Shown in pieces: positions 1 through 64,000 of a DNA stretch of 64,000 bases (positions are counted from its first letter, which is position 1; every line of letters begins with the position of its first letter). Source of the DNA: Buchnera aphidicola (Taiwanaphis decaspermi). GTDB lineage: Bacteria; Pseudomonadota; Gammaproteobacteria; Enterobacterales; Enterobacteriaceae. Position numbers and translations under genes: made by a program. The stretch is taken from contig NZ_CP135049.1 of the NCBI RefSeq assembly GCF_039405155.1, positions 389,896-453,895 on the forward strand. The letters run 5' to 3'. Under the pieces are notes generated by a model. The model saw only the letters and a list, made by a program, of their open reading frames with translations. It made no database searches and was not told the DNA's origin.

Positions 1-132
1 AGCTGATTTCTTATTGGAATTGTTTAAAATTTTTAAAGCATCTTCTATTTTTTTACCTCTTATTATATTAGCTAATAAACGTATTTTTTGAGCAGAAGAT
101 TTTGCCCTTATGTATGTTGCTATAGATTCCAT
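1..132 (-). CDS. rplV: Large ribosomal subunit protein L22, N-terminal part only
   Basis: This is the first 44 codons of L22, cut by the left edge of the window and therefore partial. Reading the minus strand from the ATG at 132 gives MESIATYIRAKSSAQKIRLL, followed by an IIRGK segment, which matches the start of bacterial L22 (alpha-helix, then the conserved R-GK turn). L22 binds 23S rRNA and lines the peptide exit tunnel. It lies 30 bases downstream of rpsS in the usual S10 operon order, so it should be co-transcribed with it. The reading frame is open to base 1 with no stop. It is too short for the ORF list, but the identity is clear from sequence and position. Confidence 0.93.
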   Translation of the reverse strand, partial: MESIATYIRAKSSAQKIRLLANIIRGKKIEDALKILNNSNKKSA

Positions 133-162
133 ATAATTTTTTAAACCTTATTATTTTTTATT

Positions 163-441
163 TTATTTTTTATTAACCTTTTTATCAATTGAATGACTTC
201 TATATGTTCTGGTAATAGCAAATTCTCCCAATTTATGACCAACCATTTCATCAGTGATAAATATAGGTATATGATGTTTACCATTATGAACAGATATTGT
301 TAACCCAATCATATTAGGGATAATAGTAGATCTTCGAGACCAAGTTTTTATAGGTTTTCTATCTTTTGTTTTTAAAGCTTTAGTTATTTTTTTTAATAAG
401 CTAAGATCTATATAAGGACCTTTTTTAAGAGATCTAGGCAT
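163..441 (-). CDS. rpsS: Small ribosomal subunit protein S19
   Basis: S19 sits in the head of the 30S subunit next to S13 and contacts the A-site region. The 92-residue product has the usual family length and starts [18 protein letters not shown], with the conserved KTWSRRSTI segment near residues 32-40 and a [16 protein letters not shown] segment near residues 69-84. A GGAG ribosome-binding site lies about 10 bases upstream of the ATG. It is the sixth gene of the S10 operon here, between rplB and rplV, on the minus strand. Nothing is truncated or unusual apart from the lysine and isoleucine enrichment expected at this base composition. Confidence 0.98.
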
Positions 442-464
442 ATTTTTTCTCCAAAAATAAATAA

Positions 465-1286
465 TTAATGTTTACGATGACGTATAATAAATTTTTCTGT
501 TCTTTTATTTTTACGTGTTTTTTTACCCTTAGTTTTCAAACCCCAAGGAGATACTGGATGTTTACCAAAGTTTCTACCTTCACCACCACCATGAGGATGA
601 TCAATTGGATTCATAGCTGTACCTCTTACTGTAGGTCTAATCCCTCTCCATCTTGAAGCTCCAGCCTTTCCTAATACAATCAACATATGTTTAGCATTTC
701 CTATTTCACCAATAGTTGCTCTGCAAGAAGATGCTATTTTTCTTATTTCTCCTGATCTCAATCTTAATGTTACATATTTTTTTTCATTAGAAATTATTTG
801 TACATAACTACCTGCTGATCGAGCTATTTGACCTCCTTTTCCTGGTTTTATTTCTATATTATGAACTGTTGTTCCCACAGGTATTTTTTTCATAGGTAAA
901 GCATTACCAATTTTTATTGGAACATTATTACCTGATATAATTTTATCTCCAATTTTTATATCTTTAGGTGCTAAAATATAATTTCTTAATCCATTCTTAT
1001 ATAATATTAAAGCAATATTTGCCGAACGATTTGGGTCATATTCTATTCTTTCTACAATAGCATTGACATTATCTATGTTTCTTTTAAAATCAATAATTCT
1101 ATATAGTCTTTTATGTCTTTTACCAATATGACGAGTAGTTATACGACCTTTGTTATTTCTACCGCCAGTTTTATTGTTTCTTTTAACTAAAGATGAAAAT
1201 GGTGGACCTTTATATAATTTTTTATTTGATAATTTTATTACATGTCTACGTCCAGGAGAAGTAGGCTTGCATTTTATAATCGTCAT
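465..1286 (-). CDS. rplB: Large ribosomal subunit protein L2
   Basis: L2 is a primary 23S rRNA-binding protein near the peptidyl transferase centre and is needed for subunit association. The product is 273 residues, the same as the E. coli protein. It starts [18 protein letters not shown], and the C-terminal part carries the hallmark [20 protein letters not shown] region (about residues 227-246), which includes the conserved histidine implicated in peptidyl transferase function. The basic C-terminal tail is intact. It lies 23 bases downstream of rpsS's neighbour in the S10 operon order (rplW, rplB, rpsS). The apparent plus-strand ORF over its 3' end is a shadow. Confidence 0.98.
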
Positions 1287-1312
1287 AATTTATATTATAT
1301 TCCTAATATTAA

Positions 1313-1615
1313 TTAATTTGTAATATTCATAAAATCTTTGTTTTGATTTTTTGATAAAGTAATATAAGCTTTTTTCCATTTACTATACTTTGTACGTTTA
1401 TTTTTGTTATTTGTTAATTTTTTTTTAACAATTAAAGTATTTATTTTTATAACATTTACATTAAATATTTTTTTAATAGATTTTTTTATTTGATCTTTCG
1501 TACATTTTCTTTTAACTTTTATTGTCAAAACATTAGACTTTTTCATAATAATTGATGATTTTTCTGAAATATGAGATCCAAATAATATATCAAAAGATTT
1601 TTCTTTATTAATCAT
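1313..1615 (-). CDS. rplW: Large ribosomal subunit protein L23
   Basis: L23 lies at the exit of the ribosomal tunnel and is the docking site for trigger factor and SRP. The product is 100 residues, as in E. coli. It contains the ISEKSS segment (about residues 16-21) and the basic loop that ends in a WKKAYITL strand. Its ATG overlaps the rplD stop as ATGA (bases 1612-1615), which indicates coupled translation and also shows TGA acting as a stop codon. The sequence is lysine-rich and more diverged than L2 or S19, but the position and conserved ends make the call secure. Confidence 0.95.
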   Translation of the reverse strand: MINKEKSFDILFGSHISEKSSIIMKKSNVLTIKVKRKCTKDQIKKSIKKIFNVNVIKINTLIVKKKLTNNKNKRTKYSKWKKAYITLSKNQNKDFMNITN

Positions 1616-2220
1616 GATAATTTATCCTCAATTTTTTTTAACGCATTTGTAGTAATAACTACTTTTTTAAACTTTATCAGATTAACTGGGTTAATACAAA
1701 AAACAGATACAACATCAATATTATATAAATTTCTAGCAGCTAAAAGTAAATTATTATCTAGAAATTCTGTTATAATTAAAGCATTATTAATATTAAAAAA
1801 ACTTAATTTTTTAATTAAAATTTTTGTTTTTGGATAATTAATTGTAAATTTATTAAAAATTATTAACCTATTTTTACGCACTAATTCAGAAAAAATTATC
1901 TTTAATGTTTTTTTATACATTTTTTTATTTATTTTTCTTACATAGTTTTTATTTCTAGCAGCAAAAGTTACTCCTCCTGAACGCCATATAGGGCTTTGAA
2001 AAGAACCAGCTCTAGCTTTACCAGTTCCTTTTTGCCTCCAAGGTTTTTTACCTGAACCTTTTACTTCACTTCTATTTTTTTGAGATTTAGTTCCTTGACG
2101 ACCAGAATTGATATATGTTGTGATAACTTGGTGTATTAAAGAACTATTAAAATTGCAACCAAAAACATATTTAGATAACTTAATATTTTTATTAGTTAAA
2201 TCTAATAATTTTAATTCCAT
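1612..2220 (-). CDS. rplD: Large ribosomal subunit protein L4
   Basis: L4 is an early-assembly 50S protein. In E. coli it also represses its own S10 operon and stimulates RNase E inhibition, roles I cannot infer here. The product is 202 residues against about 201 in E. coli. The exit-tunnel loop is present: GRQGTKSQKNRSEVKGSGKK, continuing PWRQKGTGKARAGS (about residues 41-74), with the IWRSGG motif after it. It sits between rplC and rplW, ends in TGA overlapping the rplW start, and has a short 11-base gap to rplC. Confidence 0.97.
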   Translation of the reverse strand: MELKLLDLTNKNIKLSKYVFGCNFNSSLIHQVITTYINSGRQGTKSQKNRSEVKGSGKKPWRQKGTGKARAGSFQSPIWRSGGVTFAARNKNYVRKINKKMYKKTLKIIFSELVRKNRLIIFNKFTINYPKTKILIKKLSFFNINNALIITEFLDNNLLLAARNLYNIDVVSVFCINPVNLIKFKKVVITTNALKKIEDKLS

Positions 2221-2231
2221 AAATTATATTC

Positions 2232-2867
2232 CTATATATTTTTGACAGATTGTCTAATAATAACATTATTACCACAAAATCCAGGTATTGAACCTTTAAT
2301 AATAATAAGTTCTTTTTTTATATTTATTTTTACAATCTTAAGATTTTGTATAGTTACTTTATGATTTCCTAGATGACCAGACATTTTTTTTCCTTTAAAA
2401 ACTCTTCCTGGAGTTTGATTTTGACCTATAGAACCAGGAGCTCGATGAGATAAAGAATTACCATGGCTAGCATCTTGCATACTAAAATTCCATCTTTTTA
2501 CAGTTCCAGCAAAACCTTTACCTTTCGAAATTCCTGTAATATCTACTTTGTTAATATCATTAAATATATCAACACCTATATTTTGACCTTCATAAAATTT
2601 TGTATTATCTAAGTTTTTAAACTCCCATAATCCTATACCAGGTGTAACTCCGTGTTTTTTATAATGACCAATAATAGATTTATTAATCTTTTTGTTTTTC
2701 TTGATACTACTAGTTGTAATTTGAATAGTATTACAAACATTTTGTGGAGTATTTTTTACTTGAACTACTCTATTTTTAAATATTTGTATTACAGTAACAG
2801 GAATAGAAATTCCTTTTTTATTAAAAATACGTGTCATTCCTATTTTTTTACCAACTAAACCAATCAT
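2232..2867 (-). CDS. rplC: Large ribosomal subunit protein L3
   Basis: L3 starts 50S assembly and reaches toward the peptidyl transferase centre. The product is 211 residues (E. coli 209) and begins [15 protein letters not shown]. The central extension with [20 protein letters not shown] (about residues 141-160) is intact and includes the glutamine that PrmB methylates in E. coli. It is the second gene of the S10 operon, 21 bases after rpsJ. A shorter ORF on the other strand overlaps it and is a shadow. Confidence 0.98.
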
Positions 2868-2888
2868 GTTAAAAACCCTTTTAGCAAT

Positions 2889-3200
2889 TTAACCTAAACT
2901 AATTTGTACATCTACACCAGCTGCTAAATCTAACCGCATTAATGCATCTACTGTTTTTTCTGTAGGTTTTACAATATCTATAATACGTTTATGAGTACGT
3001 ATTTCATATTGATCTCTAGCATCTTTGTTAACGTGTGGAGAAATTAATATTGTAAATTTTTCTGTTTTTGTTGGTAACGGAATTGGACCTCTAACTTGAG
3101 CTCCAGTTCTTTTAGCTGTATCTACTATTTCAGTAGTTGACTGATCAATTAAACGATGGTCAAAAGCTTTAAGATTAATTCTAATCCTTTGGTTCTGCAT
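2889..3200 (-). CDS. rpsJ: Small ribosomal subunit protein S10
   Basis: S10 is a 30S head protein and, as NusE, an antitermination factor that pairs with NusB. I place the start at the ATG whose last base is 3200. From there the protein reads [20 protein letters not shown], matching the family, with 103 residues. A possible TTG start five codons upstream falls on the GGAG ribosome-binding site, which is nine bases before this ATG, so the longer form is unlikely. It is the first gene of the S10 operon. The 264-base region upstream, shared with the tuf terminator, should hold the operon promoter. Confidence 0.97.
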
Positions 3201-3411
3201 ATCCCAGAACTCCAATTATGTAAAATGAAAAAAATTCATTAAAAAATAAAATCAAAATTGATTAATTTTCAATAAAAATAGTTTTATTAACATGTTAAAA
3301 AATAAAAAAATAAAATAATTAATTATTTAGTTAATATATATATATTATTAAATATATTTAAACGAAATTAAATTAAATATATTAAAAAAAAATACATATT
3401 AAAATTTTACA

Positions 3412-3436
3412 AAATAGCACTTTTATAGTGCTATTT
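3412..3436 (-). terminator. Rho-independent terminator-like hairpin after tuf
   Basis: A perfect 9-bp inverted repeat (AAATAGCAC at 3412-3420, GTGCTATTT at 3428-3436) encloses a 7-base loop. It lies 29 bases downstream of the tuf stop and before rpsJ. Read on the minus strand it is followed by a T-rich tract (TTTTGTAAAATTTT). It contains most of the G and C in this intergenic region, which makes chance unlikely, and it would separate the str operon from the S10 operon. Confidence 0.75.
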
Positions 3437-3464
3437 AATAAGATAATTTTAATATAAAAAATAA

Positions 3465-4649
3465 TTAATTAATTACTTTAGTTACTATACCAGCTCCAAC
3501 GGTACGACCACCTTCTCTAATAGCAAATCTCAATCCATTTGACATAGCTATAGGATGAATTAAATTTACTGTCATTTTAATATTATCACCAGGCATAACC
3601 ATTTCAACGTTTTCTGGTAACTCTATAGAACCAGTAACATCTGTAGTACGAAAATAAAATTGAGGTTTATATCCTTTAAAAAAAGGAGTATGTCTACCAC
3701 CTTCTTCTTTAGATAATACATATACTTCAGCATCAAATTTTAAATGAGGATTAATAGTTCCTGGTTTTGATAATACTTGACCTCTTTCTATATCCTCTCT
3801 TTTAATACCTCTTAATAAAATACCTACGTTTTCACCAGCTCTACCTTCATCTAATAATTTTCTAAACATTTCAACACCAGTACAAGTAGTTTTTGTTGTT
3901 TTTTTAATACCAACAATTTCTACTTCTTCACCTAATTTAATTACTCCACTTTCTACACGACCAGTTACAACCGTACCTCTACCAGAGATAGAAAATACAT
4001 CTTCTATAGGTAATAAAAAAGGTTGATCAATAGCTCTTACAGGTGTAGGAATATATTTATCTAAACAATTTGATAAATCAATAATTTTTGATTCCCAAGA
4101 TGCTTCATTATCTAAAGCTTTTAAAGCTGAACCTCTTATTATAGGAGTTTTATCTCCTGGAAAATCATATTGTGTTAATAAATCTCTGACTTCCATTTCA
4201 ACTAATTCTAATAACTCTTCATCATCAACCATATCACATTTATTTAAAAAAACAATTATATATGGAACTCCTACTTGCCTAGCTAATAAAATATGCTCTC
4301 TTGTTTGAGGCATAGGACCATCTGTAGCTGCTACAACTAAAATAGCACCATCCATTTGAGCAGCTCCTGTTATCATATTTTTGATATAATCAGCATGACC
4401 AGGACAATCAACGTGAGCATAATGTCTAGATAGAGTATCATATTCAACATGAGATGTATTAATAGTGATACCCCTTTCTTTTTCTTCTGGAGCATTATCT
4501 ATTTGATCGAAAGCAAAAGCTGAACCACCATATTTTTTAGAAAGAACCGTTGTAATAGCAGATGTTAAAGTAGTTTTACCATGATCAACATGTCCTATAG
4601 TACCAACATTAATATGAGGTTTTAAACGTTCAAATTTTTTTTTAGACAT
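3465..4649 (-). CDS. tuf: Elongation factor Tu
   Basis: EF-Tu is the GTPase that delivers aminoacyl-tRNA to the ribosome. The product is 394 residues, exactly the E. coli length, with the P-loop GHVDHGKT at residues 19-26, the DCPGH switch II motif and the NKCD base-recognition motif. It is one of the least AT-drifted proteins in the window. It is the last gene of the str operon (rpsL-rpsG-fusA-tuf), 28 bases after fusA, and is followed by a clear terminator hairpin. It corresponds by position to tufA. Confidence 0.99.
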
Positions 4650-4677
4650 AAATTATTTCCTTAATTATAAATGTGTT

Positions 4678-6789
4678 TTATTTTATTCGAGATTCTATGA
4701 TATTCTTTGAAATATTATTAGGAGCTTCATTATATTTTGAAAATTCCATAGAATAAGAAGCTCTTCCTTGAGTTTGAGATCTTAAATTAGTAGCATAACC
4801 AAACATTTCAGATAAAGGAACAGAAGCAGTAACTATTCTACCTATATGTAAGGAATTTTCCATTCCTGTAATAATACCTCTTCGACGATTTAAATCACCT
4901 ATTACATCTCCCATATATTCTTCTGGGGTTTCTACTTCAACTTTCATTATTGGTTCTAATATCGTAGGATTGGCTATTTTAAAAGCTTTTTTGAATGCTA
5001 TTGAAGCTGCTAATTTAAAAGCTATTTCAGATGAGTCAACATCATGATATGAACCAAAGTGCAATCTTATACCAATATTAACAACAGGATAACCAGCTAG
5101 CGGACCAGATTTTAATTGATCTTTAAAACCTTTATCAATAGCAGATATGTATTCTCCAGGTATTACACCTCCTTTTATTTCATTTAAAAAAATATAACTT
5201 TCATTATCTGGTTCTATAGGAAACATATCAATTAATACATGACCATATTGTCCTCTTCCTCCAGATTGTTTGATGTGTTTACCTTCAATATCATTAACTC
5301 TATTTCTAATTGTTTCTCTATAAGATACTTGAGGATTACCTATATTTGAATCTACTCCAAATTCTCTTTTCATTCTATCAATAATAATTTCTAAATGTAA
5401 TTCACCCATGCCTGATATAATGGTTTGATTAGATTCTTTATCTGTTGAAACTTTAAATGAAGGATCTTCTTTTGCTAATCTAATTAATGCAATACCCATT
5501 TTTTCTTGATCAACTTTAGTTTTTGGTTCAACAGCAATAGAAATAACTGGTTCTGGAAACTCTATTTTTTCTAAAATTATAGGATTAGAAACACTACATA
5601 ATGTGTCTCCAGTAGTAACGTTTTTTAAACCTATTGCTGCAGCAATATCTCCAGCTCTTACTTCTTTTATTTCTTCTTTTTTATTAGCATGCATTTGTAC
5701 TATTCTACCAATTCTTTCTTTATTGTACTTTATTGGATTTAATATTGTGTCTCCTGATTTAACTATTCCTGAATAAACTCTAAAAAAAGTAAGATTTCCA
5801 ACAAATGGATCTGTAGATATTTTAAAAGCTAAAGCTGAAAAATGTTCTTCATCAGAAGTAGCACGATATACAAAAGATTTACTTTTTAATTTATTATGTC
5901 CTTTTACAGATTGTACATCTATAGGAGATGGTAAATAATCAATGATTGCATCTAATAATGACTGAATTCCTTTGTTTTTGAAAGCTGAACCACAAGTTAC
6001 TAAAACAATTCTATTGTTTAAAGAACTATTTCTTAAAGATAATTTAATTTCTTTTTTTGTTATTTTTTTTCCATTTAAATATTTTTCTGTAAGCACTTCA
6101 TCAAATTCAGCAGCATATTCAATTAATTTTTGATTCCATTTTTTTGAAATTTCTAAAAATTTTTCTGGTATTTTTGTATATGTAAATGTAATACCATTAT
6201 CTTTTTCAGACCATTGAATTGCTTTCATAGTTAATAAATCTATTATTCCTTTAAAATTATTTTCCTTACCCATAGGTATCTGAATTGGTACAGGTATAGA
6301 TCCAAGTTTACTTTTAATTTGTTTTAAAACTTTAAAAAAATTTGCACCCATTCTGTCCATTTTATTCACAAATGCTATTCTAGGAACTTTATATTTATTA
6401 GCTTGTCTCCATACAGTTTCTGATTGAGGTTGAACACCACCAACAGCACAATAAACCATAACTACACCATCTAAAACTCTCATGGATCTTTCTACTTCTA
6501 TAGTAAAATCTACATGACCTGGCGTATCAATAATATTAATTCGATGTGACGGAAATTGTTTAAACATTCCAGACCAAAAAGTTGTAGTAGATGCAGAAGT
6601 AATAGTTATACCTCTTTCTTGTTCTTGAGCCATCCAATCCATAGTGGCAGCACCATCATGAACTTCACCTATTTTATGATTTACTCCAGTATAAAATAAA
6701 ATTCTTTCAGTTGTAGTTGTTTTTCCAGCATCTATATGAGCACTTATACCTATATTTCTATAGTGTATAATAGGTGTTGTACGAGACAT
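4678..6789 (-). CDS. fusA: Elongation factor G
   Basis: EF-G catalyses GTP-dependent translocation and, with RRF, ribosome recycling. The 703-residue product (E. coli 704) has the P-loop AHIDAGKT at residues 17-24, RGITI switch I, DTPGHVDF switch II and NKMD. Domain IV and V landmarks are present, including the GGVIPGEYI loop and the [10 protein letters not shown] turn near the C-terminus. It lies between rpsG and tuf in the str operon on the minus strand. No truncation or frameshift is seen. Confidence 0.99.
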
Positions 6790-6857
6790 TTAAATCCTTA
6801 CATTTAATATAACAAGATGTGTACGTTGTTTTAATTATATTGTGCTAAAAAAAATAA

Positions 6858-7328
6858 TCACCATCTATAATGTGCAAAAGCTTTATTAGCTTCAGCCATA
6901 CGATGAACTTCTTCTTTTTTTTTAACAGCATTACCTTTATTATTTAATGCATCTAATAGTTCATTTGTTAATCTTATAGACATAGATTTATCTGATCTTT
7001 TTCTTGCTGAAGATACGATCCATCGCATAGCTAATGCGTTTCTTCTAACCATTCTAACTTCAACAGGAACTTGATAAGTAGACCCACCAACTCTTCTAGA
7101 TTTTACTTCTACAGTAGGTTTTACATTTTCTAAAGCATGTTTAAAAGATTCTAACTCATTTTTTTTAGTTTTTTTAGATAAATTAATTAAAGCATAATAA
7201 ACTATTTTTTCAGCAATAGATTTCTTCCCATCAACCATTAAAATATTTATAAACTTAGCTAATAATTTGGAAGAAAATTTTGGATCTTTTAATATTTTAC
7301 GACTACCTATAACATGACGACGTGGCAT
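6858..7328 (-). CDS. rpsG: Small ribosomal subunit protein S7
   Basis: S7 nucleates assembly of the 30S head and lies at the E site. The product is 156 residues, the common bacterial length, starting [18 protein letters not shown] and containing the conserved [20 protein letters not shown] region (about residues 78-97) and the C-terminal [18 protein letters not shown] end. It is the second str operon gene, 71 bases after rpsL and 68 bases before fusA. Confidence 0.98.
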
Positions 7329-7399
7329 ATTAAATCCTTTATAATTAGTTTAATATTAAAAATATGTAATGTTATTTTAAATATTAAATATTTTAAAAA

Positions 7400-7774
7400 C
7401 TATTTTTTATTTTTTTTAACTCCATATTTAGATCTAGATCTTTTTCGATCTTTTACACCAGCACAATCTAAAGCACCTCTAACTACATGATATCTAACAC
7501 CAGGTAAATCTTTAACTCTACCTCCTCTTATCAAAATAACTGAATGCTCTTGTAAGTTATGACCTTCTCCTCCTATATAAGCGGTAACTTCAAAACCATT
7601 AGTTAATCTTACACGACAAACTTTACGTAAAGCAGAATTTGGTTTTTTAGGAGTAGTAGTATATACTCTTATGCATACTCCTCTTTTTTGAGGACATGAT
7701 CCTAAAGCAGGAACATTACTTTTAGATTTTTTTTTGATTCTAGACTTTCTAACTAATTGATTTATAGTAGACAT
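7400..7774 (-). CDS. rpsL: Small ribosomal subunit protein S12
   Basis: S12 controls decoding accuracy at the A site. I start it at the ATG ending at base 7774, which gives 124 residues, the E. coli length, and the expected [10 protein letters not shown] start. The frame is open 15 codons further upstream, but that would ignore the GGAG site at the right distance from this ATG. The [20 protein letters not shown] region (about residues 36-55), where streptomycin-resistance substitutions occur in other bacteria, has the ordinary lysine. It opens the str operon and follows tusB by 38 bases. Confidence 0.98.
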
Positions 7775-7812
7775 CATTACTCCAAATAATTTCAACAAAT
7801 CAAAAAATAATT

Positions 7813-8100
7813 TTACCAAGAAATTGATTTTGAATGTTTTATTGTTAATTTAACAAATTCGTAATAATTAATTAATTTTATTTTTTTTGATATTTTATTT
7901 TTAATTCCTCTAGCATAAACGTCATTTTTTAATACATATAATTTAGCTGGACATTTTAAAAATTTTTCTAAAAAAATATTATTTTTAATAACAGATATAA
8001 CACTATCTTGCAAAAATAATAAATCATCAGAAATTCTAATCATACTCAACAACAAATTTATATCAGTATCAAAAGGTGATTTAATCAAAATATGTAACAT
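7813..8100 (-). CDS. tusB: Sulfur relay protein TusB (tRNA 2-thiouridine synthesis)
   Basis: TusB, with TusC and TusD, forms the heterohexamer that passes persulfide sulfur from TusA to TusE and then MnmA for 2-thiolation of U34 in tRNAs for Lys, Glu and Gln. The product is 95 residues, the size of E. coli TusB, starting [20 protein letters not shown], and the [12 protein letters not shown] segment near residues 55-66 matches the family. The order tusD-tusC-tusB directly before rpsL is that of E. coli. The sequence is diverged, so the call leans partly on position. Confidence 0.9.
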
Positions 8101-8112
8101 TATTGATTTTAC

Positions 8113-8475
8113 TTAAAAAGTTATTATGTTATTATAATTATTTAATTTATTTAATAAATCTTTGTTGTTTAAAATATTAACATTTAAAAAAAAATTTTTT
8201 TTGCAAGTACTAATTCCTCTAATTTTTAAAGAATTTAAACAAACAAAAAAGTTTTTGATGTCATATAACGATAATATTTTAAATGCAGAACAATAATTTT
8301 TCGATAAAATATGATTTGGTTTTTGATGTTTTATTAATTGGAATACTCCATCACCTATAAAAAATAAAGAAATATTTTTTATAGCACAAGTGATGGATAA
8401 AACAATATCTAAACCTTCTCTACTCATGCTATTTCCGTGAGGTATTTTTTTAAATATAAAAGCTATAGATTTCAT
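8113..8475 (-). CDS. tusC: Sulfur relay protein TusC
   Basis: TusC is the second subunit of the TusBCD sulfur relay complex. The product is 120 residues, as expected, and begins MKSIAFIFKKIPHGNSMSRE, with the DsrE-like fold pattern GLDIVLSITCAIKNISLFFIGDGVFQ split over residues 21-46. It lies 3 bases downstream of tusD and 12 bases upstream of tusB, so the three are certainly co-transcribed. No catalytic cysteine is expected in this subunit; that role belongs to TusD. Confidence 0.93.
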   Translation of the reverse strand: MKSIAFIFKKIPHGNSMSREGLDIVLSITCAIKNISLFFIGDGVFQLIKHQKPNHILSKNYCSAFKILSLYDIKNFFVCLNSLKIRGISTCKKNFFLNVNILNNKDLLNKLNNYNNIITF

Positions 8476-8478
8476 TTT

Positions 8479-8865
8479 TTAAAATTGTATTATACGATCA
8501 GAATTTATTATAAAAAAAGACAATGCCATCGATCCTATAAATTTAAAACCATGATGAAAATTATTTATATTTTTCTTTTTTTTGTTATCGAGATAAGATA
8601 ATATACCTCTTCTCATACATGCCGAAGCACAAACATTTAATTTAAAACCAAATTTATTACTTAACTTATACCATTTATTAACTAAATTATATTCATCATT
8701 TGATGATTTTACAAAAAAGTTAGAATTTTGAACACCATCTGCAAAAAAAAACACTCCATATATTTTGTTTTTAGATGATAATAAAGTTTTTGCAAATAAG
8801 AAAGCTGTACTAGAATTTTGTGTTCCATATGGAGGACCAGAAACTATTATAGAAAATGTATGCAA
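8479..8865 (-). CDS. tusD: Sulfur relay protein TusD, sulfurtransferase subunit
   Basis: TusD carries the active persulfide cysteine of the TusBCD complex. The 128-residue product (same as E. coli) starts MHTFSIIVSGPPYGTQNSST and has Cys79 in NVCASACMRRG, the position of the catalytic cysteine in the family. It is the first gene of tusDCB. The 276 bases upstream to tsgA contain no gene; in E. coli and, as I recall, in some Buchnera strains fkpA lies nearby, and it is absent here. Confidence 0.95.
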   Translation of the reverse strand: MHTFSIIVSGPPYGTQNSSTAFLFAKTLLSSKNKIYGVFFFADGVQNSNFFVKSSNDEYNLVNKWYKLSNKFGFKLNVCASACMRRGILSYLDNKKKKNINNFHHGFKFIGSMALSFFIINSDRIIQF

Positions 8866-9021
8866 AAAAAATCTCTTTTTAATATACAGTTAAATTATTT
8901 TTATTAAATTAATTATATTGGAATATAAATATAAAATCAAATATTAAATTGTTATAAAAATCACATATATAAAAAAATAAAAAATTATATAAAAATATCT
9001 TATGTACATTAATATTTTGCA

Positions 9022-9030
9022 TGTTATAAT
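9022..9030 (+). promoter_or_regulatory. Candidate extended -10 promoter of tsgA
   Basis: TGTTATAAT fits the extended -10 form (TG, one base, TATAAT) and lies about 110 bases before the tsgA start in the divergent tusD/tsgA region. No good -35 element is visible 17 bases upstream. In DNA this AT-rich such matches also arise by chance, so this is only a candidate. Confidence 0.3.
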
Positions 9031-9141
9031 TTAATTTATATCAAAAAATATTTGAATATAATATTAATTTTTTTATAAAACTATAATATAAAAAATATTT
9101 AAACAAATAAAAATGAAAATTTATATTTTGGAATAAATAAA

Positions 9142-10293
9142 ATGATAATTAATAAAAAAAATTCACTAACTTTTATTAGTTTTTTATCTTATGCTTTTAC
9201 TGGAGCTTTAGTTATTGTTACAGGTATAATTATAAATCAAGTGTCTGAATATTTCCAAATACCTTTATATAAAGCTGGAAATATTTTTAGTTTTTTAAAT
9301 ACTGGGATATTATGTTCTATATTTTTAAACTCATGGATGACAAATAATTTAAAAATAAAAAAACAACTAATATATAACTTCATATTAGTATTAATATCTA
9401 TAATTTGTATTATTAAATGTCATAATATAAAAATATTTTCATTAAGCTTATTTGTATTAGGAATAGTTAGTGGAATAACTATGTCTATAGGTACATTTCT
9501 TATAACATATTTATATAATGATAAAAAAAGAGCTGCAAAAATATTATTAACTGATTCATTTTTTAGTATTTCAGGAATAATTTTTCCTTTAATAACAAAT
9601 TTTTTATTAAATAAAAAAATCATATGGTATTGGATTTATGTAATAATTGCTATTATATATTTAAAAATTTTTATATTAACTGTAACTACAAAATTTCCTG
9701 TTATAAAAAAGTTTGGTTTAATCAAAAAAACACAAATAAAATTATCAAATATTAATATTATTTATATATTGTTAGGAGCATTGTTATATATATTAGGTCA
9801 ATTAAGTTTTATATCATGGATACCAGAATATACAAATAAAATATTAGGTATTAAAATACAATATAGTGCTAAAATTATTAGTACTTTTTGGTTTTCTTAT
9901 ATGATAGGAATGTGGTTTTTTAGTTTTTTAATAAAATATTTTGATTTATATAAAATAACTACTTTTTTAATTGGTACATCAACAATTATAATGTATATAA
10001 TAATTCATATAAAAAATATTATTTATTTAAAAATTTTGGTTATGATTTTAGGTTTTTTTTCTAGTGCAATTTATAGTAATATGATTACTATCGCATCAAT
10101 GCAAAATAAATTTTTATCTCCACAATTAGTAAATTTAGTGTTAACTTTTGGAACAATTGGATCAATGTTAAGTCTTGTAGTTACTAGTAAAATAATACAT
10201 AATTTTGGTTTATATGCTATTTTAAAATTTTCAAATTTATTATATTTAATAGTATTTTTTTTATTTTTTATTATTCAATTAAAAAGAAAATAA
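9142..10293 (+). CDS. tsgA: MFS transporter, TsgA homologue
   Basis: This is a 383-residue integral membrane protein with about 12 hydrophobic segments, typical of the major facilitator superfamily. Its start (LTFISFLSYAFTGALVIVTG, residues 9-28) resembles TsgA, and the gene lies between the str/tus block and trpS, the place tsgA occupies in E. coli and other Buchnera genomes as I recall them. The substrate of TsgA is not known. The plus-strand gene converges on trpS with 3 bases between the stops. It is one of only two transporters in this window, so it may matter for exchange with the host, but that is inference. Confidence 0.85.
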   Translation: MIINKKNSLTFISFLSYAFTGALVIVTGIIINQVSEYFQIPLYKAGNIFSFLNTGILCSIFLNSWMTNNLKIKKQLIYNFILVLISIICIIKCHNIKIFSLSLFVLGIVSGITMSIGTFLITYLYNDKKRAAKILLTDSFFSISGIIFPLITNFLLNKKIIWYWIYVIIAIIYLKIFILTVTTKFPVIKKFGLIKKTQIKLSNINIIYILLGALLYILGQLSFISWIPEYTNKILGIKIQYSAKIISTFWFSYMIGMWFFSFLIKYFDLYKITTFLIGTSTIIMYIIIHIKNIIYLKILVMILGFFSSAIYSNMITIASMQNKFLSPQLVNLVLTFGTIGSMLSLVVTSKIIHNFGLYAILKFSNLLYLIVFFLFFIIQLKRK

Positions 10294-10296
10294 TAT

Positions 10297-11313
10297 TTAT
10301 TTAATTATATTCATACATTCAAATATTTTTTTCATAGTTATCTTAGCTATACATCGAGCCTTTTTTGCACCATTTTTTAATATTTGTTTTAAAAAAAATT
10401 CGTTTTTTCTATATTTTAAATAATCAATTTTTATATTTTTTATAAGTTTATTTATTTCTTTATATACTTGTAGTTTAAAATCATTATATGAAGAATTTTT
10501 AAACATTAATTCTATATCTTCTATATTTTTATTAGTTAAACAAGAAAAAATATTTATCAAATTAGAAATTCCAGGTTTATTTTTATTATCATATTTAATA
10601 ATAGGTGGGTTATCAGAATCAGTTTTAGCTTTTTTTATTTTTAAATATAAAGATTTTTCTTCTTCTAGTAAAAATATAGATCCATTATTATTAAAATCTG
10701 ATTTAGACATTTTTTTAGTTGGATCAACTAAAGATTTAATTTTATAACCATTCTTAGATGTATGATAAGTAGGTATAGTAAATATTTTACCGTAATTCTT
10801 ATTAAATCTTTTTGCAATATTACAAGTAAATTCTAAATGTTGTAATTGATCTTGTCCTACAGGAACAATGTTGGATTGATATAACAATATATCTGCTGCC
10901 ATTAAAATAGGATAATTTAAAATACCAGCATTTATGTTATTTTTTCGATATGTGATTATTTTATTTTTAAATTGTATCATACGTTTTAATTCTCCAAAAT
11001 ATGAATAACAATTTAACAACCAAAATAATTCTGTATGTTCATGTACATGAGACTGAACAAAAATAATACTTTTGTCAGGATTAATACCACAAGATAAATA
11101 TAAAGCTATTGTATCTAATACTCTATCATATAAAGAAGAGTTATTATTTTTATTTTGTATCGTTGTTATAGCATGTAAATCAGTTATACAATAAATACAT
11201 TGATTATTATTTTGCAACTTAACCCATTCTCGTAAAACACCTATGTAGTTTCCTAACGTTAAATTTCCTGTTGGTTGTATACCACTAAATATAATAGAAT
11301 ATATATTTTTCAT
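10297..11313 (-). CDS. trpS: Tryptophanyl-tRNA synthetase
   Basis: This class I synthetase charges tRNA-Trp, whose gene is also in this window at 57540-57612. The 338-residue product (E. coli 334) has the HIGH-equivalent GNLTLGN at residues 16-22 and KMSKS at 201-205. The DLHAIT and GQDQLQHLE motifs lie between them. The gene starts 48 bases after the rpe stop region boundary on the same strand (rpe is downstream of aroB and upstream of trpS), continuing the aroK-aroB-rpe-trpS order of E. coli, from which dam, gph and damX are missing. Confidence 0.98.
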   Translation of the reverse strand: MKNIYSIIFSGIQPTGNLTLGNYIGVLREWVKLQNNNQCIYCITDLHAITTIQNKNNNSSLYDRVLDTIALYLSCGINPDKSIIFVQSHVHEHTELFWLLNCYSYFGELKRMIQFKNKIITYRKNNINAGILNYPILMAADILLYQSNIVPVGQDQLQHLEFTCNIAKRFNKNYGKIFTIPTYHTSKNGYKIKSLVDPTKKMSKSDFNNNGSIFLLEEEKSLYLKIKKAKTDSDNPPIIKYDNKNKPGISNLINIFSCLTNKNIEDIELMFKNSSYNDFKLQVYKEINKLIKNIKIDYLKYRKNEFFLKQILKNGAKKARCIAKITMKKIFECMNIIK

Positions 11314-11361
11314 TTATCAATTTACTCTTTGAAAAAAAATTAAATATCAATTAAATAAATA

Positions 11362-12048
11362 TTAATTAACAAAAACATGATGTACTTTTTCTAAAACATG
11401 TCTTATATTTGTAATAGCTTCTTTATAATTTTTGTAAGAAAATATTCCAGAACCTATAACAAATATATTTGCTCCTGATAAAGCTATATCAGCAATATTG
11501 TTAATATTAATGCCTCCATCTACTTCTAATAATATATTGTGTATACTATTATCAATTTTTTGACGTACTTCTCTTATTTTAGATAGAGTAGAAGTTATAA
11601 ATTTTTGACCTCCCATACCAGGATTAACAGACATTAGCAATATTAAATCTAATTTATCCATAACATAATCTAAATAATTTAAAGGAGTGGATGGGTTAAA
11701 TACAAGACCAGCTTTACATCCGTTATTTTTTATTAAATTTATGGTTTTATCTATATGTTCAGTTGCTTCTGGATGAAAACTAATAAAACTTGCACCAGCT
11801 TTTGCAAAATAAGGTATTAGATTATCAACTGGTTTAACCATAAGATGAACTTCTATAGGAGCTGTAATGTTATATTTTCTCAAAGATTTTAAAACCATAG
11901 GACCCATTGTTAAATTAGGAACGTAATGATTATCCATTACGTCAAAATGTATAATATCACCTCCAGCTAATAAAACATTAGAAGTTTCTTCCCCTAAACG
12001 TGCAAAATCAGCAGATAAGATAGAAGGAGCTAATAAAAAATTTTTCAT
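11362..12048 (-). CDS. rpe: Ribulose-phosphate 3-epimerase
   Basis: Rpe interconverts ribulose 5-phosphate and xylulose 5-phosphate in the pentose phosphate pathway. The 228-residue TIM barrel starts with [18 protein letters not shown]. It keeps the metal-binding pattern [12 protein letters not shown] (about residues 34-45), VHLMVK, and the late LEVDGGIN strand. It lies between aroB and trpS. In E. coli dam and gph are also in this stretch and are missing here, a loss typical of Buchnera. Confidence 0.97.
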
Positions 12049-12157
12049 ACTTAAATTCCAATATAAAATATATACAATTTTTTTTAAGTTGATAATATTA
12101 AATAAAAATTAATTATAACATTAATTTTTAATAATTAAATTAATATTAATAACAATG

Positions 12158-13252
12158 TTAATAATTATGTTGTTTAGCTTTGTTAATAGCTGAAATAATT
12201 ATTTTTTTGTCTGATATGTTTACTAATTTTACTTCACCTATTTTGGTAGGTATAACCATTCTCAATGTATCATAGGATGTTTTTTTATCTCTGATCATAT
12301 ATTTTAAATAATCATTTGGATACATATTATTAGGACCTTTAATTGGCAATTTAACTTTTTTTATAAGTTTAATAATATTTTTAGTATATTTGTGTTCTAA
12401 TATATTTAATTCTTCACCTGTATAAGCAGCCATAATAATACCTGCTGATACAGCTTCTCCATGTAACCATTTACCATATCCTAAATAAGATTCTATAGCA
12501 TGACCATAAGTATGACCTAAATTTAATAAAAACCTATCTTTTTTTTCCTTTTCGTCATTTTCAATTATTTTAGATTTTATGATACAACATTTTTTTATGC
12601 AATAAGACATATATTTAAAATCTAAAGATATTAATTTATCTATATTTTTTTTTAACCAATAAAAAAAACTTTCATCAAAAGCTATTGCATACTTAATAAC
12701 TTCTGCAAGACCTGATAATAATTCTTTGTAAGGTAATTTATTTAAGAATTCTAAATCTACTAATACACAAGATGGTTGCCAAAAAGATCCAATCATATTT
12801 TTACCTAGAATATGATTTACACCTGTTTTACCTCCTATAGAAGCATCTACTTGAGATAATAATGTTGTTGGTATTTGAATAAAATTTATTCCTCTTTGAT
12901 ATATAGACGCAACAAAACCAGTAATATCCCCAATAACTCCTCCTCCTAAAGCTATTAAAATACTTTTTCTATCATATGATAATTCTAATAATTTAGTTAT
13001 TATAGTATTTACATATTTTAATTTTTTATACTTTTCTCCATCTGGTAGTACAATTTTATTGGTAATTGCGTTTAATTTAGATAAAAAACAAATTATTTTT
13101 TTTTTCCATAAATTATCAACAGTAACGTTTGTAATCAACATAATTTTAGTTTTTCTTTTAATAGAAAAAAATTTTTTATTCAAATTTAATAATTTATAAT
13201 CAATATTTATTAAGTAACTTCTGTTTTTCAAATTTATTTTTATATTTTTCAT
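12158..13252 (-). CDS. aroB: 3-dehydroquinate synthase
   Basis: AroB converts DAHP to 3-dehydroquinate, the second step of the shikimate pathway leading to aromatic amino acids, which the symbiont supplies to its host. The product is 364 residues (E. coli 362). The NAD-binding GGGVIGDITGFVAS region lies near residues 103-116, GGKTGVNHILGKNMIGSFWQ follows, and the zinc-ligand motifs LNLGHTYGHAIE and GEAVSAG are present. It lies 37 bases downstream of aroK, so the two are probably one transcript. Confidence 0.98.
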   Translation of the reverse strand: MKNIKINLKNRSYLINIDYKLLNLNKKFFSIKRKTKIMLITNVTVDNLWKKKIICFLSKLNAITNKIVLPDGEKYKKLKYVNTIITKLLELSYDRKSILIALGGGVIGDITGFVASIYQRGINFIQIPTTLLSQVDASIGGKTGVNHILGKNMIGSFWQPSCVLVDLEFLNKLPYKELLSGLAEVIKYAIAFDESFFYWLKKNIDKLISLDFKYMSYCIKKCCIIKSKIIENDEKEKKDRFLLNLGHTYGHAIESYLGYGKWLHGEAVSAGIIMAAYTGEELNILEHKYTKNIIKLIKKVKLPIKGPNNMYPNDYLKYMIRDKKTSYDTLRMVIPTKIGEVKLVNISDKKIIISAINKAKQHNY

Positions 13253-13289
13253 TATTACAAAACACCATATATATATTAAATATTAATAA

Positions 13290-13820
13290 TTATAAATTAT
13301 TTTTTTCCAAAAATTTTATAATTTGTTTAGACACCAATTTTGCACTATTATTGTTAGTACTAATAGTAATATCTGATATTTCTTCATATAGAGAATTTCT
13401 TTTCAATGCTAAATTTTCAAAAATTTTACGTGTAGGAATGTTTTCTTTTAATAATAAAGGTCTATTTTTATCTCTTTTTGTTCTTTCTAATTGTTTATCA
13501 ATTGTTGTAGTTAAATAAACAACTATTCCTCTTGCAGATAACTTATTTCTATTGTTTGTAGATTCTACAGATCCTCCTCCTGTTGCTAATATTATTCCTT
13601 TTTTTTTTGTTAATTCTTCTATTATTTTAATTTCTCTATTGCGAAATCCTTTTTCTCCTTCAACATCGAAAACCCAACTAATATCAGCACCTGTTCTTTT
13701 TTCAATTTCTCTATCAGAATCATAAAATTCTATGTTTAATAATTTAGATAATTGACGTCCTATAGTACTTTTCCCTGCTCCCATTGGTCCTATAAGAAAA
13801 ATGTTTCTTTTTTCTGCCAT
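13290..13820 (-). CDS. aroK: Shikimate kinase I
   Basis: AroK phosphorylates shikimate. From the ATG ending at 13820 the protein is 176 residues and starts [20 protein letters not shown], almost the E. coli sequence. An in-frame ATG two codons earlier (13826) is possible, and neither has an obvious ribosome-binding site. The P-loop GPMGAGKST is intact, followed by [16 protein letters not shown] and the RPLL lid segment. It heads the aroK-aroB pair. A hairpin with a T tract lies 39 bases upstream. Confidence 0.97.
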
Positions 13821-13858
13821 ATGCATTTTACGTATATATTATAATAGTTAATGAAAAA

Positions 13859-13878
13859 CCAACATAATTAAATGTTGG
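13859..13878 (-). terminator. Hairpin with T tract upstream of aroK
   Basis: The inverted repeat CCAACAT (13859-13865) and ATGTTGG (13872-13878) has a 6-base loop. On the minus strand it is followed by TTTTT, which is the form of an intrinsic terminator. It would stop transcripts from deoBD that pass antisense through the tRNA-Ser gene, just before a possible aroK -10 (TATAAT on the minus strand at 13838-13843). A leader attenuator of aroK is the alternative. Confidence 0.5.
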
Positions 13879-14085
13879 AATATATTTATTTTTAATAAAT
13901 TATTAAATAATAATTTATTAAAAATATTTAGTATTTAAAGATATTTGTTAATATATCAAAGAAATATTCATTATTAAATATAAATATTATTTAGTATTAC
14001 ATTACTTTACATTTTTTTTTATATATAATATTATGTAATATAATAAAAAAGTTACAAAAATTAATATAATAAAAATATTTTATTA

Positions 14086-14172
14086 GGTGAGATGTCTGAG
14101 AGGATTAAAGAACACGTCTGGAAAATGTGTATACTGTAAAAGGTATCGAGGGTTCGAATCCCTCTCTCACCT
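14086..14172 (+). tRNA. tRNA-Ser, anticodon GGA
   Basis: A complete class II tRNA reads forward. The acceptor stem is GGTGAGA paired with TCTCACC, the anticodon arm is CACGT-CTGGAAA-ATGTG with anticodon GGA, a long variable arm is present, and the T arm is GAGGG-TTCGAAT-CCCTC. The sequence closely follows the E. coli GGA serine tRNA. Position 73 reads T where serine tRNAs normally have G, and CCA is not encoded. It lies in the gap between aroK and deoD on the opposite strand from both. Confidence 0.96.
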
Positions 14173-14192
14173 TTAAAAATAAAAAAAAATAT

Positions 14193-14903
14193 TTAAATAG
14201 TAATAGATTCTAAAGCAATTTTTATCATTTCGTTAAAGCTACTAACTCTATCTTTGCTTGGTATTTTTATATTAACATTACCTATAATATCAGATACTGT
14301 ACATATAGATATTGCTTTCATCCCCATTTCTATTGCTGTTGAATAAATTCCAGATGTTTCCATGTCAACACCTAAAATATTATATTTATTCATGAGTTTT
14401 AAAAAATGTTTTGAATCATTATAAAATAAATCAGTTGAAAAAATATTTCCAATTTTACATTTTATATTTAACATTTCTGATGATCTTACTATATTATTTA
14501 GCATTTCAAAATTAGCTACTGCAGAAAAATCATAATTATTAAATTTAATTCTGTTTACCATAGAATCTGTAGAAGCTCCTGTTACGATAATAATATCACG
14601 TAATTTAATATTTTTAGACGTAGAACCACATGTGCCTACTCTGATAATTTTTTTTACTTTATAATATTTTGATAGTTCTGTCACATATAATATGCTGGAA
14701 GGAATACCAATACCATGAGACATAACAGAAACTAATTTATTTTTATATTCTCCAGTATAACCAAACATACATCTTGTATTATTAATTTCTCGTATATTAC
14801 TTAAAAAGTTTTTTGCTATATATTTAGATCTCAAAGGATCACCAGAAATAATTACTGTGTCTGAGAATTCTCCTATTTTAGCGTTTATATGAGGAGTATA
14901 CAT
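14193..14903 (-). CDS. deoD: Purine nucleoside phosphorylase
   Basis: DeoD splits purine (deoxy)nucleosides with phosphate, releasing the base and a pentose 1-phosphate. The 236-residue product (E. coli 239) begins MYTPHINAKIGEFSDTVIIS. It has the phosphate-binding GDPLR and the RVGTCGS strand, the ribose-binding GVDMETSGIY and the catalytic aspartate in TVSDIIGN. It lies 61 bases after deoB on the same strand. The pair links nucleoside salvage to the pentose phosphate pool; deoA and deoC are not beside them as in E. coli. Confidence 0.98.
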   Translation of the reverse strand: MYTPHINAKIGEFSDTVIISGDPLRSKYIAKNFLSNIREINNTRCMFGYTGEYKNKLVSVMSHGIGIPSSILYVTELSKYYKVKKIIRVGTCGSTSKNIKLRDIIIVTGASTDSMVNRIKFNNYDFSAVANFEMLNNIVRSSEMLNIKCKIGNIFSTDLFYNDSKHFLKLMNKYNILGVDMETSGIYSTAIEMGMKAISICTVSDIIGNVNIKIPSKDRVSSFNEMIKIALESITI

Positions 14904-14964
14904 ATTTTTCTTAAATTCCTTAATTATTATGTTAAATTAATATTATACAAAATAATAAAAAAAA

Positions 14965-16188
14965 TTAAATAATACTTTTTCCATAATCCATTTTAGATAA
15001 ACCAAAATAAGATGATATAGTTTGAGCAATATCAGAAAAAGTTTTTCTATGACCTATAAAACATGGTTTTATATTACGACTATATAATAATATAGGAATA
15101 TATTCTCTAGTATGATTTGTTCCATACCATGTAGGATCACAACCATGATCAGATAAAAATATTAGAAGATCTTTAGATTTTAATATTTTAATCATTTTGG
15201 GTATCATAGAATCAAATAATTCTAAACCTTTAGCATAGCCATATACATCACGTCTATGTCCCCATAAAGAATCAAAATCTACGAAATTGGTAAATACAAT
15301 TGAATTATTGGAAGATTTTTTTATATATTTTAATGTTTGCAAAAATAAATTTTTTATTCCAAAAGATTTAACACTTTTTGTTATACCTATATTAGAATAA
15401 ATATCAGAAACTTTACCTATTGCTACAACTTTACCATTTATTTCTTTTATTAATTTGTACATGACAGTATCACCGTGAGGTTTAACTGTAATATCTAATC
15501 TATTATTAGTTCTATAAAAATTATTTCTGTTAGTACCTAAAAATGGTCTAGCAATTACTCTATTAATTTTATATTTACTTTTGTTTAATATTTTTCTAAT
15601 AATATTACTAATTTTATATAACTTTTCTACACTAAATATTTTTTCATGACATGCAATTTGAAAAACAGAATCTGATGATGTATAAATAATTGGCTTTTTT
15701 GTTTTTATATGTTCTTCGCCTAATTTATAAATAATATTAGTTCCAGAATCATGACAATTTCCTAAATATCCAAAAATGTTAGTTTTTAACAATATTTTTT
15801 TTAAAATTTTATTTGGAAAAGTATTTTCTCGTTTTTTAAAATAATGCCAATCAAATAAAACTGGCACACCTGATATTTCCCAATGTCCAGAACAAGTATC
15901 TTTGCCCGATGATATAGAACTAGCATAACCATAACTTGCAATTATCTTTTTATTTTTATCTAAACCTACAGGAAATTTACCGCTGGCGTGTTTAGTTGCT
16001 AAACCTAATCCTAAAGATGTTAAATTAGGAATATATAAATTACCTTTTCTATTAATATTACCTATATTTTTATTACATACTTCAGCAATGTGTCCTAATG
16101 TGTTAGATCCTTTATCGCCAAATTTATAAGCGTCTTTACTATAACCTATACCTAAAGAATCTAACAATATAATAAAAACACGTTTCAT
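14965..16188 (-). CDS. deoB: Phosphopentomutase
   Basis: DeoB converts (deoxy)ribose 1-phosphate, the product of DeoD, to the 5-phosphate. The product is 407 residues, equal to E. coli. Motifs of the alkaline phosphatase-like metalloenzyme family are seen: LLDSLGIGYSKDA near the start, KDTCSGHWE, SSDSVFQIACHE, and FLSDHGCDPTWYGTNHTREY near the C-terminus, with manganese-ligand Asp and His residues. It precedes deoD in the same direction. The 219-base divergent gap to ansA should hold promoters for both. Confidence 0.98.
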   Translation of the reverse strand: MKRVFIILLDSLGIGYSKDAYKFGDKGSNTLGHIAEVCNKNIGNINRKGNLYIPNLTSLGLGLATKHASGKFPVGLDKNKKIIASYGYASSISSGKDTCSGHWEISGVPVLFDWHYFKKRENTFPNKILKKILLKTNIFGYLGNCHDSGTNIIYKLGEEHIKTKKPIIYTSSDSVFQIACHEKIFSVEKLYKISNIIRKILNKSKYKINRVIARPFLGTNRNNFYRTNNRLDITVKPHGDTVMYKLIKEINGKVVAIGKVSDIYSNIGITKSVKSFGIKNLFLQTLKYIKKSSNNSIVFTNFVDFDSLWGHRRDVYGYAKGLELFDSMIPKMIKILKSKDLLIFLSDHGCDPTWYGTNHTREYIPILLYSRNIKPCFIGHRKTFSDIAQTISSYFGLSKMDYGKSII

Positions 16189-16407
16189 AAAATTACCTAT
16201 AATAATTATATTTAATCAAAAAAATAATTAACAATTTATTTTTAATAAAAAATATATTATATATTGAATAGCAAATAATTTAAATATTAATTTAAATAGT
16301 TAACATTAATATTTGTGCATCTTGTATTAATAAGATTAATGAATATTAATTGATTAAAAAATAAATTTTGTGTAACATAATAATTTTAATTAAATATGGA
16401 TTAAAAT

Positions 16408-17421
16408 ATGAAAAAAAAATATATATATATTGCATATACAGGTGGTACCATAGGTATGGTAAAATCAAAAAATGGATATATCCCAAAATATAACTATTTA
16501 AAAAAACAATTATTTAATACAAAAGAATTCTATAGTGCAAACTTGCCACATTTTTATTTTAATGAATATTACCCATTAATAGATTCATCTAATATGACAC
16601 CTAAGGATTGGAAAACAATTGCTGATGATATCAAAAAAAATTATATTTATTATGATGGCTTTATAATTTTACATGGAACAGACACAATGGCTTACACAGC
16701 TTCTGCTTTATCTTTTATTTTAGAAAATTTAAATAAACCTGTAATTATAACTGGATCTCAAATACCTATTTCTGAAGTTAGATCAGATGGAAAATCAAAT
16801 TTATTAAACTCATTATTTATCGCCAATTATTATCCTGTTAATGAAGTTACTATATTTTTTCATAATGTTTTATATAGAGGTAATAGAACCACTAAAGCTA
16901 GTGCATATGGATTTAATGCTTTTATTTCTCCTAATTTTCCTCCATTAATTAAGACTGGTATAAATATAAAAACAATGTTTAAAAAAAATAAAAAGAGCGA
17001 TAAAAAATTAAAAATACGTTCTATTGTAAAACAACCAATAGGTATTATTACTATATATCCAGGAATTGATACACAAATAATCAATAATTTTTTATTACAA
17101 CCTGTTAAAGCATTAATTATATGTTCATATGGGATAGGAAATGCTCCTCAAAATAATAACTTTATAAATAAGTTAAAAGAAGCTGTTAATAAAAAAAATA
17201 TAGTTATTATTAACTTAACACAATGCATAAAAGGAAAAGTTAATATGAAAAATTATGCAACAGGTCATTCATTAATAAAAGCAGGAGTTATTAGCGGTTA
17301 TGATTTAACATTAGAAGCTACTATAACTAAATTACAATTTTTATTAAGTAACAAAAAATTATCTTTTAAAAAAATTTGTAAAAAAATGCAAAAAAACCTA
17401 CGTGGTGAGTTAACACCATAA
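16408..17421 (+). CDS. ansA: L-asparaginase I (cytoplasmic type)
   Basis: AnsA hydrolyses asparagine to aspartate and ammonia. The 337-residue product matches E. coli AnsA throughout. It has the first catalytic threonine motif AYTGGTIGM near residues 9-17, ILHGTDTMAYTASALSF with the second, and ends MQKNLRGELTP. There is no signal peptide, so it acts in the cytoplasm. It stands between deoB and nfuA; in E. coli it lies in a different region next to pncA. In an aphid, where asparagine is an abundant host amino acid, it could supply nitrogen and aspartate, which is inference. Confidence 0.95.
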   Translation: MKKKYIYIAYTGGTIGMVKSKNGYIPKYNYLKKQLFNTKEFYSANLPHFYFNEYYPLIDSSNMTPKDWKTIADDIKKNYIYYDGFIILHGTDTMAYTASALSFILENLNKPVIITGSQIPISEVRSDGKSNLLNSLFIANYYPVNEVTIFFHNVLYRGNRTTKASAYGFNAFISPNFPPLIKTGINIKTMFKKNKKSDKKLKIRSIVKQPIGIITIYPGIDTQIINNFLLQPVKALIICSYGIGNAPQNNNFINKLKEAVNKKNIVIINLTQCIKGKVNMKNYATGHSLIKAGVISGYDLTLEATITKLQFLLSNKKLSFKKICKKMQKNLRGELTP

Positions 17422-17445
17422 TAAAAAACAGTATTGCTTTGTGTA

Positions 17446-18027
17446 TTAATAATAAGAATGTAAACCCCTATTATGTTCTGTAATATCTTTCACTCCTGAT
17501 AATTCTGGGAATATTTTTAACATTTTTTTTTCGATGCTATTTTTCAAAGTTAAATTTATCATAGAACATCCATTACACCCACCACTAAATTTCAATATTG
17601 CATATTTTTTATTATCTATCTTTACTAAGGATACTTTCCCTCCATGTAACATTAACATAGGATTAATATCTAATTTTAACATTTTTTTTATCTGATTAAC
17701 TAAAGATTCATTTTTACTATAATTACTTAATTTTTTTTTAGCCATAGGAGCTATCATAGTTAATTTTGTTTCATATTTATTTATTAATAAATCTATTTTT
17801 GAGTTTTTTAAATATGGTTTACTTTTTTTTTCTATATAAATATTAAATTTATCATATTTTAGTTTTAAATAAGATTTAGATATTTTTTTGTTTGAGCAAT
17901 ATGAAACACCACATTCTGCGTAAGAAGTTCCTGGATTAATAACAAAAATTTTTATACCTGTATTTTTGTTCTGTTCTTTTAAAAGATTATAAAAATATTT
18001 TTGAGCTTTATAAGTAATATTAATCAT
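17446..18027 (-). CDS. nfuA: Fe-S biogenesis protein NfuA
   Basis: NfuA carries and delivers [4Fe-4S] clusters to target proteins. The 193-residue product (E. coli 191) has the degenerate A-type N-terminal domain and a C-terminal Nfu domain with the CNGC motif in FSGGCNGCSMINLTL (about residues 148-162), whose cysteines bind the cluster between two subunits. It converges on ansA with 24 bases between stops, and diverges from bioH. It complements the Isc genes at 57758-61924, since no iscA is seen there. Confidence 0.95.
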   Translation of the reverse strand: MINITYKAQKYFYNLLKEQNKNTGIKIFVINPGTSYAECGVSYCSNKKISKSYLKLKYDKFNIYIEKKSKPYLKNSKIDLLINKYETKLTMIAPMAKKKLSNYSKNESLVNQIKKMLKLDINPMLMLHGGKVSLVKIDNKKYAILKFSGGCNGCSMINLTLKNSIEKKMLKIFPELSGVKDITEHNRGLHSYY

Positions 18028-18128
18028 AAAATATTTTTTTTGTATTATTAGTTAAAATAAAATTATATAATAATAAAAAAAAATATACAATATTTTAATA
18101 ATTATTTTTATTATAAAAGAGAGACAAT

Positions 18129-18902
18129 TTGAATAAATTTATATATAAAATAATAGGTAATGGAAAAACTAATTTAATAATGATACATGGTTTAGGTTTC
18201 AATAACAAAGTATGGTATTTAAATATTCCATATTTAAAAAAAAATTTTACATTATATTTAATTGACTTACCTGGTTTTGGTAAAAACAAAAACATTAATT
18301 TTAAATCTCTAGAATATGTTTCTAGATTAATATATAATATTGTTCCAAAAAATTCTGTATGGTTAGGATGGTCTTTAGGAGGTTTGATAGTAAATAAAAT
18401 TGCGTTATTATATCCTGATTATATAAAAGCTTTGGTAATTGTTGCGTCTTCTCCATGTTTTGTTTTAAAAAAAAAATGGCCTGGTATTACAATTAAAAAT
18501 ATAAATAAAATGTTTAATGAACTAAAAAAAAATACTGATTTGTACATTAAAAAATTTATGTTATCAAATGTTTTTATTTATAAAAATGAAAACTATAATT
18601 TTTTTATAAAAAAAAGAATAAATAATAAAAAAATATCATATAATATCTTAAAAGATATTAAAAAAATTTTTTTATATGAAGATTTAAGAAAAAAAAAAAT
18701 ATTTTTTAAAATACCTGTATTACGCATTTATGGAGAACATGATAAAATAATACCTAAAAGTATTGTAAAAATATTAGATAAAAACAATAAAAATACATAT
18801 TCAAAAATTATAAAACATGCAGCTCATGCTCCTTTCATTTCTCAACCTAAAATTTTTAATAGTATTATTATTAATTTTATTAAAAATTTAAAAAAAAAAT
18901 AA
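18129..18902 (+). CDS. bioH: Pimeloyl-ACP methyl ester esterase BioH
   Basis: BioH removes the methyl group from pimeloyl-ACP methyl ester in biotin synthesis. It is an alpha/beta hydrolase of 257 residues (E. coli 256) with Ser82 in the GWSLGG nucleophile elbow, Asp205 in YGEHD and His233 in AAHAPF, the expected triad. Stretches such as VIVASSPCF match E. coli BioH. The only plausible start is TTG at 18129, preceded by AGAGAGAC as ribosome-binding site; the next Met falls inside the first strand. It diverges from nfuA, its neighbour in E. coli, and converges on ssb with 3 bases between. Confidence 0.93.
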   Translation: MNKFIYKIIGNGKTNLIMIHGLGFNNKVWYLNIPYLKKNFTLYLIDLPGFGKNKNINFKSLEYVSRLIYNIVPKNSVWLGWSLGGLIVNKIALLYPDYIKALVIVASSPCFVLKKKWPGITIKNINKMFNELKKNTDLYIKKFMLSNVFIYKNENYNFFIKKRINNKKISYNILKDIKKIFLYEDLRKKKIFFKIPVLRIYGEHDKIIPKSIVKILDKNNKNTYSKIIKHAAHAPFISQPKIFNSIIINFIKNLKKK

Positions 18903-18905
18903 ATA

Positions 18906-19364
18906 TTAGAATGGAATTTCATCATCAAAATCTATATTAGAATTTTCTTCTTTGATTTTATTATCCACAATATTTTTTTGATCATTATTATTTAAAAAAT
19001 TAGATTTATTATTTCTATTGCTACCTAACATTTGCATTGTTCCTCCTATATTAATAATAATCTCTGTTGTATATCTATCGTTTCCATTTTGATCTTGCCA
19101 TTTTCTGGTTTGTAAAGATCCTTCTAAATATACTTGAGATCCTTTTTTTAAATATTGACCAGCTATTTCAGCTAACTTACCAAAAATAACTATTTTATGC
19201 CATTCTGTTTTTTCTTTTCTTTCACCAGTTTTTTTATCTTTCCAATTTTCTGAAGTAGCTACTGTTAAATTAGTAACAGCTTTACCATTAGGCATATACC
19301 TGACATCTGGATCCTGTCCTAAATTGCCAATTAATATTACTTTATTTATTCCTCTTGTAGACAT
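18906..19364 (-). CDS. ssb: Single-stranded DNA-binding protein
   Basis: SSB coats single-stranded DNA and recruits replication and repair enzymes. The 152-residue protein has the OB fold ([20 protein letters not shown] at residues 4-23, [14 protein letters not shown] following). Its shortened glutamine- and asparagine-bearing linker leads to the C-terminal tip DDEIPF, a variant of DDDIPF that binds partner proteins. E. coli SSB is 178 residues, so only the disordered linker is reduced. Exonuclease I (sbcB, in this window) is one of the partners that binds this tip in E. coli. Confidence 0.97.
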
Positions 19365-19475
19365 ATTTATTATTTCTTTTAAGTTATTTTATAATAATTA
19401 TAACATAAAATGTTTTTTTTTAAATTATTTTATTAATTATAATATTATAATATTTATTAATAAAATATAAGTTAT

Positions 19476-20492
19476 ATGATAAAATATTTAGACAGATATT
19501 TAAATATTTATTATTTAAAAAAAATGAAAAAATATGATCACAAATTTTGTGTTGCGCCAATGTTAAATTGGACCAATAGACATTGTAGATATTTTCACAG
19601 AAAATTAACTAAATATGCTTTTTTATATACAGAAATGTTGACTACACAATCTATAATATTTGGAAAAAATAAAAAAAATATTAAATACAAAAAAAAATAT
19701 GAAAAACCTGTGGCTATTCAATTAGGAGGATCAAATTATAAACATTTTCAAATATGCTCTAAATTAGCTTATGATTCAAATTTTGACGAAATAAATATTA
19801 ATGTTGGATGTCCATCTAAAAAAGCTCAATTAGGAAATTTTGGCATAATTTTAATGAAAAAACCTGAAATTATAATAGATTGTTTAAAATCTATGGAAGA
19901 TACAGTTGATCTTCCATTAACTATAAAAACTCGTATAGGAATTAATAATACTAATTATAATTTTTTGCAAGATTTTATTGGTAAAATATCAGAATCTACT
20001 AAATGTAATACATTTATAATTCATGCTAGAAATGCTAATTTATCATTAGATAAAACAAAAAAAAATTTAACAATACCAAAATTAAATTATAAATTCGTAT
20101 ATAAAATAAAAAAAAATTTTCCTAACTTAAAAATAATAATAAACGGGGGAATAAAATCTTTAAAAGAATCTAAAAAACATTTATCTATTGTTGATGGAAT
20201 AATGATGGGAAGAACAGCATATAAAAAACCATCTTTATTAGCAAAAATAGATAATTTTTTTTTTAAAAAAAAAAAAAAAAACATTTTTGATGTTATTGAA
20301 AGCATGTATCCTTACATAAAAAAAAATATAAAAAAAAACAATTCATTATCAATCTTAAAACCAATGATAGGCTTATTTCATTCTAAACCATTTTCTTCAA
20401 TGTGGAAAAAAACAGTAACACAAAAAAATAATAATATTGAAAATATAAAAGAAACAATAAAAAAAATAAAAAAACTATATTTAGAATTATAA
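19476..20492 (+). CDS. dusA: tRNA-dihydrouridine synthase A
   Basis: DusA reduces U20/U20a in the D loop of tRNAs using FMN and NADPH. The 338-residue TIM barrel has CVAPMLNWTNRHCRYF (residues 25-40), the catalytic Cys112 in NVGCPSKKAQLG, and the FMN-phosphate region INGGIK and DGIMMGR. The match to DusA rather than DusB or DusC is clear. The ATG at 19476 gives an N-terminal extension; Met17 (19524) is an alternative start. The sequence contains a T10 tract followed by 17 A residues (20255-20281) in frame, a strong slippage site. Confidence 0.94.
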   Translation: MIKYLDRYLNIYYLKKMKKYDHKFCVAPMLNWTNRHCRYFHRKLTKYAFLYTEMLTTQSIIFGKNKKNIKYKKKYEKPVAIQLGGSNYKHFQICSKLAYDSNFDEININVGCPSKKAQLGNFGIILMKKPEIIIDCLKSMEDTVDLPLTIKTRIGINNTNYNFLQDFIGKISESTKCNTFIIHARNANLSLDKTKKNLTIPKLNYKFVYKIKKNFPNLKIIINGGIKSLKESKKHLSIVDGIMMGRTAYKKPSLLAKIDNFFFKKKKKNIFDVIESMYPYIKKNIKKNNSLSILKPMIGLFHSKPFSSMWKKTVTQKNNNIENIKETIKKIKKLYLEL

Positions 20493-20581
20493 ATAATAAA
20501 ATATTTTATTATAAACGATCAAATTTTTATTAAAAATTTATAACAATTATTATTAAAAATAAAATAGGCATTTTATAAAAA

Positions 20582-21973
20582 ATGTTATTTGATAAATTAA
20601 AAAATAAATATGAAAAAAAAATAATAGGATTAAAAATACCTCCTCATTCTTTAGAAGCTGAACAATCAGTATTAGGAGGATTAATGTTAGATAACAATCA
20701 ATGGGAAACAGTATCTGAACGTATAAAAGCTGATGATTTTTTCAGTAAACCTCACAAAATAATTTTTGAAGAAATGGAAAAATTATTAGATAAAGGAAAT
20801 CCTATAGATTTAATTACATTGTCTGAATCGTTGGAACAAAAAGGTAAATTAGATAATGTAGGTAGATTTTCTTATTTAGCAGAGTTATCAAAAAATACAC
20901 CCAGTGTTGCTAATATTAATGCATATGCTGATATAGTAAGAGAAAGAGCAATCATAAGAGAAATAATTAAAGTATCTAAAAAAATAGCAAATATTGGATA
21001 TAACCCTGAAGGAAGAAATAGCGAGCAATTATTAGATTATGCAGAATCTTCTGTTTTCAAAATAGCTGAAAAAAGATATGTTAAAAATTATGGTCCTAAA
21101 AATATTAAACAAATATTAGATTCAACTATTACTACTTTGGAAAAATTGTCGAAAAATAATAATGGAATAACTGGTATTAATACTGGATATCCAGATCTTA
21201 ACAAAGTAACTTCTGGTTTACAAAAATCTGATTTAATTATCATTGCTGGGAGACCATCAATGGGAAAAACTACTTTCGCTATGAATATTTGTGAAAACAC
21301 AGCAATGACTTATAAAAAACCAGTGTTAATATTTAGTTTAGAAATGCCAGTGGAACAAATAATGTTACGTATGTTATCATCATTATCTAGAGTTGATCAA
21401 TCATATATAAGGAATGGTAAACTAACAAATAAGGATTGGGAAAGAATATCAAGTACAATAAATATATTATTAAAGAAAAAAAATATGTATATTGATGATT
21501 CTTTTGGATTAACTCCTCATGAAGTTAGATCAAGATCTCGTAGAATATATAGAGAACATAATGGATTAAGTTTGATTATGATAGATTATTTACAATTAAT
21601 GAAACTTCCTTCTTTATCAGAAAATAGAAATTTAGAAATATCTGAGATTTCTAGAATGTTGAAATCATTAGCAAAAGAACTAAAAGTACCTATAATTGCA
21701 TTATCTCAATTAAATCGTTTAGTTGAACAAAGATCTGATAAAAGACCTTTAAATTCAGATTTAAGAGAATCAGGTTCAATAGAACAAGATGCTGATTTAA
21801 TTATGTTTATTTATAGAGATGAAGTTTATCATGAAAATAGTGATTTAAAAGGAATAGCAGAAATCATTATAGGAAAACAAAGAAACGGACCAATAGGAAC
21901 AGTAAAATTAACTTTCAATGGACATTGGTCTAGATTTGATAATTATTTTGGTTATAGATATGGAGATGAATAA
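20582..21973 (+). CDS. dnaB: Replicative DNA helicase DnaB
   Basis: DnaB is the hexameric helicase that unwinds the chromosome ahead of the replisome. The 463-residue product (E. coli 471) has the N-terminal helical domain starting PPHSLEAEQSVLGGLMLDN and the RecA-like C-terminal domain with Walker A GRPSMGKTT (223-231), MIDYLQLM as Walker B, and the DLRESGSIEQDADLIMF segment with the arginine finger region. It lies 89 bases after dusA on the same strand. Nothing is missing. Confidence 0.98.
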   Translation: MLFDKLKNKYEKKIIGLKIPPHSLEAEQSVLGGLMLDNNQWETVSERIKADDFFSKPHKIIFEEMEKLLDKGNPIDLITLSESLEQKGKLDNVGRFSYLAELSKNTPSVANINAYADIVRERAIIREIIKVSKKIANIGYNPEGRNSEQLLDYAESSVFKIAEKRYVKNYGPKNIKQILDSTITTLEKLSKNNNGITGINTGYPDLNKVTSGLQKSDLIIIAGRPSMGKTTFAMNICENTAMTYKKPVLIFSLEMPVEQIMLRMLSSLSRVDQSYIRNGKLTNKDWERISSTINILLKKKNMYIDDSFGLTPHEVRSRSRRIYREHNGLSLIMIDYLQLMKLPSLSENRNLEISEISRMLKSLAKELKVPIIALSQLNRLVEQRSDKRPLNSDLRESGSIEQDADLIMFIYRDEVYHENSDLKGIAEIIIGKQRNGPIGTVKLTFNGHWSRFDNYFGYRYGDE

Positions 21974-22074
21974 CTAAAAAATAATATTTATTGTTACAAA
22001 TAACTTTAATTAATAAATCAATAAAATATTGTATATATATAATATTTTTTACAAACATATAAAAAATTAAAATA

Positions 22075-23046
22075 ATGCCTAAAAAAATTAAAATTGGAAT
22101 AATAATGGATTCTATTAATAATATAAATATAAACAAAGACTCAAGTTTTGCAATATTATTAGAATCACAAAAACGTAACTTTGATTTGTTTTATATTAAA
22201 ATAAAAAATTTATTTTTAAAAAATAATGTTCCATATGCTATCTCATCAAAATTAAATGTTTCACAAAACAAAAAAAAGTGGTTTAATTTATTAGAAAAAA
22301 AAACTAGACCATTATCTCATTTTGATGTTATTTTAATGCGTAAAGAACCTCCTGTAAATCAAATGTTTATATATGCTACATACATATTAGAAATTTCTGA
22401 AAAAAAAAACAATACACTTATAATAAATAAACCAAAAGCTTTAAGAGATTACAATGAAAAAATATTTGCATCATTATTTTATAAAATAACTCCAAAAACA
22501 TTAATTACAAGCAATATAAAAGAAATAAAAAAATTTTGGATAAAACATAAAGATATAATATTAAAACCTTTAAATGGTATGGGAGGAGAATCTATCTTTA
22601 GAATAAAAAATAACGATTATAATTTTTCAGTTATTAGCGAAACTATGACTAATAATGGCAATAAATATTGTGTTGTTCAAAAATACATACCGGATATTAA
22701 AAAAGGAGACAAAAGAGTTCTTATAATAAATAAAAAAATTATTCCTTTTTGTTTAGCTAGAATACCTAAATTAGGAGAAAATAGAGGTAATTTAGCTAAA
22801 GGTGGTATAGGTAAATTACAAGTTTTAAACGAAAATGATTATAAAATAGCAAAAATAGTATCTTCTAAAATGAAAAATAAAGGATTGTTTTTTATGGGAT
22901 TAGATATAATAGGAAAAAAATTAATTGAAATTAACATAACTAGTCCAACTTGTATTTGTGAAATATCTAAAAAATCTAAATTATCTATTAGTAGTATTTT
23001 TTTAGATGAGTTAGAGAAAGAAATAAAAAAAAGAAATTTAATATAA
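22075..23046 (+). CDS. gshB: Glutathione synthetase
   Basis: GshB joins gamma-glutamylcysteine and glycine. The 323-residue ATP-grasp enzyme (E. coli 316) starts MPKKIKIGIIMDSINNINI, followed by KDSSFAILLE, and has DVILMRKEPP, the ATP-binding ILKPLNGMGGESIF loop, QKYIPDIKKGDKRVLI and the metal-binding EINITSPTCICEI. It is followed by ruvX as in E. coli (gshB-yqgE-yqgF, with yqgE missing here). Whether gshA is present cannot be judged from the window. Confidence 0.97.
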   Translation: MPKKIKIGIIMDSINNININKDSSFAILLESQKRNFDLFYIKIKNLFLKNNVPYAISSKLNVSQNKKKWFNLLEKKTRPLSHFDVILMRKEPPVNQMFIYATYILEISEKKNNTLIINKPKALRDYNEKIFASLFYKITPKTLITSNIKEIKKFWIKHKDIILKPLNGMGGESIFRIKNNDYNFSVISETMTNNGNKYCVVQKYIPDIKKGDKRVLIINKKIIPFCLARIPKLGENRGNLAKGGIGKLQVLNENDYKIAKIVSSKMKNKGLFFMGLDIIGKKLIEINITSPTCICEISKKSKLSISSIFLDELEKEIKKRNLI

Positions 23047-23072
23047 AAAATATCATATAGGAAATGTATTTT

Positions 23073-23495
23073 ATGTTAATAATGTGTTTCGATTATGGAA
23101 CAAAGAATATAGGAGTATCTATAGGACAATTAATTACACATACTTCTTATCCATTAAAATCTATTCAAATGTTCAAAAAAAAAATAAATTGGATTGCAAT
23201 CAATAAAATTATAAATGAATGGAAACCTGCGAAAATAATTGTTGGTAATCCATTAAATATGAACGGTAATAAACAAAAAATGAATTTTTTAGTTAACGAA
23301 TTTGTCAAATTATTATATAAAAAAACCAAAATACCAATAATATTACATGATGAAAGATTAACAACAGTAGAAGCAAAACATATTTTATTTAATGAAAAAA
23401 AAGGTTTTAAATCATTAAGCAAAAATATGGTAAATTCTGTATCATCTTTAATAATCTTAAATAGTTGGTTATACCAGTTAACCAACAAAAAATAA
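23073..23495 (+). CDS. ruvX: Putative pre-16S rRNA nuclease (YqgF/RuvX)
   Basis: YqgF is an RNase H-fold protein implicated in 16S rRNA 5'-end maturation. The protein shows FDYGTKNIGVSIGQ near the start with the catalytic Asp, IIVGNPLNMNG in the middle and LHDERLTTVEA with the other acidic residues. I choose the ATG at 23073 because AGGA at 23059-23062 is about ten bases away; an ATG at 23064 sits almost on top of that site. From 23073 the length is 140 residues, close to E. coli (138). It follows gshB by 26 bases. Confidence 0.94.
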   Translation: MLIMCFDYGTKNIGVSIGQLITHTSYPLKSIQMFKKKINWIAINKIINEWKPAKIIVGNPLNMNGNKQKMNFLVNEFVKLLYKKTKIPIILHDERLTTVEAKHILFNEKKGFKSLSKNMVNSVSSLIILNSWLYQLTNKK

Positions 23496-23528
23496 AAAAA
23501 TAAAAGTTATTAATAATAAAATATACAC

Positions 23529-24659
23529 ATGAAATTACCTAATTTAAGTCTATATATACATATACCATGGTGTGAAAAAAAATGTATATATTGTGATTTT
23601 AATTCATATACATATGAAAAAATTCCAGAAAAAAGATATTTAAAACATTTACTACTAGATTTAAAAGATAATTTATCTTTTGTACAAAATAGAAAAATTA
23701 AAACCATATTTATAGGAGGAGGTACACCAAGCATTCTAAAATCATCTATAATTGACAAAATGTTATATAAAATAAAAAAAATGATAGAAATATCTAATAA
23801 TGCTGAAATTACAATAGAAGTAAATCCTAATGATATTACTTTAGATAAAGTTTATCAATATAAAAAGTCAGGTATTAATAGGATATCTATTGGTATTCAA
23901 ACTTTCAATAACAAAAAACTAAAAATGTTAGGTAGGACACATGATACAAAACAATCAAAAAAAGCAATAAAAATAATAAAAAAAATGAATTTTAAAAATT
24001 TTAACATTGATATTATACATAGTTTGCCAAATCAAAATATTAAAGAATCTATATATGATGTTAAAAAACTTATACAATTAAAACCACCCCATATTTCTTG
24101 GTATCAATTAAGTATTGAAAAAAATACATTATTATTTCATAAGGAAAATAATTTGCTAAAAGATGAAATTTTATGGAAAATTTTTAATGAAGGCCATAAA
24201 ATAATTGTCGATAATAATTATAAACAATACGAAATTTCTTCATATTGTTATAAAAATATATACAAATGTAAACATAATTTAAATTATTGGAGATTTGGAG
24301 ATTATATAGGAATAGGGTGTGGATCTCATAGTAAATTTACAAACTTGGATGGTGATATAACCAGAATTATTAAAAAAAAACGTATATTAGATTATATGAA
24401 TAATAATTATATACATAAATCTTATTTAGTTAAATCTAAAGATAAAATTTTTGAATATTTTATAAATAAACTAAGATTATATGAACATGTTTCTAAAAAT
24501 TTTTTCGAAAAATTCAAAATAAAAAAAAATAAAAAATTTTTTTATGCTATAAAAAAAGCTAAAATTAATGGTTATATTATTGAAAAAAAAAATAGTTGGG
24601 AAACAACAAAAAAAGGTAAATTATATTTAAATAATTTGTTAGAATTTTTTTTACCTTAG
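23529..24659 (+). CDS. hemW: Radical SAM heme chaperone HemW
   Basis: HemW was long annotated as an oxygen-independent coproporphyrinogen oxidase but acts as a heme-binding chaperone. The 376-residue product (E. coli 378) has the Fe-S motif CEKKCIYCDF (about residues 15-24), TIFIGGGTPSIL, NRISIGIQTFN, and the HNLNYWRFGDYIGIG segment. It has the third cysteine in CDF as HemW does. It follows ruvX at 33 bases, with E. coli yggS to rdgB genes between them lost. Confidence 0.95.
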   Translation: MKLPNLSLYIHIPWCEKKCIYCDFNSYTYEKIPEKRYLKHLLLDLKDNLSFVQNRKIKTIFIGGGTPSILKSSIIDKMLYKIKKMIEISNNAEITIEVNPNDITLDKVYQYKKSGINRISIGIQTFNNKKLKMLGRTHDTKQSKKAIKIIKKMNFKNFNIDIIHSLPNQNIKESIYDVKKLIQLKPPHISWYQLSIEKNTLLFHKENNLLKDEILWKIFNEGHKIIVDNNYKQYEISSYCYKNIYKCKHNLNYWRFGDYIGIGCGSHSKFTNLDGDITRIIKKKRILDYMNNNYIHKSYLVKSKDKIFEYFINKLRLYEHVSKNFFEKFKIKKNKKFFYAIKKAKINGYIIEKKNSWETTKKGKLYLNNLLEFFLP

Positions 24660-24735
24660 TTAATATTAAAATATTTGATTATTTATTAAAAAAAATTGTA
24701 ATTTTACTATTTAAATACATAATTTTGGGTTATTT

Positions 24736-24975
24736 ATGAAAAGAACAATATTTTGCCATTTTTTAAAAAAAAAGTCAGAAGGATTACAAGAAAAAACTTA
24801 TCCTGGTAAATTAGGTATTTATATATATAAACATATATCTAAAAAAGCATGGTTTTTATGGTTATCTAGGCAAACTATAATAATTAATGAAAAAAATATA
24901 GACACAAGAAATGATGAACACAAAAAAACATTAGAGATACAAATGAAAGAATTTTTAAAAATAAAAATAAAATGA
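24736..24975 (+). CDS. yggX: Probable Fe(2+)-trafficking protein YggX
   Basis: YggX protects Fe-S clusters against oxidation in enteric bacteria. The 79-residue product begins MKRTIFCHFLKKKSEGLQEK with the conserved Cys7, followed by YPGKLGIYIY and ISKKAWFLWLSRQTIIINEK, all family landmarks. E. coli YggX is about 91 residues; the last dozen residues are absent here. mutY, its E. coli partner, is not beside it. A symmetric hairpin follows 17 bases after the stop. Confidence 0.93.
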   Translation: MKRTIFCHFLKKKSEGLQEKTYPGKLGIYIYKHISKKAWFLWLSRQTIIINEKNIDTRNDEHKKTLEIQMKEFLKIKIK

Positions 24976-24991
24976 TTTTTATTTAAAAAAC

Positions 24992-25026
24992 ATTGCCGTA
25001 ATTATTCCAAAATACTATACGGCAAT
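24992..25026. terminator. Bidirectional terminator-like hairpin between yggX and ibpA
   Basis: A perfect 9-bp inverted repeat (ATTGCCGTA at 24992-25000, TACGGCAAT at 25018-25026) with a 17-base loop lies between the convergent genes yggX and ibpA. It is flanked by A-rich sequence on the left and ATTTTAT on the right, so it would work on both strands. The four G/C pairs in each arm stand out from the surrounding DNA. Confidence 0.7.
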
Positions 25027-25067
25027 ATTTTATAAAATAAATTATTTAAATAACAAAAATATTATCT

Positions 25068-25511
25068 CTATTTTTTTTGTATTGTTATTTTTTCTGTTTT
25101 TTCTTTTTCTGGTATTTTGTAATTAAAAATAATTTTTAATATACCGTATTTTAATATTGCTAATTTAACTTTAATTTCATGAGATAATTTAAAATCACAT
25201 GAAAAAGATTTTTTTTTTATTCCTTTATGATACCATTTTATATTTTTATTTTTATTATTTTTTTTTAACTCACCTGAAATATTCAATTTATTATTTTGAA
25301 CTGAAATATTTAGATTTTCTTCTTTATAACCAGCAACTACTATATTTAACTCATAATCACCATTTTTTTTACGAAAAAAATCATAATTAGGAATATTATG
25401 TAAAGGTTTTTCTCCTGTTAATCTACTAAACATCTTATCTATTTGATTAAATCTATCAGATAATAAATTATTATTAAAAGAAGAAATGAAAGGCAAATAA
25501 TTAGAAGACAT
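25068..25511 (-). CDS. ibpA: Small heat shock protein, IbpA family
   Basis: This is an alpha-crystallin-type holdase that keeps unfolded proteins soluble. The 147-residue product has a central domain with YELNIVVAGYKEENLNISVQ (residues 53-72) and a strand pair NNKLNISGEL, and a C-terminal ITI motif (IxI type) in EKITIQKK. E. coli IbpA is 137 residues. The charged core is very lysine-rich. The start at 25511 follows a strong AAGGAG site with a 6-base spacer, one of the best in the window. A sigma-32-like CTTGAAA lies upstream. Confidence 0.93.
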   Translation of the reverse strand: MSSNYLPFISSFNNNLLSDRFNQIDKMFSRLTGEKPLHNIPNYDFFRKKNGDYELNIVVAGYKEENLNISVQNNKLNISGELKKNNKNKNIKWYHKGIKKKSFSCDFKLSHEIKVKLAILKYGILKIIFNYKIPEKEKTEKITIQKK

Positions 25512-25574
25512 ACATAACTCCTTTAATCTATATAATTTTTATTATTAATTATTTATCTTAATTCTATATTCATA

Positions 25575-25610
25575 ATTTTAGATATAATAATATATGTAAG
25601 CTTTTTCAAG
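25575..25610 (-). promoter_or_regulatory. Candidate sigma-32 (heat shock) promoter of ibpA
   Basis: On the minus strand CTTGAAA (25604-25610) equals the -35 consensus of E. coli RpoH promoters, about 95 bases before the ibpA start. The expected CCCAT-type -10 is not present; only AT-rich sequence including CATATAT follows, so the -10 has drifted or the match is by chance. The position before a heat shock gene supports it. Confidence 0.45.
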
Positions 25611-25630
25611 TGTTTATTAAAAAATATTTT

Positions 25631-27061
25631 TTAAGAAGTTAAATTATTTAAATAAATATAATATTCTTTTATTTGTGTTAATATTTTTTTTTTTTTTTTG
25701 TTTTTTTTATATTTTAACATTAATTCATCTATTTTTTGATAATAAATAGTAATTTTTTTTTTTATTTTTCTTTTGCAGTATTTTTGCCATATTTTTTTAT
25801 CTGTTTTTTTAATATCTTTATAAAAATTTATATATTTATATTTAAATAACAGTTTTTTAATTCTATTATCATAATTGTTAAAATTTATTTTTTGTATTTC
25901 ATTGATATTTTTCATATTTCTTATTTTTTTTATAATTTTTTTATCTTTTTCTTCAAAAAAATTGTTATATAGTTGTAGCTCAACATCTGATGAATAATTA
26001 TTTATTTTTATTTTAAATAAATTTAAAATAATTTCTTTTAAATTTTTTTTTTGTTTTATTAATTTTAAATTTTTTAAACAATATTTATAATTTATATTAA
26101 AATTTAAAAATTTTTTTACATTGAAAAATTTTAAAGGTACAAAAATAGGACATTTATTTACATTTAATATATTTAAAGATTTGTTTTTTTTTATTATTTC
26201 TATAAAATTTAATTTTTTTTTATTTTTATATTTTTCACATATTTCAAAAAAGTTTTTAATATTTTCATTTAAATTAAAATAAATTAAAGAATTTGTATAA
26301 TATTTATGCCATATAACAGGTAATATTATACTCATATACTTGCTTTTGTTGTATAATGTAGAAATATGTATTAAAGGAGTCATATAAAAAATATTTATTA
26401 ACTCAACTAATTTTCTTTTCTTTCTATAATTAAAAAAAAAACTAAAAAGTTTTTTTTGTTTATTATTTATTAATTTAGCAATGCTTATCGTTGAATAAAC
26501 ATCATTTAAAGCATCATGAGGTTGATTGAAATTTAAATTATTGATTTTAATTAAATGAGCAAGTTTCAAACTCACTTGTTTATTTTTTTTAATGAACCAT
26601 TTTATTTTAAATGGTCTTAAAACATAACAAGCAATAACTAAATTTAATATATCCCATCGAGAATTATTTTTTCTCCAACTCCATTCATATGGATCAATAA
26701 AATTTCTGTAAAAAATATTTCTAGTAAATTCATCATCAAAATTTATATTATTATAACCAACAATACAAGTATTAGGTTTTTTCATTATATTGTAAATATT
26801 TTTAGAAAATTCAGATTCATTTAATCCATGATAATTTACATATGTTGGCAAAATACCTGTTATCAAAATTGAATCTGGATTAGGTATATAATATTCTGGA
26901 ATTTTACAATATAAAACTACAGGTTTTTCAATTATGTTAAAATTTTTATCAGTACGAATAGAAGCAAATTGTGCTATTTTATCTTTGCATGGGTTTGTAC
27001 CGAAAGTTTCATAATCATAAAATAAAAAAGTAGATTTTTTTTTCATCATATATAAATACAT
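25631..27061 (-). CDS. sbcB: Exodeoxyribonuclease I
   Basis: Exonuclease I degrades single-stranded DNA 3' to 5' and works in repair and recombination. The 476-residue product (E. coli 475) starts its DEDDh nuclease domain with FLFYDYETFGT (Asp16, Glu18), continues with FDDEFTRNIFYRNF and NNSRWDILNL, and has the PHDALNDVYSTI motif with catalytic His and Asp. The C-terminal half is strongly lysine- and asparagine-rich and hard to align. Met5 or Met6 are alternative starts. A run of 16 A (coding strand) lies near the 3' end (25684-25699). Confidence 0.95.
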   Translation of the reverse strand: MYLYMMKKKSTFLFYDYETFGTNPCKDKIAQFASIRTDKNFNIIEKPVVLYCKIPEYYIPNPDSILITGILPTYVNYHGLNESEFSKNIYNIMKKPNTCIVGYNNINFDDEFTRNIFYRNFIDPYEWSWRKNNSRWDILNLVIACYVLRPFKIKWFIKKNKQVSLKLAHLIKINNLNFNQPHDALNDVYSTISIAKLINNKQKKLFSFFFNYRKKRKLVELINIFYMTPLIHISTLYNKSKYMSIILPVIWHKYYTNSLIYFNLNENIKNFFEICEKYKNKKKLNFIEIIKKNKSLNILNVNKCPIFVPLKFFNVKKFLNFNINYKYCLKNLKLIKQKKNLKEIILNLFKIKINNYSSDVELQLYNNFFEEKDKKIIKKIRNMKNINEIQKINFNNYDNRIKKLLFKYKYINFYKDIKKTDKKIWQKYCKRKIKKKITIYYQKIDELMLKYKKNKKKKKILTQIKEYYIYLNNLTS

Positions 27062-27169
27062 GTTATCTTTATGCTCATATCAAAATAAAATAGCATGAAA
27101 TATTATAAAATTGTATAAAATAACATAAATTGTTGTTTTCTTTATAAAATTTAAAATAGGATATATTAG

Positions 27170-27490
27170 ATGACATTAGAAAAAAAAACATTCAAGTCTG
27201 TGTTAGAATTCGTAAAAATTTTTAGAAGAAAAAATAAAATAAAAAGAGAAATTAATGATATAGAAAAAAAAATTAGAGATAATAAAAAAAGAGTTTTGTT
27301 GCTAAAAAATTTAAGTGAATATATCAAACCTAATATGGTAACTGAGGATATTAATAACATAATAAAAAGTATGCAAAATGATTATAAAGATAGAATAGAT
27401 GATTATATAGTAAAAAACGCTGATTTATCCAAAGAAAGAAGGTGTATAATCAAAAAAATAAAACAAATGAAAAGTAATAAAGATAATTAA
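27170..27490 (+). CDS. tmaR: DUF496 protein TmaR (YeeX)
   Basis: The 106-residue coiled-coil protein matches E. coli Yee[21 protein letters not shown] (residues 10-29) is followed by [15 protein letters not shown] and LSEYIKPNM. In E. coli, YeeX (renamed TmaR) gathers at a pole and controls localisation and activity of PTS enzyme I. From memory its phosphorylated tyrosine is residue 72, and Tyr72 is present here in NDYKDR. It diverges from sbcB; in E. coli the two genes are close. TAGG nine bases upstream supports the start. Whether the pole role persists in a symbiont is unknown. Confidence 0.9.
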
Positions 27491-27500
27491 CAAAAATTAA

Positions 27501-27573
27501 CTCCCCCGACTGGACTTGAACCAGTGACATACGGATTAACAGTCCGCCGTTCTACCAACTGAACTACGGAGGA
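27501..27573 (-). tRNA. tRNA-Asn, anticodon GTT
   Basis: Reverse complement starts TCCTCCGTAGTTCAGTTGGT and the anticodon arm is GGACTGTTAATCC, giving GTT. The T arm is CTGG-TTCAAGT-CCAG with flanking pairs, and the acceptor stem closes TCCTCCG with CGGGGGA, followed by G73. It is nearly identical to E. coli tRNA-Asn. CCA is not encoded. Confidence 0.97.
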
Positions 27574-27696
27574 ATAAATTAAACAGAAAATCATTATATA
27601 TATTTAATTTATATTTTGTCAAGTTTTTTTTTTTGTAATAAATGAAAAGATATCTAGATTAATTAACAATTTTAATTTATAATAAAGAATATTAAA

Positions 27697-27770
27697 GGCT
27701 CTTTAGCTCAGTTGGTTAGAGCAAGCGACTCATAATCGCTAGGTCGCTGGTTCAAGTCCAGCAAGGGCCA
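27697..27770 (+). tRNA. tRNA-Ile, anticodon CAT (lysidine type)
   Basis: The anticodon arm reads GCGACTCATAATCGC, so the anticodon is CAT. The body (TAGGTCGCTGGTTCAAGTCC and the AGCAAGGGCCA end) matches the E. coli minor isoleucine tRNA (ileX/ileY) and not elongator or initiator tRNA-Met. C34 must be changed to lysidine by TilS to read AUA, a very frequent codon at this base composition. The acceptor stem GGCTCTT pairs with AAGGGCC and position 73 is A. Confidence 0.92.
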
Positions 27771-27880
27771 ATATTTTTTAAAATTGATTTTATATTTTAA
27801 TACTAACAAATATTTGTTGTTATATTGTATATATTAATAAAAAATATATTTTTAATATAAAAATTATTTAGAGAAATAAC

Positions 27881-28513
27881 ATGGAATCCTACAAAACAGA
27901 TTTTATTAAATTTATATTAAAAAAAAAGATACTTAGTGTTGGATCATTTAAATTAAAGTCTGGAATTTATAGTAAATATTTTTTTAATTTCGGTTTATTC
28001 AATAAAGGTAAAGATTTGTGTTTTCTAGGAAAAATTTATGCAAAAGCTATTATAGATTTAAAAATAAAATTTAATTTAATTTTTGGTCCTGCATATAAAG
28101 GAATACCTATAATATTATCAACAGCAATAGAATTAGCAAAAAAATATAAATTAAATATAGGATATTGTTTCAATAGAAAAGAAAAAAAAAAACATGGAGA
28201 GCAAGGAATTTTAGTTGGAGATAAAATTAAAGGTAATGTTTTGATATTAGATGATGTAATAACCACTGGAACTTCTATAAAAGAATCTATTAAAATAATT
28301 AACAAATATAAATATGCTAAAGTAAATTATATATTAGTTGCCATAGATAGAAAAGAAAATATATTTGATAAAAAATCATTTAGATATAATAATATATCAT
28401 CTTATAAAAAACATTTAAGCATTTTTTCTATTATCACTATATCAGATATTATATCATACTTACGAAAAAACAAAAAACAATATAGTGATTACTGGAATGT
28501 TATAATTGATTAA
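27881..28513 (+). CDS. pyrE: Orotate phosphoribosyltransferase
   Basis: PyrE forms orotidine 5'-phosphate from orotate and PRPP in pyrimidine synthesis. The 210-residue product (E. coli 213) has FKLKSGIYSKYFFNFGLFN near the start, IFGPAYKGIPI, the catalytic loop region NRKEKKKHGEQG and the PRPP motif VLILDDVITTGTS (about residues 124-136). It converges on dut with 22 bases between stops, the same pair as in E. coli (slmA missing). Confidence 0.97.
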   Translation: MESYKTDFIKFILKKKILSVGSFKLKSGIYSKYFFNFGLFNKGKDLCFLGKIYAKAIIDLKIKFNLIFGPAYKGIPIILSTAIELAKKYKLNIGYCFNRKEKKKHGEQGILVGDKIKGNVLILDDVITTGTSIKESIKIINKYKYAKVNYILVAIDRKENIFDKKSFRYNNISSYKKHLSIFSIITISDIISYLRKNKKQYSDYWNVIID

Positions 28514-28535
28514 TAAAATATAATTTTTTTATTTT

Positions 28536-29000
28536 CTATTTATATCCTGTGTGACCAAATCCTTTATTATTTCTTTTTTTTTTAATAATATTTTTACTAA
28601 AATTTAAATTAGATCTAATAATATTTAAAAATACTATTTGTGCTAATCTATCTCCTGGATTTATAAAGAAATCTTTTTCTCCTCTGTTCCAAATAGATAA
28701 CATAATTTCTCCTGTATAATCTGAATCTATCAGTCCCACTAAATTTCCTAAAACTATGCCATGATAATGTGCCAGTCCTGATCTTGGGATAATCATTCCT
28801 GCAATATTTGAGGTATACATTTTAATTGATATTCCTGTAGGAAGTAATATGTTTTTGTTAGGTTTTAATTCTATTTTTTTATAATTACATACTCTTATAT
28901 CTATTCCTGCTGATCCCTTGGTTGTATATTCTGGTTTTGGAAATTGTTTTCCTAACCTTTTGTCTAAAATAATAATTTTTATTTTTTTATCTAAAAACAT
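28536..29000 (-). CDS. dut: dUTPase
   Basis: Dut hydrolyses dUTP to dUMP, keeping uracil out of DNA. The 154-residue trimeric enzyme has the five conserved motifs: AGIDIRVC, PRSGLAHYHG, GLIDSDYTGEIMLSIWN, RLAQIVF and the C-terminal NNKGFGHTGYK that closes the active site. E. coli Dut is 151-152 residues. It converges with pyrE. coaBC, which precedes dut in E. coli, is not here. Confidence 0.97.
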   Translation of the reverse strand: MFLDKKIKIIILDKRLGKQFPKPEYTTKGSAGIDIRVCNYKKIELKPNKNILLPTGISIKMYTSNIAGMIIPRSGLAHYHGIVLGNLVGLIDSDYTGEIMLSIWNRGEKDFFINPGDRLAQIVFLNIIRSNLNFSKNIIKKKRNNKGFGHTGYK

Positions 29001-29155
29001 AATTTTTTCAGTACCTCTTTATGAAATTATATAAATGTAATTTTCAAAATTAATTAATATTTATATTTTTTGTTTTAAATTTAAAATAATAAAAAAATTT
29101 ATATTGTTTATAAAAAATGTATATTAATACTAATTTATTGAATTATATATATTGT

Positions 29156-29605
29156 TTATTCTTTTATTGCATTAATTATAAACTTTGTTGAAATTTCATT
29201 ATGAGGTTTAAATAAAACAATATGTTTTCCTATGTTACGTAATGGTCCATTAGGAAGATTTATTTCTTTTTTAGATGCTTTTATTCCTAAAGAATTTAAT
29301 TTTTTTATAATTTCTCTTACTCCTATTGATCCAAAGAATTTACCATCTTTACTTGATTTAGAGGAGATAACTAGCATACCTATTTTTTTAATTTTTTTAA
29401 TTTTATTTTTAGCTATTATTATTTTTTCAGATATTTTTTGTTTTTGTTTTTTTTCTTCATTTTTTAATTTTTCTAAATTTTTAGTTGTTGCCAATATTGC
29501 TTTTTGTTTAGGTAATAGGTAATTTCTTGCGTATCCTGCTTTTACATTTACTTTTTCGTTTTTGTTACCTAATTTTTCAATTTTTTCAAGTAATATTATT
29601 TTCAT
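29156..29605 (-). CDS. rplI: Large ribosomal subunit protein L9
   Basis: L9 binds 23S rRNA at the base of the L1 stalk. The product is 149 residues, exactly the E. coli length, starting MKIILLEKIEKLGNKNEKVN, followed by VKAGYARNYLLPKQKA, which is the N-terminal domain signature. The long connecting helix is lysine-rich (about residues 41-75). The C-terminal domain with FGSIGVREI is present. It is the third gene of rpsF-rpsR-rplI. Confidence 0.97.
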   Translation of the reverse strand: MKIILLEKIEKLGNKNEKVNVKAGYARNYLLPKQKAILATTKNLEKLKNEEKKQKQKISEKIIIAKNKIKKIKKIGMLVISSKSSKDGKFFGSIGVREIIKKLNSLGIKASKKEINLPNGPLRNIGKHIVLFKPHNEISTKFIINAIKE

Positions 29606-29631
29606 ATGTTTTATTTTTTACTAATATTATT

Positions 29632-29859
29632 TTATTTATGTTGATCAGTATAAGGTATTAAAGCTAAATATCTAGCTCTTTTAATTGAAGTAGCTAATTG
29701 ACGTTGGTATTTAGAACTAGTACCAGTTATTCTGCTAGGAACTATTTTGCCACCTTCAGTAATATAATTTTTTAATAGAGATATATCTTTGTAATCTATT
29801 TCTTTTATACCTTCTGATATAAAACGACAAAATTTTCTTCTTCTAAAAAAACGATTCAT
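29632..29859 (-). CDS. rpsR: Small ribosomal subunit protein S18
   Basis: S18 binds with S6 on the 30S platform. The 75-residue product starts [17 protein letters not shown] and contains [20 protein letters not shown] (residues 38-57) and [17 protein letters not shown], matching the E. coli protein at full length. It lies 67 bases after rpsF; priB, which sits between them in E. coli, is gone. rplI follows 26 bases on. Confidence 0.98.
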
Positions 29860-29926
29860 TTTATTGACCTCATTATTATTTTTTTTTAAATAAACAATTG
29901 CTATTTATTAATTTTTAAATAATGTT

Positions 29927-30262
29927 TCAAACATTTTTTTCATGTTTTGAACAAACCATTATTGAAGATGTATTAATTGCTTTTTTAGTTTTCATAATCA
30001 TTGATCTAATAATTGATCTGTTAAATCTAAACTCTATTTCTAATTTTTTTATAAATTTTGTAGATGTTTCAATATTCATAAGAATATAATGAGCTTTATG
30101 TAATTTGTTAATTGAATAAGCCATTTGCCTTCTTCCCCAATCTTCAAATCTATGTATAATTCCTTTATTATTATAAATTAATTCATTATATTTTAAAATT
30201 GTTTTTTGTATTTTTTCGTTAGTATCAGGATTAAACATTAATATAATTTCGTAATGATTCAT
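29927..30262 (-). CDS. rpsF: Small ribosomal subunit protein S6
   Basis: S6 pairs with S18 in the 30S platform. The 111-residue product starts MNHYEIILMFNPD and has HRFEDWGRRQMAYSINKLHK (residues 41-60) and AHYILMNIE. E. coli S6 has 131-135 residues because of an acidic, glutamate-tagged tail, which is absent here, so RimK-type modification has no substrate. It is the first gene of rpsF-rpsR-rplI; its promoter should lie in 30263-30410, where I see only AT-rich DNA. Confidence 0.97.
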   Translation of the reverse strand: MNHYEIILMFNPDTNEKIQKTILKYNELIYNNKGIIHRFEDWGRRQMAYSINKLHKAHYILMNIETSTKFIKKLEIEFRFNRSIIRSMIMKTKKAINTSSIMVCSKHEKNV

Positions 30263-30410
30263 ATATCAAGAACCTTATAATATTTGTTTTTTAATTAAAA
30301 TTTTATAATTAATTACTATTTATTAAAATATTTGTTATGTTAAAATACATAATTTAAGATATTATACATTATATATTTTTATAATGATATATAGTATATA
30401 TATATTTTGT

Positions 30411-32360
30411 TCACTTGATAAGTAAATCTATATTATTATTATCTATGTTTACTTTTGAAATTTTTACTTTAACTTTATCACCTATACTATATTTTTTTTT
30501 TAAAATTTTTCCTATTAACTGTAATTTTATTTCATCAAAATAATAATAATCTTTTTTTAAATTTTTAATATGTACCAAACCATCAATAAAAAATTTTTCT
30601 ATTTGCACAAAAAAACCAAAAGAAGTTACATTAGAAATGTATCCATAAATTTGTTTACCTATATATTTTTTTAATAATGTGCATTTTAAAAAGTCTTCTA
30701 TATACCTGGTAATTTTATCTGCTCTTTTTTCAGTCATAGAACAATGATTAGCTAATAAATCAATTTTAAAAGATGAATAATTTATCTTATTATGTTTATT
30801 TTTGTATATTATGTTTTTTATAACTCTATGTACTAATATATCAGTATAACGTCTAATAGGTGAGGTAAAATGTGTATAAGATGGTAATGATAAACCAAAA
30901 TGTTTTGTATTTTTTCTAGAATATTTTGCTTGTTTCATAGACCTTAAAATAACGTTTTGTATAATATTTTTATCAGGTCTATAAAATATTATTTTTAATA
31001 ATTTTGCATAATGTTTGGGTTTAGGTTGTATACCTCCTGTTAATTGCAACCCCCATTTTTTTAATATTTTTTTTAAAAGATAAGTTTTTTTTTGACTAGG
31101 ATATTCATGATGTCTAAATAATGTTTTTTTTTTATTTTTTAATATGAAAGAAGCTGTTAGTGAATTTGCTAAAACCATAATTACTTCAATTAATTTATGT
31201 GCTTCATTTCTTTCAAACAATTTAATATTTTTTACGTTACATTTAGATTTGAAAATAAAATCAGATTCCATAGTTTCAAAAGGAATATAACCTCTATTTT
31301 TTTGACATTTGTTCAAAACTTTATAAATATTAAATAATTCATCAATATCATTCGCTATTTTTTTGTATTTGTTACGATATTTAAAATTGCCATCCCATAT
31401 TTTTATTATTTCATTATATTTTAATCGAAATCTAGATTTTATAATAGCTTCATAATATTTATATTTAATTACTTCTCCTGTATTTGATATTTTAATTTTA
31501 CATACAAGACACAAACGATCTACATTAGGAATCAAAGAACATATGTTATTAGATAATTTTTTTGGTAACATGGGTATAACTTTGTTTGGAAAATATATAG
31601 AGTTTCCTCTTTTTTTAGCTTCTATATCTAAAGGTGTGTTAGGTTTTATGTAATAACTAACATCTGCTATAGCAACATATAAATTCCATCCAATGTTACT
31701 TATTTTTTTACAATATATAGCATCATCAAAATCTTTAGCGTTTTCTTCGTCTATTGTAATTAAAGGTAATTTTCTTAGATCTTTTCTATAATTTGTTGTT
31801 TTTTTTAATATTTTTGTTTTTATTTTTTTAAGTTGTTTTTTTATATTTTTTGACCATATGTGCGGTATATTATTATCATTTACTAAAATTTTTATCGCTA
31901 ACATCATGTTCATTTTTTTAGATAAAAATTTAACAATAATACCTTCTGCTTTTTTTTTATAAGATGGTCTTTTAGTTATTTTAACACTTACAAAATTATT
32001 ATTTTTAATATTTAAATCATTATTTTTAATAAAAATAAAAAAATCAAATTTTTTATTATGAGGTATAACATAATATTTTTTTTTTTTTAAAAAAAATTTT
32101 CCTATTATTAATTTATTAAACTTTTTAATAATTTTTATTATTTTAACATCACAATTCCCGTTTTTATATTTTTTAACTATTTTGCATAGTACTTTATCAC
32201 CATGTATAAAATTATTTATTTTATTACATGATATAATAAATTTTATTTTATTATTTTTGTTTTTTAAAGCTATATAACCTTTTTTATTTACTGATATATA
32301 ACCTGTAATAAAACCTATTTTTTTTTTTGATAGTTTATTTATTTTTATTTTTTGTTTCAT
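30411..32360 (-). CDS. rnr: Ribonuclease R, shortened at both ends
   Basis: RNase R is a 3'-5' exoribonuclease that degrades structured RNA. The 649-residue product has the cold-shock domains, the RNB catalytic core with TIDEENAKDFDDAIY (catalytic aspartates) near residues 204-218, FTSPIRRYTDILVHR, and a C-terminal S1 domain. E. coli RNase R is 813 residues; the N-terminal helix-turn-helix segment (about 80 residues) and the lysine-rich C-terminal tail are missing. This is RNase R and not RNase II by its GFGFFV- and HCSM-type motifs. It is preceded by purA as in E. coli (nsrR lost). Confidence 0.95.
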   Translation of the reverse strand: MKQKIKINKLSKKKIGFITGYISVNKKGYIALKNKNNKIKFIISCNKINNFIHGDKVLCKIVKKYKNGNCDVKIIKIIKKFNKLIIGKFFLKKKKYYVIPHNKKFDFFIFIKNNDLNIKNNNFVSVKITKRPSYKKKAEGIIVKFLSKKMNMMLAIKILVNDNNIPHIWSKNIKKQLKKIKTKILKKTTNYRKDLRKLPLITIDEENAKDFDDAIYCKKISNIGWNLYVAIADVSYYIKPNTPLDIEAKKRGNSIYFPNKVIPMLPKKLSNNICSLIPNVDRLCLVCKIKISNTGEVIKYKYYEAIIKSRFRLKYNEIIKIWDGNFKYRNKYKKIANDIDELFNIYKVLNKCQKNRGYIPFETMESDFIFKSKCNVKNIKLFERNEAHKLIEVIMVLANSLTASFILKNKKKTLFRHHEYPSQKKTYLLKKILKKWGLQLTGGIQPKPKHYAKLLKIIFYRPDKNIIQNVILRSMKQAKYSRKNTKHFGLSLPSYTHFTSPIRRYTDILVHRVIKNIIYKNKHNKINYSSFKIDLLANHCSMTEKRADKITRYIEDFLKCTLLKKYIGKQIYGYISNVTSFGFFVQIEKFFIDGLVHIKNLKKDYYYFDEIKLQLIGKILKKKYSIGDKVKVKISKVNIDNNNIDLLIK

Positions 32361-32453
32361 AATATTATAATTATATAAATTTTATTAATTTTTATAAATT
32401 AAATACATATTTAATAAAATTAATTGAGTTTTTTTTATAAAAATTACTATATT

Positions 32454-33764
<1,311 letters not shown>

Positions 33765-33953
33765 TCATATTAAAACTTAATTAAATTATATCACGTAAAA
33801 AAATTAAAAATTAAGAATGATTTATTTTTATTTTTTTTATTAATTTTATTAATTTCATATAAAATTAACTTAAATAAATAATTTTATATCTATTGTTTTT
33901 TATTTTTTAATTTAAAAAGATATGTTTATTTTTTTATTATTTAATAATTTATA

Positions 33954-34907
33954 TTAAATGTAAATATTTTTATATATATTTACACAATTTAATAATAATT
34001 CAATATTTTTAATAATACTTTCTTTTTTCAAATAATAAATGTTTTTCCATTTTTTTAACCATGTAAGTTGTTTTTTAGCTAAATTTTTTGTTAAATTAAC
34101 AGATTTTTCTATCATAGTATTATATGATATTTTACCATCTATATATTGCCACATTTGACGGTATCCAATGCAATTCATAGATTGCATATTATATTTTACA
34201 TTATTACAATTAATAATCTTTTCTACTTCTTCTTGAAATCCCATAGATAACATTTTTTTAAATCTTTTCTCTATATTTCTATGTAACAAAAATTTACTAT
34301 TAGGTACGATAGCAAATTTTAGGAAATTATAAGGTATTTTTTTAATTTTATTTTTTTTTTTAAATATCTCACTCATTTTTTTTTTAGTTATATAAAATAC
34401 TTCTAAAGATCTTATAATTCTAAAAATATCATTTTTATTTATTCTTTTTGCAGATATAGGATCAATTATTTTTAAATGATTATGTAGGTTCTTAAAACCT
34501 AATTTTTTACTATATGAATGAATATTTTTTCGAAAAATGATATTTTTTTTTGGTAATATATTTGATATACCTTCCATTAAAACTTTGTAATATAACATTG
34601 AACCACCGACTAATAGTGGTATTCTATTATTATTTATAGATAAATTAATTTCTTCTAATGCATCATGAAAAAAGTTAATTACTGAATAGCTTTCATAAGG
34701 TTCTTTTATATTTATTAATTTATGAGGTATTTCAGATAATTCTTTATATGAAGGTTTGTCTGTACCTATATTTAAATATTTATAAATAGATGCTGAATCA
34801 ACACTAATTATATCTACAGGTAAATAATTAGTTAATTTAATAGCCAACTTAGTTTTTTTAGAAGCTGTAGTTCCCATTAAACATATAACAAAAGGTTTTT
34901 TGTTCAT
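33954..34907 (-). CDS. miaA: tRNA dimethylallyltransferase with altered P-loop
   Basis: MiaA adds dimethylallyl to A37 of tRNAs reading U-starting codons. The 317-residue product (E. coli 316) keeps IISVDSASIYKYLNIGTDKP (residues 33-52), PLLVGGSMLYYKVL and the late GYRQMWQYI, so identity is clear. The P-loop reads GTTASKKT at residues 12-19, where the family has G-x-T-x-S-G-K-T: the glycine before the catalytic lysine is lysine (codons AAA AAA). It lies 9 bases after mutL, as in E. coli. Activity is uncertain. Confidence 0.95.
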   Translation of the reverse strand: MNKKPFVICLMGTTASKKTKLAIKLTNYLPVDIISVDSASIYKYLNIGTDKPSYKELSEIPHKLINIKEPYESYSVINFFHDALEEINLSINNNRIPLLVGGSMLYYKVLMEGISNILPKKNIIFRKNIHSYSKKLGFKNLHNHLKIIDPISAKRINKNDIFRIIRSLEVFYITKKKMSEIFKKKNKIKKIPYNFLKFAIVPNSKFLLHRNIEKRFKKMLSMGFQEEVEKIINCNNVKYNMQSMNCIGYRQMWQYIDGKISYNTMIEKSVNLTKNLAKKQLTWLKKWKNIYYLKKESIIKNIELLLNCVNIYKNIYI

Positions 34908-34916
34908 ATAAGTTAC

Positions 34917-36641
34917 TCATGTTTTTAACATATCAATAAGATTTTTCATATTTATATATCTAAAAAAATATTTAGGCGGAAATTTCAACAAAAAAGGAAA
35001 TTTTTTTTCTAATACAATTAATGTTTCTAATGCATGTAAGTTATACCATTTGTTAATGTTCAATTTTGTAATTTTTGATAATTCATATAATGTTTCTTTA
35101 AAATTTTTATTATTTTTTTTAAGATAAATTAAAATTTCTTTTATTACGTATTCTATGTTTTTTGTTTTCAAAAGAAAGGGTAATGTTTTTATTAATAATA
35201 TTTTTTTTTTAATAAAAAAAGTAATTCCTAATCTAAATAATAAAATAATATTATTTTTCAATGTTTTTTTTTCTAAATCATTTATTTTTATTTTATAAGG
35301 TAATATTAGTAAAACTTTATGAAAAAATTTTTTTTTAGGAAAATCAAACATAACTTGACGTAAGAAGTATTTTGCAATTTTAATAGATATTATTGCTAAT
35401 TTTCCATATTTTTGAACAATAACATAATTAAAACAATTGCTATACAATATTTTACCATAATAATTTTTCTTACAAGAATATTTTTTTTTTTTTATAAAAT
35501 TAATGTTAAATATTTCTTTATTTATATTTATAAAATATGAATAATTTTCACTTTTTAATTTTAATTTTTTATTATGTTTTTTTTTACATAGGTGTTTATT
35601 TTCTAAAATTATGTTTGTTTTGTAAAAAATATTTTTTTTTAAAAGTTTGGTTAATTTATTTTTTAATGTTTTATATATGAAATTATATACAATGTTTTCA
35701 AATAAAAAATTAATTTTAGATTTGTCAGGATGTATATTAATACAAATGTCCTCATATGGTACATTTAAATATAATATATAATTTAATTTATAATTATTTT
35801 TAATTTTTTTTTGTAAATTAGTATTAATAATTTTTTTTATAAAACTAGAATTAACAAATCTATTGTTAACATAAAAATATTTTATATTTTTTACATATTT
35901 TTTTTTATTCTTAAATAAAACTATCCAACCTTGTAAACTAATGTTTTTTATACAATTAAATATTTTAATAAAAAAATTGTCTCTTTTATATTTTAATATT
36001 TTTTTAATATATTTATCAGTTTTTATATAATTATTAAAGAAAAAATATTTTTTTAAATTTTCATTATTATAATTTATAAAAAATTTAACATTTAAACATG
36101 ATAATGATAAACGACGTATTGTTTCTTGTATATCTTTAAGTTCTATGTAATAATTTTTTATAAAATTTCTTTTTATAGGTATATTATGAAATAAATTATT
36201 AACATAAACAGTAGTTCCTTTAGGATGTGGGCAAGGTTCTATTTTTAAAACGTTATTTTCAGTAAAAAATATTTTATATCCTTTGTTGTTGTTTTTCGTA
36301 CAAGATACAATAGATAAATTAGAAACAGATTTAATACTTGATAAAGCTTCTCCTCTAAAACCAAAAGTTTTAATAGACAACAAATCTTTTAAACAAAATA
36401 TTTTATTTGTGGCATGACTTGTCGCTATTATTTGTAAATTTTTATAATTTATACCTTCTCCATTATCATTCACAATTATTGATTCTAAACCACCGTATGA
36501 TAAAAATATGGATATTTTAGTAGATTTTGCATCCAAACTGTTTTCTATCAATTCTTTTACTACAGATGAAGGTCTATGGATAACTTCTCCTGCTGCAATT
36601 TGTTTAATAATTATTTCTGGAAGAATTTTTATATTATTCAT
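34917..36641 (-). CDS. mutL: DNA mismatch repair protein MutL
   Basis: MutL couples MutS recognition to MutH and UvrD in mismatch repair. The 574-residue product (E. coli 615) has the GHKL ATPase motifs KELIENSLDAKSTKI, VNDNGEGIN and TFGFRGEALSSI, and a conserved transducer region. The middle linker (about residues 340-400) is lysine- and asparagine-rich and shorter. The C-terminal ends in the dimerisation domain. A coding-strand A13 tract lies at 35481-35493. It precedes miaA by 9 bases; mutS and mutH cannot be judged here. Confidence 0.96.
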   Translation of the reverse strand: MNNIKILPEIIIKQIAAGEVIHRPSSVVKELIENSLDAKSTKISIFLSYGGLESIIVNDNGEGINYKNLQIIATSHATNKIFCLKDLLSIKTFGFRGEALSSIKSVSNLSIVSCTKNNNKGYKIFFTENNVLKIEPCPHPKGTTVYVNNLFHNIPIKRNFIKNYYIELKDIQETIRRLSLSCLNVKFFINYNNENLKKYFFFNNYIKTDKYIKKILKYKRDNFFIKIFNCIKNISLQGWIVLFKNKKKYVKNIKYFYVNNRFVNSSFIKKIINTNLQKKIKNNYKLNYILYLNVPYEDICINIHPDKSKINFLFENIVYNFIYKTLKNKLTKLLKKNIFYKTNIILENKHLCKKKHNKKLKLKSENYSYFININKEIFNINFIKKKKYSCKKNYYGKILYSNCFNYVIVQKYGKLAIISIKIAKYFLRQVMFDFPKKKFFHKVLLILPYKIKINDLEKKTLKNNIILLFRLGITFFIKKKILLIKTLPFLLKTKNIEYVIKEILIYLKKNNKNFKETLYELSKITKLNINKWYNLHALETLIVLEKKFPFLLKFPPKYFFRYINMKNLIDMLKT

Positions 36642-36698
36642 ACATGATTAATTAAATATTAGTATATATTTCAAATAGTTATTAATAAATATATAAAT

Positions 36699-38321
36699 TT
36701 AATTATTTTTTAATTTTTTTTTTGTTATTAATTTAAATAATCCTAAAGTAGAACTATCATGTTTATTATTAATTTTTCTTTTTTTTATTTCTGAAAAAAT
36801 AGATTCAGCTATATTTTTTCCTAATTCCACTCCCCATTGATCAAAACTACATATATTCCAAATAACACCTTGAGTAAATATTTTATGTTCATACATTGAC
36901 AATAAAATTCCTAAATTATAAGGATTTAAATGATCTATGAGTATAGAATTGCTAGGTTTATTTCCTTCAAAAGTTGCAAATTTTTTCTTTTTTATTTTGT
37001 TTTTGATTTCAAAAACATGATTATCCCCAAAAGCTAATGCTTTTGTTTGAGATAAAAAATTAGATAATAATTTTAAATGATGCATATTAAACTTATGTTT
37101 TTCATTTATACAAATTATAAAATCACATGGAATCAATTTTGTACCTTGATGTAACAATTGAAAAAATGCATGTTGTGCATTAGTACCAATACCGCCCCAT
37201 ATAATTTGCCCAGTTTGCCATTTTGTTTTTTTTAAGTTTCTAGTATAATTTTTTCCATTAGATTCCATATAAGCTTGTTGTAAATAACTTATTATATGAT
37301 ATAAAGATCCTTCATAAGATAATATTGCTTCTGTTTCACAATTGAAAAAATTATTATACCATATACTAATAAGTGCAAGAATAACCGGTATATTTTTTTT
37401 TAAAGGAGTATTTTTAAAATGCATATCCATGGCATGAGCTCCACGTAATAGATTTTCAAAGTTTTTGAAACCAATTGACAAACTTATAGATAATCCTACA
37501 GCAGACCACAGCGAATATCTACCACCAACTTCCTTTGGAATTTCAAATATATTTTTTTTTAAGATACCAAAATTTTTAGCTTTTTTAATATTAGATGTTA
37601 TAGCTATAAAATGTTCATATATATATTTTTCTTTGATTTTTTCTTTTAAAAAATGTTTAATAAAAGTATTAGAATTATATATTGTTTCATCAGTGGAGAA
37701 AGTTTTTGAAGAAATTAAAAATATAGTTTTTTCAAAATTAATTTTTTTAAGTATTTTTGAAATTTTATTTCCATCAACATTAGATATATAATGAATTTTT
37801 AAATGATTTTTATAAGTATGTAATGCTTTTGTTACCATTAAAGGTCCTAAGTTTGAACCTCCTATACCAATATTAACTATATCTGTAATTTTTTTATTAG
37901 AAAAACCTTTTTTTTTACCATTTATTATTTTATCAGAAAAACTTTTAATTTTAATTAATGTTTTGTTTATCGTTGAGTTAACATTTTTTTTATTTAAAAA
38001 CATGTTTTTTTTATTTCTTAATTCTGTATGTAAAACAGATTTATTTTCTGTTATGTTTATTTTTTTACCACAAAACATTTCTTTTATAGATTTTTTTAAT
38101 GAAAATTCATTTGCCAATTTTAATAATAATTTTATTGTCTTTTTATTAATACGGTTTTTAGAAAAATCTACAAAAAATTTATTATCAAAATTTAAAGAGA
38201 AATTTGAAAATCTATCTTTATCTTTACAAAACAAATTATATATGTTTTCGCATTTTATTTTTTTAAAATGTTTTTCTAGTTTTTTCCATGTTTTGGTTTT
38301 TGTAGGGTTAATATTTTTCAT
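36699..38321 (-). CDS. pgi: Glucose-6-phosphate isomerase
   Basis: Pgi interconverts glucose 6-phosphate and fructose 6-phosphate. The 540-residue product (E. coli 549) has DIVNIGIGGSNLGPLMVTKA (about residues 149-168), SKTFSTDET for phosphate binding, VGGRYSLWSAVG, and the late ICSFDQWGVELGK with the catalytic lysine. It diverges from orn. In E. coli pgi is elsewhere, but this neighbourhood is usual in Buchnera as I recall. The opposite-strand ORFs within it are shadows. Confidence 0.97.
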   Translation of the reverse strand: MKNINPTKTKTWKKLEKHFKKIKCENIYNLFCKDKDRFSNFSLNFDNKFFVDFSKNRINKKTIKLLLKLANEFSLKKSIKEMFCGKKINITENKSVLHTELRNKKNMFLNKKNVNSTINKTLIKIKSFSDKIINGKKKGFSNKKITDIVNIGIGGSNLGPLMVTKALHTYKNHLKIHYISNVDGNKISKILKKINFEKTIFLISSKTFSTDETIYNSNTFIKHFLKEKIKEKYIYEHFIAITSNIKKAKNFGILKKNIFEIPKEVGGRYSLWSAVGLSISLSIGFKNFENLLRGAHAMDMHFKNTPLKKNIPVILALISIWYNNFFNCETEAILSYEGSLYHIISYLQQAYMESNGKNYTRNLKKTKWQTGQIIWGGIGTNAQHAFFQLLHQGTKLIPCDFIICINEKHKFNMHHLKLLSNFLSQTKALAFGDNHVFEIKNKIKKKKFATFEGNKPSNSILIDHLNPYNLGILLSMYEHKIFTQGVIWNICSFDQWGVELGKNIAESIFSEIKKRKINNKHDSSTLGLFKLITKKKLKNN

Positions 38322-38490
38322 TTATATTTTAAAGTTATTTTTTTTTATTTTAACATATTTTTTTATTTAAAAAATATTTGTATTAATTTTTTTATTAATA
38401 ATATATATAAATTATATAATAAATGTTATTCAAAACAAAATAACATCAAAATGTTAAACATATTTTTTTTTCAAAAAATATAGGAATACA

Positions 38491-39030
38491 ATGAATAAAA
38501 AAAACTTAATATGGATTGATTTGGAAATGACAGGTATTAATTTTAATATAGACAAAATTATTGAAATAGCTACTGTGATTACGGATAAAAACCTAAATAT
38601 TTTATCTAAAGGTCCAAATTTAGTTATTCACCAAAGTTATGAAACATTAAAACTTATGAACAAATGGAATCAAAAAATTCATTCTTCAACTGGTTTGATT
38701 GAAAAAATCAAGAAAAGTAAAAATAATGAAAAAATAGCTGAAATAAAAACTATAAATTTTTTGAAAAAATGGGTTCCATATAATTCATCACCTATGTGTG
38801 GTAATACTGTAAGTCAAGATAGATTTTTTTTAACAAAAAATATGCCTAATTTAGAAAAATATTTTCATTACAGATCTATTGATGTAAGTTCTTTAAAGGA
38901 ATTAGCAGTTCGTTGGAAACCTGATATATTTAAAAAATTTTTTAAAAAATATAAACATTCGGCTATGGAAGATATAATGGAATCTATATATGAATTAAAA
39001 TTTTATAGGAAACATTTTATTAAAATATAA
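38491..39030 (+). CDS. orn: Oligoribonuclease
   Basis: Orn degrades short RNA oligonucleotides, the last step of RNA turnover. The 179-residue DEDDh nuclease (E. coli 181) has IWIDLEMTGIN near the start (Asp10, Glu12), SPMCGNTVSQDRFFL and the YKHSAMEDIMESI motif with catalytic His and Asp, ending FYRKHFIKI. It diverges from pgi and is followed 48 bases later by tRNA-Gly. It is essential in E. coli; keeping it together with rnr is consistent. Confidence 0.97.
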   Translation: MNKKNLIWIDLEMTGINFNIDKIIEIATVITDKNLNILSKGPNLVIHQSYETLKLMNKWNQKIHSSTGLIEKIKKSKNNEKIAEIKTINFLKKWVPYNSSPMCGNTVSQDRFFLTKNMPNLEKYFHYRSIDVSSLKELAVRWKPDIFKKFFKKYKHSAMEDIMESIYELKFYRKHFIKI

Positions 39031-39078
39031 TTGTCAATACTTGCATATTTATTAAATATTTGTATAATGTTTATTTAC

Positions 39079-39151
39079 GCGGGAATAGCTCAGCAGGTAG
39101 AGTACAACCTTGCCAAGGTTGGGGTCGCGAGTTCGAATCTCGTTTCCCGCT
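39079..39151 (+). tRNA. tRNA-Gly, anticodon GCC
   Basis: The sequence starts GCGGGAATAGCTCAGCAGGT, the anticodon arm is CAACCTTGCCAAGGTTG giving GCC, and the T arm is CGCGAG-TTCGAAT-CTCG with the rest closing GCGGGAA with TTCCCGC. T73 is the normal glycine discriminator. It is almost identical to E. coli glyVXY. No CCA is encoded. A T-run follows at 39152. Confidence 0.97.
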
Positions 39152-39159
39152 TTTTATTT

Positions 39160-39375
39160 TTAAATTTTCAAATTTTCAAATTTTTTGTTAAATTTTTCAA
39201 CTCTCCCACCTGTGTCCATTATACGTTGATTACCAGTATAAAAAGGATGACATTTAGAACAAACATCAAGAGATATATTGTTAGTGTTAGATATAGTAGA
39301 AAATATCTGTATAATATTGCCACATGAACAATGTGCTTTTATTTTTTTGTAATTTGGATGTATATTTTTTTTCAT
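39160..39375 (-). CDS. rpmE: Large ribosomal subunit protein L31 (zinc-binding form)
   Basis: L31 bridges the 50S central protuberance to the 30S head. The 71-residue product (E. coli 70) starts [20 protein letters not shown] and has [16 protein letters not shown], giving the four zinc-binding cysteines of the C+ form, then [12 protein letters not shown]. It lies convergent with tRNA-Gly, 9 bases apart, and diverges from hslV. Confidence 0.98.
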
Positions 39376-39398
39376 TTTATTTTCTCTTAGTAAAAATC

Positions 39399-39427
39399 TT
39401 GATATTTTTTTATAATTCGTTTATAAC
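39399..39427 (+). promoter_or_regulatory. Candidate promoter upstream of hslVU
   Basis: TTGATA (39399-39404), a 17-base spacer and TATAAC (39422-39427) match five of six bases each of the sigma-70 -35 and -10 boxes with ideal spacing. The -35 is also part of CTTGATA, one base from the heat shock -35. It lies about 185 bases before the hslV start, so the leader would be long. AT-rich DNA gives chance matches, hence the low confidence. Confidence 0.35.
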
Positions 39428-39610
39428 TTATTATAGTTATTTAAAAAAATAAAAATTTTTTCTAATGTTAATTAAAAAAACACTACTCTATATAATATAT
39501 AATAAAATAATGAATTATATTATTCAATAATTATTTTTAATAAATTAAAAATGATATATAATTTTTTTTAATAAAAATTTAAATGTTAAAATAAAATAAG
39601 GTTTTTTTAA

Positions 39611-40141
39611 GTGACTACAATATTAAATGTACGTAGAAACAAAAAAGTAGTTATTGGTGGTGATGGACAAGCTACTTTAGGTCATACAGTTATGAAAAGT
39701 AATGTTAAAAAAGTTAGATATCTTTATAAAAAACAAATAATAGCTGGTTTCGCTGGAAGTACTGCAGATTCTTTTACTTTATTTGGTTTGTTTGAACAAA
39801 AGTTAGAAATGTATCAAGGTCAACTAAAAAGATCTGCAATAGAATTAGCTAAAGATTGGAGAACAGATAAAATTTTAAGAAAATTAGAATCTATATTAGC
39901 TGTATCTGATAAAAATAATTCACTTATAATTACTGGAAACGGGGATGTTATTAAACCTGAACAAGATCTAATAGCTATAGGATCAGGTGGGTCTTACGCT
40001 CAAGCATCTGCAAGATCTTTATTGGAAAATACCAAACTTAGTGCATTAGAAATTGTAAGAAAATCATTAAGTATTGCAGCAGATATTTGCATATATACAA
40101 ATCACACTTTCACAATTAAAGAATTAGATTCAGAAAAGTAA
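39611..40141 (+). CDS. hslV: ATP-dependent protease peptidase subunit HslV
   Basis: HslV is the proteasome-like peptidase of the HslUV heat shock protease. The 176-residue product, equal to E. coli, starts (after GTG) with [20 protein letters not shown], so the catalytic N-terminal Thr2 is in place, and has [20 protein letters not shown] and LITGNGDV. The start is GTG at 39611, preceded by AGGTTTTTTTAA as a weak ribosome-binding site. hslU follows 17 bases later. It is one of very few proteases visible here. Confidence 0.98.
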
Positions 40142-40158
40142 AAAAAAGGATTATTAAA

Positions 40159-41493
40159 ATGTCTTCAATGACTCCTATAGAGATTGTCAAAGAACTTGAT
40201 AGATTCATAATAGGTCAAAAAAATGCCAAAAAAGCAGTTGCAATTGCATTAAGAAATAGATGGCGTAGAATGCAATTAAATGACGAACTTAAATATGAAA
40301 TCACACCTAAAAATATATTAATGATAGGACCAACAGGAGTAGGTAAAACTGAAATATCTAAAAGATTAGCAAAACTAGCAAATGCTCCTTTTATAAAAGT
40401 TGAGGCAACTAAATTTACTGAAGTTGGTTATGTTGGTAAAGAAGTAGATTCTATAATTAGAGAACTTACTGATTTATCTATAAAAATGGTAAAAACACAA
40501 ACAATTAAAAAAAATAAAAAAAAAGTAATACAAATGGCTGAAGAAAGAATTTTAGATGTTTTGTTACCTTCAATAGATAATTCTTCTAATTCTAAAAAAA
40601 ATAAACATGATAATTCTACTGTTAATATTTTTAGAAAAAAATTAAGAAAAGGTGAACTTGATGACAAGGAAATAGAAATACGTGTATCAAACGTTCCTAT
40701 GGGGATAGAAATTATGGCTCCACCTGGAATGGAAGAAATGACTAGTCAATTACAATCATTATTTCAAAATCTTGGAGGGAATAAACAAAAGACAAAAAAA
40801 TTAAAAATAAAAGATGCAATGAAATTAATAACTGAAGAAGAAGCGTCAAAAATAGTTAATCCAGAAAAATTAAAACAAAAAGCTATAAACATGGTAGAAC
40901 AACAAGGAATAGTTTTTATAGATGAAATAGATAAAATATGTAGAAGAAGTAATAATAGTTCTTTTGGTAGTGATATTTCTCGTGAAGGTGTACAACGAGA
41001 CCTATTACCATTAGTAGAAGGTTGTACAGTTTCAACTAAACATGGTATGGTTAAAACAGATCATATATTGTTTATTGCTTCAGGAGCTTTTCAAACATCA
41101 TCTCCAGCAGATTTGATACCGGAATTACAAGGAAGATTACCTATAAGAGTAGAACTTAAGGCATTAACTGTTAGTGATTTTGAAAGAATTTTAACTGAAC
41201 CTAATGCTTCTGTTACTATGCAATATAAAGAACTAATAGCTACAGAAGGTGTGACTATTAAATTTACAAAAGATGGAATTAGACGTATTGCTGAATCAGC
41301 TTGGCAAGTTAATGAATCTATGGAAAATATAGGAGCACGAAGATTACATACAGTATTAGAAAAATTAATGGAGAAAATATCTTTTAATGCTCATAATCTT
41401 AAAGGTCAAAAAATATATATAAATAATGAATATGTTTGTAATCATTTAGATCCTTTAGTATCTAATGAAGATGTAAGTAAATTTATTTTATAA
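40159..41493 (+). CDS. hslU: ATP-dependent protease ATPase subunit HslU
   Basis: HslU unfolds substrates and feeds them to HslV. The 444-residue AAA+ protein (E. coli 443) has GPTGVGKT at residues 57-64, Walker [12 protein letters not shown], the I domain between them, the substrate-pore [10 protein letters not shown] segment, sensor residues in [14 protein letters not shown], and the C-terminal VSKFIL tail that activates HslV. It is co-transcribed with hslV and followed by a stem-loop at 41516-41543. Confidence 0.98.
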
Positions 41494-41515
41494 AAATGTA
41501 TTTTTAATATTTTTG

Positions 41516-41543
41516 TTCCTGTGAATTAAAAATATCGCAGGAA
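41516..41543 (+). terminator. Stem-loop after hslU
   Basis: TTCCTGTGA (41516-41524) pairs with TCGCAGGAA (41535-41543), nine pairs including one G-T, with a 10-base AT-rich loop. It starts 22 bases after the hslU stop and is the only GC-rich element in the 160-base gap before fpr. No clean T tract follows, so termination may be partial, or the hairpin may protect the 3' end. Confidence 0.6.
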
Positions 41544-41653
41544 TGATTTAAACAACATTAATTTTAGAAATTATAAATTTAAAATATTTAATAAATTTTT
41601 TTAATTATAATTTTTATGTTATCAATTAAAAAAAATTATGTGGAATTTTTAAT

Positions 41654-42403
41654 ATGAATAATTGGGTTAAAGCAAAAGTTATATCTATAAAAAAATATAA
41701 TGGAAATTTGTTAAAAATAATATTACATGCTGACATATTACCATTCATTGCTGGACAATTTACTAAATTTTTGATAAAAAAAAAAAATAGTATAAAAATA
41801 AGAAGAGCTTATTCATATGTAAACAGTCCTAAAAGCAATAATTTAGAATTTTATATAGTTAAAATAAAAAAAGGTGTAATGACATCTAAATTATTTAAAT
41901 TAAATATTGGAGATGATTTAATAATTAGTAAAAAATCTTTTGGTTTTTTTATTTTAAAAAATATACCTAAATCATATTATTTATGGATGTTTGCTACTGG
42001 TACGGGTATAGGACCGTATTTATCAATGTTACAAGATAAAAATCATACGTTAAAATTTAATAATATTATTTTGGTACACGCTGTAAAATATTTTAAAGAA
42101 TTATGTTATTTAGATTTAATGTATGATCTAAAAAAAAAATATAAAGGTAAATTAATTATTAAAAATGTATTAAGCAGAGAATATAATTCAGAAACTTTAA
42201 CAGGTAGAATACCTAATTTAATTAAAAACAAGTTATTAGAAAATAGTTTGAATATTTCTATGAATAAAAATAATAGTCATGTAATGTTATGCGGCAATCC
42301 TAATATGGTAAAAAATACTGAAAAAGTTTTGATAAAATATAAAAATATGAAAAAACATTTAAATAGAAATCCAGGGCATATTACCAAAGAAAACTATTGG
42401 TAA
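41654..42403 (+). CDS. fpr: Ferredoxin/flavodoxin-NADP+ reductase
   Basis: Fpr passes electrons from NADPH to flavodoxin or ferredoxin, which feed radical SAM and Fe-S enzymes. The 249-residue product (E. coli 248) has the FAD-binding IRRAYSYVNSP motif (about residues 51-61), the NADP-binding MFATGTGIGPYLSML, LCGNPNMV, and the C-terminal NYW end. It converges on epmA with 13 bases between stops. Its likely partner ferredoxin is encoded at 61601-61924. Confidence 0.96.
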   Translation: MNNWVKAKVISIKKYNGNLLKIILHADILPFIAGQFTKFLIKKKNSIKIRRAYSYVNSPKSNNLEFYIVKIKKGVMTSKLFKLNIGDDLIISKKSFGFFILKNIPKSYYLWMFATGTGIGPYLSMLQDKNHTLKFNNIILVHAVKYFKELCYLDLMYDLKKKYKGKLIIKNVLSREYNSETLTGRIPNLIKNKLLENSLNISMNKNNSHVMLCGNPNMVKNTEKVLIKYKNMKKHLNRNPGHITKENYW

Positions 42404-42416
42404 AAATAATTGTGTA

Positions 42417-43394
42417 TTAACATATATCTAATGGAAAATTAATTATTTCATTTATATTTTTTATTTTTAATATAGACATAATTAATCTTTCTATTCCGAT
42501 TGCTACTCCTGAACATTGAGGTAATCCTTTTTTTAAAGAATTTATAAAATTTTTATCTATTTTTACTTTTTTCATTCCATTTTTTTCCCTAGTTTTGTTA
42601 TTTTTTTTAAAACGTTTTTTTTGTTCTTTAAAATCAACTAATTCATCAAAACCATTAGCTATTTCTAATCCATATGAAAATATTTCAAATCTTTCTGATA
42701 TTTTATTATTTAAACTATTTATTTTAGATAAAGATGCTTGAGATGCAGGAAAATGATAAATAAAAATCAATTCTATTTTTTTTAATATCGGATATAATCC
42801 AATTATAAATAAATATTCTAATAATGAATCTTTATTTTTATTTTTAAAAGACAAACTATTATCTTTTGATACATCTTGTATTTTTTTTATTAAATCTTTT
42901 TTGCTACATGTTAATGGATTTATTTTTAAATAATTCATAAATATTCTTTCATAAGAAATGAAAACAACTTTTTTGTATTTTTTTAAATTATTTAATAAAA
43001 CATTAATTTTATTCATTAATTTAAAAATATCACAATTTGTTTCATACCATTCTAAAATTGTAAATTCTGGATTGTGATATTTACCTAATTCACCATTTCT
43101 AAAGCTATGACATATTTGATAAATAGATCCTAAACCATAAGATATTAATCTTTTCATATGGTATTCTGGACTTGTTATTAACCATAATTTTTTTTTTTTT
43201 TTATTTAAAAATAAAGTTTTGAAAGGAGTGATATTTACATCAGTAACTGTAAATGAAGACATAATGGGTGTGTCTACTTCTAAGACATTGTTTTTTAGAA
43301 AAAAACTCCTTATTTTATTGATAATTTTTGCTCTTTTAAAAATGTTAATATGTGATGTTTTGGGAATAAATTCATCTTTTTTTATATTTTTCAT
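42417..43394 (-). CDS. epmA: Elongation factor P beta-lysine ligase EpmA
   Basis: EpmA (PoxA, GenX, YjeA) attaches beta-lysine to EF-P, helping ribosomes through polyproline. The 325-residue product equals E. coli in length and is a class II lysyl-tRNA synthetase-like core without the anticodon domain: VLEVDTPIMSSFTVTDVNIT, TSPEYHMKRLISYGLGSIYQ, CHSFRNGE, EFTILEWYE, and the motif 3 GVAIGIERLIMSI. EpmB and EF-P are needed for function and are not in this window. A 15-A coding tract lies at 43188-43202. Confidence 0.96.
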   Translation of the reverse strand: MKNIKKDEFIPKTSHINIFKRAKIINKIRSFFLKNNVLEVDTPIMSSFTVTDVNITPFKTLFLNKKKKKLWLITSPEYHMKRLISYGLGSIYQICHSFRNGELGKYHNPEFTILEWYETNCDIFKLMNKINVLLNNLKKYKKVVFISYERIFMNYLKINPLTCSKKDLIKKIQDVSKDNSLSFKNKNKDSLLEYLFIIGLYPILKKIELIFIYHFPASQASLSKINSLNNKISERFEIFSYGLEIANGFDELVDFKEQKKRFKKNNKTREKNGMKKVKIDKNFINSLKKGLPQCSGVAIGIERLIMSILKIKNINEIINFPLDIC

Positions 43395-43504
43395 TTTAAT
43401 ATATTTTTTAATTTTAATTTTTTATACAAAAACATTTATTTAAAATAAATGTTTTGTTATTATTTAATTTTATAAACATAACATAAATAAGTTAAATACA
43501 ACAA

Positions 43505-44005
43505 ATGAATAATTTAGTAATATATCCAGGTACTTTTGATCCAATAACATATGGTCATATTGACATAATTCGTAGAACAAAAAATATATTTAAAAATATT
43601 ATTGTTGCTGTTATAGATAAACCTAATTTTAAAACTATGTTCAATTTAAAAGAGAGAAAAAATTTGTTAAAAGAATCTACTAAAAATATAAAAAACATTT
43701 TAATATTGTCTTTTAATGATTTAATTGTTAATTTTGCATCATCTAAAAAAGTTTTTTTATTAATAAGAGGAATAAGAGATAATTCAGACTTAAATTATGA
43801 AATGAATTTTTATCGAATTAATAAAATATTAAACAAAAAAGTTGAAACTATCTTTTTATTTTCATCTAATAAGTTTTCATATGTATCATCATCTATAATA
43901 AAAGAGATATCTTATTATGGAGGAAACGTTAAAAAATTTGTTCCAAAAAATGTGTGCAAAGCTTTAAGTAATAAAATTAAAAGTTTAAAAAAAAAAAATA
44001 AATAA
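43505..44005 (+). CDS. coaD: Phosphopantetheine adenylyltransferase
   Basis: CoaD makes dephospho-CoA from ATP and 4'-phosphopantetheine. The 166-residue product (E. coli 159) begins with VIYPGTFDPITYGHIDIIRR, which holds the TxGH nucleotide motif, and has LIRGIRDNSDLNYEMNFYR and the FSYVSSSIIKEIS segment matching the ISST-type motif. The lysine-rich C-terminal tail is a short extension. It diverges from epmA and converges on the transporter at 44051, 45 bases away. Confidence 0.96.
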   Translation: MNNLVIYPGTFDPITYGHIDIIRRTKNIFKNIIVAVIDKPNFKTMFNLKERKNLLKESTKNIKNILILSFNDLIVNFASSKKVFLLIRGIRDNSDLNYEMNFYRINKILNKKVETIFLFSSNKFSYVSSSIIKEISYYGGNVKKFVPKNVCKALSNKIKSLKKKNK

Positions 44006-44050
44006 TATTTTTTATTATTTAATACATATATTATTTTTTTAATACAAGTT

Positions 44051-45235
44051 TTATTTTTTAATTCCTTTAGCTATTAAGATACCTATTATTAACATAAATA
44101 AAATAAATATAGATATTCCATACCAAGAATACCAATACCAAAATACACCACCCAAAGTTCCAAATATACTAGCTCCTAAATAATAAAAAAAAAGATACAA
44201 AGAAGTAGCTTGTCCTTTATATTTTTTTACATGATAACCTACCCAACTGCTAGAAACTGAATGAGCTGAAAAAAATCCTGCTGAAAATATCATTAATCCA
44301 ATGATTATCGTCAATAAGAAATTAAACTGTGTAATGATTAAACCTGTTATCATCAAACATATTGAAAAAACTAGTATTTTAGACCTACCATAAATTTCTG
44401 TCAAAACGCCAGCTTTTGGAGAACTATATATGCCTGTTAAATAAACCATAGAAATAGAACCTAATAAAGCATGATTTATAAATGTTGGTAAAGATATTAA
44501 TCTATATCCAATATAGTTAAATAAAGTAATAAAACAACCCATTAAAATAAATCCTACAAAAAATAATTTAGATAGTATTTTATCCTTGCATTGATTTAAT
44601 CCATTTACAAATAATTTAACAGGATGGATCGATATTGGAAAAAAATTGTTAGAAGGTGGTAATAATATTATAAATATTAATGTAGAAATAAAAGATAATA
44701 TTCCTATTATTAATAATGCTATTTTCCAACAAAAATATATAGACAAAAAACTGGTTATAAACCTTCCAAAAAAACCTCCTAGCGAATTTCCACTAATATA
44801 TAGTCCAATAGCAAACGCTAACAATTTTGGATGTATTTCTTCACTTAAATAACTCATTGCAACAGCAGTTACTCCACTCAACGATAATCCAGTAATAGAT
44901 CTTATTAATATTATATGCTTCCAATTATTCATAAAAGAACACAATATAGTTAATAAAGAAGCTGTTACTAATGAACTAATCATTATTTTTTTCCTACCTA
45001 TATAATCTGATATAGGTCCTGTAAATAACATTCCTAAAGCCATAGTTATTGTTGTAACAGACAATGACAAACTTGCATGTGTTGGAGTTAAATGAAATAT
45101 TTTTGAAAAAATTGGTAATATTGGTTGAACACAATATAAGATAGCAAAAGTAGAAAATCCTGCAGAAAACAAAGCTAACATAATTATGTTGAAATTTTTA
45201 TGATCTTTTTTTATGTATTTTTTTTTGTTTTTCAT
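44051..45235 (-). CDS. MFS transporter, YnfM-like
   Basis: The 394-residue protein has about 12 membrane segments and the MFS signature GPISDYIGRKKIMISSLVTA between segments 2 and 3 (about residues 73-92). It starts after a short lysine-rich stretch, KKDHKNFNIIMLALFSAGFS. The overall look, including IYSSPKAGVLTEIYGRSKIL in the second half, fits the YnfM group of putative amino-acid or sugar efflux carriers, and other Buchnera genomes keep such a gene in about this place as I recall. The substrate is not known; export of products to the host is possible but unproved. Confidence 0.82.
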   Translation of the reverse strand: MKNKKKYIKKDHKNFNIIMLALFSAGFSTFAILYCVQPILPIFSKIFHLTPTHASLSLSVTTITMALGMLFTGPISDYIGRKKIMISSLVTASLLTILCSFMNNWKHIILIRSITGLSLSGVTAVAMSYLSEEIHPKLLAFAIGLYISGNSLGGFFGRFITSFLSIYFCWKIALLIIGILSFISTLIFIILLPPSNNFFPISIHPVKLFVNGLNQCKDKILSKLFFVGFILMGCFITLFNYIGYRLISLPTFINHALLGSISMVYLTGIYSSPKAGVLTEIYGRSKILVFSICLMITGLIITQFNFLLTIIIGLMIFSAGFFSAHSVSSSWVGYHVKKYKGQATSLYLFFYYLGASIFGTLGGVFWYWYSWYGISIFILFMLIIGILIAKGIKK

Positions 45236-45427
45236 TAAATTGTTGTTGATTTTTATTTTTGTTCAATAAAAAAATTTTATTTTTTTAAAATACTATGTTT
45301 TTATATATTAATTATCTTTAGTTTATATTAAAAAATAAATATTTATAAATAATAATTGTTATATTGTTTTTTTATTTTTTTAAAATATTGGATTATATGT
45401 ATTTAATAAATTATTAATAATAAATAT

Positions 45428-46291
45428 TTATATTTTTATACATCCATCATATACATATTTAACAGGTCCTGTCATAAATAAATCTTTTTTAATGTTTTTC
45501 CATTTTACATATAAATTACCTTCTTTGAACATTACTTTAACTTTGCTTGATAACTTTTTTCTTATAATGCCGATGGCTACAGAAGCACAAGCTGCACTAC
45601 CACAACTTGATGTTTCTCCAACACCTCTTTCATATACACGTAAAATTATGTTATTTTTATCTAATATTTGCATAAAACTAACATTAACTTTTTCAGGAAA
45701 CAAATAATGATTTTCTATTTTTTTTCCTATTATGTTTATTTTAGTTTTCTTTACATTTGAAACTTCTATAACACAATGAGGGTTTCCTAGAGAAACCACC
45801 CCAATTTTTATTTTTTTATTTTTAATCTTTATTTTATACGTTTTTTTTTGAATATTAGTTATAAATGGTATTTTTTTTGGATTAAAAATAGGTTTTCCAA
45901 TATTTACTTCTATGTTATTTTTTTTTAAAATTCTTAATTTCATATATGAATTTTTAGTTTTTATACATATATTTTTTTTTTTCGTTATTTTTTTATAAAA
46001 TAAAAAAAATGCAAAACATCTAGCGCCATTAGCACATTGAAAAATTTCACTTCCATCAGCATTAAATATTTTGTAAAAAAAATCTATTTTTTTTTCATTA
46101 GATTTTTCAACAATAAGAATTTGATCAAAACCTATTCCTTTTTTTCTATTTGATATCTTTTTTATTATTTTTTGATTTAGTTTTATTTGTTTGTTAATGT
46201 TATTAATTATTATAAAATCGTTACCTAAAGCATGCATTTTTGAAAAAAATATTTTTGTTATTTTTTTTTTTGAATTTATTATTGAAGACAT
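45428..46291 (-). CDS. dapF: Diaminopimelate epimerase
   Basis: DapF converts LL- to meso-diaminopimelate for lysine and peptidoglycan. The 287-residue product (E. coli 274) has FFSKMHALGNDFIIINN (residues 15-31), the catalytic Cys86 in FQCANGARCF and Cys230 in GVGETSSCGSAACASVA. There is an N-terminal extension of about a dozen residues before the conserved FSKMH, starting from an ATG at 46291; no later ATG precedes the motif, so the extension or a non-ATG start must be used. cyaY, next to dapF in E. coli, is absent. Confidence 0.96.
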   Translation of the reverse strand: MSSIINSKKKITKIFFSKMHALGNDFIIINNINKQIKLNQKIIKKISNRKKGIGFDQILIVEKSNEKKIDFFYKIFNADGSEIFQCANGARCFAFFLFYKKITKKKNICIKTKNSYMKLRILKKNNIEVNIGKPIFNPKKIPFITNIQKKTYKIKIKNKKIKIGVVSLGNPHCVIEVSNVKKTKINIIGKKIENHYLFPEKVNVSFMQILDKNNIILRVYERGVGETSSCGSAACASVAIGIIRKKLSSKVKVMFKEGNLYVKWKNIKKDLFMTGPVKYVYDGCIKI

Positions 46292-46380
46292 ATTTTTTTA
46301 TTATTATTATAATAGTATAAGTAATATTTTTTAATAAATAAATATAAAAAATATATAAAAAGATAAATAAAAGAATAAAT

Positions 46381-46413
46381 TAGAGTTAATTAGAGTTAAT
46401 TAGAATTAATTAG
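46381..46413. repeat. Tandem 10-bp repeat upstream of dapF
   Basis: TAGAGTTAAT occurs at 46381-46390 and 46391-46400, then TAGAATTAAT at 46401-46410, and a TAG remnant follows. It lies between the dapF start and the tRNA-Pro gene. Three copies with one base change look like recent replication slippage. No function is suggested; it could be a strain marker. Confidence 0.85.
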
Positions 46414-46440
46414 ATATTTTTTTTATTTTATATGATATTT

Positions 46441-46514
46441 TCGGCGAGAGAGGATTTGAACCTCTGACCTACTGGTCCCAAACCAGTTGCGCTACCAAAC
46501 TGCGCTACTCGCCG
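46441..46514 (-). tRNA. tRNA-Pro, anticodon TGG
   Basis: The reverse complement starts CGGCGAGTAGCGCAGTTTGG, the anticodon arm is CTGGTTTGGGACCAG giving TGG, and the T arm is AGAGG-TTCAAAT-CCTCT. Closing CGGCGAG with CTCGCCG and A73, it follows E. coli proM closely. It lies 46 bases downstream of tRNA-His on the same strand, so the two probably come from one transcript, as in E. coli where argX, hisR, leuT and proM are clustered (argX and leuT are missing here). Confidence 0.97.
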
Positions 46515-46560
46515 TTTTTATATTATAAATATTATAAAAAACATTATTTTAATAAAATAA

Positions 46561-46637
46561 TGGGGTGGCTAATGGGATTTGAACCCATGACTACTGGAAT
46601 CACAATCCAGGGCTCTACCAACTGAGCTATAGCCACC
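46561..46637 (-). tRNA. tRNA-His, anticodon GTG, with encoded CCA
   Basis: The reverse complement starts GGTGGCTATAGCTCAGTTGG, with anticodon arm CTGGATTGTGATTCCAG giving GTG. The extra 5' G(-1) at 46637 pairs with C73 at 46564, the histidine identity pair. The next three bases (46561-46563) read CCA on this strand, so the 3' end is templated, which the other tRNAs in the window lack. It is nearly identical to E. coli hisR. Confidence 0.97.
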
Positions 46638-46974
46638 ATATATAATAAAAAAAAATATTTAATACTAATTATTTATTTATTATGTTCTTCAAAATTTGAA
46701 ATTTGTTTCTTGATTTTTTTAAAAAAAAAAATCTTATTCTGAATAAGATAATAACTTTTATTATATATCAAAAACACATAATTTACAATTTAATAATGTA
46801 TTTTTTTAACAAAAAAATTGTTGTTTAATATTTAATTAATATTTAAATATATTTATAATATATGTTTATATAACATAATAATTGTTTCAATGCTATTTAC
46901 GTTTAAAAAAGATTAAATTTATAAAAATATAAAAAATATTTATATAATTTAAAATGATATTTAAGCAAATAAAA
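46638..46974. other. 337-base non-coding gap between tRNA-His and rho
   Basis: No ORF or RNA gene is seen. The part near the tRNA holds the rho terminator hairpin (46731-46749, listed separately). The remaining bases to the rho stop (46750-46974) are plain AT-rich sequence with many TATA-like words and no inverted repeat I would call. A tRNA promoter for the minus-strand His-Pro pair should lie between 46640 and 46730, but I cannot pick one. Confidence 0.6.
46721..46749 (-). terminator. Intrinsic terminator downstream of rho
   Basis: ATCTTATT (46731-46738) and AATAAGAT (46742-46749) form an 8-bp stem with a 3-base loop. On the minus strand the stem is followed immediately by ten T (46721-46730). 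This is a textbook layout although the stem is AT-rich. It lies 226 bases after the rho stop and before tRNA-His. Confidence 0.65.
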
Positions 46975-48234
46975 TTATGATCTTTTCATCATATCAAAAA
47001 ACTCATTATTTGTCTTAGTCATAGATAATTTATTTATCAAGAATTCCATTGCTTCAATTTCGTTCATTGGATGTATTATTTTTCTTAATATCCACATTTT
47101 ATGTAATTCTGAAGATGTTGTTAATAGTTCTTCTTTTCTAGTTCCAGATCTATTATAATCAATAGCTGGAAAAACTCTTTTTTCAGCTATTTTCCTTGAT
47201 AATGGCAATTCCATATTACCTGTTCCTTTAAATTCTTCATATATTACTTCGTCCATTTTTGATCCAGTATCTATTAAAGCAGTGGCTATAATTGTTAAAC
47301 TACCTCCTTCTTCCACATTACGAGCAGCTCCAAAAAATCTTTTAGGTCTATGCAATGCATTAGCGTCAACTCCTCCAGTTAAAACTTTTCCTGAAGCTGG
47401 TACTACTGTATTATAAGCTCTTGCTAATCTTGTTATTGAATCTAATAATATTATTACATCTTTTTTATGTTCTACTAGTCTTTTAGCTTTTTCTATTACC
47501 ATTTCAGAAACTTGTACATGTCTAGAAGAAGGTTCATCAAAAGTAGAAGCTACTACTTCTCCTTTCACTAATCTTTGCATTTCAGTCACTTCTTCAGGTC
47601 TTTCATCTATTAAAAGAACCATTAAAACACATTTAGGATAATTATATGCAATACTTTGAGCTATATTTTGTAATAACATAGTTTTTCCAGCTTTAGGTGG
47701 AGCAACTATTAAACCTCTTTGACCGCAACCTATTGGTGAAGCAAGATCTAAAACTCTTGCTGTTAAATCTTCAGTTGAACCATTACCTCTTTCCATTCTT
47801 AATCTTGAATTTGCATGTAATGGTGTTAAATTTTCGAATAAAATTTTACTACGGGAACTTTCTGGTTTATCATAATTTACTTCATTTACTTTTAGTAAAG
47901 CAAAATATCTTTCTCCGTCTTTAGGAGGTCTTATTTTGCCAGAAATAGTATCTCCTGTACGAAGGTTGAATCTTCTTATTTGACTAGGAGAAACATATAT
48001 ATCATCCGGTCCTGCTAAATAAGAACTATCTGAAGATCTAAGAAAACCAAATCCATCTTGTAATATTTCTAATACTCCATCTCCAAATATGTCTTCACCA
48101 CTTTTTGAGTGTTGTTTTAAAATAGCAAAAATAATGTCTTGTTTTCTCATACGTGCCAAATTTTCTAAACCCATATTTTCGCCAAGATTGATTAATTCAG
48201 AAACCGGAGTGTTTTTAAATTCGGTTAAATTCAT
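46975..48234 (-). CDS. rho: Transcription termination factor Rho
   Basis: Rho is the hexameric RNA translocase that terminates transcription and limits antisense RNA. The 419-residue product equals E. coli in length. It has the N-terminal [20 protein letters not shown], the RNA-binding domain with DGFGFLRSS (residues 60-68), and the P-loop PPKAGKT (179-185). The secondary-site loop and [11 protein letters not shown]alker B-type region follow. It is highly conserved compared with its neighbours. It lies 170 bases after trxA, as in E. coli. Confidence 0.98.
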
Positions 48235-48404
48235 AATGATGGGTTCTTAGTAAACTAGAAATAATTATGAAATGACTAATAATTTATTAGTAATTAATAT
48301 AAAAATTAATTTTTTTATTTTTTTAATATTATTTAAATAAAAATTTATAAAATTTAACTATAAAATAAAAATATTTTTTATTTGATTAAATTGTAATTTT
48401 TTTT

Positions 48405-48734
48405 TTACAAATTATCATTTAAAAAATCTTTAAGTTTTCTTTTAGAAATAGAGCCAACTTTAGTTGCTAATAACTCTCCATTTTTAAACAAAAGTAAACT
48501 TGGTATACCTCTTATAGAATATTTAGGAGGGGTTAAAGGATTTTCATCTACATTCATTTTGCAAATAATCAAGTTTGTTTTATATTCTTTAGATATTTCA
48601 TCTAATATAGGAGATAATATCTTACATGGCTCACACCATTCTGCCCAAAAATCAACTAAAATGAAATTCTCTGTTGTTGATAAAAATTTTTCAAAATTAT
48701 TATCCGTTATTTTTAATATTTTATTTTCTTTCAT
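48405..48734 (-). CDS. trxA: Thioredoxin 1 with CEPC active site
   Basis: Thioredoxin reduces disulfides in ribonucleotide reductase and other proteins. The 109-residue product (E. coli 109) has the usual fold with VDFWAEWCEPCKILSPIL (residues 27-44) and cis-Pro78 in RGIPSLLLF. The active site is Cys34-Glu-Pro-Cys37; E. coli has Cys-Gly-Pro-Cys, and an acidic residue there is unusual. The gene precedes rho and follows the leu operon, where rep and rhlB lie in E. coli. Confidence 0.96.
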   Translation of the reverse strand: MKENKILKITDNNFEKFLSTTENFILVDFWAEWCEPCKILSPILDEISKEYKTNLIICKMNVDENPLTPPKYSIRGIPSLLLFKNGELLATKVGSISKRKLKDFLNDNL

Positions 48735-48967
48735 TTTATACCTATTTAATATTTAAATTAAATATTATTTAAAAATAATATTTTATTAGAAATAAATTAA
48801 TATAATATTAATTATACTAGAAATTAAAATATAATAGTAGCAAAAAAATAGTTTTATAATAAAAAAATTAACATTAATAATATACAATTATATTATTTAA
48901 TGATATTTATTAATAAATTAAAAAAATAAATTTCTCATGATGAATAAATTTATAAATAAATATTTAT

Positions 48968-49591
48968 TTAAAATAAATTTAAAAAAAACTTTGGTATTTT
49001 AGATTCATATTGTTTAATTTTTTTTTTTATTTTCATCGTTAAATCAATGTTATCTATTCCTTGTATTAACCTTTGTTTTACGGTTTCATCTATATCAAAA
49101 TTATATTTTTGATAAATATTTGTGACACTTTTTTTATGTAAGTTAACAGTAAATTTGATACCTATGTTTTTTTTAACAATATTGAACATGTTATTTATTA
49201 TGTTTTTATTAAAACAAATAGGTAATAAGTTGTTGTTTATACTATTATTATAAAAAATATCAGCAAAACTTGTAGCTATAACAATTAAAAAACCATAATC
49301 TTTAAGAGCCCAAACAGCATGTTCTCTAGAAGATCCACATCCAAAATTATCTCTACATAATAAAATAGTTGAATTTTTATATTCATTTTTATTTAAAATA
49401 AAGTTTTTATTTATTTTTTCACCTTTTTCATCGTGGAATCTCCAATTATGAAATAAATTAAAACCAAAACCATTTTTAGTAACTCTTTGAAGAAATTGTT
49501 TAGGAATTATTACATCTGTATCAACATTAGAAATATCTAATGGTATAACTTTACCTGTATGTTTAACAATTTTATTTTTTATTCTAATCAT
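48968..49591 (-). CDS. leuD: 3-isopropylmalate dehydratase small subunit
   Basis: LeuD with LeuC isomerises 2- to 3-isopropylmalate. The 207-residue swivel domain (E. coli 201) begins [20 protein letters not shown] and has [16 protein letters not shown] and the [21 protein letters not shown] motif of the family, split at residues 80-100. Its start overlaps the leuC stop by 8 bases. It is the last gene of leuABCD. The 233 bases after it up to trxA have no gene and no obvious terminator. Confidence 0.98.
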
Positions 49592-50996
49592 TATTTATAT
49601 CTCTAATGTCATAAAATTTACCTTTTATTGCAGCAATAGCTGCCATAGCTGGGCTTAATAAATGAGTTCTACTGTTTCTACCTTGTCTTCCTTCGAAATT
49701 TCTATTGCTGGTTGAAGCACATCTTTCTTTAGGATTTAATTTGTCTTCATTCATAGCTAAACACATAGAACAACCTGGTAATCTCCATTCAAAACCAGCG
49801 TTTATAAAAATTTTATCTAACCCTTCTTTTTCTGCTTGTTTTTTTACTTTTTTAGAACCAGGTACGACTAAAGCTTTTACACCTTTAGCAACTTTTTGTT
49901 TATTAACAATTTTAGCTGCAGATCTTAAATCTTCAATTCTACCATTAGTACAAGATCCAATAAACACTCTATCAATACTAATGTCTGTTAATTTTATACT
50001 ATGTTTTAATCCCATATATTTTAATGCTTTTTTTGCTGATTGTTTTTCTAAAATATTTGTAAAATATTTAGGATTTGGTATTTTTTTATTTATAGAAACA
50101 ACTTGAGATGGATTTGTACCCCATGTTATTTGAGGAATAATTTCTGTTACGTCTATTTTTATTATTTTGTCAAATTTAGATTTTTTATCAGATTTTAAAG
50201 TTTTCCAATATTTTAACGCATTTTCCCATTGTTCTTTTTTAGGAGAATATTTTTTATTTTTTAGGTAATCGAATGTTTTATTATCTGGTGCGATAATACC
50301 TGATTTAGCACCCATTTCAATAGACATATTGCAAATAGTCATACGTTGTTCCATGGTCATATTATCAATGACGTTACCGCAAAATTCTATTATATAACCA
50401 TTACCTCCTGAAACACCTATTTTTTTTATGATGTATAAAATAATATCTTTAGAACTTACATATTTTTGTAATTTTCCAGATATTATTATCTTCATGTTTT
50501 TAGCTTTTTTTTGTCTCAGTGTTTGAGTAGCAAGAACATGTTCTACTTCTGAAGTTCCTATGCCAAAAGATAAAGATCCAAAAGCTCCATGTGTGGAAGT
50601 ATGAGAATCTCCACAAACTATAGTCATTCCTGGTAAAGTCATTCCATTTTCTGGACCTATGACATGTACTATACCTTGATTATTATTTTTTACATCATAT
50701 AATTTTACATTAAATTCTTTACAATTTTTTTTTAAATGTTGTATTTGAATTCTGGACATTTTGTTAAACTTAGAAATATCATTGCTTGTTGTAGAAACAT
50801 TATGATCCATAGTTGCAAAAGTTTTATTTGGTTGTCTAACTTTTCTTTTTTTTGTTCGTAAACCGTCAAACGCTTGAGGTGAAGTAACTTCATGAATAAG
50901 ATGAAGATCTATATATATAATTGGATCTTTACTGTTTTTATCTGCTACTATATGGGAGTCATATAATTTTTGGTATAAAGTTTTATATATTTTCAT
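49584..50996 (-). CDS. leuC: 3-isopropylmalate dehydratase large subunit
   Basis: LeuC holds the [4Fe-4S] cluster of isopropylmalate isomerase. The 470-residue product (E. coli 466) has [18 protein letters not shown] (residues 30-47), [20 protein letters not shown], the cluster-binding FIGSCTNGR and [10 protein letters not shown] cysteines, and [13 protein letters not shown]. It overlaps leuB by 14 bases and leuD by 8, so translation in the operon is coupled. The cluster depends on the Isc genes at 57758-61924. Confidence 0.98.
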
Positions 50997-52086
50997 AATT
51001 TCCTTTCAAAATTAAATTAGCTATAATATCACCCATTTTTTTTGTTGTAATATATTTTTTACCATCAGATATATCAAATGTTCTATATCCTTTTAATAAA
51101 ACCTTGTTTACAGAGTTATTTATTATTTTAGATATATTTTTTAAATTAAAACTATGTTCTAATAACATAGATAAAGACAAAATTTGAGCTATAGGATTAG
51201 CTATATTTTTATTAGCTATATCAGGAGCAGATCCACCCGCAGGTTCGAAAATTCCAAAATTATTTTCATTTAAACTAGCAGAAGGAAGTATTCCTATAGA
51301 ACCAGATATTGCTGCACATTCATCAGAAATAATATCTCCAAATAAATTTGAACATAAGATAACATCAAAATCATATGGTTTATTTATTATTTGCATCACA
51401 GCATTATCGATATATAAATGTGAAACTTTTACTTTTGGATAAATTTTAGATATTTTATCTACTGTTTGCCTCCACAAAATAGAACTTTCTAAAACATTAG
51501 CTTTATCAACGGAAACAAGTTTTCTATTTCTTTTCATGGCTAACTTAAAAGCAATATGTGATATTCTTGTTATTTCTTTTTCAGAATATATTTCTGTATC
51601 AAAAGAATATTTTGATTCTTTGTTTTTTTTTGTACCTTTAGGAGAACCAAAATATATTCCTCCAATTAATTCTCGAACACATAAAATATCAAAACCTTTA
51701 GAAGATATATTTTTTTTTAAAGGAGATAATTTATATAATTTTCTATGTAATTTAGATGGTCTTAAATTTATAAACAAATTAAAATGTTTTCTTATTTTTA
51801 ATAAAGCTCCTGTTTCAGGTTGTAAATTTATAGGTAATTTTTTCCATTTTTCACCTCCTACAGATCCTAGTAAAATAGCGTTTGATTTTGTACATCCTGA
51901 TATAGTTTCATTAGGTAATGGAACACCATGTTTATCAATGGCTACACCTCCAATATCATATTTTTTTGTAATTATGTTTGTTTTAAATCTTTTATTAATA
52001 ACTTCTATAATTTTTAAGGCTTCTTTCATAACCTCAGGTCCTATTCCATCACCTGGTAAAATAGCTATCTTGTATTTTTTTTTCAT
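50983..52086 (-). CDS. leuB: 3-isopropylmalate dehydrogenase
   Basis: LeuB oxidises 3-isopropylmalate with NAD+ and decarboxylates it. The 367-residue product (E. coli 363) starts [20 protein letters not shown] and has [17 protein letters not shown], the [10 protein letters not shown] segment, DKANVLESS with the catalytic lysine, and [20 protein letters not shown]. It lies 34 bases after leuA and overlaps leuC. No key residue is missing. Confidence 0.98.
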
Positions 52087-52120
52087 TAATATATTTTCTT
52101 GAAATAATTGATTATTTGAA

Positions 52121-53665
52121 TTAAAAAATATTTTTTTTGAGATTCATGTAAATATCATTTAAATTCCATATATTATTTAAAACATCAATCAAAGAAAGAA
52201 TGTAAGATTCTAAATAGTTTTTAGATATTCCTGTTCCATAAAAAGTTCTATTTTTATATTTTACGGAAATATTAACTCTAATTGATAAATTTTCTATTTT
52301 TTCTGTTGTAAAAGATTCATAATTTAATAAAACTATTTTTAACATAGTTGTTTTACTAAAAAGTTTACAAAGAACATTTATAATATTTTTTTTAGTTGTT
52401 ATTTTAATATTTTTTATTTTATCTCCACATAATAATTTTATTTTTAATTTTGTATAATCACGTAGTTTATAATTAACACTATATTTTTTTAGTAAAAAAA
52501 AATTTTTATATTCTTTTTCATTTTTAAAGGCTAAATATTCTAAATCATAATCAAATACTTTTCCTTTTTTATCTGCAAAATTAATAAATTTATTATATAA
52601 TTTATTAAGATCATAATCTTTTTCTTTATATCCTAATTCTAACATTTTTTGTTTTATTGCAGATCTACCTGATCTTGAAGTTAAATTTAATTTTGTTTTT
52701 TTAAATCCTATAATTGTTGGATTAAATATTTCATAATTATTCCTATTTTTTAACATACCGTCTTGATGTATTCCAGAAGAATGTGAAAAAGCATTGCTTC
52801 CTATAACAGCTTTGTTTCTAGGTATAGGAACATGACATATTTTACTAACCAATTTACTGTTTTTATAAATATTTTTAATGTTTATATCTGTATATGCATT
52901 TAGCAAATTACCATGTAATTTGATAGCCATTATTATTTCTTCTAGCGCTGTATTACCAGCTCTCTCACCTAAACCGTTGGTTGTTCCTTCTACCTGAGAA
53001 GCTCCTTCTTTTATAGCAGATATTGAATTTCCAGAAGCCATACCTAAATCGTTATGACAATGTACTGAAATATTAGCTTTATCTATATTAGGAACATTAT
53101 TATATAAATATTTTATTATTTTTCCAAATTCATAAGGAACAGTAAAACCAACTGTATCCGGGATATTAATTGTATTAGCACCAGCTTCAATTACTTTTTC
53201 AACTATTTTACATAAATTATTAATATTAGTACGTCCAGCATCTTCACATGAAAATTGCACATCATTAGTATATTTTTTAGCTTTTTTTACATAAAAAACA
53301 GACATATCTATTATTTCTTGAAATCTTTTTTTAAGTTTTGATTTTATGTGTATGTCAGATGTAGCTAAAAATATATGTAATCTGAAATTTTTAGCTTTTA
53401 ACATAGATTCTGCAGCTACTTCTATATCATTATCTACACAACGAGCTAAACTACAGATAGTGCTATTTGTTATATTATTTGATATAATTTGAGAAGATTT
53501 AAAATCTTCTGGAGAAGATATTGGAAAACCAACTTCTATAATATCTACCCCCATATTTTCTAAAGATAAAGCTATCTTCAACTTTTTTTTTGCTGTCAAA
53601 CTGTATTTTAATGCTTGTTCACCATCTCTCAACGTGGTATCTAAAATAATAATTTTTCTTTTCAT
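52121..53665 (-). CDS. leuA: 2-isopropylmalate synthase
   Basis: LeuA condenses acetyl-CoA with 2-ketoisovalerate, the committed leucine step. I start it at the ATG ending at 53665 (AGGA nine bases upstream); it reads [20 protein letters not shown] and gives 514 residues (E. coli 523), while the frame is open 21 codons further back. The catalytic barrel has [13 protein letters not shown] and [14 protein letters not shown]. The C-terminal regulatory domain that binds leucine in other bacteria is present (about residues 390-510). It heads leuABCD. Confidence 0.97.
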
Positions 53666-53745
53666 AAAATTTTTTCCTAATAATTTCATTATTGTTTGTA
53701 GAAAAATATTTATATTAAAAAATAACAATTTTGTGATATATAATC

Positions 53746-53770
53746 ATAAATATTCTTTTTGAATATTTAT
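53746..53770 (-). promoter_or_regulatory. Perfect 10-bp inverted repeat in the leuA leader
   Basis: ATAAATATTC (53746-53755) and GAATATTTAT (53761-53770) are exact complements with a 5-base T loop, placed about 80 bases before the leuA ATG on the minus-strand transcript. All pairs but one in each arm are A-T, so the hairpin is weak. It may be an mRNA leader structure or a dyad binding site, and chance is possible. Confidence 0.35.
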
Positions 53771-53906
53771 TTAATAAAAATATTTAAAACGAATTTTTAA
53801 ATTTTTTATTTAAATATTTAATAACCTTATATTTTGTGCATAAAAATAATTTAATTTTAAATAAAATTAAAATTTAAAAAAAATATTTTTAAATTTATTC
53901 AAATTA

Positions 53907-53947
53907 TTTAAAATGGTGCATATAATAAATTACAGCCCCATTTTAAA
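53907..53947 (-). terminator. Possible terminator hairpin after ilvC
   Basis: TTTAAAATGG (53907-53916) pairs with CCATTTTAAA (53938-53947), ten pairs, around a 21-base loop. It lies about 50 bases downstream of the ilvC stop. On the minus strand the stem is followed by AATAATTT, a weak T stretch, so it could terminate ilvDC transcription before the leu operon. The long loop lowers confidence. Confidence 0.4.
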
Positions 53948-53996
53948 ATAACTATTTTAAATAATTAATTTTTTAGAAATACACCTTAATAAAATT

Positions 53997-55460
53997 TTAT
54001 ATATTTTTCATTTTAGTCATATATTTTCTTAATTTTAAACCAACTTTTTCTATTTTATGATTATCTATAAAATTTTGTAACTTTAATAATTTTTTGTTAT
54101 CTATATAATATGATTTTATTTCATTACCAATATCGTTTTTATTAAGTTTATGTAAAATTTTTTTAAATATTTTTAAAGCTGGTTTTGTAAACAAATAACT
54201 TCCATATTCTGCAGTATCAGAGATTATAACATTCATTTCGTGTAATCTTTTACGTGCAATAGTATTTGCTATTAAAGGTAGTTCATGTAGAGACTCATAA
54301 TAAGCTGATTCGGGCATTATTCCTGTAGATAACATAGTTTCAAAAGCTAATTCAATACCTGCTTTAACAATAGATATCATTAAAACACCTTTCTTAAAAA
54401 AATCTTCCTTAAATATTGATCCTGTATAATTTTTTGATTTCTCAAAATCTGTATTTTTAATTTCTTTCCTCCATTTTAGTAATTTAATATCATTATTTTT
54501 CCAGTCTTGAATCATTTTTTTAGAAAAATCACCCGAAATAATATTATCCATATGTTTTTGAAATAAATATTTCATATTTTTTTTAATTATTTCTGATATT
54601 TGATGTACTCTATATTTAGCATATGGGGATAATCTATTTAACATTAATTTTATACCTCCGTGTTTTAAAGATTCTGTTATTATTTCCCAACCATATTGTA
54701 TAAAACTTGCTGAATAACATTTGTCAAAATTTTGAGATACTAAAAAGTCATAACAAAATAATGAACCTGCTTGAAGTAAACCACATAATATTGTTTGTTC
54801 TCCCATTAAATCTGATTTAACTTCAGCAACAAATGAAGATTCTAAAACACCAGCTTTATCACTACCTATAGCCATTGCCCAAGATTTAGCTATTTCTATA
54901 CCATTTTTATTAATATTATTTTCAGGATGAACAGCTATTAAAGCAGGTACTCCAAAACCTCTTTTATATTCTTCTCTTACTTCTGATCCAGGACATTTTG
55001 GAGCAACCATTATTACTGTAATATCAGATCTAATAACCTCTCCCATTTCGACAATATTAAAACCATGAGAATAACCTAATATTGAATATTTTTTCATTAA
55101 AGGTTGTATTTTTTTTATTACTATTGAATGTTGTTTATCTGGAGTCAAATTGATAACTAAATCTGCTGTTGGTATTAATTTTTTATATGTGTTTACAACA
55201 AATTTGTTTTTTATTGCATTTTTGTATGAATTAGTTTTTTTTAAAATAGATTTTTTTCTTAAAGCATAAGACACATTTAGTCCAGAATCCCTCATATTTA
55301 AACCTTGATTTAGACCTTGTGATCCACATCCTACTATTACTATTTTTTTATTTATAAGAAAATTCTTACTTTGTAAAAATTCTTTTTTTAATACAAAACG
55401 ACATTTTTTTAATTGAGATATTTTTTTTCTAAAATTTAATTTATTAAAATAATTAGACAT
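53997..55460 (-). CDS. ilvC: Ketol-acid reductoisomerase
   Basis: IlvC is the second enzyme of valine and isoleucine synthesis. The 487-residue product (E. coli 491) is the long class II form with a duplicated C-terminal domain. It has [18 protein letters not shown] near residues 44-61 for [14 protein letters not shown], the catalytic [17 protein letters not shown], and [20 protein letters not shown]. It lies 10 bases after ilvD on the same strand and upstream of the leu operon. ilvA, ilvE and the acetolactate synthase are not in this window. Confidence 0.98.
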
Positions 55461-55470
55461 TATTTTCCTC

Positions 55471-57324
55471 TTAATATTTTTTATTTAATATATTTTTATC
55501 TCTAACAGCTCCTTTACTAGAACTAGTAACAAAAAAAGAATATGCTTTCAATGCATCAGATATATTTCTTTTTCTGTTTGCAGGTGTAAAAGATTTATTT
55601 TTTCTTTTATTTTCTTCATTTATTCTTTTAATAATTTCTGATTTACAAACACATAATTTAATTGTACGTTTAGGTATATTTAACTTAATGATGTCACCGT
55701 TTTTTACAATCGATATCAATCCTTTATTAGCTGCTTCAGGAGAAATATGTCCTATAGAAAGACCAGATGTTCCTCCAGAAAATCTTCCGTCTGTTATCAA
55801 AGCACAATATTTGTCTAACCCCATTGATTTTAAATAAGTTGTAGGATATAACATTTCCTGCATACCTGGTCCACCTTTAGGACCTTCGTACCTAATAACT
55901 ACTACATCACCTTTTAAAACACCACTATTTAAAATTGCATATACTGCATCTTCTTGGCTTTCATAAACTTTTGCAGGTCCAGAAAAAGTTAACATTTTTT
56001 TATTAACTCCAGCTGTTTTCACAACACAACCTTCATTAGCCAAATTACCTTTTAATATAGCTAATCCTCCATCTTTACTATATGCATATTTATAAGATCT
56101 TATACAACCATTTTTTCTATCCAAATCTAATTTTTTCCATCTATATGATTGAGAAAAAGGTTGTGTAGTTCTAACTCCTAAAGGACCAGCAAGAAACATT
56201 TTTTTTACTTTTTTATTTTTAGAAATAATTATGTCATATTTTTTTAATGTTTTTTTAATTGATTTTCCTAATATATTATTAGATTCATGAAGTAAATTTA
56301 ATCTATTTAATTCACCTAATATTCCCATAACTCCTCCTGCTTTATGTACATCCTCTATATGATATTTTTTTGAACTAGGAGATACTTTGCATAAATGAGG
56401 TACTTTTCTGGATATTTTATCTATATCAAAAATAGAAAAATCTATTTTACCTTCTTGAGCTGCTGCTAATAGATGTAATATAGTATTACTTGAACCTCCC
56501 ATAGATACATCCAACATCATTGCATTAATGAAAGATTTTCTATTAGCTATATTTCTTGGCAAAAAATTAATATTATTGTTTTTGTAATATTCTTGAGTTA
56601 TCTTTACAATAATTTTGCCAGATTTTTTAAACAACTTTTTTCTATCGGTATGAGTAGCTAATATTGTTCCATTACCTGGTAATGCTAATCCTAAAACTTC
56701 CATTAAACAATTCATGGAATTAGCAGTAAACATACCAGCACAAGAACCACATGTAGGACAAGATAGTTTTTCAATAACATTACTTTGAGTTTTTTTATTT
56801 TTTTTTACCCCTTCTATTATAGCATTTACTAAATCTAATTTAATAACTTTGTTATTTTTATCAATTATTTTACCAGATTCCATAGGTCCACCAGAAACAA
56901 ATACTGATGGTATATTTAACCTTAATGATGCCATTAACATTCCCGGGGTTATTTTGTCACAATTAGATATACATACCATTGCATCAACACAATGTGCATT
57001 TATTACATATTCTACTGAATCAGCAATTATATCTCTAGAAGGTAATGAATATAACATCCCATCATGTCCCATAGCAATTCCATCGTCAATTGCTATAGTG
57101 TTAAATTCTTTTGCAACACCACCGTTTTTTTTTATTTCTTTAGCTACAATATTTCCAATATTTTTTAAATGAATATGACCTGGTACAAATTCTGAAAAAG
57201 AATTTACTATTGCTATTATAGGTTTTTTGAAATCATCATCATTCATTCCTGTTGCTCTCCACAAAGAACGAGCACCAGTCATGTTCTTACCATGTGTTGT
57301 TTTTGAAGAACGATATTTAATCAT
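55471..57324 (-). CDS. ilvD: Dihydroxy-acid dehydratase
   Basis: IlvD makes the branched 2-keto acids from dihydroxy acids; 2-ketoisovalerate is also the LeuA substrate. The 617-residue Fe-S enzyme (E. coli 616) has [20 protein letters not shown] (about residues 120-139), the [20 protein letters not shown] cysteine region, and [15 protein letters not shown] near the C-terminus. It precedes ilvC by 10 bases, so the two are one transcript. A 215-base gap separates it from tRNA-Trp. Confidence 0.98.
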
Positions 57325-57539
57325 GTTTAACTCTATATTTTATAATTTTGTTAGAACTTAAATTATTTTACATAATTTAAAAAACTTATTTTTAGTTTTT
57401 TAAATTAATTAAATTTAATTTAAATTAGGTAATTATTAAATTTAATATAATATTTTTGTTAGGTGGGTTAATATTAGATATATGATATATTAATATTTTA
57501 TTTTATTTTCATTATATGATAATTTTTTATATTTTTATT

Positions 57540-57612
57540 CAGGGACGGAGGGAATTGAACCCACAACATTCGGTTTTGGAGACCGACGCTCTACCAATTG
57601 AACTACGTCCCT
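57540..57612 (-). tRNA. tRNA-Trp, anticodon CCA
   Basis: The reverse complement starts AGGGACGTAGTTCAATTGGT and the anticodon arm is CGGTCTCCAAAACCG, giving CCA. G73 is normal for tryptophan. The T arm is GTGGG-TTCAATT-CCCTC, where the second pair is T-T (positions 50 and 64) and the other four are standard. CCA is not encoded. The cognate synthetase gene trpS is at 10297-11313. Confidence 0.95.
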
Positions 57613-57757
57613 ATTTAATAAAAATATATAAATAAATTTTCAACAAATAATGAAATTATATAATATATGATTTTTTATTAAAATCAAGATATCATAATAT
57701 TTTACATAAAAAATTATTTTAATTTTTTTAATAAAATTTTTATAGGATATATTGTTA

Positions 57758-58972
57758 ATGAAATTACCTATATACTTAGATTATTCTGCAACAACACCTG
57801 TAGACCCTCTTGTTGTAAAAAAAATGTTAAAATTTTTAACTATAGATGGTATATTTGGAAACTCAGCATCTAGATCTCATAAATTTGGATGGGAAGCAGA
57901 AGAAGCAGTAAATATTGCTAGAAGTCAAATTTCTAATTTAATTAATTGTGATATAAGAGAAATAATATTTACTTCTGGAGCAACAGAATCAAATAATTTA
58001 GCAATAAAAGGATCAGCTATTTTTTATAAAAAAAAAGGTTCACATATAATAACTAGTAGTACCGAACATAAATCTGTATTAGATAGTTGCAGATATCTTG
58101 AAGAAATTGGTTATAAAGTAACTTATATTAAACCTAAATCTAATGGTATTATAAGTATCAAACAAATACAAAAAAAACTAAAAAAAAATACTATATTAGT
58201 TTCTATTATGCATATTAATAATGAAACAGGAGTTGCTCAAAATATAAAAAAAATAGGTAATTTATGTTTTAAAAAAAAAATTATATTTCATGTAGATGCT
58301 ACGCAAAGTATAGGTAAAGTTCCATTTAATATTTCTAAATACAAAATAGATTTAATGTCTTTTTCATCTCATAAAATGTATGGACCGAAAGGCATAGGAT
58401 GTTTATATGTAAAAAGAAAGCCTCGTGTTAGATTATCTTGTCAAATTCATGGAGGAGGTCATGAAAGAGGTCTTAGATCAGGTACTTTACCAGTTCATCA
58501 AATAGTAGGCATGGGAGAAGCTTGTAGGATAGCTAAAAAAGTTATAAAAAAAGAAAATGAAAAAATGATTTATTTAAGAAATTTATTATGGAATGGAATA
58601 AAAAATATTGAAGAAGTTTATTTAAATAGTGATTTAGTAAAAGGTGCACCTCATATTCTAAACGTAAGTTTTAATTACGTAGAAGGAGAGTCTTTAATTA
58701 TGTCTTTAAAAGAATTAGCTATTTCTTCAGGATCGGCATGTACTTCTTCTAGTTTAGAACCTTCATACGTATTAAAATCTATGGGTATCAAAGACGAACT
58801 TGCACATAGTTCTATTAGATTCTCTATAGGTAGATTTACCACTGAAAAAAATATAAATTACGCTGTAAAATTAATTCATAATTCTCTTAAAAAATTGAGA
58901 CATTTATCTCCTTTATGGGAAATGTTTAAATCCGGTGTGAATTTAGATAATGTTATTTGGAATCATAAATAA
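57758..58972 (+). CDS. iscS: Cysteine desulfurase IscS
   Basis: IscS supplies sulfur for Fe-S clusters and for tRNA thiolation through TusA and TusBCD. I start it at ATG 57758, giving 404 residues, [20 protein letters not shown], the same as E. coli; a TTG two codons earlier would add Met-Leu. PLP-binding lysine is in [18 protein letters not shown] and the catalytic loop cysteine in [20 protein letters not shown]. It heads iscS-iscU-hscB-hscA-fdx. iscR is absent upstream, so IscR-type control of this operon is unlikely. Confidence 0.98.
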
Positions 58973-58996
58973 ATATGTGAATATTAAGGAATAAAA

Positions 58997-59383
58997 ATGT
59001 CATATAGCAAAAAAGTATTGGATCATTATGAAAATCCAAGAAATGTTGGATCTTTTAAAAAAAATTCTGCTAAAATAGGAACAGCTATGGTTGGAGCTCC
59101 TTCTTGTGGCGATGTAATGAAATTGCAAATAAAAGTAAATAAAAAAGGTATCATTGAAGATGCTTGTTTTAAAACTTATGGTTGTGGTTCAGCTATAGCT
59201 TCAAGCTCTTTAATTACAGAATTAGTTAAAGGAAAATCATTAACAGAAGCTGAAAAAATAAAAAATACTTCTATCGCAAAAGAATTGGATTTACCTCCTG
59301 TAAAAATTCATTGTTCAATACTAGCTGAAGATGCAATTAGAGAAGCAATTGCCAATTATAAACAAAAAAATAAAAAAAAATAA
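58997..59383 (+). CDS. iscU: Fe-S cluster scaffold IscU
   Basis: IscU is the scaffold on which clusters are built. The 128-residue product equals E. coli and has Cys37 in GAPSCGDVMKLQI, Cys63 in YGCGSAIASS and Cys106 in KIHCSILAEDAI. The LPPVK segment recognised by HscA is intact at residues 99-103. It follows iscS by 24 bases. A hairpin lies 16 bases after the stop, and iscA, which follows in E. coli, is missing. Confidence 0.98.
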   Translation: MSYSKKVLDHYENPRNVGSFKKNSAKIGTAMVGAPSCGDVMKLQIKVNKKGIIEDACFKTYGCGSAIASSSLITELVKGKSLTEAEKIKNTSIAKELDLPPVKIHCSILAEDAIREAIANYKQKNKKK

Positions 59384-59398
59384 ATAAATAATTTTCAA

Positions 59399-59424
59399 AA
59401 ATGCTGAATAAAAATTCAGCATTT
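59399..59424 (+). terminator. Stem-loop between iscU and hscB
   Basis: AAATGCTGAA (59399-59408) and TTCAGCATTT (59415-59424) are exact complements with a 6-base loop, one of the strongest hairpins in the window. Only a short T stretch ends the stem and an A-rich region follows, so it may be partial termination or an mRNA-processing or stability element that sets iscSU levels above hscBA-fdx. Confidence 0.6.
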
Positions 59425-59485
59425 AAAACAATTGCTAAAAATTTAAATAACAAAAAATATTATATTTTTAATTTAGGAATTTTTT

Positions 59486-60001
59486 ATGAATTACTTTGAT
59501 GTTTTAAAAATACCAAAAAGCTATAAAATTTGTACACAAACTCTTAGAAAAAACTTTTATATTTTACAAAAAAAATATCATCCAGATAATAATTTAAATA
59601 AAAACATATCAAATATTAAAAAAAAAAATAAAAAAAGCATGTTGGTTAATGAAGCATATCAAGTTTTAAAAAATTTTATTACAAGAGCAGAATATTTTTT
59701 ATCTTTGAATGGATTTATTCTTTCTAAACAAGAAAAATTAAAATATGACAAAGATTTTTTATTACAACAAATAAAAACATTTAATTATTTAAAACAACTA
59801 AAAAAAAATATTAAAAAAAAAAAAATATTAGATTTTAAAAAAAAAATATATGATTTATGTAAACATTACAAAAAAAAAATATATAAAGAAATTGACAAAA
59901 ATAAATTTGAAAAAGCAATAATAACTTTATTAAAAGTAAAATTTTTTTACAAAATAAGAAAAAAAATAAAGAAATTAATTGATAAAATATTATTAATTTA
60001 A
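59486..60001 (+). CDS. hscB: Fe-S co-chaperone HscB
   Basis: HscB brings IscU to HscA and stimulates its ATPase. The 171-residue product equals E. coli. It starts MNYFDVLKIPKSYKI and has the J-domain HPD at residues 32-34 (QKKYHPDNN). The C-terminal IscU-binding helices are extremely lysine-rich, and their alignment is loose, though a VNEAYQVLKN helix is clear. A 13-A run lies in the coding strand (59813-59825). It precedes hscA by 35 bases. Confidence 0.95.
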   Translation: MNYFDVLKIPKSYKICTQTLRKNFYILQKKYHPDNNLNKNISNIKKKNKKSMLVNEAYQVLKNFITRAEYFLSLNGFILSKQEKLKYDKDFLLQQIKTFNYLKQLKKNIKKKKILDFKKKIYDLCKHYKKKIYKEIDKNKFEKAIITLLKVKFFYKIRKKIKKLIDKILLI

Positions 60002-60036
60002 ATTTATTAATATTAAAAATTATTTTGGATAATTAT

Positions 60037-61545
60037 ATGAATAATAATGTTTTAAAAAAAAATAAAATAATTGTAGGAATAGATTTAGGTACAACATACT
60101 CTTTAGTTTCTACTATAATTAATAATAAAGTATATTTTATTAGAGATGAAAAAAATAAATACTTATTTCCATCTGTAGTATGTTATAAAAATAATGAAGT
60201 ATTTGTAGGATGGGATGCAATTGTTAATATTACAAAATATCCAAAAAATACTATTACTTCTGTTAAACGTTTAATAGGTTTATCCATACAAGAAATAAAA
60301 AAATTATATCCAAATATCCCTTATAAGTTTAAAACAAAAAAAGATAATTTGTGTATTAAAATTGATAATAAGTTAATAAGTGTGATAGACATTTTGAAAG
60401 AAATTTTTAATCATATAAACTCAATAGTTTTTAATAAATTTAAAAAATACATATATCAAGCAGTAATAACTGTACCTGCATATTTCAATGATATTCAAAG
60501 AAAAATTACTAAAAAAGCTGCTAATTTATCTAATATAAATGTATTAAGATTAATAAATGAACCTACAGCTGCTGCTTTATCTTATGGATTAAGTTTAAAA
60601 AAAAATGGTATATTTGCAGTTTACGATTTAGGAGGAGGAACATTTGATATTTCGATATTAAGTTTTACAAATAATATTTTTGAAGTTTTGTCTACAAAAG
60701 GTAATACTAATTTAGGCGGTGACGATTTTGATAATAAATTATTTAATTTTATTATATCTAAAATAAAAAATTATGACATAAAAAATATAAAAAATAATGC
60801 CAAAATATTAAATATAGCTAAAATGGTTAAAATAAAGTTGAGTAAAAAAAATAAAGTAACTATTAAAATAAATAATATTAATGTTATAATTACAAGAAAA
60901 ATTTTTAATAATTTAATATCTAATTTAATAAAAAAAACTTTGTTAATTTGTCAACAAGCAATTAGAGATGCTTCTATATCATATAAAAATATAAAGAAAA
61001 TAATTATGGTTGGAGGATCGACTTGTATACCATATGTACAAAAAAAAGTTGGTGTTTTTTTTAATAAAAAAATATTGAATTTTATTAACCCAAAAAAAGT
61101 TGTTGCTATTGGAGCTTCTATACATGCAAATTTATTATCTAAAAAATCATTATATAAAACACATGATTTTTTATTGTTAGATGTTATATCAATGTCTTTA
61201 GGAATAGAGACTATTGGTGGTTTGTTTGAACATATAGTATATAAAAATACTACAATACCTGTATCTAAAACAAAAATATTTACTACTTTCAAAAATAATC
61301 AAAAAACTATGCTTATTCATGTATTGCAAGGAAATAATAAATATGTGAAAAATTGTAAAACTTTAACTAAATTTGTTATAAAAGATTTACCTATGAAACC
61401 AGCTGGTAAGATATTCATATTTGTTACTTTTATTATAAATGCTAATGGAATTTTAAATATAAATATTAGAGAAAAAAAAAATAACATAAAATTTAATGTT
61501 AAAATAAATTCAAAAGACACAGTATTAACAAAAATATCAACATAG
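60037..61545 (+). CDS. hscA: Fe-S chaperone HscA lacking its C-terminal lid
   Basis: HscA is the Hsp70 that releases clusters from IscU. From the ATG at 60037 the protein is 502 residues; a TTG four codons upstream is less likely. The ATPase domain is complete, with GIDLGTTYSLVS (14-25), YDLGGGTFDIS and VGGSTCIP. The linker LLLDVIS and the substrate-binding beta domain (GIETIGGLFEHIV, TTFKNNQKTMLI) follow. It ends about where the beta domain ends; E. coli HscA is 616 residues, so the helical lid (about 110 residues) is missing. No remnant follows. Confidence 0.96.
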   Translation: MNNNVLKKNKIIVGIDLGTTYSLVSTIINNKVYFIRDEKNKYLFPSVVCYKNNEVFVGWDAIVNITKYPKNTITSVKRLIGLSIQEIKKLYPNIPYKFKTKKDNLCIKIDNKLISVIDILKEIFNHINSIVFNKFKKYIYQAVITVPAYFNDIQRKITKKAANLSNINVLRLINEPTAAALSYGLSLKKNGIFAVYDLGGGTFDISILSFTNNIFEVLSTKGNTNLGGDDFDNKLFNFIISKIKNYDIKNIKNNAKILNIAKMVKIKLSKKNKVTIKINNINVIITRKIFNNLISNLIKKTLLICQQAIRDASISYKNIKKIIMVGGSTCIPYVQKKVGVFFNKKILNFINPKKVVAIGASIHANLLSKKSLYKTHDFLLLDVISMSLGIETIGGLFEHIVYKNTTIPVSKTKIFTTFKNNQKTMLIHVLQGNNKYVKNCKTLTKFVIKDLPMKPAGKIFIFVTFIINANGILNINIREKKNNIKFNVKINSKDTVLTKIST

Positions 61546-61600
61546 TTACATCAAATAAATAAAAATAATATTTTAAAACTTATATTTAGGATCATAAAAA

Positions 61601-61924
61601 ATGCCAAAAATATTTTTTTTACCTCATGTTAGTATTATACCTAATGGAAAGATTGTAAATGCAAAAACTAATGAGTCTATTTTAGATGTTGCTTTAAAAA
61701 ACAAAATAAATATAGAACATGCTTGCGAAAAATCTTGTTGTTGTACCACATGTCATTGTATTATAAAAAAAGGGTTTTCTTCTTTATCAAAAATAACTGA
61801 AAAAGAAGAAGATGCTTTAGATAAAGCATGGGGTTTATCGATTAATAGTAGATTATCTTGTCAAGCTAAGTTAGGAATAAAAGATTTAATTGTGGAAATT
61901 CCTATTTATAACTTACACATGTGA
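61601..61924 (+). CDS. fdx: 2Fe-2S ferredoxin of the Isc system
   Basis: Fdx gives electrons for cluster assembly. The 107-residue product (E. coli 111) has the four ligands Cys42, Cys48, Cys51 and Cys87 in the [12 protein letters not shown] segment and SRLSCQ, and an extra Cys46-47 pair. It follows hscA by 55 bases. Its last 12 bases overlap the der stop on the other strand. iscX, downstream in E. coli, is absent. Confidence 0.97.
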
Positions 61925-63256
61925 TTTTTTTATATAAGGGTTAATATTATCTTTAAACTTAATACATAATTTAATACCTATTATTTTCAATTTTTTTTGA
62001 AAAAAGTTATTTAAATATTTTTTGTATGAAAGTGGTATTTTTTTTGTTCTAACTCCATATATTGTTATTTTTTTTTTATTAACTAAATTTTTTTTTTGTG
62101 TAATGTATTTTAATTTTATTGTTTTTCCATTTATTAAAGGAGGTTGATGTTTTTTTATTGCCAAATACATTAATTTATTTAATTTTGACGTTTTTATATT
62201 TTTACATAAGTTATTATGATATATTTTTTTTATTAAATCTATTATTTTTATTTTTTTAATATTTTTTACAGAAGAAATAAATTTTATATAGGTAAAATTA
62301 AAAAATTTTAAATGATTTTTAATATTATTTATTGTATATTTTTTGTTTTTTTTTTTTATTAAATCCCATTTATTAGCAATTATCATAAATGGTTTATTAT
62401 ATTTATTAATGATATTTAAAATAAAAATATCCTGTCTGGATATTTTTTTACATACATCAAATAAAAATAAAACTACATCTGATTTTTTGATAGATTCTAT
62501 TGATTTAATAATAGATATTCTTTCAACAAAATTTATTTTTTTTTTTTTTTGAATACCAGCTGTATCTATAAATGAATATTTATAATTATTTATTTCTATA
62601 TTTGTAGAAATACTATCTCTTGTAGTACCAGGTAAATCAGAATAAATTAATTTTTTTTTATTAGATAAGTTATTAATAAATGTAGATTTTCCTACATTAG
62701 TACATCCAACTACTGCTATTTTTAAACAAATTTTTAAATAATTTATATTTTTTTTTGTTTGGTTTAAAATACATAATTTTTTTTTAATATATTTTTTTAA
62801 TGAATTTATTCCAACATTATGTTCTGCAGATATTTTTTGAAAATTTTTAAATCCTAAAGAATAAAATTCTGTTATTTTTCCTTCTTCTGTCTTAACATCT
62901 ATTTTGTTTGCTATTAAAATAGTTTTGTTTTTGTGTTTTTTTATTTTACTATATATATTTTGATCAATATTTGTTAAACCACTTGTTACATCTACTAAAA
63001 ATAATATTAAAAAAGATTTTTTTATTATATTATAAAGTTGTTTTTGCATTTGTATTGAAAAAATATTTTTTGACATGTTAAAACCAGGTGTGTCTATAAT
63101 TTTTACATATTTTCCAATAACTACATTTTTTTCATTTTGATTTATTGTAACACCATGGTAGTCATATACTATTGCATTTCTACTTTTAGTTAATTTGTTA
63201 AACAAAGTAGATTTACCAACATTTGTTCTTCCAATAATAGATATTTTTGGTAACAT
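61913..63256 (-). CDS. der: Ribosome biogenesis GTPase Der
   Basis: Der (EngA) has two GTPase domains and helps 50S maturation. The 447-residue product (E. coli 490) has G1 motifs GRTNVGKS at residues 9-16 and GCTNVGKS at 184-191, G3 DTPG and DTAG, and G4 NKID and NKWD, then a KH-like domain. The acidic linker between the G domains is shortened. The first switch region differs (HGVTIN where E. coli has PGLTRD). A 15-A coding run lies at 62536-62550. It converges on fdx with a 12-base overlap. Confidence 0.96.
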
Positions 63257-63306
63257 ATAATTTTCCTTACTTTATTTAATTTAATAATTAATATTTATTA
63301 AAATAA

Positions 63307-63834
63307 CTATAATGTTTCTTTTATTTTATTTTTTAAAAAAATACTAATTTTTTTTGAATAAAAATAATTACTACTTTTTATCCATAAAATAATAGCTTTA
63401 TTTTTATCATTATTTTTTGAAAAAAAATCACCTAAATAATTATATTTAACACCTAACCAACTTTTTTCATTAAAATTATTTAATAAAATTGAATATTTTT
63501 CAAAATCATTTTTATTTGTAAATATTTGCATTTTTTTAAATAATATTAAATTATATATATTTAAATCTATATTTTTGTTTTTTAGCAAAAAATTTATAAT
63601 TTTTTCAGCTTTATATATTTCATTATTTTTAACATATTTTTTAATTAAAAATAATTTTTTAATATATTCTTTGTTCTTTTTAATTTTGTTATTTTTACTA
63701 TTCCAAGTAATATTTGATGGCAATAAATTATTTATTTTTTTTGAAAAATTTTTATTTTTTTTAAAAAAATAAAAAAATATTAATATAATAAATATAAAAA
63801 TTAAAATAAAAAAAATATTTTTTTTGTTTTTCAT
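63307..63834 (-). CDS. yfgM: YfgM-like membrane-anchored TPR protein
   Basis: YfgM is an inner-membrane protein with a periplasmic tetratricopeptide region that binds the SecYEG translocon and PpiD in E. coli. The 175-residue product has one N-terminal membrane segment (about residues 8-24) after a short basic stretch and a helical rest; near the end SWLGVKYNYLGDFFSK (about residues 130-145) aligns with the E. coli GWAAIVADLRGEALLSK segment. E. coli YfgM is 206 residues. bamB, between yfgM and der in E. coli, is absent, and the gap to der is 50 bases. Divergence is high. Confidence 0.8.
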   Translation of the reverse strand: MKNKKNIFFILIFIFIILIFFYFFKKNKNFSKKINNLLPSNITWNSKNNKIKKNKEYIKKLFLIKKYVKNNEIYKAEKIINFLLKNKNIDLNIYNLILFKKMQIFTNKNDFEKYSILLNNFNEKSWLGVKYNYLGDFFSKNNDKNKAIILWIKSSNYFYSKKISIFLKNKIKETL

Positions 63835-64000
63835 ATATTTTTTCTTAATAAATTAATTGTTACTGATATATAATTATTATATCATTTATTATAATTAAAA
63901 ACATGAGTACACTAATCAAATTATTTAACAACAAATAATTTATATTAAAAATTTGTTAAAAGTTAAACATATTTGTTATAATTTAATAAATTTTTTATAT

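Follow-up and report, generated by a model that had tools for sequence, protein, structure and literature searches.

A leuABCD cluster on the chromosome of Buchnera from Taiwanaphis decaspermi, probably moved from a plasmid into the ilvC-rep-trxA interval

Passages of PMC11188193 call Buchnera gene order extremely stable, yet the leucine genes keep shifting between plasmid and chromosome. How did leuABCD of the Buchnera symbiont of Taiwanaphis decaspermi (CP135049) come to lie on the chromosome, between trxA and ilvC? Passages of PMC3229713 place chromosomal leu clusters in Buchnera of Pemphiginae and Chaitophorinae and, citing Sabater-Munoz et al. 2004, read them as back-transfer from a plasmid. 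A preliminary description had set the present locus in that frame. Taiwanaphis likewise carries leu on the chromosome, but the host subfamily is Taiwanaphidinae, outside both of those groups, its congener keeps the plasmid and rep is gone from the interval. The case adds a subfamily to the chromosomal leu clusters. We suspect that a rep-trxA site for Pemphigini may already be in print; the term leucine is absent from PMC11193766, which covers Taiwanaphis Buchnera.

The leuABCD cluster and the rest of the assembly

The window, the whole 64,000-nucleotide stretch that we analysed, carries leuABCD on the minus strand at 48968-53665, and ORFs and NCBIfam matches agree with the preliminary description that the four genes are complete, in order, open and intact. 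The block comprises leuA (2-isopropylmalate synthase, 52121..53665, 514 aa from an ATG start; a longer ORF call begins at TTG, 53728), leuB (3-isopropylmalate dehydrogenase, 50983..52086, 367 aa), leuC (3-isopropylmalate dehydratase large subunit, 49584..50996, 470 aa) and leuD (its small subunit, 48968..49591, 207 aa). A gap of 34 nt separates leuA from leuB, while leuB and leuC overlap by 14 nt and leuC and leuD by 8 nt. NCBIfam scores exceed the cut-offs for leuB (485 vs 353 bits), leuC (815 vs 560) and leuD (235 vs 116); leuA, called from its ORF and profile matches, scores 621 bits with TIGR00973 (cut-off 599) and 731 bits with a second model, NF002084, below its cut-off of 748. The cluster should still function, and presumably be expressed, as a leucine operon, with the copy number of the chromosome. 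A passage of PMC3229713 describes a polycistronic leu mRNA, detected by RT-PCR, from the pea aphid plasmid.

On either side the cluster borders on ordinary chromosomal genes whose order is conserved, and ORFs and NCBIfam confirm the two flanks named earlier. Upstream lie ilvC (ketol-acid reductoisomerase, 53997..55460, minus strand) and, 10 nt from it and co-directional, ilvD (dihydroxy-acid dehydratase, 55471..57324, minus strand; NCBIfam). Downstream lie trxA (thioredoxin, 48405..48734, minus strand) and, next after it and co-directional, rho (46975..48234, minus strand; NCBIfam), giving the one-direction order ilvD-ilvC-leuABCD-trxA-rho. The upstream junction is a 331-bp ilvC/leuA spacer (53666..53996, minus strand) and the downstream junction a 233-bp leuD/trxA spacer (48735..48967, minus strand).

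Besides the 453,895-bp chromosome, the assembly holds one contig, a 3.1-kb plasmid with trpEG and neither leu nor repA. The HMGL-like (leuA) profile matches once across the whole assembly, in line with the earlier statement that there is no second leu cluster; no plasmid copy of leu was seen, though an assembly from short reads could have overlooked one. The IncFII-type RepA model NF040977, which among 14 named controls matches only E. coli and which also matches the congener, has no match anywhere in the assembly. The cluster was thus rightly said to lack an adjacent repA, and the arrangement that defines a pLeu plasmid, a repA replicase beside leu, is not found here. RepA and YqhA queries at both junction spacers did not rise above shuffles. 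Hence the claim that no trace of a plasmid remains holds at the junctions, but the assembly does keep a plasmid, one with trpEG rather than leu or repA. No match to recA was found in the assembly (control 14/14). An intact rep is likewise absent from it: the Rep helicase hits once, weakly (17 bits, E 9.5e-5), within a 1124-aa frame elsewhere.

The trxA-ilvC interval in other Buchnera and the fate of rep

Fifteen of the 20 leu-free intervals fetched have rep between trxA and ilvC. The only other genome examined from the genus of the window, the Neophyllaphis-like G001, has trxA-rep-ilvC on its chromosome with no leu between; its leuABCD lies with repA on a 6,037-bp plasmid that is 94% identical over 98% to the Neophyllaphis podocarpi plasmid CP135040. 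This one genus therefore offers a contrasting pair: one genome has the plasmid and an empty chromosomal site, and the other has that site filled. The genus of Formosaphis (g91: Formosaphis and three others, G091, G203, G277 and G341) has ilvC-rep-leuABCD-trxA in 4/4 genomes examined, matching Taiwanaphis in interval, gene order and direction but retaining rep and, in Formosaphis, spacing leuA and leuB by 472 nt. Formosaphis also has an 8.8-kb plasmid with repA, yqhA and trpEG and no leu match. The interval, earlier named as the insertion point for this strain, is therefore shared; trxA and ilvC are indeed the flanks, but rep usually stands between them and lies beside leu in g91, so they do not by themselves mark the insertion point.

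Given the 15 of 20 intervals with rep and the g91 clusters beside a retained rep, rep was probably lost separately here, and the original junction could have been rep-trxA or ilvC-rep. The preliminary description was right that rep is not at this position; its absence from the interval most likely reflects this separate loss. Across Buchnera more widely, rep is missing or broken in several genomes.

A rep remnant was sought in both spacers. In a first test of the ilvC-leuA spacer, one of seven Rep queries, that of G001, beat all 100 mononucleotide shuffles (25.8 vs 25.0 bits), and the Baizongia Rep query beat 95/100 on a Rep stretch overlapping that of G001. In a tblastn retest against dinucleotide-preserving shuffles, 8/200 equalled the G001 query and 9/200 the summed score of 19 queries. 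With a profile of 19 Reps, whose positive control, the Anoecia interval, beats 100/100 shuffles, the ilvC-leuA spacer was equalled by 294/500 dinucleotide-preserving shuffles and the leuD-trxA spacer by 488/500, and the candidate was rejected as a remnant. A remnant search against the whole window returned low-complexity noise only. With neither a plasmid nor a rep remnant, the site itself does not reveal which way the genes moved or which junction was the original one.

Other lineages hold at least five further chromosomal leu sites, among them ruvX/yggS in Melaphis, pgl/mfd in Anoecia and, in Sarucallis, tsaB with minD near. G127 has leu flanks resembling those of Chaitophorus viminalis and leu proteins that join that genome (100/100), and we therefore call it Chaitophorinae-like. 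Two more chromosomal leuABCD loci, L165 (G088) and L166 (G124), were left out of the conclusions.

Origin of the cluster and recurrence of its site

We consider it probable that leuABCD moved in Taiwanaphis from a plasmid into the ilvC-rep-trxA interval of the chromosome, that rep was lost, and that the Formosaphis genus used the interval independently. The donor would have been an ABCD-ordered leucine plasmid like that of Neophyllaphis Buchnera, which shares with the present cluster the ABCD order and the close leuA-leuB spacing (overlapping on the plasmid) and encodes the leu proteins nearest to those of Taiwanaphis in the tree. The 6-kb plasmid also has a repA gene and, ahead of leuA, a long inverted repeat that is almost perfect; both are absent here and would not have been retained. 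The block would have landed co-directional with its neighbours, presumably through RecA-independent recombination, and loss of the rep helicase gene, before or after integration, would have left ilvD to rho in one direction. The move seems a further case of known plasmid/chromosome movement, at a site apparently also used by one other symbiont group. Passages of PMC11188193 report rearranged leu genes in Fordini, Calaphidinae/Phyllaphidinae and Anoecia, with the orders ADCB, DCBA and ABCD; there the same four genes have moved between plasmid and chromosome, at sites that differ from that in Taiwanaphis.

The chromosomal tree, built from 11 proteins of 20 genomes (4947 columns), replaced a quick 24-row tree; left out as incomplete were G341, Cinara G011, Chaitophorus and G222. 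The tree groups g91 with Fordini and Aphidinae (100/99) and places Taiwanaphis with G127, Greenidea and G120 (97/97 for the four), not beside G001; several of its rows, Taiwanaphis included, have an unusual amino-acid make-up. A clade of Taiwanaphis and g91 is rejected by the chromosomal proteins (AU p 0.00288) and appears in 0/1000 bootstraps after Dayhoff recoding. These proteins thus give the two no common ancestry to the exclusion of plasmid-bearing lineages, and we therefore take this interval to have received leu twice, independently. A leu tree, the check proposed earlier, joins Taiwanaphis with G001 (91/98; weakening to 412/1000 under recoding) but does not reject Taiwanaphis plus g91 (AU p 0.114). 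Recoded chromosomal proteins recover Taiwanaphis with G001 in 15/1000 bootstraps; because the chromosomal tree separates the two, the case for their being sisters depends on the genus grouping and on the leu tree.

Why one interval should apparently have been used twice, once in a genome with no recA match, is a separate matter. Chance, two integrations falling independently at the same one of about 400-500 gene boundaries, is the account towards which we lean slightly. Leu locations on the chromosomal tree require six changes for five chromosomal sites; by our own arithmetic, about seven integrations (six on the tree plus the off-tree Sarucallis) among 411 genes give a chance of about 5% of a shared boundary, which roughly doubles if either rep-adjacent spacer counts. 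A few per cent is low, though not negligible, and the shared orientation halves it. Coincidence is compatible with a plasmid-to-chromosome move in Taiwanaphis and concerns only the cause of the recurrence. A speculative and rather unlikely alternative is that the leucine cluster lands preferentially in this interval: placed downstream of ilvDC and in the same direction, leuABCD would form with it a single ilvDC-leuABCD block serving their common branched-chain pathway. Two lineages would have converged on the interval, and rep loss in Taiwanaphis would have put both sets adjacent, offsetting the lost plasmid copy number. Whether placement next to ilvDC offsets lost plasmid copies is a question that the locus opens.

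A single ancestral integration by trxA, passed down to both Taiwanaphis and the Formosaphis genus while the lineages between them later went back to plasmids or re-integrated leu elsewhere, would explain the common interval, orientation and ABCD order, and the leu proteins tolerate the clade that it predicts. The chromosomal proteins reject that clade, the only other genome of the window's genus has plasmid leu and trxA-rep-ilvC, the leuA-leuB gaps differ greatly (34 nt vs 472 nt in Formosaphis), and many reversals would be required; we regard this history as improbable.

The possibility that a plasmid leu cluster was mis-joined into the chromosome arises because, according to a passage of PMC11193766, the assembly was made from short reads with MEGAHIT/NOVOPlasty. 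Among the second places scored in the assembly (40/169 and 40/144 candidates for the two spacers), the top ones are 68% and 73% identical, closer ones are short, such as 96% over 23 nt, and no long near-identical place was found for either junction. A repeat-mediated mis-join thus gains no support, nor does an assembly join at 48735-48967 or 53666-53996, which had been raised as a caveat. The congener's plasmid has repA, which is absent from this assembly, and four other genomes carry leu in the same interval, making an artefact very improbable. Least credible of all is an ancestral chromosomal operon that was never plasmid-borne: the order ABCD is indeed that of free-living relatives, but their leu genes lie elsewhere, beside ilvIH, and 0/20 fetched intervals outside g91, the window excepted, have leu between trxA and ilvC.

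Repeats and signals around the cluster

Repeats over the interval are AT-rich imperfect pairs only, among the 20 of 23 direct families and 25 of 203 inverted pairs listed. Among them, an inverted pair of 28 nt at 86% and others link the two spacers; since the sequence is AT-rich and the pairs imperfect, we disregard them. A hairpin after ilvC in the ilvC/leuA spacer is weak and no better than shuffles (z -1.05). Scans gave 87 promoter-like sites vs 93.9 expected and one terminator-like site (plus strand, in rho) vs 1.5 expected; with counts so near expectation, we draw no claim on expression from them. Rfam identifies three tRNAs, with one sub-threshold match sitting on a tRNA, and a 394-aa transporter ORF at 44051-45235 is presumably yajR.

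An intact leuABCD operon on the chromosome

The four leucine genes lie side by side on the minus strand of the window as full-length ORFs, leuA at 52121-53665, leuB at 50983-52086, leuC at 49584-50996 and leuD at 48968-49591, with overlaps at leuB/leuC and leuC/leuD; ORFs called on the same strand flank them, ilvC (53997-55460) on the leuA side and trxA (48405-48734) on the leuD side. Each of the four proteins scores above at least one curated NCBIfam cut-off for its function (a second leuA model gives 731 bits, below its cut-off of 748), bearing out the preliminary description of a complete operon between trxA and ilvC. Since ilvD, ilvC, leuABCD, trxA and rho run in the same direction, their layout makes joint transcription possible; promoter and terminator scans return counts no higher than expected by chance.

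The assembly comprises 456,983 bases in two contigs, of which the chromosome accounts for 453,895. It contains a single leuA match, hence no second leu cluster, and no match to RepA or RecA (RecA is detected in 14/14 control genomes); for Rep it yields nothing except a 17-bit match away from the leu cluster. No plasmid or rep remnant is marked at either junction (ilvC-leuA or leuD-trxA), and the junction spacers have no long near-identical second copy in the assembly among the places scored. The cluster is thus free of plasmid traces, as first described; a plasmid is present in the assembly, but it is the 3,088-bp second contig (L083), which carries trpE, trpG and an additional trpG piece and lacks repA. 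Within L083 2200-3088 this piece accompanies the full trpG, to which it is identical over residues 119-186; either part of the gene was duplicated or the assembly was joined there.

Plasmid relatives and the trxA-ilvC interval

The sole congener compared, the Neophyllaphis-like G001, carries leuABCD and repA on a 6,037-bp plasmid (94% identity across 98% of its length to that of Neophyllaphis podocarpi), and its chromosome reads trxA-rep-ilvC with no leu genes in the interval. The repA-leuA spacer of this plasmid (L116, ~5930-6037 and 1-11, across the contig ends) is a near-perfect inverted repeat folding as a very long hairpin, comparable to the conserved stem-loop upstream of leuABCD in PMC3229713, whereas the window's spacer upstream of leuA contains nothing resembling it.

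The 21 leu plasmids compared show two gene orders. In the first, found in G001 and three g73 genomes (two Aphidinae), leuABCD is uninterrupted and repA occupies the gap separating leuD from leuA; the Nipponaphis plasmid shares this order but has a wide leuA-leuB gap. The other 16 read leuBCD-leuA, and in these repA separates leuA from leuB; the exception is the plasmid of Cinara confinis (L168, 8,214 bp), which combines trpEG with leuBCDA, has trpEG between leuA and leuB and gives no repA match. The compact ABCD order of the window fits the first type. A G001-type plasmid may have opened between leuD and leuA and then shed its replication part, the leu block entering the chromosome without RecA.

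In relatives, the interval named as the insertion point usually houses rep, which is present in 15 of 20 leu-free trxA-ilvC intervals and unmatched at the threshold used in five (L228, L232, L233, L234 and L235); recognisable fragments remain in the Anoecia interval (L234). This suggests that the Rep helicase was lost repeatedly in Buchnera. The rep annotation is based on the G001 protein, for which NCBIfam ranks TIGR01074 (DNA helicase Rep) highest, at 789 bits, short of the cut-off of 951. Four further intervals, one from each of the four genus g91 genomes compared (Formosaphis and three others), contain leu genes, and all read ilvC-rep-leuABCD-trxA in a single direction. The window's interval is therefore shared with g91, and the absence of rep from this position, correctly noted at the outset, most likely reflects a loss of its own; the junctions retain no rep remnant to tell which side of rep received the cluster. 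The Formosaphis plasmid (L263, contig 2 of G091; 8,788 bp) bears repA, yqhA and trpEG without a leu match, its leu genes being chromosomal; it is a leucine-plasmid backbone now bearing tryptophan genes.

One integration or two

A chromosomal tree (11 proteins, 4,947 columns, 20 genomes) places g91 with Fordini and Aphidinae (100/99) and Taiwanaphis elsewhere. A tree constrained to unite Taiwanaphis and g91 is worse by 67.7 log-likelihood units (AU p 0.00288), and after Dayhoff recoding this pairing appears in 0/1000 bootstraps, against 996/1000 for g91 with Fordini and Aphidinae; the chromosomal data thus reject it. The leu protein tree (25 rows, 1,523 columns) joins Taiwanaphis with G001 (91/98) but does not reject a Taiwanaphis-g91 clade (p 0.114); recoding gives 412/1000 and 3/1000 bootstraps for the two groupings, respectively. 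The chromosomal tree does not recover Taiwanaphis with G001 (recoded, 15/1000), grouping it instead with G120, the Chaitophorinae-like G127 and Greenidea (97/97), perhaps through shared composition. The two data sets thus conflict over Taiwanaphis, and the conflict may be compositional. On the chromosomal tree, leu locations require six changes for five chromosomal sites, so the rep/trxA site arises twice, with the plasmid as the background state.

Chromosomal leu clusters elsewhere in Buchnera

Chromosomal leu clusters in Buchnera are already known: PMC3229713 (2011) limits them to Pemphiginae and Chaitophorinae and cites back-transfer, and PMC11188193 describes rearranged leu genes in Fordini, Calaphidinae/Phyllaphidinae and Anoecia. 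New to us are the subfamily (Taiwanaphidinae are among those newly covered in PMC11193766), the occurrence of plasmid and chromosomal states in one genus, and the apparent double use of one interval, in Taiwanaphis and g91. Because rough arithmetic puts the chance of such a coincidence at ~5-10%, an insertion hot spot is only suggested.

At five further places, flanks were named from one locus each: ruvX/yggS in Melaphis, truA/secA in G120, gnd/dcd in G127, pgl/mfd in Anoecia, and tsaB in Sarucallis, with minD as second neighbour on the opposite side. By ORF pattern only, Baizongia resembles Melaphis on both flanks, Schlechtendalia and two further g44 genomes resemble it on the leuA side, two additional g120 genomes resemble G120, and Chaitophorus viminalis and three additional g127 genomes resemble G127. 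Two small genomes (G088, L165; G124, L166) carry chromosomal leuABCD at other places.
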